A stretch of 33,508 nt of DNA from Rhodoferax sp. OV413 (GTDB taxonomy: Bacteria; Pseudomonadota; Gammaproteobacteria; Pseudomonadales; Pseudohongiellaceae): contig CALQJO020000031.1 of NCBI GenBank assembly GCA_943330915.2, positions 1 through 33,508 on the forward strand, given 5' to 3'. The notes under the pieces are model-generated. The model saw nothing but the letters and a program-made list of their open reading frames with translations. It was not told the origin of the DNA and did not search any database. Shown piece by piece: positions 1 through 33,508 of this stretch. Every line of letters begins with the position of its first letter. Position 1 is the stretch's first letter. The translations under genes were made by a program, and so were the position numbers.

Positions 1-256
1 ATGCGAATCCTTCCTTGGAAGTGCTTTCAAACCAAGCTGGAATTTCCGTCAGCAGCGACAAGTCCCTCTGCCTGGCCAATTGATCCTGCAAAGAAAGAAT
101 AGCTTCATTCAAACGCGTGGACTTTGAATCATCTAGTTTGAGTTTTGATAGTTCCTTTATTTTTTCATCAAGTTTCTTCCTGATAGGGAACAATTGTGAA
201 TCTTTTTCAACGACTTCGAAGTAATCTAGAATTGATTCAATAATTTCAGTGTTCAT
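1..256 (-). CDS. Start of the next cas gene after cas2-3 (probable type I-F effector subunit, Csy1/Cas8f position), cut by window edge
   Basis: An open frame begins with ATG at 256-254 and stays open to base 1, giving 85 codons that start MNTEIIESILDYFEVV. The start is well supported: the ATG follows the cas2-3 stop TAA with no gap (TAAATG), and GGAG lies about 7 nt upstream. The visible part is charged and helical, with Lys/Glu/Asp-rich stretches. In standard type I-F loci the gene after cas2-3 is csy1 (cas8f), the large subunit of the Csy surveillance complex, and position is the main reason for this call. I do not recognise the usual Csy1 N-terminal motif (a Trp/Ala-rich segment followed by a THP-like signature), though that may simply lie beyond the edge. 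It could also be a subunit of a variant I-F system. Confidence 0.55.
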   Translation of the reverse strand, partial: MNTEIIESILDYFEVVEKDSQLFPIRKKLDEKIKELSKLKLDDSKSTRLNEAILSLQDQLARQRDLSLLTEIPAWFESTSKEGFA

Positions 257-3200
257 TTAATCTCCTTCAGTGCTATATACACCCAAAACCGGATGGTAAT
301 GCCACATATCGGCATTCTGCTTTACCCTTAGCCGGACTTCACCAAACTGCTTGCTCACTTCTTCAATCGTTAATGCCATTTTTTCTGCATGCTGTCGATA
401 GACTGTCAAAGCATCCAGCGCAAACCATGCATGATTTCCATGTGCAGGAATCCAGCTTTCCATTGTGAAATTTTCCGCCTCAATGTATTCCGGTGGCCAA
501 ACCGCATCATTTATCCGTTTAAACAACGGCTCTTCGTCCTCTTCAGTTAACATCAGGCAGTAAGGTTCATCTGGTGAGGACTTACGAAACGGTGTACGTT
601 TCTGTAATTCTGCACACCAGCTGGCATCGTGTTGCCACCATCGTGCTGCATAATTCGGTGGCCAAACTGGGTTGTCTGAATCGGCGCTAGTTGCTTGAGA
701 AAATAAACTTTGAAGTAGTGCCAAATGTTCAAATACCACAAGGTCGCTATATATCTTTGATGGCACTAATTTGGGCTGAGTAATGCGAGGAACTGCGCTG
801 ATGTGCTGAAAATATTCTGCAGGCAAAATAGTTTTGAGATCATGGCTTACTAGTCTCAAATCATCTCGCTCAAAACCAGGGCGACAATAAGCAGGTTTAA
901 GTTTTCCATAGCTATCTGTTGCTGCTTTTAATGCTTTAAAATTTTGCGACAGGATAAGCAGATTATCGCTACCTGCCGGCAGCTGTCGGTGCCTTTGAAT
1001 TCTGCCGGCCAACTGAATGAGTGATCGCATTGAGCTGGGCTCGGCTATAGCCCAATCATAGTCGTGGTCTCTGCCAACTTCAGCCACAGAGGTAGCCAGT
1101 ACGACAAACACGTGATTGCTTTCCGGATAGTCAACTAACGCTTGTTTAATTTCGGCTTGCTGCCAAAGTGCAGATTCGTTGTAGCGTGTCAGAGCTGAAT
1201 CAAGCTTCTGTTCTATCGCAGAGCGCAAAGCTAATGGATACTGGCTATGGTAAACGCAATAATGGAGGCGATAGTCTGCGGGTACAGACATCTGCAATAG
1301 CTGCTTGGCAACCGCCACCATAGGGTCAATGTTCGCCATACGTACCAAGCCAACTGATACCCTTTGGCCCGTGACAGCCGGTTGATTATGCTGGCTGTGC
1401 AGCTGACAAATGCTTTGTTGAATAATTTCAGCCAGCTGTCTGATTATCAGGTCCGGGTTTTTACTGGTAGCGTTGATATCCAGCAGTCTAGCTTTGCGCA
1501 GCACAGGCTGCAGAGCCAGCGCCTTTACTCTCTTATCAACAAAGGTCAAATGATGCTGCATCAGCTGGCTTCTATCTGAGCACTCTGCTTTTGTGGCGGT
1601 AAACTCATCAAACCAGCCACAGATAACAGGCAGCCGAGTTCTGCCATCAGAATTTACTGCGTTAAATTGTTCTCTGCCTGAGTTGTAGGCGTCAAAAAGC
1701 GCACATACCAGCACCGGGGGCAGCGTGGCCGAAGAAAAAAGTACTCTTGCGCCCAACATTCCAGCCCAGTTAACTAATCGGCAAAGAGCCGGCAGATCAG
1801 ATGTGTCGAAGTCATCAGGCTCATCCAGCACCAAATCAGCCGTCAGTAACCGCAACATAGGTGCGATCTGTTTGCCGCCGCGCACGCCTTCAGTTGCCGG
1901 CATCAGATGATCAATAGTGCTAACTAATACCGGTGCACTTACAAGTTGGTTTAATTTAGGGCTGCTATTCAACCAATCCTTTAACCTGCCGTCATACAAG
2001 CTCCCCTCATAACTTACATACAGGTGCTCAGCAATCGGATCGGCCAGCGACTCGCTGCCACTGCGACTATTACTAATAGCCTGTTCAGCCAGTTGCGACT
2101 GCTTGCCGATACTGTGTAATTGTTGCACTGCTGCTGAGCCTATCAACACCGCTAAGTCATCATCGGTGAGGTGAAGGCGTGCCTTTAATGCATCACCGGT
2201 TTGTAATGTCAGTGTTCTAAGACCTAATGCCACACTAAAACGGCAGCCCAACTTCTCGTTAGCAAGACCATACATAATGCGGGCATTGGCAAAGGTTTTG
2301 CCCTTGCCAGTACTGGCCATATTTATACCGAAAAAGCCCTGAGCAACGCTGGTCTCTCGAACCGAGCAGGCTAAATCATAAGCTTTATCCTGCCAGCGAA
2401 ATTTTTCCAACTTAGCTCTTTGTTTAAATCCTTTATGTCGGGTGATAGCAGGTAGAGTATTTTTTAAATTTGGCAAACTTTTTGCGAGTAGATAGGCGTT
2501 GTGGCTAACGCCAATATTGTGCTCGTCTAATTTTTGCTTAAGGGCATGTGTCTTGCGATCAGAGTTGGCAAATGAGGCATAACTTGTATCTTGCCATTTT
2601 GCCTTAGGTTCTTGAGCGGAGTAATAATGATCAGCAAGCATCAATGTGAGCCTTGCTGTATGGCTGGTAAAGCGCTGCTCTAACCAATCACATTCAAACA
2701 GTCTCTTGCAGTTCATTGCTCTTTGAGCCAACTCACCGGCTTTTTGCCTCCAGGTTGCGCTGCGGAATGGCGTGCCGTTGATAAAAAACCAGTTATTATC
2801 ACGTTGCTGTTGTTCCCAACTATCTGCACTATTTACCGAGTTCCATAACACATCAAAGTTATTGGATAGCCAAGTATCAATATCTTGCAGAACGGGTTTT
2901 GTATCAGATTTATGATCAGGAAACACGGGCAATCTGTGATGTGAGACTACTAACCATGCCACCAATCGTGCAACGGGAGCTAAACCTTCAAACGGTAGAA
3001 GAGATTTCTCCGTTGGTGTATCTCTATGTAAATTCGCCAAGACGGTTTTCTCAGTCTCTGCAGAAATACTTTTTAATGCTGTTAGCCACTCCTCATCTTT
3101 TTTTGCTGCTGCAAAAGCCTGAAATAAGCGAAGTGATACCCATTCATGTCTATAGGGTTCAAAGCCGGGCGTTTTTACTTTAGGGTTTATTTTGTTCTGA

Positions 3201-3595
3201 AACAGTAGGTTCGCTTTACCAAAGTCATGAAACAGTCCAGCGATACCTGCCAGTAATGCGATGACCTCAGCGTTATGCCAGGTATTTTCATCTTCACTGC
3301 GTAAGATGTTGCGTTCTGTCATATTAGTTGGAGTAGCCCCATCCGCATTAAACTTTTGCTGATTACCCACTATCCATAGCAGTTCGGTATGGTTTTTACT
3401 GCGGATCCAATGACAGGCGACTGCAGTATTGCGTCGAGCTGTCTTTTTTAACAGCTTACGCAACACATCTAGCCCTTGTAAGGTTATTGGAGTTTGCCAG
3501 GTTCTATCGCCACGACGCTCTGCAAACTGGTCAATAATACGCCGCGTTTCGCTCAACGCATTTTTTGAGCATTGAGAAACCAGCATGATATTCAT
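257..3595 (-). CDS. cas3: Type I-F Cas2-Cas3 fusion nuclease/helicase
   Basis: This 1112-aa protein is the fused Cas2-Cas3 of type I-F CRISPR systems. It degrades target DNA recruited by the Csy complex and, with Cas1, forms the spacer-acquisition complex. Residues about 1-95 form the Cas2-like part. An HD nuclease domain follows, with the HD pair at H123-D124 (GLFHDFGKA) and more histidines at 150 and 219-220 (VSHHRLP). The SF2 helicase has Walker A at 427-434 (ASTGKGKT), a DEPD box at 591-594, SSAT at 621-624, motif V near 833-842 and motif VI at 861-870 (QLAGRIQRHR). All catalytic motifs look intact, and the length is normal for the family. Its ATG overlaps the cas1 stop by 4 nt (ATGA), so the two genes are translationally coupled. 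The next cas gene starts directly after its stop. Confidence 0.95.
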   Translation of the reverse strand: MNIMLVSQCSKNALSETRRIIDQFAERRGDRTWQTPITLQGLDVLRKLLKKTARRNTAVACHWIRSKNHTELLWIVGNQQKFNADGATPTNMTERNILRSEDENTWHNAEVIALLAGIAGLFHDFGKANLLFQNKINPKVKTPGFEPYRHEWVSLRLFQAFAAAKKDEEWLTALKSISAETEKTVLANLHRDTPTEKSLLPFEGLAPVARLVAWLVVSHHRLPVFPDHKSDTKPVLQDIDTWLSNNFDVLWNSVNSADSWEQQQRDNNWFFINGTPFRSATWRQKAGELAQRAMNCKRLFECDWLEQRFTSHTARLTLMLADHYYSAQEPKAKWQDTSYASFANSDRKTHALKQKLDEHNIGVSHNAYLLAKSLPNLKNTLPAITRHKGFKQRAKLEKFRWQDKAYDLACSVRETSVAQGFFGINMASTGKGKTFANARIMYGLANEKLGCRFSVALGLRTLTLQTGDALKARLHLTDDDLAVLIGSAAVQQLHSIGKQSQLAEQAISNSRSGSESLADPIAEHLYVSYEGSLYDGRLKDWLNSSPKLNQLVSAPVLVSTIDHLMPATEGVRGGKQIAPMLRLLTADLVLDEPDDFDTSDLPALCRLVNWAGMLGARVLFSSATLPPVLVCALFDAYNSGREQFNAVNSDGRTRLPVICGWFDEFTATKAECSDRSQLMQHHLTFVDKRVKALALQPVLRKARLLDINATSKNPDLIIRQLAEIIQQSICQLHSQHNQPAVTGQRVSVGLVRMANIDPMVAVAKQLLQMSVPADYRLHYCVYHSQYPLALRSAIEQKLDSALTRYNESALWQQAEIKQALVDYPESNHVFVVLATSVAEVGRDHDYDWAIAEPSSMRSLIQLAGRIQRHRQLPAGSDNLLILSQNFKALKAATDSYGKLKPAYCRPGFERDDLRLVSHDLKTILPAEYFQHISAVPRITQPKLVPSKIYSDLVVFEHLALLQSLFSQATSADSDNPVWPPNYAARWWQHDASWCAELQKRTPFRKSSPDEPYCLMLTEEDEEPLFKRINDAVWPPEYIEAENFTMESWIPAHGNHAWFALDALTVYRQHAEKMALTIEEVSKQFGEVRLRVKQNADMWHYHPVLGVYSTEGD

Positions 3596-4575
3596 GGTTC
3601 GTCTCCATGCACTGCTGCTATATCTTTCAAGCTGTCGATTATGTAATCCAAAGCTTCAGCTTGTTGAAAATTGGTGATACAGCTTTGCCGAAATTGCTGT
3701 TCGTCGTCTCCGTTCATGGCGCTGATGAATGCTTGTGGCAGAACCAGCGCATCCTTGATCAAGTCGGCCGCATCGAATACCAAACCACCTCTGCGGGTTT
3801 TACCATGCAACACTGAGAAACCATGAGGCAGGCCCAGCACCCAAGTTGCGGTAGCTCCCAAGCCGTAAGCTAAATAATTGCCGTGATCTAAAAAGCGATT
3901 TGTAGGGTCTATACCAGTGCCACCTTTGGCGCGTGTAAAGCTGTCATCGTGGGCGAGGGTGTTACACGCAATTTTGTAAAGTAATTTGGTCAGACGTGCT
4001 TCGGCCAGCATCAGTGACTGAGTGCCATCAGCGGCATTTACATCTTGTGTGAAACGAGACAGTGCTGATTCCAATTGTTTTGCGCTGACCGCAAACCCAT
4101 TTTCGATAAAATATCTGTTTTTGAGCCAGTGCTTTAACGTGAAATCCATCCTGAACTGTTGAATCGATTTGGCTGCCTGCAGCCTCTTGCTGTCGTCAGG
4201 CCAAAATTTTAACCACTGTTGCAAATACTCACATGGTCGATATTCGCTTTGCGGATTAAACCAAGCGACTTCGATTTCAACATCATTGGCACTAAACAGC
4301 GGTGTGCCGCCGCCTCCGCAGAAGCCCACTAATACGCCGGCCCGTGCCAGTTCCCGCATTGCCGCCTGAGTGATAGAGGTGCCGGTTCCCAGCAATACAG
4401 AGGTGGTGTTTGCGATTGGTATATTCCAATACAACGAATGTTTGCCTTCATCAGTGACGTATTCAACCCGGCCGCCTTTAACTAATACTCTGCAATGCTG
4501 CAGGTAATACATGTTTGCCCGCTTGGAATGCAGAATGCTTTTCAAATCTGACGGTGAAAAATCGTCCACTGGCAT
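3592..4575 (-). CDS. cas1: Type I-F CRISPR-associated integrase Cas1
   Basis: This 327-aa protein is Cas1 of the I-F type, the integrase that inserts new spacers into the CRISPR array. Family features are the N-terminal beta region (RVLVKGGRVEYV, residues 29-40), the glycine-rich stretch GFCGGGGTPLF near 84-94, and the C-terminal helical catalytic domain. The expected metal ligands are visible: E192 in LMLAEARLTK, H257 in SVLHGKTRRGG, and D268/D271 in LVFDAADLIKD. It is followed by cas2-3 with a 4-nt overlap. The ATG at 4575 has AGGG about 5 nt upstream. Only 39 bp separate it from the BRO/DinD-like gene upstream on the same strand, with no T-tract hairpin between them. A lone TTGACA at 4618-4613 could be a -35 element, but no -10 stands at the right distance. 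Confidence 0.95.
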   Translation of the reverse strand: MPVDDFSPSDLKSILHSKRANMYYLQHCRVLVKGGRVEYVTDEGKHSLYWNIPIANTTSVLLGTGTSITQAAMRELARAGVLVGFCGGGGTPLFSANDVEIEVAWFNPQSEYRPCEYLQQWLKFWPDDSKRLQAAKSIQQFRMDFTLKHWLKNRYFIENGFAVSAKQLESALSRFTQDVNAADGTQSLMLAEARLTKLLYKIACNTLAHDDSFTRAKGGTGIDPTNRFLDHGNYLAYGLGATATWVLGLPHGFSVLHGKTRRGGLVFDAADLIKDALVLPQAFISAMNGDDEQQFRQSCITNFQQAEALDYIIDSLKDIAAVHGDEP

Positions 4576-4614
4576 TTATCCCTATTCTCAGGCGATTGGT
4601 AAATGATCGTACTG

Positions 4615-5454
4615 TCAATTACTCCCGCGTATTTCTTTGGCTGGGGAGGTCAAATAATTCCCAGAATTCACCACCTTCCCCCCAGTCTGATCCTCAAGCG
4701 CAACCCGCGCATCCTTCGCAATTTTCCCACCGCTCCTTGCAGCCACTTTGTTCTCATTCATTCCAGTCGCGTTTTTCGTTTCCGCAATCTTGCGCGTGGA
4801 CAACTCAGCCAGCGCTGTAAAAATTAATTCCGCTTCACTCATGTGATCACGCAGGTTCTGGCTCTTGAGTCCTTTTAATTCCTTGTGCTCTTTGACACTG
4901 ACGGCTGCCCATTCCTGATGAATGATATTGGTGAGAATGGCAAACTCTGATCCCTTCTTGATGTCGTGGTTTGACCAATAGTCCGTGAGCTTGTTGCGGG
5001 TTTCCTGCCCCATCATACGTTGTTGAATCCACTTCTCGCTGCGGCCGTGTTTTTGCCACGTGTCTCGTGCTCGATTCAGCGATAGTGCTGGATCTGCAAG
5101 CTCCTGCATACGCTCGTAACCCACTTTGGCCAGCCAGAGTTTGATGTGTTCTGCCTTGGGGCTGGGGATCGACTGCACAAGTCTCAGCAGAGTTTCGGCG
5201 GTGGCGACATCCGTCAGATAGCTCTTTCCGTCTGCCGCTGGCAATTTCAGTCGGTTACATTCTGTAACCGACTGGCTGCCTTCTTTTCCAAGCCTGTTCT
5301 TTAATACTTTCCAGTAGTTGCGGGCAGCCTGATAATCCGCCTGCTGCGTCAACACCTGCACAATATCAACCACCGAGAACCACCATATCTCAGCGTCTTC
5401 GTCGTAGACGCGGCGAATCTTGTAATCCTCGAATAAGGTCATGTCGGCTTTCAT
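4615..5454 (-). CDS. BRO-N / DinD-like DNA-damage-inducible protein
   Basis: This 279-aa protein has an N-terminal BRO-N domain (about residues 8-110, including EIWWFSVVDIVQVL). The basic C-terminal half ends in the SGGKIAKDAR...GNYL signature (about 241-268) shared by DinD-type and phage antirepressor-like proteins. BRO-N domains bind DNA in phage and viral proteins. E. coli DinD is a LexA-controlled BRO-family protein that affects RecA filaments. I chose ATG 5454 because GGGAG lies 8 nt upstream; a GTG three codons earlier overlaps that site. The promoter just upstream carries a LexA box, which fits the DinD assignment. The gene is on the same strand as cas1 and ends 39 bp before it, so it may be the first gene of a transcript that reaches the cas genes. 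The biochemical role here is not known. Confidence 0.8.
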   Translation of the reverse strand: MKADMTLFEDYKIRRVYDEDAEIWWFSVVDIVQVLTQQADYQAARNYWKVLKNRLGKEGSQSVTECNRLKLPAADGKSYLTDVATAETLLRLVQSIPSPKAEHIKLWLAKVGYERMQELADPALSLNRARDTWQKHGRSEKWIQQRMMGQETRNKLTDYWSNHDIKKGSEFAILTNIIHQEWAAVSVKEHKELKGLKSQNLRDHMSEAELIFTALAELSTRKIAETKNATGMNENKVAARSGGKIAKDARVALEDQTGGKVVNSGNYLTSPAKEIRGSN

Positions 5455-5506
5455 CGTTATCACTCCCTGATGGTTAACATAGTTGACGCGTGAGACAAAA
5501 CATGTC

Positions 5507-5522
5507 CTGTATATAAATACAG
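5507..5522 (-). promoter_or_regulatory. LexA (SOS) box ahead of the BRO/DinD-like gene
   Basis: The plus strand reads CTGTATATAAATACAG, an exact CTGT-N8-ACAG box with the alternating A/T centre of the gammaproteobacterial SOS consensus. By eye, 17 of 20 positions match the extended E. coli consensus. On the minus strand the box begins at the last base of the -10 hexamer and covers the expected transcription start, the usual place for LexA repression. The start codon lies 52 bp downstream. Confidence 0.85.
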
Positions 5523-5550
5523 TTATATCAGGGTTTTTGAAGTACGTTAA
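5522..5550 (-). promoter_or_regulatory. Sigma-70 promoter of the BRO/DinD-like gene
   Basis: On the minus strand a -35 hexamer TTAACG (5550-5545, 4 of 6 matches) is followed, after exactly 17 nt, by a -10 hexamer TATAAC (5527-5522, 5 of 6 matches). The -10 shares its last base with the LexA box. The promoter lies inside the last codons of the WYL gene, whose stop is at 5530-5528, so the BRO gene can be transcribed independently of the WYL gene. Confidence 0.65.
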
Positions 5551-6499
5551 GCCCGTCTTGCAGTCGGGAAATCAAACTACGGCGCAAGCTAAGTGGGCTT
5601 TCGACAATAACCTCTGGCACGTATCTCATCAGGTCGCGTACCAACTCACGCTCATCGTTGTACTGAAAACTAAGCACATAGTCATCGCCATCCCACCGGC
5701 CGACTTGTTTCGGATGCCACTGCTGCATGGAAATTTCGCGTGCAATTGCTTTTTGAAACCGCAGCGTTGCCGTGTGGATGCCCTTGCCGGCAAAAATTCC
5801 GTAGCTGCCTGAAAAATGCTCTTCTCTGTCTTGTCGGGAAACTACATGCGCTGGAAGGTTGTTGCCGCTGGGAATAATGTGGTCAATACGTGCCAGGCTG
5901 AAGCTGCGGATAGCGTGTTGGTTATGGCACCAAGCGTCCAAATACCAGTTGTCTCTGTAGTAAAGCAGACTCTGTGGGCTGACGATGCGGGTGCTGGTCT
6001 CGCTGCTAAAGTTTGTGTAAACGATGCAAATCTGGCGGGACTTGAGCAGTGCGTCACCGACCTGAAGAAAGATGTCATTTGGAATACTTCGGTGCCCAAG
6101 GGGTAGAACTTTGATGCGATCCATCAATGACTTTGGGTCAATTTTTCGGGTTTTTAGCAGCTTGTGGACTTCGTGCTCGACGGCTTTGAGTTCTTCGTTC
6201 AACAGGCCGTTACCAAATTTTTCCAGAACATGCAGTAGCAGCGCCATTGACTGGAGTTCTTCAGCCGTCAGCCAAAGGCCTGGCAGCTGAAACAGTTCAC
6301 CAGGGGTATTAACGTAGGCCCAGCCTTTGCCTTGTACGTAATCGACCGGTGCTGAAAAGTAATCGCGCAAAGAATCGATAAGACGGCGGACGGTTTTGGG
6401 GGTGCACTCAAGCTTTTCCGCCAGAGTGTTTATTTGGATCGGGTGGCGATGAGTTGTGAACAGTTGATGCAACTGTTGCATGCGATCGAGCTTATCCAT
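5528..6499 (-). CDS. WYL-domain transcriptional regulator with N-terminal winged HTH
   Basis: This 323-aa protein starts with a DeoR-like winged helix-turn-helix (about residues 5-60, TLAEKLECTPKTVRRLIDSL) and carries a WYL domain in the middle (about 145-230), with the name-giving residues at W185-Y186-L187 in YYRDNWYLDAW. A WCX-type extension follows to the C-terminus. WYL regulators often control defence or DNA-damage genes and sense nucleic-acid ligands in some members; the ligand here is unknown. ATG 6499 is preferred to the GTG at 6529 because AGGAAG stands 5 nt upstream and the HTH starts right after it. The gene lies upstream of the BRO/DinD-cas block on the same strand, and a perfect 27-bp dyad sits ahead of it. 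It may regulate itself and the neighbouring genes. Confidence 0.88.
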   Translation of the reverse strand: MDKLDRMQQLHQLFTTHRHPIQINTLAEKLECTPKTVRRLIDSLRDYFSAPVDYVQGKGWAYVNTPGELFQLPGLWLTAEELQSMALLLHVLEKFGNGLLNEELKAVEHEVHKLLKTRKIDPKSLMDRIKVLPLGHRSIPNDIFLQVGDALLKSRQICIVYTNFSSETSTRIVSPQSLLYYRDNWYLDAWCHNQHAIRSFSLARIDHIIPSGNNLPAHVVSRQDREEHFSGSYGIFAGKGIHTATLRFQKAIAREISMQQWHPKQVGRWDGDDYVLSFQYNDERELVRDLMRYVPEVIVESPLSLRRSLISRLQDGLNVLQKP

Positions 6500-6541
6500 A
6501 GCACTTCCTAGTCGCGATTGTTTGTGCACATTCTATGCAAC

Positions 6542-6568
6542 CACTGGGTGACACCCTGTCACCCAGTG
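6542..6568. promoter_or_regulatory. Perfect 27-bp dyad upstream of the WYL gene (candidate operator)
   Basis: Two perfect 12-base arms, CACTGGGTGACA (6542-6553) and TGTCACCCAGTG (6557-6568), flank a 3-base centre (CCC). The dyad lies between the serine hydrolase stop and the WYL start, 43 bp ahead of ATG 6499. No T-run follows on either strand, so a regulator site is more likely than an intrinsic terminator. WYL autoregulation is the simplest guess. Confidence 0.55.
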
Positions 6569-6592
6569 ATCTCAAACATTAACACTATTCCC

Positions 6593-7894
6593 TCAATTCA
6601 ACACCGCCTCATACACCACACGCTGTGCCACGTTGTTATCAAACGGTACCCCGCGCGGGCCACCGCGGCGCTGCTCCATGTAGATCATAAAAAATTCATT
6701 TTCCGGATCGACCAGGAACAGTGTGCCTCCAATGCCGCGCCAGCCAAAATTGTGTGCGCCGTCGGGGTTGCTGGCATCCACCGGCTGCAGGTGGAAACCC
6801 ATGCTCCAGTCGCCGCGGTCGCCGTAGAAGAAAAACTCGCGCGACACGTCGGGGGTGATGCGTTTTTCCTGCATCAGCGCCAGCGTTTCCGGATTAAGGA
6901 TACGCGCGCCATTGTATTCGCCGCCTTGCAGCAGCATCTGCGCAAAACGGACGTAGTCTTCAGTGGTGGAGTTCAGACCGCCGCCGCCGGAGAGTTGCGG
7001 GCGTGCAGTGGTGTTGTCGGCCATCTCGCCGTGAATGGGCTCGGCGATGCGTGCTGCTTTGGCAGCGGGTACGTAGAAGGTGGTTTCATCCATGCCCAGC
7101 GGCTCAAAAATACGCTCGTTAAGGATGGCGTCCAGCGGTTGGCCGGCGGCGACTTCCAGCACCGCACCCAGCACGTCGGTGGAGTGGCCGTAGTGCCAGG
7201 CGCTGCCGGGCTCAAAGAACAGCGGCAGTTTGCCGATGCGCTGCGCCACTTGCAGGTTGGTGAGGCTGCCGTCGCCGGGAATCTGCGCGGCATAGGATTT
7301 TCCCAGGTCGGTATCCGGCGAAAAAATCGCCTGAATCAAACCGGACTTGTGCGTCAGCAGGTGTTCAACGGTCATCACGGTTTGTGCTGGAGTCAGCGCG
7401 CCGGTTTCTGAGTTGACGACCTGCATATTGCTGAATTCGGGAATGTATTTGCTGACGGGGTCGGACACTGACAGCAGGCCGTCTTCTACCAGATCCATGG
7501 CGGCCACGCTGACAATGGGTTTGGTCATTGAATAAATGCGGAAGATGGTTTGTGCATCAATCGGTGTGGCGTCGCCCGGCCCTTGGGTGCCGACGCTTTC
7601 CAGCATGGCAATACCGTCTTTGTTGCCAACCAGCAGCAATGAACCTGCCAGATGTCCGCTGGTTATGGCCTCTTGCATGCGTGATTTGATGTCGGCGATT
7701 TCAGCGCTGGTGATGCCGAGTGCGCCAGCATCAATCATGGTGATGGAGTTGTCGGTTTGTGCGGTTGCCAGGCCTGCGCTGAACAGCAGCGTTGAGCCTG
7801 CTAACACGGCGGTTGCCAATCGGTTAAGTGCTGATGGTTTAAATGCTGATGGTTTAAATCCGAATGACGTTGAAAAAATGCGGGTGTGTTGCAT
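6593..7894 (-). CDS. Exported serine hydrolase of the beta-lactamase / class C-esterase family
   Basis: This 433-aa protein belongs to the beta-lactamase-like serine hydrolases (class C enzymes, D-Ala-D-Ala carboxypeptidases and family VIII esterases). The nucleophile motif S-M-T-K is at S122-K125, the tyrosine motif Y-G-H starts at Y235, and a late NFGWRGIGG stretch stands where the third motif is found. YGH and the missing K-T-G fit an esterase better than a true beta-lactamase. ATG 7894 was chosen: AGGGGA lies 8 nt upstream and a signal peptide follows (basic N-region, hydrophobic core, cleavage near AQT). A longer frame to 7987 has no supporting site. The signal region carries a 15-bp exact tandem repeat (FKPSA twice). 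The substrate is unknown, and the gene is divergent from the DAACS symporter. Confidence 0.85.
   Translation of the reverse strand: MQHTRIFSTSFGFKPSAFKPSALNRLATAVLAGSTLLFSAGLATAQTDNSITMIDAGALGITSAEIADIKSRMQEAITSGHLAGSLLLVGNKDGIAMLESVGTQGPGDATPIDAQTIFRIYSMTKPIVSVAAMDLVEDGLLSVSDPVSKYIPEFSNMQVVNSETGALTPAQTVMTVEHLLTHKSGLIQAIFSPDTDLGKSYAAQIPGDGSLTNLQVAQRIGKLPLFFEPGSAWHYGHSTDVLGAVLEVAAGQPLDAILNERIFEPLGMDETTFYVPAAKAARIAEPIHGEMADNTTARPQLSGGGGLNSTTEDYVRFAQMLLQGGEYNGARILNPETLALMQEKRITPDVSREFFFYGDRGDWSMGFHLQPVDASNPDGAHNFGWRGIGGTLFLVDPENEFFMIYMEQRRGGPRGVPFDNNVAQRVVYEAVLN
7829..7858. repeat. Exact 15-bp tandem duplication in the serine hydrolase signal region
   Basis: The unit TGCTGATGGTTTAAA occurs twice in a row (7829-7843 and 7844-7858). 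It encodes two copies of a five-residue block ahead of the hydrophobic core of the signal peptide and keeps the frame. Confidence 0.85.
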
Positions 7895-8041
7895 GGCGGT
7901 TTCCCCTGCCTTTATTTTTGGAGTGGCCCGATCATAATCCAGCCCCTGTGCTGACACAATCTGGCAGTAAGGTTGGGCAGCGATCACTTTGCCCGTGGTA
8001 GACTCCGGTCATTACAAGAAGACATTCAAAAGGCGCAACTT

Positions 8042-9208
8042 ATGAAACTGATCATCAAACTGATTGCCGGAATTACGCTGGGTATTGTGCTGGGGCTGTT
8101 TGCGCCGGAGTGGATAACCCGCATTCTGATCACCGTCAAAGCCTTGTTTGCGGAACTGTTGTTTTTTACGGTGCCGCTGCTGATTCTGTTTTTTATCACC
8201 AGTGGTATTGCGGCGTTGCCGCAGAAGTCCGGGCAGTTGCTGGGGCGTTCGCTGGGGTTGGCGTATGTGTCAACCTTGTTGGCGGGATTCATGACATTGA
8301 TGGTTGCATCGGTGGTTGTGCCGGCATTGACCAGTCCGTCTGCGGCGCTGGATGCGGGGCAGGCGCTGACCTTGACGCCGTATGTGTCGGTGATTGTGCC
8401 GCCGGTGTTTAATGTGATGACGGCGCTGCTGATGGCCTTTGTGTTTGGCCTGGGGATTGCCGCGACCGGCGCGCAGTCTTTGCAGCAGTTATCCGATCAG
8501 GGCCGCGACCTGATTCAGTGGTTGCTGGTCAAAGCGATTATCCCCATGTTGCCGGTTTACATTGCCGGTGTGTTTGCGGAGATGGCGGCGGCCGGCACAG
8601 TGTTTGTTACCTTGCGCAGTTTTGCGATTGTGCTGGGCATGGCGGTGGTGTTGCATTGGGTGTGGATTACGCTGCTGTTTGTGCTGGCCGGCCTGCGCAT
8701 CGGGCGCTCGCCGCTGGCGCTGCTGCGTAACATGATGCCGGCCTACTTTACTGCGCTGGGCACCATGTCGAGCGCCGCGACCATTCCGGTGTCTTTGCAG
8801 TGCAGCAAAAATAACGGTGTCAGTGAGGATATTGCCAACTTTACCGTGCCACTGTTTGCCACTGTGCATCTGTCCGGATCGACCATCACCATTGTCAGTT
8901 GTGCGGTGGCGGTCATCAGTATGCAGTCGAATATGGAGATGCCGCCGCTCTCGGTGATGGTGCCGTTTATTCTGACCTTGGGCGTCGTGATGCTGGCCGC
9001 GCCGGGTGTGCCGGGTGGTGCGGTGATGTCAGCGGTGGGTTTGCTGGGCAGTATGCTGGGGTTTGGTGAAAGTGCACTGGCGCTGATGATTGCCTTGTAT
9101 CTGGCGCAGGACAGTTTTGGCACCGCCTGCAATGTCACCTGTGACGGCGCGCTGGCGCTGATGCTGGATGAGCAAGTGCAGCGTGGCAGCGCGGCACCGG
9201 CTGCTTAA
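8042..9208 (+). CDS. Dicarboxylate/amino acid:cation symporter (DAACS family)
   Basis: This 388-aa, highly hydrophobic inner-membrane protein resembles the DAACS family, which takes up acidic amino acids or C4-dicarboxylates with Na+ or H+. Family hallmarks are the serine-rich reentrant loop GTMSSAATIPVSLQC (about residues 240-254), the following NGVSEDIANFTVPLFATVHLSGST segment, and the late GVPGGAVMSAVGLL and FGTACNVTCDGALAL segments. In the best-known members the transport motif reads NMDGT. Here the equivalent stretch has HLSGST and a late NVTCDG, so the substrate may differ. Start ATG 8042 follows a modest AAGG site at 8 nt and opens directly into the first membrane helix. An upstream extension to 7973 encodes charged sequence and is not favoured. 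The length is slightly short for the family. Confidence 0.82.
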   Translation: MKLIIKLIAGITLGIVLGLFAPEWITRILITVKALFAELLFFTVPLLILFFITSGIAALPQKSGQLLGRSLGLAYVSTLLAGFMTLMVASVVVPALTSPSAALDAGQALTLTPYVSVIVPPVFNVMTALLMAFVFGLGIAATGAQSLQQLSDQGRDLIQWLLVKAIIPMLPVYIAGVFAEMAAAGTVFVTLRSFAIVLGMAVVLHWVWITLLFVLAGLRIGRSPLALLRNMMPAYFTALGTMSSAATIPVSLQCSKNNGVSEDIANFTVPLFATVHLSGSTITIVSCAVAVISMQSNMEMPPLSVMVPFILTLGVVMLAAPGVPGGAVMSAVGLLGSMLGFGESALALMIALYLAQDSFGTACNVTCDGALALMLDEQVQRGSAAPAA

Positions 9209-9311
9209 AAGGCTTCTGCACCCTGGACTGATCATGAGTGCGGGTGCGGCCATCCGGCCTATTGGGTAAACTGGCGTGGCCTCTGCGCAACTGGATTGTT
9301 CAAACCAAATT

Positions 9312-9317
9312 TATAAT
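9312..9317 (+). promoter_or_regulatory. Possible -10 element of the UPF0114 gene
   Basis: A perfect TATAAT lies 17 bp ahead of the ATG at 9335, in a locally A/T-rich stretch. No good -35 hexamer stands 16-18 bp upstream, so the assignment is tentative. The short leader would still leave room for the GGGAA site. Confidence 0.35.
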
Positions 9318-9334
9318 CTGACCGGGAATTTATT

Positions 9335-9820
9335 ATGGAACGTGTTATAGAAACCCTGATGCTGCGCTCGCGCTGGTTGCTGGCGCCGGTCTATCTGGGG
9401 CTCAGCCTTGCTTTGATTGCGTTGATGATCAAATTTTTTCAGGAAGTGCTGTACTTGTTTGCCAACATCCTCAGCTCAAGCGAAGCGGAGGTGATTCTGA
9501 TTGTGCTCGCCTTGATTGACATTGCACTGGTCGGCGGCCTGCTGGTCATGGTGATGATGAGCGGTTACGAGAATTTTGTATCCGAGCTCGATACGCAGGG
9601 GGGTGAAAAGCTCAGCTGGCTGGGCAAGATGGATGCTTCCTCGCTGAAAATGAAGGTTGCCGCGAGTATTGTTGCGATCTCGTCGATTCACCTGTTAAAG
9701 GTGTTCATGAATATGCAGAACACTAACCCGGACATGTTGTTCTGGTATGTGATTGTTCACCTCACCTTTGTGGTTTCTGCGTTTGCGATGGGTGCGCTGG
9801 ATCGTATCTCACGACAGTGA
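9335..9820 (+). CDS. yqhA: UPF0114 / TIGR00645 membrane protein (YqhA-like)
   Basis: This 161-aa protein has the features of the UPF0114 (YqhA) family. It opens with [20 protein letters not shown], has a long first membrane helix (about residues 15-35) and a second (about 52-75) ending in [11 protein letters not shown], then a cytoplasmic stretch with [23 protein letters not shown] and two more helices. The family is a conserved inner-membrane protein of unknown function, and the length is normal. The ATG follows GGGAA at about 7 nt. It stands alone between the DAACS symporter and a convergent secreted-protein gene. Confidence 0.88.
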
Positions 9821-9852
9821 GTTAATGCGCCAATGAATTAATGCGCCGACCC

Positions 9853-9878
9853 CCACTGTGAGCCGGCGCGCGCAGTGG
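9853..9878. terminator. Weak hairpin between the convergent UPF0114 and secreted-protein genes
   Basis: Arms CCACTGTG (9853-9860) and CGCAGTGG (9871-9878) pair over 8 bp with one G-T wobble around a 10-nt loop. The hairpin lies between two convergent stops, where a bidirectional terminator would be expected. There is no T-run on either strand, so termination is only a possibility. Confidence 0.3.
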
Positions 9879-9883
9879 CTTGG

Positions 9884-10933
9884 TTAAAAGCTGTAGGTCG
9901 GTGCGTACGGCACACCATCGGCCTCAGCCCGTCGAGCGCCCGCCAGTATGCCGGGCATGGCGTAGTTGCCTTCGTGACAGGCATATTCGTAAATGGGCTC
10001 ATCAGTTTTGTTCATGGGCATAATGCCGCTCCACGGCTGGCTGTAGTTTTCCGCATCGGTGACGGTGAATTCATACTGAATCACGTCGTCACTGATACGG
10101 GTGAAACGTTCCACCACGTGCATCTTGCTGGATGCGTAAAAACGGTGGGTCAGCGAGGATCGAAAACTTTGCTGCGGGTGAAAATGGGTGGTCTCCACCA
10201 CTAGGGTGTCGCCCTCGTAGTAACCAATTGAGTCGCCCATCCAGTCGTAGGTGGGTGGCTCCCTGAATGACTTTCCCAGCCTGACAATACGCGCGTCGTG
10301 ATTCATCTCCGCCAGCAGCACCACGTAGTCTTTATTCTGGATGATCTGCGTATTGTTGTTATAGGAGACGGGCAGTTTGGGCGGGCCTGCCGTTGAACCA
10401 AAGCCGACCAGGCAACGCTCACCCATCGGGCGGACTTCCGGGCCGTCGTAGCCCTCGCGGATCGCCATGGTGGTCTGGTGATTGAGGCGTCCGGTGTCGT
10501 TGTAAGGCAATTTTCCATCGGGCGGATCGATGAGGATGGCGCTGCGAATCTCGCCGTTAACACGAATCAGACGCTCACCCGGATCCATCCAGAAGTTGTT
10601 GTAACCACCCACATTCACACCTTCGCGTGGCGGCGCCCGGCTGGGATCGCTGGGCGCGCTGGCGGCCTCGTTGCGGGCCTGGACGGCGGATTCAAATTGC
10701 AGGGCTTCTTCTTCGGTGAGCACCGGTTTGCCGTTAAAACGCTCGGGGCGTTCAAGCGTGGTTTGAGTGGCAATTGACCAGATGCCTTGCAGGTCCGGGA
10801 CTCCCCATTCGGTGCGTGCCGGCTGGTATGCATTCTGCGCGCTGACCGGCGCCCCTGTCAGCCCCCAGATCAATCCGCCGAGGGCGGTCATTGTTGTCAA
10901 TGTCAGGCTTAGAACAAGGCGATGAATCTGCAT
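9884..10933 (-). CDS. Exported protein of unknown function (PDLQGIW-type family)
   Basis: This 349-aa protein has a clear Sec signal peptide (residues 1-33, cleavage after VSA). The mature part opens with WGVPDLQGIWSIATQTTLERP, a pattern I know from a family of unnamed secreted proteins that is common in environmental proteobacteria and acidobacteria. The rest is rich in aromatic and beta-type segments (GGYNNFWMDPGERLIRVNGE; YEGDTLVVETTHFH) and looks like one soluble periplasmic domain. I see no catalytic motif that would justify a function. The start has AGGAGC 7 nt upstream. The gene is convergent with the UPF0114 gene and downstream of the HNH gene on the same strand. Confidence 0.75.
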   Translation of the reverse strand: MQIHRLVLSLTLTTMTALGGLIWGLTGAPVSAQNAYQPARTEWGVPDLQGIWSIATQTTLERPERFNGKPVLTEEEALQFESAVQARNEAASAPSDPSRAPPREGVNVGGYNNFWMDPGERLIRVNGEIRSAILIDPPDGKLPYNDTGRLNHQTTMAIREGYDGPEVRPMGERCLVGFGSTAGPPKLPVSYNNNTQIIQNKDYVVLLAEMNHDARIVRLGKSFREPPTYDWMGDSIGYYEGDTLVVETTHFHPQQSFRSSLTHRFYASSKMHVVERFTRISDDVIQYEFTVTDAENYSQPWSGIMPMNKTDEPIYEYACHEGNYAMPGILAGARRAEADGVPYAPTYSF

Positions 10934-10984
10934 ACGGTTGCTCCTGTCATTATTATTGTTGAGTCTTGTTGTTTTGTATTTTGC

Positions 10985-11040
10985 TGCTGTTACTGCAATG
11001 TGTTTACTTCACTGCTGTAACTGCAATGTGTTTACTTCGT
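10985..11040. repeat. 28-bp tandem duplication at the 3' end of the HNH gene
   Basis: Two adjacent 28-bp copies (10985-11012 and 11013-11040) match at 25 of 28 positions and share the core ACTGCAATGTGTTTACTTC. The right-hand copy contains the stop codon and last codons of the HNH gene. The left-hand copy lies in the leader region of the secreted-protein gene. Confidence 0.85.
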
Positions 11041-11361
11041 GGCCTTTTGTTTGGCGGACCAGGCAAAGTGCCTGGCCAGTTCTGTATCTTGCCGCAGTTG
11101 TTCGATGGAGTTGAATTGTCGCGCCAATGTCATTTCATCATATAGCGCGTGAATGCCTTTGTGGCAGGTGCGGCAGATAAAAATACCTTCATTCAACTGC
11201 TCGCGGCTGTAATTCTTTTGAAAATAGCTGCGCCGGTGTACTTTACGCGGTATCAGGTGATGAAAGGTCAGTGCCAGTTCCCGATAACACAGGCAGCAGA
11301 TATCCGGGCGCTTATGCCGGGAATTTGCTGATGCACTATCGGAAAACAGGTCTGCGCTCAT
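11032..11361 (-). CDS. Small HNH-domain protein
   Basis: This 109-aa protein has the layout of small zinc-containing HNH nucleases. A Cys pair (C22/C25 in ICCLC) is followed by the HH motif at H34-H35 (LTFHHLIPRK), then Asn57, the second pair C63/C66 (FICRTCHKGIH) and H71. Proteins of this size are often annotated as HNH endonucleases related to YajD or to restriction enzymes, but many have no proven substrate. The ribosome site is weak (AAAG about 7 nt upstream). The gene is divergent from the GNAT gene, with only 37 bp between them if the longer GNAT start is used. An imperfect dyad, TCACGT (11363-11368) and ACGTCA (11373-11378), lies in that gap. Confidence 0.78.
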   Translation of the reverse strand: MSADLFSDSASANSRHKRPDICCLCYRELALTFHHLIPRKVHRRSYFQKNYSREQLNEGIFICRTCHKGIHALYDEMTLARQFNSIEQLRQDTELARHFAWSAKQKATK

Positions 11362-11398
11362 ATCACGTCTTTACGTCAGAACTCCGTGTCGGGTTTAC

Positions 11399-12133
11399 AT
11401 GAACAACACATCAGACAGCACCCCAAACATAACCCCAAACATAACCCCAAACATAACCCCAAACATAACCCCAAACATAACCCCAAACATAACCCCAAAC
11501 ATAACCCCAAACAGCACCCCAATCCCATCGGCGGTTGATGACTGCGCACAGGTCGTCCAGGAGCATTGGCAGCGGCGCGCCGCCAGTTTAGCGGAGCCTG
11601 TCACAGAGAAAGGCCACACCGTGTCAGAGGTGTTTGAATTCCGTGAAATTGTTTACGGCAGCGATGAGTACAAAACCACACTGGCGCTGCGGCATCAGAT
11701 TCTGCGCGAGCCTTTGGGGCTGAATCTGTGGCATGAAAACCTCAGCGTGGAAATAGACCAACGGCACTTTACTCTGTGGCAGCGAGCGGGTTCACTGATC
11801 GGGAGTGATAACAACTCAGCGCAGCTGTTGGCCTGTGTTGTCATCGTGCCTAAAGGTCAGGGCTGGGTAAAGCTGCGGCAAATGGCCGTCAACAGCCGCT
11901 TCCAGCGGCGCGGCCTTGGGCAGCGCCTGATCGCAGCGGTGGAAGAGATTCTGTTTAACGAGGGTGTTAAACAGATTGAATTAAGCGCCCGAGCGTCGGC
12001 CGTTGCCTTTTATGAAGCCAGTCACTATGCCTGCGAGGGGCCAGCCTATGTTGAGGTAGGCTTGCCGCACCAACGCATGACAAAAATGTTGAAACCCACG
12101 GTTAATCCAACCAATAACAGGGAACAAGAATGA
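11399..12133 (+). CDS. GNAT-family acetyltransferase with a repeat-bearing N-terminal extension
   Basis: The C-terminal part is a GNAT N-acetyltransferase. The acetyl-CoA binding motif reads LRQMAVNSRFQRRGLGQRLI (about residues 160-179), followed by IELSARASAVAFYEASHYACEG. The substrate is unknown. From ATG 11399 the protein is 244 aa and starts with a low-complexity tail of PNIT units encoded by a 12-bp minisatellite. No convincing ribosome site precedes this ATG. An in-frame GTG at 11621 (codon 75), with AAAGG about 7 nt upstream, would start just before the folded domain (VSEVFEFREIVYG). The true start is therefore open: either a variable-length N-tail is made, or the repeat lies in the leader. 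The stop overlaps the alpha/beta hydrolase start by 4 nt (ATGA), so the two genes form a unit. Confidence 0.8.
   Translation: MNNTSDSTPNITPNITPNITPNITPNITPNITPNITPNSTPIPSAVDDCAQVVQEHWQRRAASLAEPVTEKGHTVSEVFEFREIVYGSDEYKTTLALRHQILREPLGLNLWHENLSVEIDQRHFTLWQRAGSLIGSDNNSAQLLACVVIVPKGQGWVKLRQMAVNSRFQRRGLGQRLIAAVEEILFNEGVKQIELSARASAVAFYEASHYACEGPAYVEVGLPHQRMTKMLKPTVNPTNNREQE
11413..11520. repeat. 12-bp minisatellite (seven perfect units plus flanking variants)
   Basis: Seven perfect copies of AAACATAACCCC run from 11425 to 11508. They are flanked by the variants AGACAGCACCCC (11413-11424) and AAACAGCACCCC (11509-11520). The unit length is a multiple of three, so copy-number change keeps the GNAT frame and only alters the number of PNIT blocks. 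The minus strand carries nine GGGG tracts spaced 8 nt apart, a possible G-quadruplex-forming array. Confidence 0.95.
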
Positions 12134-13080
12134 ATATTTTGAAACGATGTCGAACACTGGCCGTCGCCGCATTAATGACCACGCTCTCTGCCACGGCAGC
12201 GCAGGCTGATGTCTGGGACAGCGCCACTCACGGTTATGCAGAGAACAATGGCGTGCGCATTCATTACGCCACGGTGGGTGAAGGGCCGCTGATGGTAATG
12301 ATTCACGGCTTTCCGGATTTCTGGTACAGCTGGAGTCATCAGATGGAAGGATTGCAGGATCAGTACCAGGTGGTGGCCATTGATCAGCGGGGTTACAACC
12401 TCAGCGACAGTCCTGCCGGTGATGAAAACTACGATATGAGCCTGTTGACCGCAGATGTTGCTGCTGTCATCCGCTCGTTTGGTCAGGAAAGTGCCGTGGT
12501 GGTTGGCCATGATTGGGGCGGCATGGTGGCGTGGAATTTTGCGTTTGCTTACCCGCAAATGGTCGACAAGCTGGTTGTTATGAATCTGCCGCATCCCCAT
12601 GCCATGATCCGGGAACTCACCATCAACGAAGAGCAGCGGGCCAACAGTGCTTATGCGCGGGCGTTTCAGGCTGGCAGTCCGTCAGATCCGACCATCATGT
12701 TTGGCATGCCGATGACACCACAGACGCTGTCGGGCTGGGTGCGTGACCCTGCAGCCCGTGCGCGCTACGTGGAAGCGTTTGCGCAGTCAGACTTTGATGC
12801 CATGATTGCCTACTACAAACGTAATTTCCCGACGCTGCCGGCATTCTCGGCAACAGCGCCAGCGTTATCGGCGGATGTTCCGCAGCTGGACGTGCCCTTG
12901 CTGGTCATCCATGGCCTGGATGATACCGCGCTGCATTCCGACGGACTCAATAACACCTGGGATTGGAATAACGCCGATACCACCATTGTGGCGGTGCCCG
13001 GCGCAGGGCACTTTGTGCAGCATGACGCCAAAGAAATGGTGACCGATACCCTGCGCTGGTGGCTGGGTGCGCGTCGCTGA
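12130..13080 (+). CDS. Exported alpha/beta hydrolase (epoxide hydrolase / haloalkane dehalogenase type)
   Basis: This 316-aa protein has a signal peptide (residues 1-26, cleavage after AQA) and a complete alpha/beta-hydrolase fold. The oxyanion motif HGFPDFWYSW is at 59-68, the nucleophile is D128 in VVGHDWGGMV, the acid is D264 or D265 in HGLDDTAL, and the base is H294 in GAGHFVQHD. An Asp nucleophile in G-H-D-W-G together with HGFP points to soluble epoxide hydrolases and haloalkane dehalogenases rather than esterases. The substrate is unknown. The start overlaps the GNAT stop (ATGA) and has AGGGAA upstream. Its stop TGA abuts the stop of the convergent cryptochrome gene with no base between them. 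Confidence 0.88.
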   Translation: MNILKRCRTLAVAALMTTLSATAAQADVWDSATHGYAENNGVRIHYATVGEGPLMVMIHGFPDFWYSWSHQMEGLQDQYQVVAIDQRGYNLSDSPAGDENYDMSLLTADVAAVIRSFGQESAVVVGHDWGGMVAWNFAFAYPQMVDKLVVMNLPHPHAMIRELTINEEQRANSAYARAFQAGSPSDPTIMFGMPMTPQTLSGWVRDPAARARYVEAFAQSDFDAMIAYYKRNFPTLPAFSATAPALSADVPQLDVPLLVIHGLDDTALHSDGLNNTWDWNNADTTIVAVPGAGHFVQHDAKEMVTDTLRWWLGARR

Positions 13081-14403
13081 TCAGGCGATTGGCCAGTCGG
13101 CGGCATCCACCGAATCGAGCACAGAATCGGTGATGCCTGGCGCCCATTTGGCCGTGTAGGTTCCGTCAGCATCATACAGGGCAGTCTGTTTATCGAGATC
13201 AAAGTGCCGGCCGCCCCTGGGGTCAACACCCACGCCGGCAATGTACTGCCAGTTGCCCCAATTGACCGCCACATCATAGTCGGTCAGCTGGTGTTCAAAC
13301 CAGGCAGCGCCGTAACGCCAATCCATGCCCAGCTCGTTAACAAAACAACTGGCGGCAATTTGCCGGCCACGATTGGACAGGTAGCCGGTTTGTTTGAGTT
13401 GCCGCATACATGCGTTTACCAGTGGGAAGGGGGTCGTGCCATGGCACCACTTCTGGTAACGCTCAGGGTGTACACAGGTCAGCGGTGCGCGCCCGCTAAT
13501 GCCTTTAAAGCGGAACAGTTGGGTGCCAAGCTCCAGCGCCAGCCACTGGAAGTATTCCCGCCACAGCAGCTCCGCAGTGATCCACCCGGTAGACTCCGTG
13601 CTGCCGTGCTCTTTGATGTAGTCATCCACGGCGATTTTGGCGCGTCTTACCGACAGGCAGCCGCGATTTAACCACGGCGAGAGTTTTGTGGAGTGATGCC
13701 AGCCGTCGAGTTCATTGCGCCGTTCTTTGTACTGCGCGGGCCAGGCGCTGCCAAAATACTCCTGCAGGTGTCTCTGGCCAGCCGTCTCGCCGCCACCAAA
13801 TAAACCTGCATCGTTGGCGGCTGCCGGTGCCCATTCAGGCAAGCGTGCAGGCCACGCTGGCACGGGCGCCGCGACGGGTGAAGCAGGCAAGCGGGTGGGT
13901 GCTGACAGTGGCAAGGGCAGCGGATGGGATTGCGCCTTTTGCCTGAAATACGTCCACGATTTGCGGGTCTGTGCCAGCGTGACGGGCAGATCCTTCAATT
14001 CAAACAGCGTGAAGGTATCCACTTCTTCAATGCTGAGGTCAGGTAATCGTTTGGCAAGATTGCTGAGAATGGCCTGCTCATCGACTCCAAACTGACGGCT
14101 GCACACAAGGCGAGTAATGCGGTGTTTAACAATCAGGGCAGCTAACTGCTGTTCCGGATAACCAAACTCGATCAGCACATGCTGACCCAGATTTTTCATC
14201 TGCCGATTCAGGTTGTCGAGACTTTGTTGTACAAACTGCCAGCGATGTGGGCCCATGGAGCTGACATGGTAGCGATGTGCAGAAAACCAGCGCGGGTCAA
14301 CACAATACACACACAGCAGCCGGTTGCTCCAGGCTGCGCGGACCAGGGCTGGATTGTCATCCAGCCGCAGGTCGTGGGTCATCCAGTACAAGGTATTTAT
14401 CAC
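13081..14403 (-). CDS. DASH-type cryptochrome (photolyase family)
   Basis: This 440-aa flavoprotein belongs to the cryptochrome/photolyase family. Residues 1-130 are the N-terminal Rossmann part (LYWMTHDLRLDDNPAL). A Pro/Ala-rich linker (about 160-200) leads to the FAD-binding helical domain, with TKLSPWLNRGCLS at 239-251, LLWREYFQW at 279-287, and the hallmark RQIAASCFVNELGMDWRYGAAWFE at 347-370, which is typical of the DASH group. DASH proteins bind FAD and a folate antenna, and several repair pyrimidine dimers in single-stranded DNA. The start is GTG 14403 with GGAAGG about 10 nt upstream; the next ATG (14382) would cut into the first strand. It follows the SSS symporter on the same strand, with a 17-bp dyad between them. 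Confidence 0.93.
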   Translation of the reverse strand: MINTLYWMTHDLRLDDNPALVRAAWSNRLLCVYCVDPRWFSAHRYHVSSMGPHRWQFVQQSLDNLNRQMKNLGQHVLIEFGYPEQQLAALIVKHRITRLVCSRQFGVDEQAILSNLAKRLPDLSIEEVDTFTLFELKDLPVTLAQTRKSWTYFRQKAQSHPLPLPLSAPTRLPASPVAAPVPAWPARLPEWAPAAANDAGLFGGGETAGQRHLQEYFGSAWPAQYKERRNELDGWHHSTKLSPWLNRGCLSVRRAKIAVDDYIKEHGSTESTGWITAELLWREYFQWLALELGTQLFRFKGISGRAPLTCVHPERYQKWCHGTTPFPLVNACMRQLKQTGYLSNRGRQIAASCFVNELGMDWRYGAAWFEHQLTDYDVAVNWGNWQYIAGVGVDPRGGRHFDLDKQTALYDADGTYTAKWAPGITDSVLDSVDAADWPIA

Positions 14404-14427
14404 GGTGTTGCAGCCTTCCTAATGTAA

Positions 14428-14444
14428 GCACTGATGATCAGTGC
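14428..14444. promoter_or_regulatory. Perfect 17-bp dyad ahead of the cryptochrome gene (candidate operator)
   Basis: Arms GCACTGAT (14428-14435) and ATCAGTGC (14437-14444) are perfect inverted copies around a single G. A 1-nt centre cannot form a hairpin, so this is a protein-site dyad rather than a terminator. It lies 24 bp ahead of the GTG start. A second small palindrome, CACCGGTG, lies at 14452-14459. A light- or stress-responsive regulator is a guess. Confidence 0.45.
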
Positions 14445-14463
14445 AGTTGCACACCGGTGCCAA

Positions 14464-15906
14464 TCAAGCCGGACGTGGCTCAGCAATCCCCCGGTGATTG
14501 GCGCTGTTTGGATTGGGCGACAGGTAAGATCCCACAATCATACCAATCAGGCTGAATCCGAGGCCCACAAACTGAGGCTCATAGGCAAGTTCCGGGATGG
14601 TAAATTCGACCAGTAACCAACTGCCCAGTCCCAGCCCGATAGAGAGCGTTGCCCCCAGGTTGCTGGCTTTGCGCCAGAACAGCCCGGCAGTCAGGGGCAC
14701 AAACACCCCGGCGAGGGTAATGCGATAAGCGTTGACCACCATATCATGGATGCTGCCATCCGACAGAATAGCGTTAATCACCACCATCACCGTGAACACG
14801 AACACGGTGTAGCGGGTATAGGTCAGCAGTTGCTGGTCGGTCATGCCGGGAATAATGTTTTTAAGCACGTTTTCAGTGAAGGTCACCGACGGCGCCAGCA
14901 AGGTGCCGGACGCAGTACTCATAATCACTGACAGCAGGGCGCCAAAAAACACCACTTGTAACCAGAACGGCATGTGTACGGCAACAAAGGTCGGCAGTAC
15001 CAGCTGTGTATCGTTTTCCATCAGTGTGGCGGTCATTTCCGGATCAATCATGCTGGCGCTGTAAGCGAGCAACAGCGGCACAAACGCAAAGAAGAAATAA
15101 GCGATACCGCCGGCAGTGGTGGCCCATACCGCAATAGTCTCTGTTCTTGAGGTATTCACACGCTGGAACACATCCTGCTGGGGAATAGAGCCCAGTGCGA
15201 TGGTAAAGAACGCCGCCATCCACGCCAGAATATCCAACAGGTTCATGCTCGGCATCCAGTCAAATTTACCTTCAGCAGCCGCCCGTTCCAGCACCAGTGG
15301 CAGGCCACCGGCCATGTCGGTTGCTGCGTTGGTTACCAGCAGCAGACCAATCACAATCACAATCATCTGTACAAAGGTGGTGACCGCAACCGACCACATG
15401 CCACCCAGCAAGGTGTAAGTCAACACCACGGCGGCACCCACAATCATGCCCATGGTCATGGACACTGCACCGTCAGACAAAACATTAAATACCAGTCCCA
15501 GCGCCGTCACTTGTGCCGAGACCCAGCCCAGGTAGGACAACATAATGCAGATGGACAACACCATTTCAATGCGTTTGTTGTAGCGGATGTGGAAAAAGTC
15601 ACCCAAGGTCATCAGCTTGAGCCGATACAGAGGCAGTGCAAAAATCAGTCCGAACAAGACGAGGCATGCAGCGGCCCCCAGCGGGTCTGAAATCAGGCCA
15701 CGAAATCCTTCTTCCAGAAAGGTGGCTGAAATGCCCAGTACAGTCTCTGCACCAAACCAGGTCGCAAACACCATGGCCATAACCATGTACATGGGCAGGC
15801 TGCGGCCGGCGGTTATAAAATCGCTGGCCGAATGCACGCGGCGGGCAGCAAGAACACCAATACCAATTGAGATCACAAGGTAAGCAACGACCAGTGTTAG
15901 CAACAT
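14464..15906 (-). CDS. Sodium:solute symporter (SSS family)
   Basis: This 480-aa inner-membrane protein shows SSS-family features. The N-terminal helices end in RRVHSASDFITAGRSLPM, followed by the MAMVFATWFGAETVLGISATFLEEGF segment and the conserved GLISDPLGAAACLVLFGLIFA, with later TLLGGMWSVAVTTFVQM and STASGTLLAPSVTF. The family couples Na+ entry to uptake of amino acids, sugars, vitamins, choline or acetate; the substrate here cannot be told from sequence. ATG 15906 has GGAA about 7 nt upstream and is preferred to the TTG two codons earlier. The cryptochrome gene follows on the same strand after 60 bp, and the mrp terminator hairpin lies upstream. Confidence 0.9.
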   Translation of the reverse strand: MLLTLVVAYLVISIGIGVLAARRVHSASDFITAGRSLPMYMVMAMVFATWFGAETVLGISATFLEEGFRGLISDPLGAAACLVLFGLIFALPLYRLKLMTLGDFFHIRYNKRIEMVLSICIMLSYLGWVSAQVTALGLVFNVLSDGAVSMTMGMIVGAAVVLTYTLLGGMWSVAVTTFVQMIVIVIGLLLVTNAATDMAGGLPLVLERAAAEGKFDWMPSMNLLDILAWMAAFFTIALGSIPQQDVFQRVNTSRTETIAVWATTAGGIAYFFFAFVPLLLAYSASMIDPEMTATLMENDTQLVLPTFVAVHMPFWLQVVFFGALLSVIMSTASGTLLAPSVTFTENVLKNIIPGMTDQQLLTYTRYTVFVFTVMVVINAILSDGSIHDMVVNAYRITLAGVFVPLTAGLFWRKASNLGATLSIGLGLGSWLLVEFTIPELAYEPQFVGLGFSLIGMIVGSYLSPNPNSANHRGIAEPRPA

Positions 15907-16077
15907 AAACAATTCCGGTATTCATCAGATTGGAAAAAAGGCAGTGAACCCTCAGAGTTGCGCGGCGGCAGATGCTGTTCAGCGGTGTGAACGAACTTCA
16001 TTCTGATGTGGGGTCACGGCTGGATCATATATAAAAACTGCAGACAAAAAAAAGCATTTTCTGCCGCCCACACCGAC

Positions 16078-16118
16078 AAAAGCCCCGCCTGTGTGTCAGT
16101 CACACGGGCAGGGCTTTT
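16078..16118. terminator. Strong hairpin ending the mrp operon (bidirectional in form)
   Basis: Arms 16078-16095 and 16101-16118 pair over 18 bp, with two G-T wobbles, around the 5-nt loop TCAGT. The arm ends are AAAA on the left and TTTT on the right, so each strand has a GC-rich stem closing into a U-run. It stands about 30 bp after the stop of the last mrp gene and shields the SSS symporter gene from read-through. Confidence 0.85.
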
Positions 16119-16146
16119 CACATACTGCGAATGTCGAGCAGTGATC

Positions 16147-17838
16147 TCAGATGAAACTCAGCATCAGGTAAACCGCCAGCAAAATGATGACCCACTTGAC
16201 CATACTGCCAACCGGATGTGTGCTGGACAGCGCGCCGTCTGGGCCAAACTGTCTGGCGAGTGTCGGCGACAGCGCACCGATTTTATGCACCAGCGCGTTG
16301 TTCAGTTCACCAATGACTGCCAGCCGCGCCACAAAACCCTGAATGATCGTCGGACAAAGACGACGATACACCCAGTCAACATCCAGATTGGTGGATCGCA
16401 GTTCTGGCGGGTACATATTGCGCAGGTTCAGCCACACAAATGCCAGCGCAGAGAAGAACAGCAGCTGTGTCTGCGCCAGGATGTGTGTTGCGTCATAGGG
16501 GTTGTAGCTGGTGTCATACGGCAACAAGCTGTACAGCATCGACGGATAGACGCCGATGGTCACGCACAGTGCTGCCGCAATAAACATCGCCAACTGCATA
16601 TTGATCGGCGGATCGCTGACGCGAATGCCAGAGTCATGTGCAAAGAAAGCAAAGTACGGGATCTTGATGCCCGCATGGTGGAACACCCCGGCCGCCGAGA
16701 ACAGCAGCATCAGCCAGACCCAGTCGTAACCTTCTTCAATGGCTGCGCTCATGACCATGGACTTGCTGACAAATCCGCTGAACAGCGGGAATGCAGAGAT
16801 GGATGCGGCGCCCACAATACAGAACAGCGTGGTGCGCGGCATGGTTTTATACAGCCCGCCAAGATCAGAGCCGTTGATGCGTCCCGTCATGTGCAGGACA
16901 GCGCCCATGGTCATAAACAGCAGGCCCTTGAAGATGATGTCGTTAAAGGCGTGCGACACGGCGCCATTGATCGACAGTGCCGTGCCAATACCAATACCGA
17001 CCACCATAAATCCAACCTGGTTGATCAGGCTGTAGGCCAGAACACGGCGCAGATCATTTTCGATCACCGCAAAGAAAATCGGGAAGCAGGCCATGGCTGC
17101 GCCGATGTAAACCAGCATCTCAGTACCCGGGTAAGCGCGGGCCAGGGCGTACACCGCGACTTTGGTGGTAAACGCACTGAGGAAAACCGTGCCAGTCGGC
17201 GTGGCTTCCGGGTAGGCGTCGGTCAACCAGGTGTGCAGGAAGGGGAACGCGCACTTGATACCAAAGGCCAGGAAAATCAGCCAGCCGCCAAGGCTGCCGG
17301 TGCCAATCGCACCAAATGCCAGCGAGCCGGTGTCAGCCGCATGGAATAACAAACCAATCAGCAGAATCACCCCGGACAACACCTGGATAATCAGGTAGCG
17401 GATACCGGCAAAATACGAGCGCGAGGTGCGACGTGCCCAGATCAGGAACACAGAGGTCAGCGCCAGTAATTCCCAGAATACAAACAGCGTCAGCAGGTCG
17501 CCCGCGAACACCGCGCCCATCGCACTGCCCGCATAAAGCGGAGCAGCCACTTGTTGCACATTATCTTTGACATGCAAGGCATACAGCGTGGCGATAAAGG
17601 CAGCGATGTGGAATGCGTAACCAAATATCAGGCTCAGGCTGTCGACCTTGTAGGGCGTGAGTTCATAACCGAGAAAACTTGTCTGCCAGTAGATGCCCTC
17701 TGGCATTGTCATCAGGTGCAGACCGCCCAGAACCGGCGCCAGCAACAGGATGGTGCTGCGTAACCAGCCGCGGGTGACCGCAGCAAACAGTGCCGCGATA
17801 AAAAACGGCACAAAAGGAGGTAACTCAATGGCCCACAT
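16147..17838 (-). CDS. Third MrpD/NuoL-M-type antiporter subunit of the mrp operon
   Basis: This 563-aa polytopic protein belongs to the antiporter-like subunits shared by Mrp antiporters and complex I. Key residues are visible: the helix-5 glutamate E123 (LLTLFVFWELLALTSVF), helix-7 lysine K195 (AFGIKCAFPFLHTWLTDAYPEATPT), and helix-8 lysine K226 (FTTKVAVYAL). It is longer than the other two D-type subunits, with a C-terminal tail of about 100 residues (STNLDVDWVYRRLCPTIIQ...) that recalls NuoL/MrpA-type extensions. ATG 17838 has AGGAGG 7 nt upstream; an in-frame TTG at 17853 overlaps that site. The gene is last in the operon, overlapping the preceding small membrane gene by 14 bp. It may stand in for the N-terminal part of MrpA, which is not present as a full-length gene here. 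Confidence 0.85.
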   Translation of the reverse strand: MWAIELPPFVPFFIAALFAAVTRGWLRSTILLLAPVLGGLHLMTMPEGIYWQTSFLGYELTPYKVDSLSLIFGYAFHIAAFIATLYALHVKDNVQQVAAPLYAGSAMGAVFAGDLLTLFVFWELLALTSVFLIWARRTSRSYFAGIRYLIIQVLSGVILLIGLLFHAADTGSLAFGAIGTGSLGGWLIFLAFGIKCAFPFLHTWLTDAYPEATPTGTVFLSAFTTKVAVYALARAYPGTEMLVYIGAAMACFPIFFAVIENDLRRVLAYSLINQVGFMVVGIGIGTALSINGAVSHAFNDIIFKGLLFMTMGAVLHMTGRINGSDLGGLYKTMPRTTLFCIVGAASISAFPLFSGFVSKSMVMSAAIEEGYDWVWLMLLFSAAGVFHHAGIKIPYFAFFAHDSGIRVSDPPINMQLAMFIAAALCVTIGVYPSMLYSLLPYDTSYNPYDATHILAQTQLLFFSALAFVWLNLRNMYPPELRSTNLDVDWVYRRLCPTIIQGFVARLAVIGELNNALVHKIGALSPTLARQFGPDGALSSTHPVGSMVKWVIILLAVYLMLSFI

Positions 17839-18172
17839 GATGATCCTCCTCAACCGAGCGAGCGTGGCTGATCTCGTGCAGACGACGCTCTTCAGGCTTG
17901 TCGTAATAGTCTTCGTCGCGCATCAGAAAAGTGCGCATCCACTTGGCAATGACCACCAGCACCACACAACCGATAAATCCGTAAATCGGATAAAACGCCC
18001 AGAGGTTCTCCCATGGGTGGTAGGTGTAGCGGTTGATGACAAAATCCAGCACCACCAGCAACGCGCACAGGGCGTAAAAAACCCGCATCAGAATTTTAAC
18101 GTTGCGGGGTTTGTCAAAAAAATACACACGATCATCGTGGATCTGATCGTGTTTGATGTCGGGGTTGCTCAT
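17825..18172 (-). CDS. Small two-helix membrane protein in the mrp operon
   Basis: This 115-aa protein has two predicted membrane helices (about 29-47 and 59-78) with a short loop (NRYTYHPWENLWAFYPIYG) and charged, His-rich ends (HARSVEEDHHVGH). I do not match it to a named Mrp subunit. The fixed position between two D-type subunit genes suggests an accessory or assembly subunit of this antiporter type. ATG 18172 has AAGGA 7 nt upstream and is preferred to the ATG at 18190. Its 3' end overlaps the last mrp gene by 14 bp. Confidence 0.75.
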   Translation of the reverse strand: MSNPDIKHDQIHDDRVYFFDKPRNVKILMRVFYALCALLVVLDFVINRYTYHPWENLWAFYPIYGFIGCVVLVVIAKWMRTFLMRDEDYYDKPEERRLHEISHARSVEEDHHVGH

Positions 18173-18223
18173 CCTGTGGTCCTTATACATCGCCTGTCCG
18201 TCAATCGTCGGGACGACCTGACA

Positions 18224-19690
18224 TTATTGGGTTATTGAGGCAGCCAGTTCATACAGAGGCTGCGGAAAAACAAACAACACAAGGCACATCAACGCAGTGA
18301 ATGACAGCGCCAATAGCGAGGGCAAAGGCGCCTCTTTGATCGCCGGTCGTGCCACGCCATCAGCGGGCGGGAAAAATGCCAGAATTGGGATCGGTAACAG
18401 GTAGGCGATATTGAGCAAGGAGCTCAGCATCAGCACGCCCATGATAAACATCTGGTCAGCGTCCAGCGCCCCGCTTAACAGGAACCATTTGCTCCACGAA
18501 CCACCGGTGGGCGGCAAGCCGATGATGCTTAATGTTCCGATCAGGAACGCTGCCATGGTGACCGGCATTTGCCAGCCAATACCGCGCAGTTGGCTGACAT
18601 CCGTTTTATGCAGGGTGACCAGAATCGCGCCGGCGCAGAAGAACAAGGTGATCTTGCCAAAGGCGTGCATGGCAATGTGCATGGCGCCCCCGGTAATGCC
18701 AGCGTCGGTAGCCAGCAACATGCCCGCGGTGATGTAACTGAGCTGACTGACGGTGGAATACGCCAGTCGCTTCTTGAGATTGTCCTGTCGCATGGCAATC
18801 AGCGACGCGATGATGACGGACGCACCAGCCAGGTAGAGCAAGGCATCCGTGGTCGGTAGCTCATTCAGGAAATCCAGACCAAAGATAAACGTACCGACTT
18901 TCAGCAGCGTAAACACACCGGCCTTAACCACGGCAACCGCGTGCAGCAAGGCGCTGACCGGTGTGGGTGCCACCATCGCGGCAGGTAGCCAGCGGTGGAA
19001 CGGCATAATCGCTGCCTTACCCACACCAAACACAAACAGCACCAGCAGCGCGCCACCCACTGCGACTGATGTACCTGCGGGGAATACACCGCCTTGGGTG
19101 AATTCCAGCGTGCCAGCCACAAAATAAGTGCCAAGAATCGCAAACAGGAAAAACGCAATCGAGGTGCCCAGCAGAATGCCCAGGTACGTGCGGCCACCCT
19201 TTTTAGCCTCAGCCGTGCCCGCGTGTGTCACCAGCGGATAGGTAGACAGCGTGAGTACTTCGTAGAAGATAAACAGCGTGAACAGGTTGGAGGCAAAAGC
19301 AACGCCAAACACACTGCCAATCGCCAGTGCAAAACAGGCGTAAAAGCGCGTCTGGTTTTCTTCATGGTGGCTGCGCATGTAACCGATGGCATAAAAAATG
19401 GTCACCAGCCACAACACGCCGGCCACCAACGCAAAAATCATCCCCATGGCTTCCAGTCGGAATGACAGGCTCAGGCCCGGCATGATCTCAAACCAGTTCA
19501 CCTCAACCGCAATGCCCGCCTTGAAGGTGTTGTAAAGCCCGATGACCAGTGCCAGCACAATCAGGCTGGCAATCACCGAGACCGCCTCGCGCACATTCTC
19601 GGAGCGGCCGGTCAGCAAGATGCCGGCTATAGCCAGCACCGGCACCAGCATGGTCAGTTGCAGCATCAGTTCAGGAGTAAGAGAGTTCAT
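18224..19690 (-). CDS. mrpD: Mrp-type cation/proton antiporter subunit D (second copy)
   Basis: This 488-aa protein has about 14 membrane helices and belongs to the antiporter-like subunits. Conserved charged residues are E144 (LFTLFIFYEVLTLSTY), K225 (GVGKAAIMPFHRWLPAAMVAPTPVSALLHA), H250 and K256 (AVVKAGVF). The RWLPxAMxAPTPVSALLHA form is close to that of MrpA/NuoL-like rather than MrpD-like proteins, so this copy may supply the MrpA N-terminal function. The start ATG 19690 shares its A with the stop of the preceding gene (TGATG). GGAGGG lies about 9 nt upstream. Confidence 0.88.
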   Translation of the reverse strand: MNSLTPELMLQLTMLVPVLAIAGILLTGRSENVREAVSVIASLIVLALVIGLYNTFKAGIAVEVNWFEIMPGLSLSFRLEAMGMIFALVAGVLWLVTIFYAIGYMRSHHEENQTRFYACFALAIGSVFGVAFASNLFTLFIFYEVLTLSTYPLVTHAGTAEAKKGGRTYLGILLGTSIAFFLFAILGTYFVAGTLEFTQGGVFPAGTSVAVGGALLVLFVFGVGKAAIMPFHRWLPAAMVAPTPVSALLHAVAVVKAGVFTLLKVGTFIFGLDFLNELPTTDALLYLAGASVIIASLIAMRQDNLKKRLAYSTVSQLSYITAGMLLATDAGITGGAMHIAMHAFGKITLFFCAGAILVTLHKTDVSQLRGIGWQMPVTMAAFLIGTLSIIGLPPTGGSWSKWFLLSGALDADQMFIMGVLMLSSLLNIAYLLPIPILAFFPPADGVARPAIKEAPLPSLLALSFTALMCLVLFVFPQPLYELAASITQ

Positions 19691-21168
19691 CAACGCAGCC
19701 CTCCAAACAGATCTGCAGCCGCCATTTGAGAAACGCCCACCGTCAGGCTGGTCTCAATACCAAAATACAGATTCGCCAGCACCAGAATCCACATGGGAAT
19801 CAGCAAGGCAGCAGGTGCCTCTTTTACATCGGGTGTGGATTCTGAGACAGGTTTGAAATAGGCCACTTCAATGACGCGCCAGATGTACACAACGGATAAC
19901 AGCGACCCCAGCAGAATCGCCGCGGCCACCGGCCACCAGCCGTTTTCAAGTGCGGCCGAGACCAGATACCACTTGCTGATAAAACCCACTGTCAGCGGCA
20001 CGCCGATCAGGCTGAGACCGCCTATCAGAAACGCCGCCATGGTGAGCGGCATGCGCGATGCAATGCCGTGCATTTGGGACAACTGGGCAATGCCCATGCG
20101 GTAAACCACTGCTGCCAATGCCAGAAACAGCGCGCCCTTCATCAGGCCATGGTTCAGCATGTGCAGCAGCGTTGCCATGATGCCGGTCTGGCTGGCAAAG
20201 CTGATGCCCAGCATGATGTAACCCACTTGCGCCACACTGGAATACGCTAGCATTCGCTTAAGATTATCCTGATAAATGGCGACCACGGAGGCCACAAAAA
20301 TACCCGCGATTCCCAGTGTCAGCAGCACTTCCTGCAAGGGGAAATGTGTAAATGAAAACTCGAATCCGAACACATCAAAAATAAAACGGATCATCACATA
20401 CACAGCAACCTTGGTTGCCGTTGCTGCCAGAAAGGTGGTGACAATCGACGGCGCAAATGTGTAGGCGTTTGGCAACCACAGATGCAGGGGGAACAAGGCC
20501 AGCTTCATGCATACACCGACAATCAAGAAGGCAAACGCGGTGAACACCGTTTTGGTATTCTCAACGTCGGGCAGGCGCTGCGCGAGGTCGGCCATGTTCA
20601 AGGTGCCGGTCATCACATACATCAGTCCGATACCAATCAGGATAAACGTGGCACCAATGGTGCCCGCAACCAGATATTGAAAAGACGCCCACAACGCCCT
20701 GCGATCCTTCCCCAGCGCTATCAGTGTGTAAGTTGCCAGCGAAGATATTTCGAGAAAAACAAACACGTTAAACGCATCACCGGTCGCGGTAATGCCCAGC
20801 AGTCCTGCCATACACAACAGCCACGCGATATAGAAAAACGTGTGTCTGTTTTCAGGAATCTCGTTCTCGATGCTGGTGCGTGACGCGAGCAGTGCAAGCG
20901 CACTGATGGCAGATATCAGCACCAACAACGGCGCGTTGAGCATATCAACGCGGTATTCGATACCCCAGGGCGCTTCCCAGCCGCCGAGTTCATAACTGAC
21001 AGGCCCGGATTGCATTACCTGAGACAGCAACGCCACACTGACCGCCAGCGTCATAAATGCGACCAGCGTAGCAAATGCCCACGCTAGCTCGCTTTTGCGC
21101 AGCAGCAGGCAGATTGGTGCCGCAATCAGGGGAATAATCACCTGCAGAACTGAAAGATGCACAATCAT
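19690..21168 (-). CDS. mrpD: Mrp-type cation/proton antiporter subunit D
   Basis: This 492-aa polytopic protein is the best candidate for true MrpD. It has DMLNAPLLVLISAIS (about 75-89), the helix-5 glutamate E140 in DAFNVFVFLEISSLATYTLIALG, helix-7 K222 (GVCMKLALFPLHLWLPNAYTFAPS), helix-8 K253 (TATKVAVYVMIRF), and LKRMLAYSSVAQVGYI later on. MrpD works in the membrane arm that couples Na+ (or K+) and proton movement. Its start overlaps the mrpC stop by 4 nt (ATGA), and its stop overlaps the next D subunit by 1 nt. Confidence 0.9.
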   Translation of the reverse strand: MIVHLSVLQVIIPLIAAPICLLLRKSELAWAFATLVAFMTLAVSVALLSQVMQSGPVSYELGGWEAPWGIEYRVDMLNAPLLVLISAISALALLASRTSIENEIPENRHTFFYIAWLLCMAGLLGITATGDAFNVFVFLEISSLATYTLIALGKDRRALWASFQYLVAGTIGATFILIGIGLMYVMTGTLNMADLAQRLPDVENTKTVFTAFAFLIVGVCMKLALFPLHLWLPNAYTFAPSIVTTFLAATATKVAVYVMIRFIFDVFGFEFSFTHFPLQEVLLTLGIAGIFVASVVAIYQDNLKRMLAYSSVAQVGYIMLGISFASQTGIMATLLHMLNHGLMKGALFLALAAVVYRMGIAQLSQMHGIASRMPLTMAAFLIGGLSLIGVPLTVGFISKWYLVSAALENGWWPVAAAILLGSLLSVVYIWRVIEVAYFKPVSESTPDVKEAPAALLIPMWILVLANLYFGIETSLTVGVSQMAAADLFGGLR

Positions 21169-21518
21169 GCTTGTTTATCCTTGGCGTGAATGTCGTCCTC
21201 TTCCACGGTGCCGTAGCTCTCGTGGATGCGCACTACAATGGCAAGCCCCAGCGCCGTGGTGGCAATGCCCACCACAATGGCGGTAAGGATCAGTACGTGT
21301 GTCAGCGGGTTTGAGTACAGTGTTATGCCGTCTGCCAGCACAGGGGCTGTGCCGCCGGTAATTTTGCCCATGCTGATGTACATGATAAAAACCGAGGTCT
21401 GAAAAATGGTCAGCCCTATCAGTTTTTTGATGAGATTGTTGCTGCAGATAACGATGTAGAAACCAATCATCATCAGCACAATCACAACCCAGTAATTAAA
21501 CAGCCCAAGAAACTCCAT
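21165..21518 (-). CDS. mrpC: Mrp-type antiporter subunit C (NuoK-like)
   Basis: This 117-aa protein with three membrane helices is the NuoK-like subunit C. The signature YSNPLTHVLILTAIVVGIATTALGLAIVVRI (about residues 67-97) matches the conserved C-terminal helix of MrpC/MnhC, and the first helices carry SNNLIKKLIGLTIFQTSVFIMYI. Length is normal. It overlaps mrpD by 4 nt and the preceding fusion gene by 1 nt, which implies coupled translation. Confidence 0.92.
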   Translation of the reverse strand: MEFLGLFNYWVVIVLMMIGFYIVICSNNLIKKLIGLTIFQTSVFIMYISMGKITGGTAPVLADGITLYSNPLTHVLILTAIVVGIATTALGLAIVVRIHESYGTVEEDDIHAKDKQA

Positions 21519-22516
21519 CAGTCAGCCTCTCCCTCTTTCTGGCTGCGTGCCGTAAACGTAAAGAAGATTATGATCATCACCGAGGCGACGGTGATGCCAA
21601 CACCGAGTTCCACCAGCAGAATGCCCAGCATCTGGCCCGCGACAGGATCGTCGGACAGGAAGTTATAATCGAGAAAATTTCCGCCGTTGATCATTGCCAC
21701 AACACCGACACTGCCATAGAGCAAAACACCCAGTGCCGACAGCAGTTGCACCAGCGTATGGTTAACAACGTTGCGGGCGGCGGTCAGACCGAACAACATG
21801 GCATACAGGATAAAAGCTGACGCAAAAATTACCCCGGCCTGGAAGCCACCGCCGGGTCCGTACTCGCCATGGAACTGCACATACAAGGCAAACAGCATGA
21901 TCAGCGGAATCAGCATTTTTGACACGATACGCAGCACAACGTGATCACTCATCAAAGCGGTCTGCACAACAGGCATCTTGGTGGCGTTGCTCATAACCAT
22001 CGCCAGCACGCCGATGCCCGCCGTGAAGATCACCACCACCTCGCCAAAGGTATCGTAGCCACGGTAGCTCGCCAGGATAGAAGCCACCACGTTTGGAATG
22101 CCGATCTCGGTGGCCGAATCATTAAGGTAACGGGGAACAACATGAGTCTGTACGGGCGCATCGGCTGTTCCAAAACCGGGCATGTCCTGAGTTCCGTAAA
22201 TCAGCAGGGCGCCCGTGACGGTGACCAGCACCAGCGCAAGCACAGGCCTGTAATCCGCTTGTGGTTTAACTGACGCCTTCTCAAAGCGGCCGGTCATCGA
22301 CAAGGTGGTCAGGACAAGAAGTGTTGATATTCCGGCGCCAACGGCGGCCTCTGTAAACGCAACATCATGTGCATCCATGAGCACAAAAAAACTGGCGGAT
22401 AACAGGCCATAAATACCCGCCAGCATAGTCACAGCAAACAGGTCTTTGACGCGCACAATCGCAATTGCGGTAGTGACCAGCATCAAAATAATCACCACAT
22501 GAACAAATGATTCCAT
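21518..22516 (-). CDS. mrpB: Fused DUF4040 / MbhE-like / MrpB antiporter subunit
   Basis: This 332-aa protein joins three modules. Residues about 1-77 are a DUF4040 (MbhD-like) segment, with VAFTEAAVGAGISTLLVLTTL. Residues about 85-175 resemble MbhE (NVVASILASYRGYDTFGEVVVIFTAGIGVLAM). Residues about 190-325 are MnhB/MrpB (HGEYGPGGGFQAGVIFASAFIL). In classical Mrp operons the first two modules form the C-terminal end of the large MrpA protein, so this operon has a split MrpA whose tail is fused to MrpB. ATG 22516 with GGAGG 9 nt upstream is preferred to the GTG at 22522. It follows mrpG after 2 bp. Confidence 0.88.
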   Translation of the reverse strand: MESFVHVVIILMLVTTAIAIVRVKDLFAVTMLAGIYGLLSASFFVLMDAHDVAFTEAAVGAGISTLLVLTTLSMTGRFEKASVKPQADYRPVLALVLVTVTGALLIYGTQDMPGFGTADAPVQTHVVPRYLNDSATEIGIPNVVASILASYRGYDTFGEVVVIFTAGIGVLAMVMSNATKMPVVQTALMSDHVVLRIVSKMLIPLIMLFALYVQFHGEYGPGGGFQAGVIFASAFILYAMLFGLTAARNVVNHTLVQLLSALGVLLYGSVGVVAMINGGNFLDYNFLSDDPVAGQMLGILLVELGVGITVASVMIIIFFTFTARSQKEGEAD

Positions 22517-22518
22517 AA

Positions 22519-22869
22519 TCACACACCTCCCGATGGCTTGGTGTCCGCTTCAAGGACGCCGGACTTTCCGGGAAGCAGAGGTTTCAGCCCGCTGTGTAAG
22601 GCGGCTTTCGCCAAGGCATGGCCAGCGGTCGGACCTGTTAACAACACAAACACCAGAATCATGATCAGCTTGGCAAGCACTATCCAGGTAGGGGCCTGCA
22701 ACATTAATCCGGCCAGAATCATGCCGGTCGCCAATGTGTCAGTGACGCTGGCAGCATGCATGCGTGTGAAGAAATCAGGAAATCTCAGCAGCCCGACAGA
22801 GCCGGAGATACACAGCAGTCCACCGATGACCAACAGGGCCCAACTGAGGTAAGTCGCTACGATGCTCAT
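22519..22869 (-). CDS. mrpG: Mrp-type antiporter subunit G
   Basis: This 116-aa protein has three membrane helices and the MnhG/MrpG signature GSVGLLRFPDFFTRMHAASVTDTLATGMILAG (residues about 23-54). The polar C-terminal tail (LLPGKSGVLEADTKPSGGV) is cytoplasmic or periplasmic. Length is usual. The subunit is needed for assembly of the Mrp complex in studied systems. It starts 2 bp after the mrpF stop. Confidence 0.92.
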   Translation of the reverse strand: MSIVATYLSWALLVIGGLLCISGSVGLLRFPDFFTRMHAASVTDTLATGMILAGLMLQAPTWIVLAKLIMILVFVLLTGPTAGHALAKAALHSGLKPLLPGKSGVLEADTKPSGGV

Positions 22870-22871
22870 GA

Positions 22872-23156
22872 TTAATCCTTCACCGTCTCGCTGTTGGCTG
22901 ATTTACCCGGCGAGGAGTACTCAAAAAACCGGAGTATTCCTATCACCGTAATAAAATTCATCAGGGCATACACCATTGCTATGTCAAGGAATTCCGGGCG
23001 CCCCATCAGGAAACCCACAATTGCAATCAGCAGCACGGTTTTAGTGCCAAAGACGTTAACTGCCAGAATGCGGTCGTACAGTGTTGGTCCCGCATAGGCC
23101 CGGAACAGCGCAAGCGCCATCGCCACCAACACGGCTATTGTTACGGCGGTAAACAT
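22872..23156 (-). CDS. mrpF: Mrp-type antiporter subunit F
   Basis: This 94-aa protein has three membrane helices and the MnhF/MrpF signature YAGPTLYDRILAVNVFGTKTVLLIAI (residues about 21-46), followed by RPEFLDIAMVYALMNFI. Length and placement between mrpE and mrpG are the usual ones. It is separated from both neighbours by only 2 bp. Confidence 0.92.
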   Translation of the reverse strand: MFTAVTIAVLVAMALALFRAYAGPTLYDRILAVNVFGTKTVLLIAIVGFLMGRPEFLDIAMVYALMNFITVIGILRFFEYSSPGKSANSETVKD

Positions 23157-23158
23157 AG

Positions 23159-23632
23159 TTATTTATCCAGTTTGCGCACACGCGCTTCCATCTCACCGCT
23201 TTCAATCTCAGCGATGGAGCTTTTGTCGAGCGCGTGTACGGTGATTGAATTGTCTGTCACTTCTGTGGTGACGGTTCCGGGGGTGAGGGAGATAGAGTTT
23301 GCATAAATGACCTTGCCAATCTCGCTCAGGTGATCCATTTTGATGGTGACCAGTGCCGGCTGCAGGTGCAGATTACTGCGCCATATTGTGCCTACCACTT
23401 TGATATTGGATATCACCAGTTCCTTCAGCAGCCACAAGTAATAACCGGGGATGTTTTTTGTCAGATTCAAGGGCTGCGATTCACTATCAATTACTTTCAT
23501 GCGGCTGGAAATCAACAACACCAGCAGCACGGATGCTGTGCCCAGACCGTACATCAATGGCTTGAAAAGACCCGAGTTCAGAGCCCAGAACGCAACCAGC
23601 AAAACACCCAGACTTAAGGTTTGTATTTTCAT
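23159..23632 (-). CDS. mrpE: Mrp-type antiporter subunit E, first gene of the operon
   Basis: This 157-aa protein has N-terminal membrane helices (about residues 5-43), the LLKELVISNIKVVGTIW stretch and the MnhE/MrpE signature IYANSISLTPGTVTTEV (about 109-125), followed by a small soluble domain. It is the first gene of the antiporter operon. ATG 23632 has AGGGA 7 nt upstream. The promoter must lie in the 382-bp region shared with the divergent two-component operon, but I could not fix a convincing -35/-10 pair for this strand. Confidence 0.9.
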   Translation of the reverse strand: MKIQTLSLGVLLVAFWALNSGLFKPLMYGLGTASVLLVLLISSRMKVIDSESQPLNLTKNIPGYYLWLLKELVISNIKVVGTIWRSNLHLQPALVTIKMDHLSEIGKVIYANSISLTPGTVTTEVTDNSITVHALDKSSIAEIESGEMEARVRKLDK

Positions 23633-24014
23633 GTTGATCCCTGCACATTTTTGCTCAAACGACAGTAAAAAATTATGTTTACATGAGTGGATTTTCTGCA
23701 GTTTCTATTGCACCGATTGGGCGGTTATTTCTGCAGAATCGTCACTGAAATAGAGGGTGGACAAGATCAACATGGCTATAAAATTGAGTGTGATCGCTGG
23801 CAGTAGTCCGGCTTTCTTCACAAAAGCCCCGATTCAAGCTCCGAGCAGATATTCACACCAACATTGTGAAAAAGTTTGTCAAATGTGCAAATAAGTATGT
23901 GATGGCCGTGTCCCTGCTGCGGCGAGCAGCGGGTCTATGTTATGGTGCGACCGGCCCGATACTGGGGATCAATGCGTTGTTAAAGTGGTTTAAACCGGTT
24001 GGTAAAGGGGGCGT
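23633..24014. promoter_or_regulatory. 382-bp divergent control region between mrpE and the response-regulator gene
   Basis: No gene is visible here; the stretch is A/T-rich next to G/C-richer coding sequence. It holds a direct repeat of TTTCTGCAG (23693-23701 and 23728-23736), the second inside the palindrome TTCTGCAGAA (23729-23738); a small hairpin CTGCT/AGCAG (23914-23918, 23925-23929); and an AACCGGTT palindrome just ahead of the regulator gene. An OmpR-type regulator acting on both operons could bind here. No promoter on either strand fits the consensus well. Confidence 0.45.
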
Positions 24015-24734
24015 ATGACAGTCAGCCATAGTGTTTTGGTTGTTGATGATGACAAAGATATTCGCGACCTTTTGCACAAATTGTTTCTGGCAGAAGGCTA
24101 CCGATGTTCTGTCGCGGGCAACGGTGATGAAATGTTTGCGCGCCTGGCCCAAGAACGGTTTGACCTGATTTTGCTGGATGTGATGATGCCGGGGCGAGAT
24201 GGATTCGAATTGTGCAGAACCTTGCAATCGGATCCTGCAATGCCGCCCGTCATCATGCTGACAGCCAAGGACGAAGAGATAGACAGAGTGGTTGGCCTAG
24301 AGCTGGGTGCTGACGATTACATCGTAAAACCCTTTGGGCGCCGCGAGTTGATGGCGCGTGTCAAAGTGGTGTTTCGTCGTGTGCAAAACAGCCATCGGCG
24401 AGTCAGTGGGGTCAAGGGTAACTTTCTGTTCGGAGGCTGGTGTTTCAGGCCGGCTCAGATGGAACTGGTCGACGCCGAGTCGGCTGTTGTGCCCTTGTCC
24501 TCCAGTGAAACCGAGTTGCTGTTGGCTTTTGTGCAGAATCCACAGATTCCGTTGTCGCGCGATCGCTTGCTGGACTTGACCAAAGGCCGTTCAGTGGCGC
24601 CGTTTGACCGCAGTATTGATTCTCACATCAGTCGCCTGCGCCGCAAATTGCGTGACGATGCCAAGCAGCCAGAAATCATCAAAACCTCCTGGGGCAAAGG
24701 TTACATCTTCACCTTCGCAGTCGAGTCTGTGTGA
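24015..24734 (+). CDS. OmpR/PhoB-type response regulator
   Basis: This 239-aa protein has a receiver domain (about residues 5-120) with the acidic pair at D11-D13, the phospho-acceptor D55 (LILLDVMMPG), T83 (MLTAKD) and K105 (DYIVKPFGRRE). A winged-helix DNA-binding domain follows (about 135-235), with LSSSETELLLAF, RSVAPFDRSIDSHISRLRRKL and the terminal GKGYIF wing. All phosphorelay residues are in place. The ATG follows an AAGGGGG site at short spacing. The stop overlaps the histidine-kinase start by 1 nt (TGATG), and the operon goes on to earP and efp. The stimulus is unknown. The divergent mrp operon is a natural candidate target. Confidence 0.92.
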   Translation: MTVSHSVLVVDDDKDIRDLLHKLFLAEGYRCSVAGNGDEMFARLAQERFDLILLDVMMPGRDGFELCRTLQSDPAMPPVIMLTAKDEEIDRVVGLELGADDYIVKPFGRRELMARVKVVFRRVQNSHRRVSGVKGNFLFGGWCFRPAQMELVDAESAVVPLSSSETELLLAFVQNPQIPLSRDRLLDLTKGRSVAPFDRSIDSHISRLRRKLRDDAKQPEIIKTSWGKGYIFTFAVESV

Positions 24735-26110
24735 TGGTGGTGCCTGCAACACTCAGCAACCGCTTCCTCACGCTCAGAGCTCGGGCATTGTTGGTATTGA
24801 CGGCTATTTTTACGATCTCGCATTTGTTGACGCTCATGGTGTATGAGTCCAACCGTCACCGAGTGGTGCTGCTGACAGAAGCGGTGGATCTGGCTGATCG
24901 CATTATTGGTATTGTTGACCTTGCGGAGCGCTTCCCACAGGCAGATCGGGCGCAGATACTGGCTGCGGCGCAGACCCAGTTTTTGTTTATGTACCCGGAT
25001 GTTATCCAGTCTGCCGACGCGAATTGCGAACAGAACGATTTTTCAATACAGATTACCGAGCGCCTGAACAGGTGGTTTACCTTGTATCCGGGACTTGATG
25101 CCACTGTCTGTGTGGTGGATGTAAGCACGGATCATCGCCTTGCCGATTCCTCAATAGGCTCGGTCTCTGGCCTGGACGCGCTGGTGTACATCGATTTTCC
25201 GGATGGTGAACAAGCCATCTTTCGTGCCATTTTGCCTGAAGCGCAGTCATTGTTCCGGGATATGCTACTGATCTATTTCTTGCTGGTGGGGCTGATCAGT
25301 CTGGGCTTGGGCTGGTTTCTGATCAGCAGAGTACTAACGCCCCTGAGCCAGCTGGCGACGGCAGCCGATGTGATTGGCACCAATCTGGATGCGGTAGCTC
25401 TGGACGAGAGCGGGCCCTCTGAGGTCGCGCGCGCCGCCAGAGCGTTTAACCGCATGCAGACTCGCCTCAAACGCCTTGTGCAGGGCCAGACAGAAATGCT
25501 TGCCGCGGTATCTCATGATCTGCGGTCGGCGGCAACGCGTCTGCAGTTGCGGGCGGAGCTGCTGGACAATGAACCCGAGCGTGAGGGTATGTTGCGAGTA
25601 GTCTCCGATATGCGCCACATGATCGAGTCGGTGCTGGATTTTGTCAGAGGCGTGGAACCGAACGAGACCGCTCGGCGCACGGACGTGCTCGCGCTGCTCG
25701 AAAGTATGATCGAGGATCTGCAGGAAGAAGGGTTCCCGGTGCATTTTGCCGCGCAACAAGACAGCGTTTTTATGATGTGTCGTCCGGTATCGCTGCGTCG
25801 CTGCTTGCAGAACATCATTGATAACGCCATCAAGTATGGCCAACAGGCCTGGGTCAGTTGTGTTGTGGAGCCTGGTTACATCCGGATTATCGTTGAGGAT
25901 CAGGGGCCTGGTGTGGCTGAACATGAGTTGCAAAATATCCTCAAACCGTTTTACCGGCTTGACGGTTCACGCAATCGCGACAGTGGCGGTATTGGTCTGG
26001 GTCTGGCCATCACCCAGAATATTGTGCAGTTGCACGGGGGCAAAGTGTTGATCAGCAATCGCGCCGTCACCACCGGCCTGCACGTCGAAATAGCGTTGCC
26101 GCGACCATGA
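24734..26110 (+). CDS. Membrane sensor histidine kinase (EnvZ-like layout)
   Basis: This 458-aa protein has a first membrane helix (about 18-37), a periplasmic sensor region of about 140 residues, a second helix (about 177-197), HAMP (to about 250), HisKA with the phospho-acceptor H261 (AAVSHDLRSAATRLQLR), and HATPase with N-box NIIDNAIKYG (about 360-369), G1 DQGPGV and G2 GGIGLGLAI. The H-box is unusual: the common T-P after HDLR is replaced by S-A, so the conserved proline is absent. ATG 24734 overlaps the regulator stop. Its own stop overlaps the earP start by 4 nt (ATGA). The signal sensed cannot be told from the sequence; two cysteines lie in the periplasmic part. Confidence 0.92.
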   Translation: MVVPATLSNRFLTLRARALLVLTAIFTISHLLTLMVYESNRHRVVLLTEAVDLADRIIGIVDLAERFPQADRAQILAAAQTQFLFMYPDVIQSADANCEQNDFSIQITERLNRWFTLYPGLDATVCVVDVSTDHRLADSSIGSVSGLDALVYIDFPDGEQAIFRAILPEAQSLFRDMLLIYFLLVGLISLGLGWFLISRVLTPLSQLATAADVIGTNLDAVALDESGPSEVARAARAFNRMQTRLKRLVQGQTEMLAAVSHDLRSAATRLQLRAELLDNEPEREGMLRVVSDMRHMIESVLDFVRGVEPNETARRTDVLALLESMIEDLQEEGFPVHFAAQQDSVFMMCRPVSLRRCLQNIIDNAIKYGQQAWVSCVVEPGYIRIIVEDQGPGVAEHELQNILKPFYRLDGSRNRDSGGIGLGLAITQNIVQLHGGKVLISNRAVTTGLHVEIALPRP

Positions 26111-27318
26111 CATCACGGTGGATCATCTTTTGCTCGATCATCGATAACTTCGGCGACATCGGGGTGTGCTGGCGGCTGGCGCGCCAGCTGGTCGATGAAC
26201 ACCGGCGTGATGTGGAGCTCTGGGTGGATGACTGGTCGGCGTTGTCAGGGTTTCTGGCGGCGCAGATCCCTGCCATCAACAACTCGCCGGTTTTTCCAGA
26301 GCAGCAAGCAATGACGGCCGCAGGCGTCTGTATCCGACATTGGCATAACCCCTGGCAAGCGTTGCCAGTGACCGATCAGCAGATTGCCGGCGCCGATGTC
26401 ATTATTGAGGCGTTCGGTTGTGAGCTGCCGGCCAGTGTTAAAGAGGCGATGAGCACGGCAAACAGCCCTGTGTTATGGCTGAATCTGGAATACCTGAGTG
26501 CCGAAGCGTGGGTGAAAGAATGTCACGGCCTGCCGTCTCCGCAGAACCTGTCTCCTCTGGTAAAAAAATTCTTCTTTTTCCCGGGATTTGAGCAAGGCAC
26601 CGGCGGACTGTTACGTGAGGCGACACTGACCAGTCAGCATGAGCAGTGGCAACAGGAGCAGCAGGTTCTTCGTCAGCGTTTGCTGCACAATGCCGGGCTG
26701 TTAGAGTTTTTGCAGGCTGATGTGCTGCTGGTTTCTCTGTTCAGTTACGACACGCCGGCGCTGGCTAGTTGGCTTAATGCGTTACAGGCACAGACACAAG
26801 AGGTGGTGTGTTTTGTACCCGAAGGCAAAAGTCTGGCAGCGGTGGCCAGATGTTTTGCCAGAGATCGGCTGGTGCCCGGCGAGATTGCACGGGTTGGTGC
26901 CCTGACAGTGGTGGCAATGCCCTTCGGTTCACAAACGGATTACGATCAGCTGCTCAGTCTGTGTGACTTTAATGTCGTGCGCGGAGAGGACTCCTTTGTG
27001 CGTGCGCAATGGGCTGCCCGCCCAATGCTCTGGCATATATACCCTCAGGCTGACGGGGTGCATCTCCAGAAGCTTGAGGCATTTGAGAGACTGTATCTTG
27101 ATGGATTGAATCCGGACGCCGCCAAAGCCTGGCACGCGTTCTCAAATGGCTGGAATCTGGGTGAAGATTGCCACGAAGTGTGGCATCATCTGCGCCCTCA
27201 ACTTTCGAGCTTGCAGTCGCATGCCCGAAAATGGCAGAAAAAACTGGCTGCTATGCCTGATTTGTCTGCGAATCTGGTGAATTTTGAAACCCTTACTAAA
27301 TTGAGTGCTCACCCATGA
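26107..27318 (+). CDS. earP: EF-P arginine-32 rhamnosyltransferase
   Basis: This 403-aa protein is EarP, which moves rhamnose from TDP-rhamnose to arginine 32 of elongation factor P. That modification lets EF-P rescue ribosomes stalled on polyproline. The N-terminal signature [18 protein letters not shown] carries D13 and D17, which match the catalytic aspartates known in the family. The nucleotide-sugar site region appears as [25 protein letters not shown] (about 290-314). Length is normal. The 5' end overlaps the histidine-kinase gene by 4 nt and the 3' end overlaps efp by 4 nt, so kinase, modifier and substrate genes are translationally linked. EarP next to efp is the usual arrangement; the upstream two-component genes are the unusual part. 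Confidence 0.95.
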
Positions 27319-27881
27319 AAACCGCACAAGAAATCAAACCCGGCCAGGTCATCATGATCGATGGTTCGCCCTGGAAAGTTCAGAAAAACGAGTTCAACCG
27401 CGCTGGCCGCAGTTCAGCTATCAACAAGATGAAGCTGAAAAACATTCTGAACGGCATGCAGACCGAAACCACGTTCAAGTGTGACGACAAACTGGAATAC
27501 ATCGTTCTGGAGCAAAAAGAGGTTACCTACTCCTATTTCGCAGATCCCATGTACGTGTTTGTTGATACCGAATACGAACAGATCGAGATTGAAAAGGACG
27601 ACCTGGAAAACGTATTGATGTACATCGAAGATGGGATGGAAGACGTGTGTCAGGCCGTGTTCTACGGCACCAAGGTGATTTCCGTCGATCTGCCTAAAAA
27701 CATCGTGCGTCAGATAGCGTACACCGAGCCCTCAGCGCGCGGTGATACCTCAGGCAAAGTGACCAAGATTGCGCGCTTGGCCAACGGCCATGAACTGCAG
27801 GTTTCCTCGTTCTGCGAAATCGGCGACTACATCGAGATCGACACACTGACCGGCGAATACAAGTCACGCGTCAAGCGTTAA
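27315..27881 (+). CDS. efp: Elongation factor P (Arg32 type)
   Basis: This 188-aa protein is elongation factor P, which binds between the ribosomal P and E sites and promotes peptide-bond formation at consecutive prolines. It has the KOW-like N-terminal domain with the modification loop [13 protein letters not shown]. Counting from the ATG, residue 32 is arginine, as expected for the EarP pathway; a lysine would indicate EpmA-type modification. Two OB-fold domains follow, ending in the conserved [19 protein letters not shown]. Its start overlaps the earP stop (ATGA). It is the last gene of the operon, and the next gene starts 149 bp downstream. Confidence 0.97.
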
Positions 27882-27896
27882 TGATCCAAACGGTGA

Positions 27897-27944
27897 CTGC
27901 AGGCGGAATCGAATAACTGCCTGCAGGCTTTGCTCTGAGCCTGC
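27897..27944 (+). terminator. Two overlapping hairpins after efp (possible terminator)
   Basis: CTGCAGGC (27897-27904) pairs with GCCTGCAG (27919-27926). GCAGGCT (27923-27929) can instead pair with AGCCTGC (27938-27944). The shared bases mean that only one can form at a time. No T-run follows, so intrinsic termination is uncertain. Confidence 0.35.
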
Positions 27945-28030
27945 CGTGCCTGCGTCGTTATGTCGCATGCACGGGGCAAGACAAACGCGCATAATTCAGA
28001 TCAACCTTCCCAACAACTGAGGGCGCAACC

Positions 28031-28627
28031 ATGAAACGATTCTCCGCACTGCTGCTGATGCCTTTGTTATTGCTGCTGGCAACCGCAGGCCACGCAGATG
28101 ATTATCTGAAAACAATCAAAGAGTTTTCACTGACAGATCAACGCGGTGTGACACACACCATGGATGAGTATGTCGATAAGGATTATGTGGTCATGTACAT
28201 CCACGGTTCAGGTTGCCCGATTGCGCGCCTGTCGGTGCCGACTTTCCTGTCGATCCGCGATGATTACCAGCCAAAAAATATTCAGTTCCTGATGCTCAAT
28301 TCCTTCATTCAGGACGACATCCCGCGCATCGCCAAAGAAGCTGAGGATTTCAAGATTGATTTCCCGATTCTTAAAGATGCCGATCAGTCTGTTGCCCGCT
28401 CGCTGGGTGTTGAGCGCACTGCCGAAGTGTTCATCATTGACCCCAAAACCCGCAAGGTGTTGTTCCGTGGACCCATTGACGACTCACTGGGCTATGAGAC
28501 CCAGCGCGTCAACACCGAGCACAACTATCTGCGTGATGCGTTGGACACGGTGATGGCCGGTGGCACGGTTGATATCAATGACATCCCTGATTCCAAAGGC
28601 TGTCTGGTTGGCTTTTTCCTGAGCTGA
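28031..28627 (+). CDS. Exported redoxin/thioredoxin-fold protein
   Basis: This 198-aa protein has a signal peptide (residues 1-22, cleavage after GHA) and a thioredoxin-like core: FSLTDQRGVTHTMDEYVDKDYVVMYIHGSGCPIARLSVPTF, then ADQSVARSLGVERTAEVFIIDPKTRKVLFRGPIDD. The active site has a single cysteine, C62 in GSGCPIAR, instead of a CxxC pair. The only other cysteine in the mature protein is C191 in the tail (DSKGCLVGF). Periplasmic redoxins with a C-terminal GC motif form a recognisable group of uncertain function; C62-C191 disulfide cycling is possible. The start has TGAGGG about 8 nt upstream. The gene is convergent with the amidohydrolase gene. Confidence 0.82.
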   Translation: MKRFSALLLMPLLLLLATAGHADDYLKTIKEFSLTDQRGVTHTMDEYVDKDYVVMYIHGSGCPIARLSVPTFLSIRDDYQPKNIQFLMLNSFIQDDIPRIAKEAEDFKIDFPILKDADQSVARSLGVERTAEVFIIDPKTRKVLFRGPIDDSLGYETQRVNTEHNYLRDALDTVMAGGTVDINDIPDSKGCLVGFFLS

Positions 28628-28644
28628 GACTGCATCAGCTCGGG
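28618..28644. terminator. Hairpin between the convergent redoxin and amidohydrolase genes
   Basis: Arms CCTGAGCTGA (28618-28627) and TCAGCTCGGG (28635-28644) pair over 10 bp, with one T-G wobble, around a 7-nt loop. The stem spans the redoxin stop and ends at the amidohydrolase stop, so it could serve both transcripts. The T-runs are short or absent. Confidence 0.4.
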
Positions 28645-30285
28645 TTATTGCGCATCGGTTGATCGCACGATCAGCCCTGGTCGTGCGCCGGTCATGCTTC
28701 TATCCTTCAAGACAGCCTGACCGGCAACAAACACATGCACGGCACCTTCAGCGTACTGGTGCGGATCCGCAAAACTGGTCCGCTCATTCACCTCGGCAAT
28801 ATCCAGCACGGCAATATCGGCAACGGCGCCTGCCACCAGGCGGCCACGATGGGTCATCTTTAAGCGATCTGCCGGCATACCACTGACTTTATGGATCGCT
28901 GTGTGCACAGGAATAATGCCAAGGTCCCGCGCATAGTGACCAATCAGACGCGCAAACGTACCGTAATTTCTGGGATGGACTGCGCGATCGGAGGGCCCCT
29001 CAATGCCGCCATCCGAGGCAATCATGGTGCGCGGATGCCGCATGATGTTGTGAATATCCTCTTCCACCATGGCATGGAAAACAGCGCTGCAGTTGCCGGC
29101 AGCCACCAAGTCCATCAGCAGGTCTGCTGCGTTGACTTTGGTGGTTTCAAGGCCCTGCCGGCGCAATACCTCGCTCAGGTTAAGTCCGTTGAGCGTGGCA
29201 TCATGGGGGCAGCCCACCAGCACCACGTTGGCAGGGTCATTCCCACCACGGTCGACTTCGATGTTGTACACAATATCGTTGCGCAGTCGTGCGCGTTGGG
29301 TGGCATCTGCCATACGCACCAGCAGCGCCTCACGACCGCCATCCAGCGCCCAGCCAGGGAACAGAATCTGTAGATTGGTGGAGGACGCTGTATACGGATA
29401 CTGGTCGATGGACACATCCACGCCGCGGGCGATGGCCTCATCGACCAAACGCAATGATTCTACCGAACTGCCCCACATGGGGGCGCCCACCACCTTGTGA
29501 TGGGTGAGTTGGGTAGGCAGCCCGCCTTCTTCGCCGATGCGGATGGTCTCGGCAACGCTGTCGAGCAGGCCCAAGCCCTCTTCGCGCATGTGGCTGATAT
29601 ACATGCCGCCGTATTCGCCGGCAACACGGACCAGCTCAATGACCTCTTCGGTGCTGGCAAAACGGCCAGGGGCATAGATCAGGCCTGACGACAGGCCAAA
29701 GGCGCCCTGTTGCATACCCAGCGCAACCTGATCGCGCATCCCCTGCATTTCCTCTTCGGTCGCCGGGCGGTCATCTTCGCCAACAATCAAGCCGCGGATA
29801 GAACCATGCCCGATGTAACTGCCAAAATTCACCGCGGCAGGCAAGGCTGCGATGGCATCAAAGGTGTCTGACAGTGGTAACGGGGAGCCGCCGTCATTGC
29901 CACCGATCACCGTGGTAACGCCCTGCCGGATCAGATTCTCCGCGTCCGGCCAGCCAAAAATACCTTGATCTGTGTTGTCATCAAGAGCATGGCTATGAAT
30001 ATCGATAAACCCCGGCGTGATCGCCAGCCCGCTCACATCAATAACTTCCCTGGCTGTAAATTCCCCGAGTTCACCAACCGCCGCAATCAGCTGGCCAGTG
30101 ATGGCGATGTCGCCCTCAACAGGCAGTTCGTCGGCCCCGCTGAAGAGCAGGCCGCCGCGCAATACGGTGTCGTAGCTGGGTATCACTGCAGGATCTGCGG
30201 GCGGTAGCGAAGTGGTTTCGGTTGCGTTGTCGGAGCAGGCACTCACGGCGGTGAGTAAAATCAGGCAGGCTAGTTGCTTATTCAT
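28645..30285 (-). CDS. Lipoprotein amidohydrolase of the N-acyl-D-amino-acid deacylase family
   Basis: This 546-aa protein has a lipoprotein signal (MNKQLACLILLTAVSAC, lipid site C17), so it should be anchored in a membrane facing the periplasm. The catalytic part is a D-aminoacylase-type amidohydrolase. The metal motif is H97-x-H99 in GFIDIHSHALDD, with GVTTVIGGNDGGS, GLSSGLIYAPGRFAS, YISHMREEG, THHKVVG, DQYPYTASSTNL and MIASDGGIEG following in family order, and a C-terminal return to the beta sandwich (GAVADIAVLDI). Such enzymes release D-amino acids from N-acyl derivatives; related members act as dihydropyrimidinase-like or dipeptidase enzymes, so the substrate is not certain. No good ribosome site precedes ATG 30285, but the lipobox fixes the N-terminus. 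Confidence 0.88.
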   Translation of the reverse strand: MNKQLACLILLTAVSACSDNATETTSLPPADPAVIPSYDTVLRGGLLFSGADELPVEGDIAITGQLIAAVGELGEFTAREVIDVSGLAITPGFIDIHSHALDDNTDQGIFGWPDAENLIRQGVTTVIGGNDGGSPLPLSDTFDAIAALPAAVNFGSYIGHGSIRGLIVGEDDRPATEEEMQGMRDQVALGMQQGAFGLSSGLIYAPGRFASTEEVIELVRVAGEYGGMYISHMREEGLGLLDSVAETIRIGEEGGLPTQLTHHKVVGAPMWGSSVESLRLVDEAIARGVDVSIDQYPYTASSTNLQILFPGWALDGGREALLVRMADATQRARLRNDIVYNIEVDRGGNDPANVVLVGCPHDATLNGLNLSEVLRRQGLETTKVNAADLLMDLVAAGNCSAVFHAMVEEDIHNIMRHPRTMIASDGGIEGPSDRAVHPRNYGTFARLIGHYARDLGIIPVHTAIHKVSGMPADRLKMTHRGRLVAGAVADIAVLDIAEVNERTSFADPHQYAEGAVHVFVAGQAVLKDRSMTGARPGLIVRSTDAQ

Positions 30286-30316
30286 AATGGGCGGCGCACG
30301 TTATCCGATAAAGTGA

Positions 30317-30345
30317 TTGACTTATGTGTCTGTCGTTTCGATTAT
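30317..30345 (+). promoter_or_regulatory. Candidate sigma-70 promoter of the GGDEF gene
   Basis: TTGACT (30317-30322, 5 of 6 matches) and GATTAT (30340-30345, 4 of 6 matches) are separated by exactly 17 bp. The leader of about 90 nt would include a short ACGCC/GGCGT hairpin. An 8-bp inverted pair GTCGTTTC (30332-30339) / GAAACGAC (30402-30409) spans the start region. Confidence 0.4.
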
Positions 30346-30440
30346 TCATTAAATGGTTAAAAATGACGCCCTTTTTTGGCGTATCCGTCCGTAATATCTC
30401 AGAAACGACGAGTATCGCAAGACTTTTTGGATGATTGAAA

Positions 30441-31262
30441 ATGGTTCTGGAATTTCTGAATAACGGCGTCCCCATGACGCATGAGGATCGCACAAATAAA
30501 CGATGGCTGATCATCGCCACCATTACCGTGATTGCAGTGAGTGCGTCACTTGCCATTACCTATGCGGTATTGTGGCTGACCGGTTACGACATGCTGCCGA
30601 TGTTTTTTATTATCGCAACGGTCGCGCCTCTGCTGATTGCGCCGGTGACAACCTGGTCCATTATCAGCTTGTTGGTCAATATCCAGAAACTGGAAGAGGC
30701 CTATCGCAATCTGGCGACACACGACGATCTGACCCGCTTGCTTCGCCGCGGAACATTTCTGACGCAAAGCCAGACTTTTGCCTGCCTGTGTGCCCGCAAC
30801 AAACAAACCATGTCATTTGCCACTCTTGATCTGGACCGATTCAAGGACGTCAATGACCAGCACGGACACGGCGCTGGTGACGAGGTACTGAAGGCGTTTG
30901 CTGATATTCTGCGGCAGTCGATCAGAGCCAGTGATCTGGCCGGGCGTCTGGGTGGTGAAGAGTTTGCGATCGCTCTGCCGGCCACATCGGTTCAGGAGGC
31001 ATTGATAGTGCTGGAGAGAATTCGCATCAAAACTGAACAAACCGAGTTGCCGTATCTTGGCAAAGCGCTGCGTTTTACCGTGAGCATCGGGGTCAGTGAT
31101 GCACACGGCAAACAGTTGGAAGATATTGACTACCTGATCAAATCCTCCGATGCCCAGCTTTATGAAGCCAAACGTCGCGGGCGTAACCGCATAGAAAGAG
31201 ACTCACCTGACGATCTGTTTTCCGGATTTGACAGCACACAAGGGTCCACGCCGGCGCAGTAA
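30441..31262 (+). CDS. Membrane-bound diguanylate cyclase (GGDEF domain)
   Basis: This 273-aa protein has two membrane helices (about 23-45 and 52-78), a short coiled linker (IQKLEEAYRNLATHDDLTRLLRR) and a GGDEF domain. The active site is GGEEF at 171-175, which is competent for c-di-GMP synthesis. The metal aspartate region reads LDLDRFKDVND, and the inhibitory I-site RASD lies at 162-165, five residues ahead of GGEEF, as in product-inhibited cyclases. No separate periplasmic sensor domain is present. The ATG 30441 has a weak GGAT site; a TTG two codons earlier and ATG 30474 are alternatives. It is convergent with the VOC gene. Confidence 0.9.
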   Translation: MVLEFLNNGVPMTHEDRTNKRWLIIATITVIAVSASLAITYAVLWLTGYDMLPMFFIIATVAPLLIAPVTTWSIISLLVNIQKLEEAYRNLATHDDLTRLLRRGTFLTQSQTFACLCARNKQTMSFATLDLDRFKDVNDQHGHGAGDEVLKAFADILRQSIRASDLAGRLGGEEFAIALPATSVQEALIVLERIRIKTEQTELPYLGKALRFTVSIGVSDAHGKQLEDIDYLIKSSDAQLYEAKRRGRNRIERDSPDDLFSGFDSTQGSTPAQ

Positions 31263-31276
31263 CACTCCAGCGCCGG
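31251..31276. terminator. Short GC-rich hairpin between the GGDEF and VOC genes
   Basis: CCGGCGC (31251-31257) and GCGCCGG (31270-31276) form a perfect 7-bp stem around a 12-nt loop that contains the GGDEF stop codon. It lies between convergent stops 27 bp apart. There is no T-run, so its role in termination is uncertain. Confidence 0.3.
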
Positions 31277-31289
31277 GCCTGCCTGACAC

Positions 31290-32366
31290 TCAAAGACTGC
31301 AATCGCCCCCGAACTCATTGCCACCGCCGCAGTATGTATGGTGCTGCAGCTGGATATGGATGCCGTCCGGGTCAGCAAAATACACTTCCGGGGTGCCGCC
31401 CGGAGCGCCGCCGCGTTCCGGCATGCGTCTGCTCACCCAGTGCTGCAGGGGCGCTGCCGGCTGTCCTTCAGTACGCGGTGTCATGCCATAGTCGGTCAGC
31501 CGTTGCAGCACAGACTGTTCCGTAAAGTCCTCAATATTCAGGCTGGCATGATCAATGCGCCCGGCTTGCGCGGGTGTGCCGGGCTGCGTGCCGCCCACAA
31601 ACATCAGGAACTGATTGCCATCATTGATACCCAGAACCGGGAAGGTTCCCTGGAACGCCTGATTCTCGATACCAAACAGTTTTCGGTAGAAATCATTGCT
31701 AAGTTCGAAGTTGGCGACATACGTCGTCATGTGATTGATTTCGCGCAGGCGAATCAGACCTGGGCCCGGGGCCACTTCCGCAGTGCAGGCTTCGTCACCG
31801 CGCCCGCACGATTCGATACTGGAGAGCTGAAACACGACACCATCTCTATCTGCCACAAACAGCTCGTGGTTATCTGCGAGCATGGTATCGCCCTCACCAG
31901 GCATGCGCTCGAGCCAGCTGTGCATGGCGCGGGTCATGGGCGGCGCTTGATTGCTCATGCTGTCGACGGTGCGGTTGACGCCATGATCGGACAATCTGGC
32001 TTGCAGGCGATACCGGTCGGGGTCAATGGCGCTTAATCCAAAGTGGCTGATGTGGGGCTGCTGACCCTCACGCACCGGTTCCAGTGTAAAGTACTGCGGG
32101 CCGCTGCCAATTTGCAGTGCTACCCGCTGACCTACCCGCGAGACCACCGCAGACCCGAACAGTCCCTGATAAAACGCCAGCGATCGCTCAACATCGCTCA
32201 CCCGCAGGCCAAAATTATGATAACCATGCACTGGAATAGAGGCAGCGCTCGCTTGCTGTGCGACACTTCGCATGGCCAGCGGCATCAGCGGCAGCGCCAT
32301 CAGCAGGCTGCGACGCGAGATTTTTAAGGGTGATACCGGTGTTGTTTTGTCAGCAGATGCTGTCAT
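31290..32366 (-). CDS. Tat-exported VOC (glyoxalase/dioxygenase-fold) protein with two domains
   Basis: This 358-aa protein begins with a twin-arginine signal (ISRRSLLMALPLMPLA, R18-R19) with cleavage near residue 41. Two VOC-type modules follow. The first runs from about 50 to 185, beginning HNFGLRVSDVERSLAFYQGLFG; the second from about 210 to 345, beginning HMTTYVANFELSNDFYRKLFG and ending PEVYFADPDGIHIQLQHH. Candidate metal ligands are H50, H112 or H115 and E174 in the first module, and H215, H275 and E332 in the second, by position only. VOC proteins include glyoxalases, ring-cleaving dioxygenases and binding proteins; the reaction is not clear here. Tat export suggests folding with a cofactor before transport. 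ATG 32366 has GGAGAG 7 nt upstream. Confidence 0.85.
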   Translation of the reverse strand: MTASADKTTPVSPLKISRRSLLMALPLMPLAMRSVAQQASAASIPVHGYHNFGLRVSDVERSLAFYQGLFGSAVVSRVGQRVALQIGSGPQYFTLEPVREGQQPHISHFGLSAIDPDRYRLQARLSDHGVNRTVDSMSNQAPPMTRAMHSWLERMPGEGDTMLADNHELFVADRDGVVFQLSSIESCGRGDEACTAEVAPGPGLIRLREINHMTTYVANFELSNDFYRKLFGIENQAFQGTFPVLGINDGNQFLMFVGGTQPGTPAQAGRIDHASLNIEDFTEQSVLQRLTDYGMTPRTEGQPAAPLQHWVSRRMPERGGAPGGTPEVYFADPDGIHIQLQHHTYCGGGNEFGGDCSL

Positions 32367-32385
32367 GGCTGCTCTCCGCACTTCA

Positions 32386-32417
32386 TGTTGAGTGACGTTT
32401 GTTGTTGAGTGACGTCA
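32386..32417. repeat. 13-bp direct repeat ahead of the VOC gene (candidate regulator sites)
   Basis: TGTTGAGTGACGT occurs at 32386-32398 and again at 32403-32415, a 17-bp period. The second copy ends inside the palindrome TGACGTCA (32410-32417). Both lie 20-50 bp ahead of the VOC start, where a regulator could act. Confidence 0.45.
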
Positions 32418-32485
32418 GAATGTGATGACGCCGGTTGGTGATGCTGCTGTTGTTTTCACCAGTGTAGCCCTTGAATTCCGCAGAG

Positions 32486-33508
32486 TTAAGATGTTTGTTG
32501 TTTCTGAGTGTGTCTGGCCAGCATGGCTTTGACAGCCAGTGCAACAAAACCTGCCAGCAGCCCCCAGAATGCTGCGCCCAAGCCAAACAAGGAGAGTCCC
32601 GATCCGGTGGCCAGAAAGGTCACCATCGCGGCATCGCGTTGCGACTTTTCAACCAGCATGTTGTCAATGGCCCCGGTCAGTGCAGGTATCAGCGCAATCC
32701 CGGTGAGCACCATGATCACGGTGGGGGGCAGCGCCAGAAACACGCGAACTAACGTGGACGCAAAAATGGCCAGTAACAGATAAAAGCCCGCGTAGAGGAT
32801 GCCCACTATCCATCGGCGGCTACGATCGGCATGCGCCTCGTCACCGGTGCAGATGGCTGCCGTAATGGCTGCAAGATTGACCGCATGGGCGCCAAACGGC
32901 GCGGCTATCATGCTGGCGATACCGGTACTGAACAGCAATAGGCCCGGTTTGGGTGAATAACCGGCCGAGCGCAACACCACCAGTCCGGGAAGATTCTGCG
33001 ATACCAATGTCACCAGGAACAGTGGCAGTGCCAGGCTCAGGATGGCGCTTGGCGCAAACTCAGGGGCCAGCGGCGATAACACGCCAAACATCGCCCCAGG
33101 CGGCAACGCCGTGATATCCCCGCGCAACAGGGTCAGTGCCATACCCGCGATCAGCACCAGCAACAGCGCGTACAGCGGCGCCCACTGTCGTGCCAGAAGA
33201 AACACCATCACTACCAGGCCTACCAGTGCCGGATCCTGCGCTCCCAGTCCAAACAATTGCAGACAAAATGGCAGCAGTACTCCGGCCAGCATGGCCGAGG
33301 CGATTGAGGATGGAATCCGCTCGGCCCAGCGTCCCAGCACCGGGATCAGTCCCAGCAATGCCATCATCAGCCCGCTGAGCAGAAATGCACCCAGCGCAGT
33401 TGGCCACGACAGCCCCGGGGAACTGGCCGCCAGCAGTGCTGCTCCCGGTGTTGACCAGGCCAGTACTATGGGCATACGCAGTTTCAGTGATAAGGCAGCC
33501 CCGGTAAT
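32486..33508 (-). CDS. BenE-family benzoate/H+ symporter-like transporter, N-terminus beyond window
   Basis: This polytopic protein matches the BenE family, which was named for benzoate uptake and belongs to the nucleobase-transporter (NAT/NCS2-like) fold. Its frame stays open to the right edge, and the last codons before the first in-window ATG read ITGAALSLKLRMPIVLAWSTPGAALLA, a well-known BenE stretch, so the true start is outside. Further hallmarks are GRWAERIPSSIASAMLAGVLLPF, LVTLVSQNLPGLVVLRSAGY, APFGAHAVNLAAITAAICTGDEAH and LFGLGAAFWGLLAGF. About 340 residues are visible of the usual 390 or so. The substrate cannot be assumed to be benzoate, because no aromatic-degradation genes are in view. 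Confidence 0.88.
   Translation of the reverse strand: MTGAALSLKLRMPIVLAWSTPGAALLAASSPGLSWPTALGAFLLSGLMMALLGLIPVLGRWAERIPSSIASAMLAGVLLPFCLQLFGLGAQDPALVGLVVMVFLLARQWAPLYALLLVLIAGMALTLLRGDITALPPGAMFGVLSPLAPEFAPSAILSLALPLFLVTLVSQNLPGLVVLRSAGYSPKPGLLLFSTGIASMIAAPFGAHAVNLAAITAAICTGDEAHADRSRRWIVGILYAGFYLLLAIFASTLVRVFLALPPTVIMVLTGIALIPALTGAIDNMLVEKSQRDAAMVTFLATGSGLSLFGLGAAFWGLLAGFVALAVKAMLARHTQKQQTS

Follow-up and report, generated by a model that had tools for sequence, protein, structure and literature searches.

DinD of Escherichia coli carries a Bro-N domain followed by a C-terminal domain, is taken in by the PADLOC model PDC-S13, reaches 488 bits against the NCBI DinD equivalog model NF008573 (cut-off 242), and is cited in PMC4457935 as inhibiting RecA filaments. 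DdrC of Deinococcus radiodurans is damage-inducible under the regulators of its own host, DdrO/IrrE, and, according to PMC5436757, binds single- and double-stranded DNA, protects DNA, and promotes its circularisation. The PDC-S13 model describes a candidate single gene and is silent on LexA, cas1 linkage, and the palindrome reported below. Type I-F adaptation genes can be accompanied by a WYL regulator, and cas8f usually comes after cas2-3 in type I-F loci.

The window, i.e., the whole 33,508-nt stretch of DNA analysed here, resembles each of these systems in part. Its Bro-N gene shares with E. coli dinD the two-domain layout, an identical 16-base LexA box, PDC-S13 membership, and a palindrome at the same coding position, although the palindrome of dinD is weak; it differs in a protein identity of 28% over 98 aa and in the linkage to cas genes, none of which occurs within the 8 kb of E. 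coli K-12 sequence read. DdrC differs in its 12-14% identity, a low TM-score, and a different regulator. Like type I-F loci with a WYL gene upstream, the window encodes Cas1f and Cas2-3 above their cut-offs; unlike them, it has an extra LexA-boxed gene between the WYL gene and cas1. Our preferred reading, to which we give a probability of roughly 0.5, is that a member of the DinD/DdrC superfamily, repressed by LexA, has come to serve the CRISPR adaptation module as an accessory. It draws on features read directly from the sequence (gene order, LexA box, promoter, palindromes, family, predicted fold, and recurrent cas1 linkage); induction after DNA damage, read-through, the activity of the protein, and the reader of the palindromes are deductions from them.

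Gene order, promoter and LexA box

The features of the cluster are listed in Table 1. The system was assigned to type I-F from Cas1f together with Cas2-3. The ORF after cas2-3 had no match in Pfam, NCBIfam, or PADLOC, and a search of the draft assembly (2.89 Mb, 97% complete) gave no match to cas6f or cas7f at E 0.001. Their lack is possibly an assembly gap, the contig ending after cas2-3. The preliminary description had damage raising the interference genes as well; with cas6f and cas7f not found in the draft assembly, this wording may overreach.

Table 1. Features of the Bro-N/cas cluster (window coordinates).
Feature	Position	Strand	Details
ORF start after cas2-3	2..256	(-)	cut by contig end
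cas2-3 (type I-F)	257..3595	(-)	TIGR02562, 1297 bits (cut-off 566)
cas1 (type I-F)	3592..4575	(-)	TIGR03637, 500 bits (cut-off 150)
39-nt gap, Bro-N gene/cas1	4576..4614	(-)	possible ribosome site; no terminator-like site
Bro-N/PDC-S13 gene	4615..5454	(-)	279 aa; predicted fold DdrC-like; DinD sister subfamily
In-gene palindrome	5248..5274	.	CAGTCGGTTACA-NNN-TGTAACCGACTG; coding nt 181-207
LexA (SOS) box	5507-5522	.	CTGTATATAAATACAG; consensus pattern, genome matches, like boxes on host SOS genes
Promoter	5522..5550	(-)	-35 TTAACG 5550-5545; 17 nt; -10 TATAAC 5527-5522
WYL-domain regulator	5528..6499	(-)	HTH_11 + WYL + WCX; ORF to 6529
Second palindrome, same core	6542..6568	.	43-69 nt before WYL ATG; 12-bp arms

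The start of the Bro-N gene was judged best placed at ATG 5454, GTG 5463 beginning the longest ORF; that of the WYL gene is likely ATG 6499, by eye against other WYL genes. The promoter has 9 of 12 consensus bases, and its -35 element falls within the 3' end of the WYL gene, whose stop at 5528 lies just upstream. A simple promoter scanner missed it because the program requires T at the sixth -10 position. The LexA box begins at the final -10 base; the preliminary description had placed its exact SOS box at the -10/start site. A chance match is very improbable. The CTGT-N8-ACAG pattern alone would be expected about 0.55 times in the window, where two matches occur, and since at least two were reached in 11 of 100 shuffles, the count by itself is no proof; the second match (3439-3454, within cas2-3) is probably fortuitous. 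Against chance in the case of the first stand its position on a promoter, its all-AT centre, its identity in all 16 bases to the E. coli dinD box (on the opposite strand), like boxes on host SOS genes, and boxes at a similar distance from the gene in homologues.

Across the genome, the box pattern was matched 47 times, against 30 for the reversed control. The host lexA (contig C11) has the box CTGTATATACTTACAG 27 nt upstream; an ImuA-like gene (149.8 bits, cut-off 150) is preceded at 20 nt by CTGTTTTTATTTACAG, and an error-prone DNA polymerase gene, cut by the contig end and scoring 377 bits against a full-length cut-off of 939, is preceded at the same distance by CTGTATAAATAAACAG. The consensus box of the Bro-N promoter therefore occurs in a genome whose LexA uses such a box. 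Exact boxes were present in 4 of 127 homologue upstream regions (shuffle mean 0.12). Taken together, the consensus box, the host LexA, the like boxes, and the homologue count lend good support to the earlier proposal of LexA control, and LexA very likely represses the Bro-N gene.

The Bro-N gene (stop 4615) and cas1 (start 4575) are separated by a gap that can fold weakly and has no T-tract; a simple scan found no terminator-like site on the same strand within it, and Rfam gave no matches over the whole window. The earlier observation that the gene ends 39 bp before cas1 on the same strand, with no T-tract hairpin between, was thus borne out, and read-through from the LexA promoter into cas1 is probable as far as the sequence indicates. 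Since the WYL gene is just upstream, the cluster may also be transcribed from the WYL promoter. LexA might even drive the Bro-N gene only, with cas1-cas2-3 depending chiefly on the WYL promoter or on a cas1 promoter that escaped notice, and with read-through blocked by protein bound to the in-gene palindrome, which does separate the LexA promoter from cas1; in 11 of 30 Cas1f loci (10 of 29 without the window), cas1f has a WYL gene upstream. We consider this arrangement unlikely, because the gap is only 39 nt and no promoter-like site was found on the same strand from 4576 to 5500 by the simple scan, which also missed the proposed LexA promoter.

Family of the Bro-N protein and its recurrence beside cas genes

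The protein matched Pfam Bro-N with 31.5 bits and PDC-S13 with 391.3 bits over residues 3-271, nearly its full length, and gave no match to NF008573 even at E 10. By these profiles, the gene is a member of a sister subfamily of DinD and not NCBI's DinD equivalog. The initial label 'BRO/DinD' consequently stands at the superfamily level (Bro-N, PDC-S13, domain layout, and the dinD-identical box) and fails at the level of the equivalog model. A Foldseek search with the predicted fold returned six PDB matches with E ≤0.001, every one a DdrC chain (best E 2.7e-7, probability 1.00); with query TM-scores of only 0.29-0.42 and rmsd of 11-16 Å, either the domains are arranged differently or their arrangement was mispredicted. 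A profile match to DdrC (E 0.002) covered residues 134-229, in the C-terminal part. By analogy with these proteins, an end-holding or RecA-linked role has slightly less than an even chance of being correct.

The clade of the window gene comprises eight genes (support 100/89), all cas-linked, in I-F and I-C loci. Among the 80 nearest relatives, 10 lay within 6 kb of cas genes (by confirmed cas1, cas2, cas4, and cas6f queries), all co-oriented with them, 21 were near restriction-modification genes, and 49 were near neither, so the gene is not dedicated to CRISPR. In the I-C loci L029, L030, and L097, the gene and cas1 overlap by 4 nt. In 369 Gammaproteobacteria genomes, Cas1f matches above 200 bits were found in 41, with the gene adjacent in 4 of the 41; a close copy of the gene was present in only 14 of the 369.

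It is conceivable, with a likelihood of about one in three in our estimate, that the gene is a mobile passenger of defence operons, bringing its own LexA promoter and palindrome, playing no part in CRISPR, and affecting cas1 only by polarity. The gene is 68-82% identical across many phyla; copies are found on viral contigs, close to restriction genes, and in other settings; its position in cas operons varies (before cas1, between cas1 and cas2-3, or between cas6f and the array); and the other SOS-boxed relatives lie away from both cas and restriction genes. Damaged copies within cas loci (L098 shortened, L151 with two stops) further indicate that the gene can decay there. However, the window's clade is cas-linked in 8 of 8 cases across two subtypes, and co-orientation with all cas hits together with the 4-nt cas1 overlaps suggests selection for co-expression.

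The exact LexA box was found in only one of the 16 cas-linked homologues, the window gene; L028, L141, and L151 match it at 7 of 8 core positions, and none of the three other boxed homologues has cas or restriction genes nearby. The idea that an SOS-CRISPR link characterises the clade was accordingly rejected, and the boxed gene before cas1, which the preliminary description suggested seeking in other genomes, did not prove general. What does recur is a copy next to cas1 that lacks the LexA box. Searches of the open-licence literature turned up no account linking DinD or Bro-N with cas genes and none of an in-gene palindrome.

The in-gene palindrome

The palindrome within the Bro-N gene is new with this analysis. 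Its perfect 12-bp arms were equalled in 10 of 20,000 synonymous recodings, and a palindrome occupies the same fixed site in 103 of 116 homologues, compared with 2.7% under synonymous recoding; these nulls reject the possibility that it is forced by the peptide. Most of the DinD rows have it too, as do some KilA-N, RhuM, AntA, and DUF1016 genes. In all 14 genomes with the Bro-N gene, the core lies inside the gene, and in 11 of them nowhere else; it was therefore rejected as a genome-wide regulon site. The extra core copy in G307 adjoins a Bro-N fragment. Of the 14 genomes lacking the gene, two (G269 and G278) had one core match each (the reversed control also one each), and G331 had a control match only.

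The second palindrome is the only other GGTNACANNNTGTNACC in the genome, and a WYL-linked copy was seen in the window's genome alone. A general WYL operator was rejected, since 7 of 10 other WYL loci show no palindrome of at least 7 bp within the upstream stretch (up to 200 nt), and the palindromes of the remaining three (L125, L074, and L097) are unrelated to the window's. The relaxed core was also absent from the available stretches of five further WYL loci (L121, L130, L131, L133, and L137).

We tentatively propose, at less than even odds, that the in-gene palindrome is a self-operator, with the Bro-N protein as its putative reader; DdrC reportedly binds without sequence specificity, which fits poorly with operator binding. 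Alternatively, the element could act as an RNA hairpin or DNA cruciform, serving message stability, translation, or recombination. Folding is feasible for arms of 8-17 bp separated by short loops, and the core is usually at one site per genome. This option appears unlikely, as G-T occurs in only 8 of 103 non-paired cells, so that wobble is not favoured, the pairing in many copies continues up to 1 nt from the centre, leaving too little room for an RNA loop, and the second copy precedes the WYL gene by the distance expected of an operator. An extension of the self-operator reading, slightly more doubtful still, is that a set of mobile genes linked to defence and encoding DNA-binding domains (Bro-N/DinD, some KilA-N, and at least some RhuM/AntA/DUF1016 genes) carry an operator inside the coding sequence of their own DNA-binding domain, making autoregulation portable. 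Such a protein would halt transcription in its own gene wherever that gene landed and throttle everything downstream; here, cas1 and cas2-3 would come under two switches, a LexA start and a stop by the gene's own product, and the WYL promoter would hold another operator.

Proposed mechanism and significance

Under the accessory reading, LexA would occupy the start site in undamaged cells, and the cluster would be expressed at a low level from the WYL promoter. DNA damage, including ends produced by interference or phage attack, would lead to LexA cleavage and firing of the promoter, and the message would cross the 39-nt gap into cas1 and then cas2-3. The Bro-N protein may bind DNA ends or single strands, holding or shielding them like DdrC, or may instead temper RecA, as DinD does; either action would take place near the breaks made by Cas2-3 and the ends used by Cas1. 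Operators for the Bro-N protein could be provided by the two palindromes, one within its own gene and one before the WYL gene, closing a negative loop on the whole cluster.

If correct, this would be a direct wiring between the SOS response and CRISPR adaptation. Induction of SOS genes by type I immunity has been reported (PMC8754663), so a cas1 transcript driven by LexA would complete the circuit. A protein of the DinD/DdrC type would then be one that repeatedly accompanies cas1, in I-F as well as I-C loci. Mobile defence genes, those of the DinD family included, may share the in-gene palindrome as a general control element that has gone unnoticed.

Genomic setting of the Bro-N gene and its promoter

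The preliminary description had assigned the Bro-N gene of the window, located ahead of type I-F cas1, to a LexA-controlled promoter, and the sequence supports this assignment well. The exact LexA box abuts the -10 element, the host genome encodes LexA (217 bits), and similar boxes were found 27 nt upstream of lexA, before an ImuA-like gene (149.8 bits against a cut-off of 150), and before the gene of an error-prone polymerase, truncated by a contig end (377 bits, under the full-length cut-off). The genome contains 47 box sites, and the genes neighbouring boxes were examined in 17 stretches. E. coli dinD has an identical 16-base box, which lies on the opposite strand relative to the gene and begins 61 nt before its start. 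The exact box was present in four of the 127 homologue upstream regions (the window, L066, L075, and L096), each time about 45-70 nt upstream of the gene start. Markov shuffles of these regions yielded a mean of 0.12 boxes, none of 300 reaching four, and the background rate was 6 in 8018 150-nt tiles drawn from 80 loci. Neither cas nor restriction genes were found near the boxed genes of L066, L075, and L096.

No match to cas6f and cas7f was detected in the 2.89 Mb draft genome (97% complete), so either the assembly breaks at this place or the effector genes were lost. The region 6593-7987 encodes a beta-lactamase-fold protein, probably an esterase; its top-scoring NCBIfam model, methyl acetate hydrolase AcmB, fell short of the cut-off.

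Features of the window and of the comparison loci (L) and genomes (G)
Feature	Coordinates or loci	Strand	Remarks
WYL regulator	likely ATG 6499, stop 5528	minus	heads cluster at left end of window
LexA box	5507-5522		CTGTATATAAATACAG, abuts TATAAC -10
Putative promoter of Bro-N gene		minus	-35 TTAACG, 17 nt, -10 TATAAC; -35 inside end of WYL gene
Bro-N gene	ATG 5454, stop 4615	minus	between WYL gene and cas1
cas1, type I-F	4575-3592	minus	over profile cut-off
cas2-3, type I-F	3595-257	minus	over profile cut-off
ORF 3' of cas2-3	1-256	minus	cut by contig end; no Pfam, NCBIfam or PADLOC match
Layout cas4-gene-cas1-cas2-array	L029, L030, L097, L098		gene shortened in L098
Layout cas7-gene-cas4-cas1	L074, L101
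Layout cas1f-gene-cas2-3 start	L028
Layout cas6f-gene-array	L037 (L007; G033)		array of ~39 repeats
Gene before cas1	window, G528
Gene between cas1 and cas2-3	G346, G418
Palindrome-bearing Bro-N/DinD loci (include)	window 5248-5274, L009, L154-L182, L027 dinD, L084, L190-L201 (most, not all)
Palindrome-bearing KilA-N, RhuM, AntA or DUF1016/YhcG loci	L044 3943-4773, L205, L206, L209, L215, L068 11867-12904, L104 11738-12625, L170 1313-2320

Gene product and neighbourhoods of its relatives

The product matched Pfam Bro-N (31.5 bits) and PADLOC PDC-S13 (391 bits), and gave no match to the NCBI DinD model even at E 10. E. coli DinD, which scored 488 bits on that model, also matches PDC-S13 and shares 28% pairwise identity with the product over 98 aa. 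An AlphaFold model (48-row alignment, pLDDT 85.6, pTM 0.62) retrieved six PDB matches at E <=0.001, every one a DdrC chain (best E 2.7e-7), with 12-14% identity, low TM-scores, and large rmsd; a sequence profile search also retrieved DdrC (E 0.002, residues 134-229). From these sequence and model comparisons, the Bro-N product, DinD, and DdrC are read as one putative superfamily of damage-linked DNA-binding proteins.

A scan of genome contigs gave at least 555 confirmed relatives, of which the best 80 were examined. Among these 80, cas genes were located within 6 kb in 10 and restriction-modification genes within 4 kb in 21, both counts being probably lower bounds because few query proteins, taken from these same loci, were used (tblastn at 1e-8); the remaining 49 were near neither. 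PADLOC confirmed the queries cas1, cas2, cas4, and cas6f, two type IIG enzymes, and the type I subunits for restriction, methylation, and specificity; in I-C loci, cas3, cas5, cas7, and cas8 were named by eye, as was a methylase-like query from L072. Type I subunits were matched in 15 of the 21 restriction-linked loci, some weakly or 2-4 kb away (L034, L056, L082, and L095). In all 10 cas-linked relatives, the nearest match of each cas query was co-oriented with the gene.

Of 369 Gammaproteobacteria genomes, 41 had a Cas1f match >200 bits, 14 had a close Bro-N match >400 bits, and four had both side by side; in G430 the Bro-N gene belongs to an I-C locus (L141). A WYL gene precedes cas1f in 11 of the 30 Cas1f loci, among them the window. 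In the phylogenetic tree of 115 rows, from which L098 and L151 were excluded for stops, the window fell within a clade of eight, all cas-linked (support 100/89; bootstrap not settled). Cas linkage required 4 changes versus 11 when shuffled (34 rows labelled cas or restriction), and the number of gains is uncertain because 81 rows are unlabelled.

Three further arrangements were observed. In genome G418 (L192/L134), cas1f is flanked by an NCBI-equivalog dinD ~0.6 kb upstream and by a Bro-N gene downstream. In G263 (L133/L205), the position directly after cas1f, filled by Bro-N in G346 and G418, is occupied by a KilA-N gene (PADLOC PDC-S22). A broken Bro-N copy lies beside an 18-bp hairpin in G161, a genome of the same genus as the window (L003/L008), with no cas gene recognised nearby by eye.

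Palindromes within and near the genes

Coding nt 181-207 of the Bro-N gene (5248-5274) form the palindrome CAGTCGGTTACA-NNN-TGTAACCGACTG. Perfect arms >=8 bp occurred at the matching site in 103 of 116 usable coding sequences, representing 58 distinct palindromes, versus 2.7% of 23,200 random synonymous recoding trials; the 116 rows are related, so not independent tests, and 79 individually reach the floor of the recoding test. Outside this site, the longest palindrome of the gene was 5-6 bp in 93 of 116. When 74 distinct 29-mers were centre-aligned, 89% of cells paired, versus 63% with right arms dealt out and 13-24% when slid. The centre was the middle base of a codon in 110/110 palindromes of >=7 bp. 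Distant members retain the palindrome with other letters (L009, L154, L156, L159, L171, and L182), and none was found at the site in L178 and L180. Among 18 distinct DinD-like loci examined, 13 had arms >=7 bp at the matching site, which was without a palindrome in L188, L189, L193, L199, and L200; that of E. coli dinD is just 7 bp, matched by recoding in 101 of 5000 trials.

A second palindrome built on the same core, CACTGGGTGACA-NNN-TGTCACCCAGTG (6542-6568), is located 43-69 nt upstream of the likely WYL ATG. In the whole genome, the core matches at these two sites alone, and they are also the only palindromes >=12 bp in the window (0 in 20 shuffles). Ten further I-F or I-C loci with a WYL gene have no such palindrome ahead of it. 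Additional copies occur near the gene in L055, L058, L061, L063, and L065, some resembling fragments of the gene itself.

When 1248 ORFs were sorted into families by text expressions, arms >=11 bp were counted in 69/104 Bro-N, 9/12 DinD, 5/8 KilA-N, 1/5 RhuM, 1/1 AntA, and 1/1 DUF1016 labelled ORFs, and in 11/1117 others, five of which were Bro-N or DinD overlooked by the labels. Pfam confirmed the RhuM, AntA, and DUF1016 rows; it also located 12 KilA-N places, four of which carry a palindrome. Perfect palindromes of 11-17 bp lie around coding nt 175-205 in some KilA-N, RhuM, AntA, and DUF1016/YhcG genes; in the eight palindrome-bearing genes of these families, recoding equalled the observed arms in <=5 of 1000 trials each.

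Proposed mechanism and its range

Going beyond the sequence facts, we infer that the Bro-N/cas1 unit would comprise a LexA-repressed accessory gene of CRISPR adaptation, with a product that may act on DNA ends or RecA and a possible self-operator in its coding region. This proposal draws on the activities of DdrC (PMC5436757), on the effect of DinD on RecA as cited in PMC4457935, and on SOS induction reported during type I immunity (PMC8754663, PMC12409350). The observation in the preliminary description was confirmed and its interpretation, a DinD-CRISPR unit under LexA, partly supported: the box and gene order favour it, but a search of other genomes for a boxed gene beside cas left the window as the only one of 16 cas-linked homologues with the exact box. 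The other 15, together with the frequency of the gene near restriction genes and elsewhere, are the strongest counter-facts, and because of them the SOS-to-cas1 wiring may be peculiar to the strain of the window. The in-gene palindrome is a more novel result than the SOS-CRISPR link and, unlike that wiring, both it and the tie of the Bro-N gene to cas1 recur.
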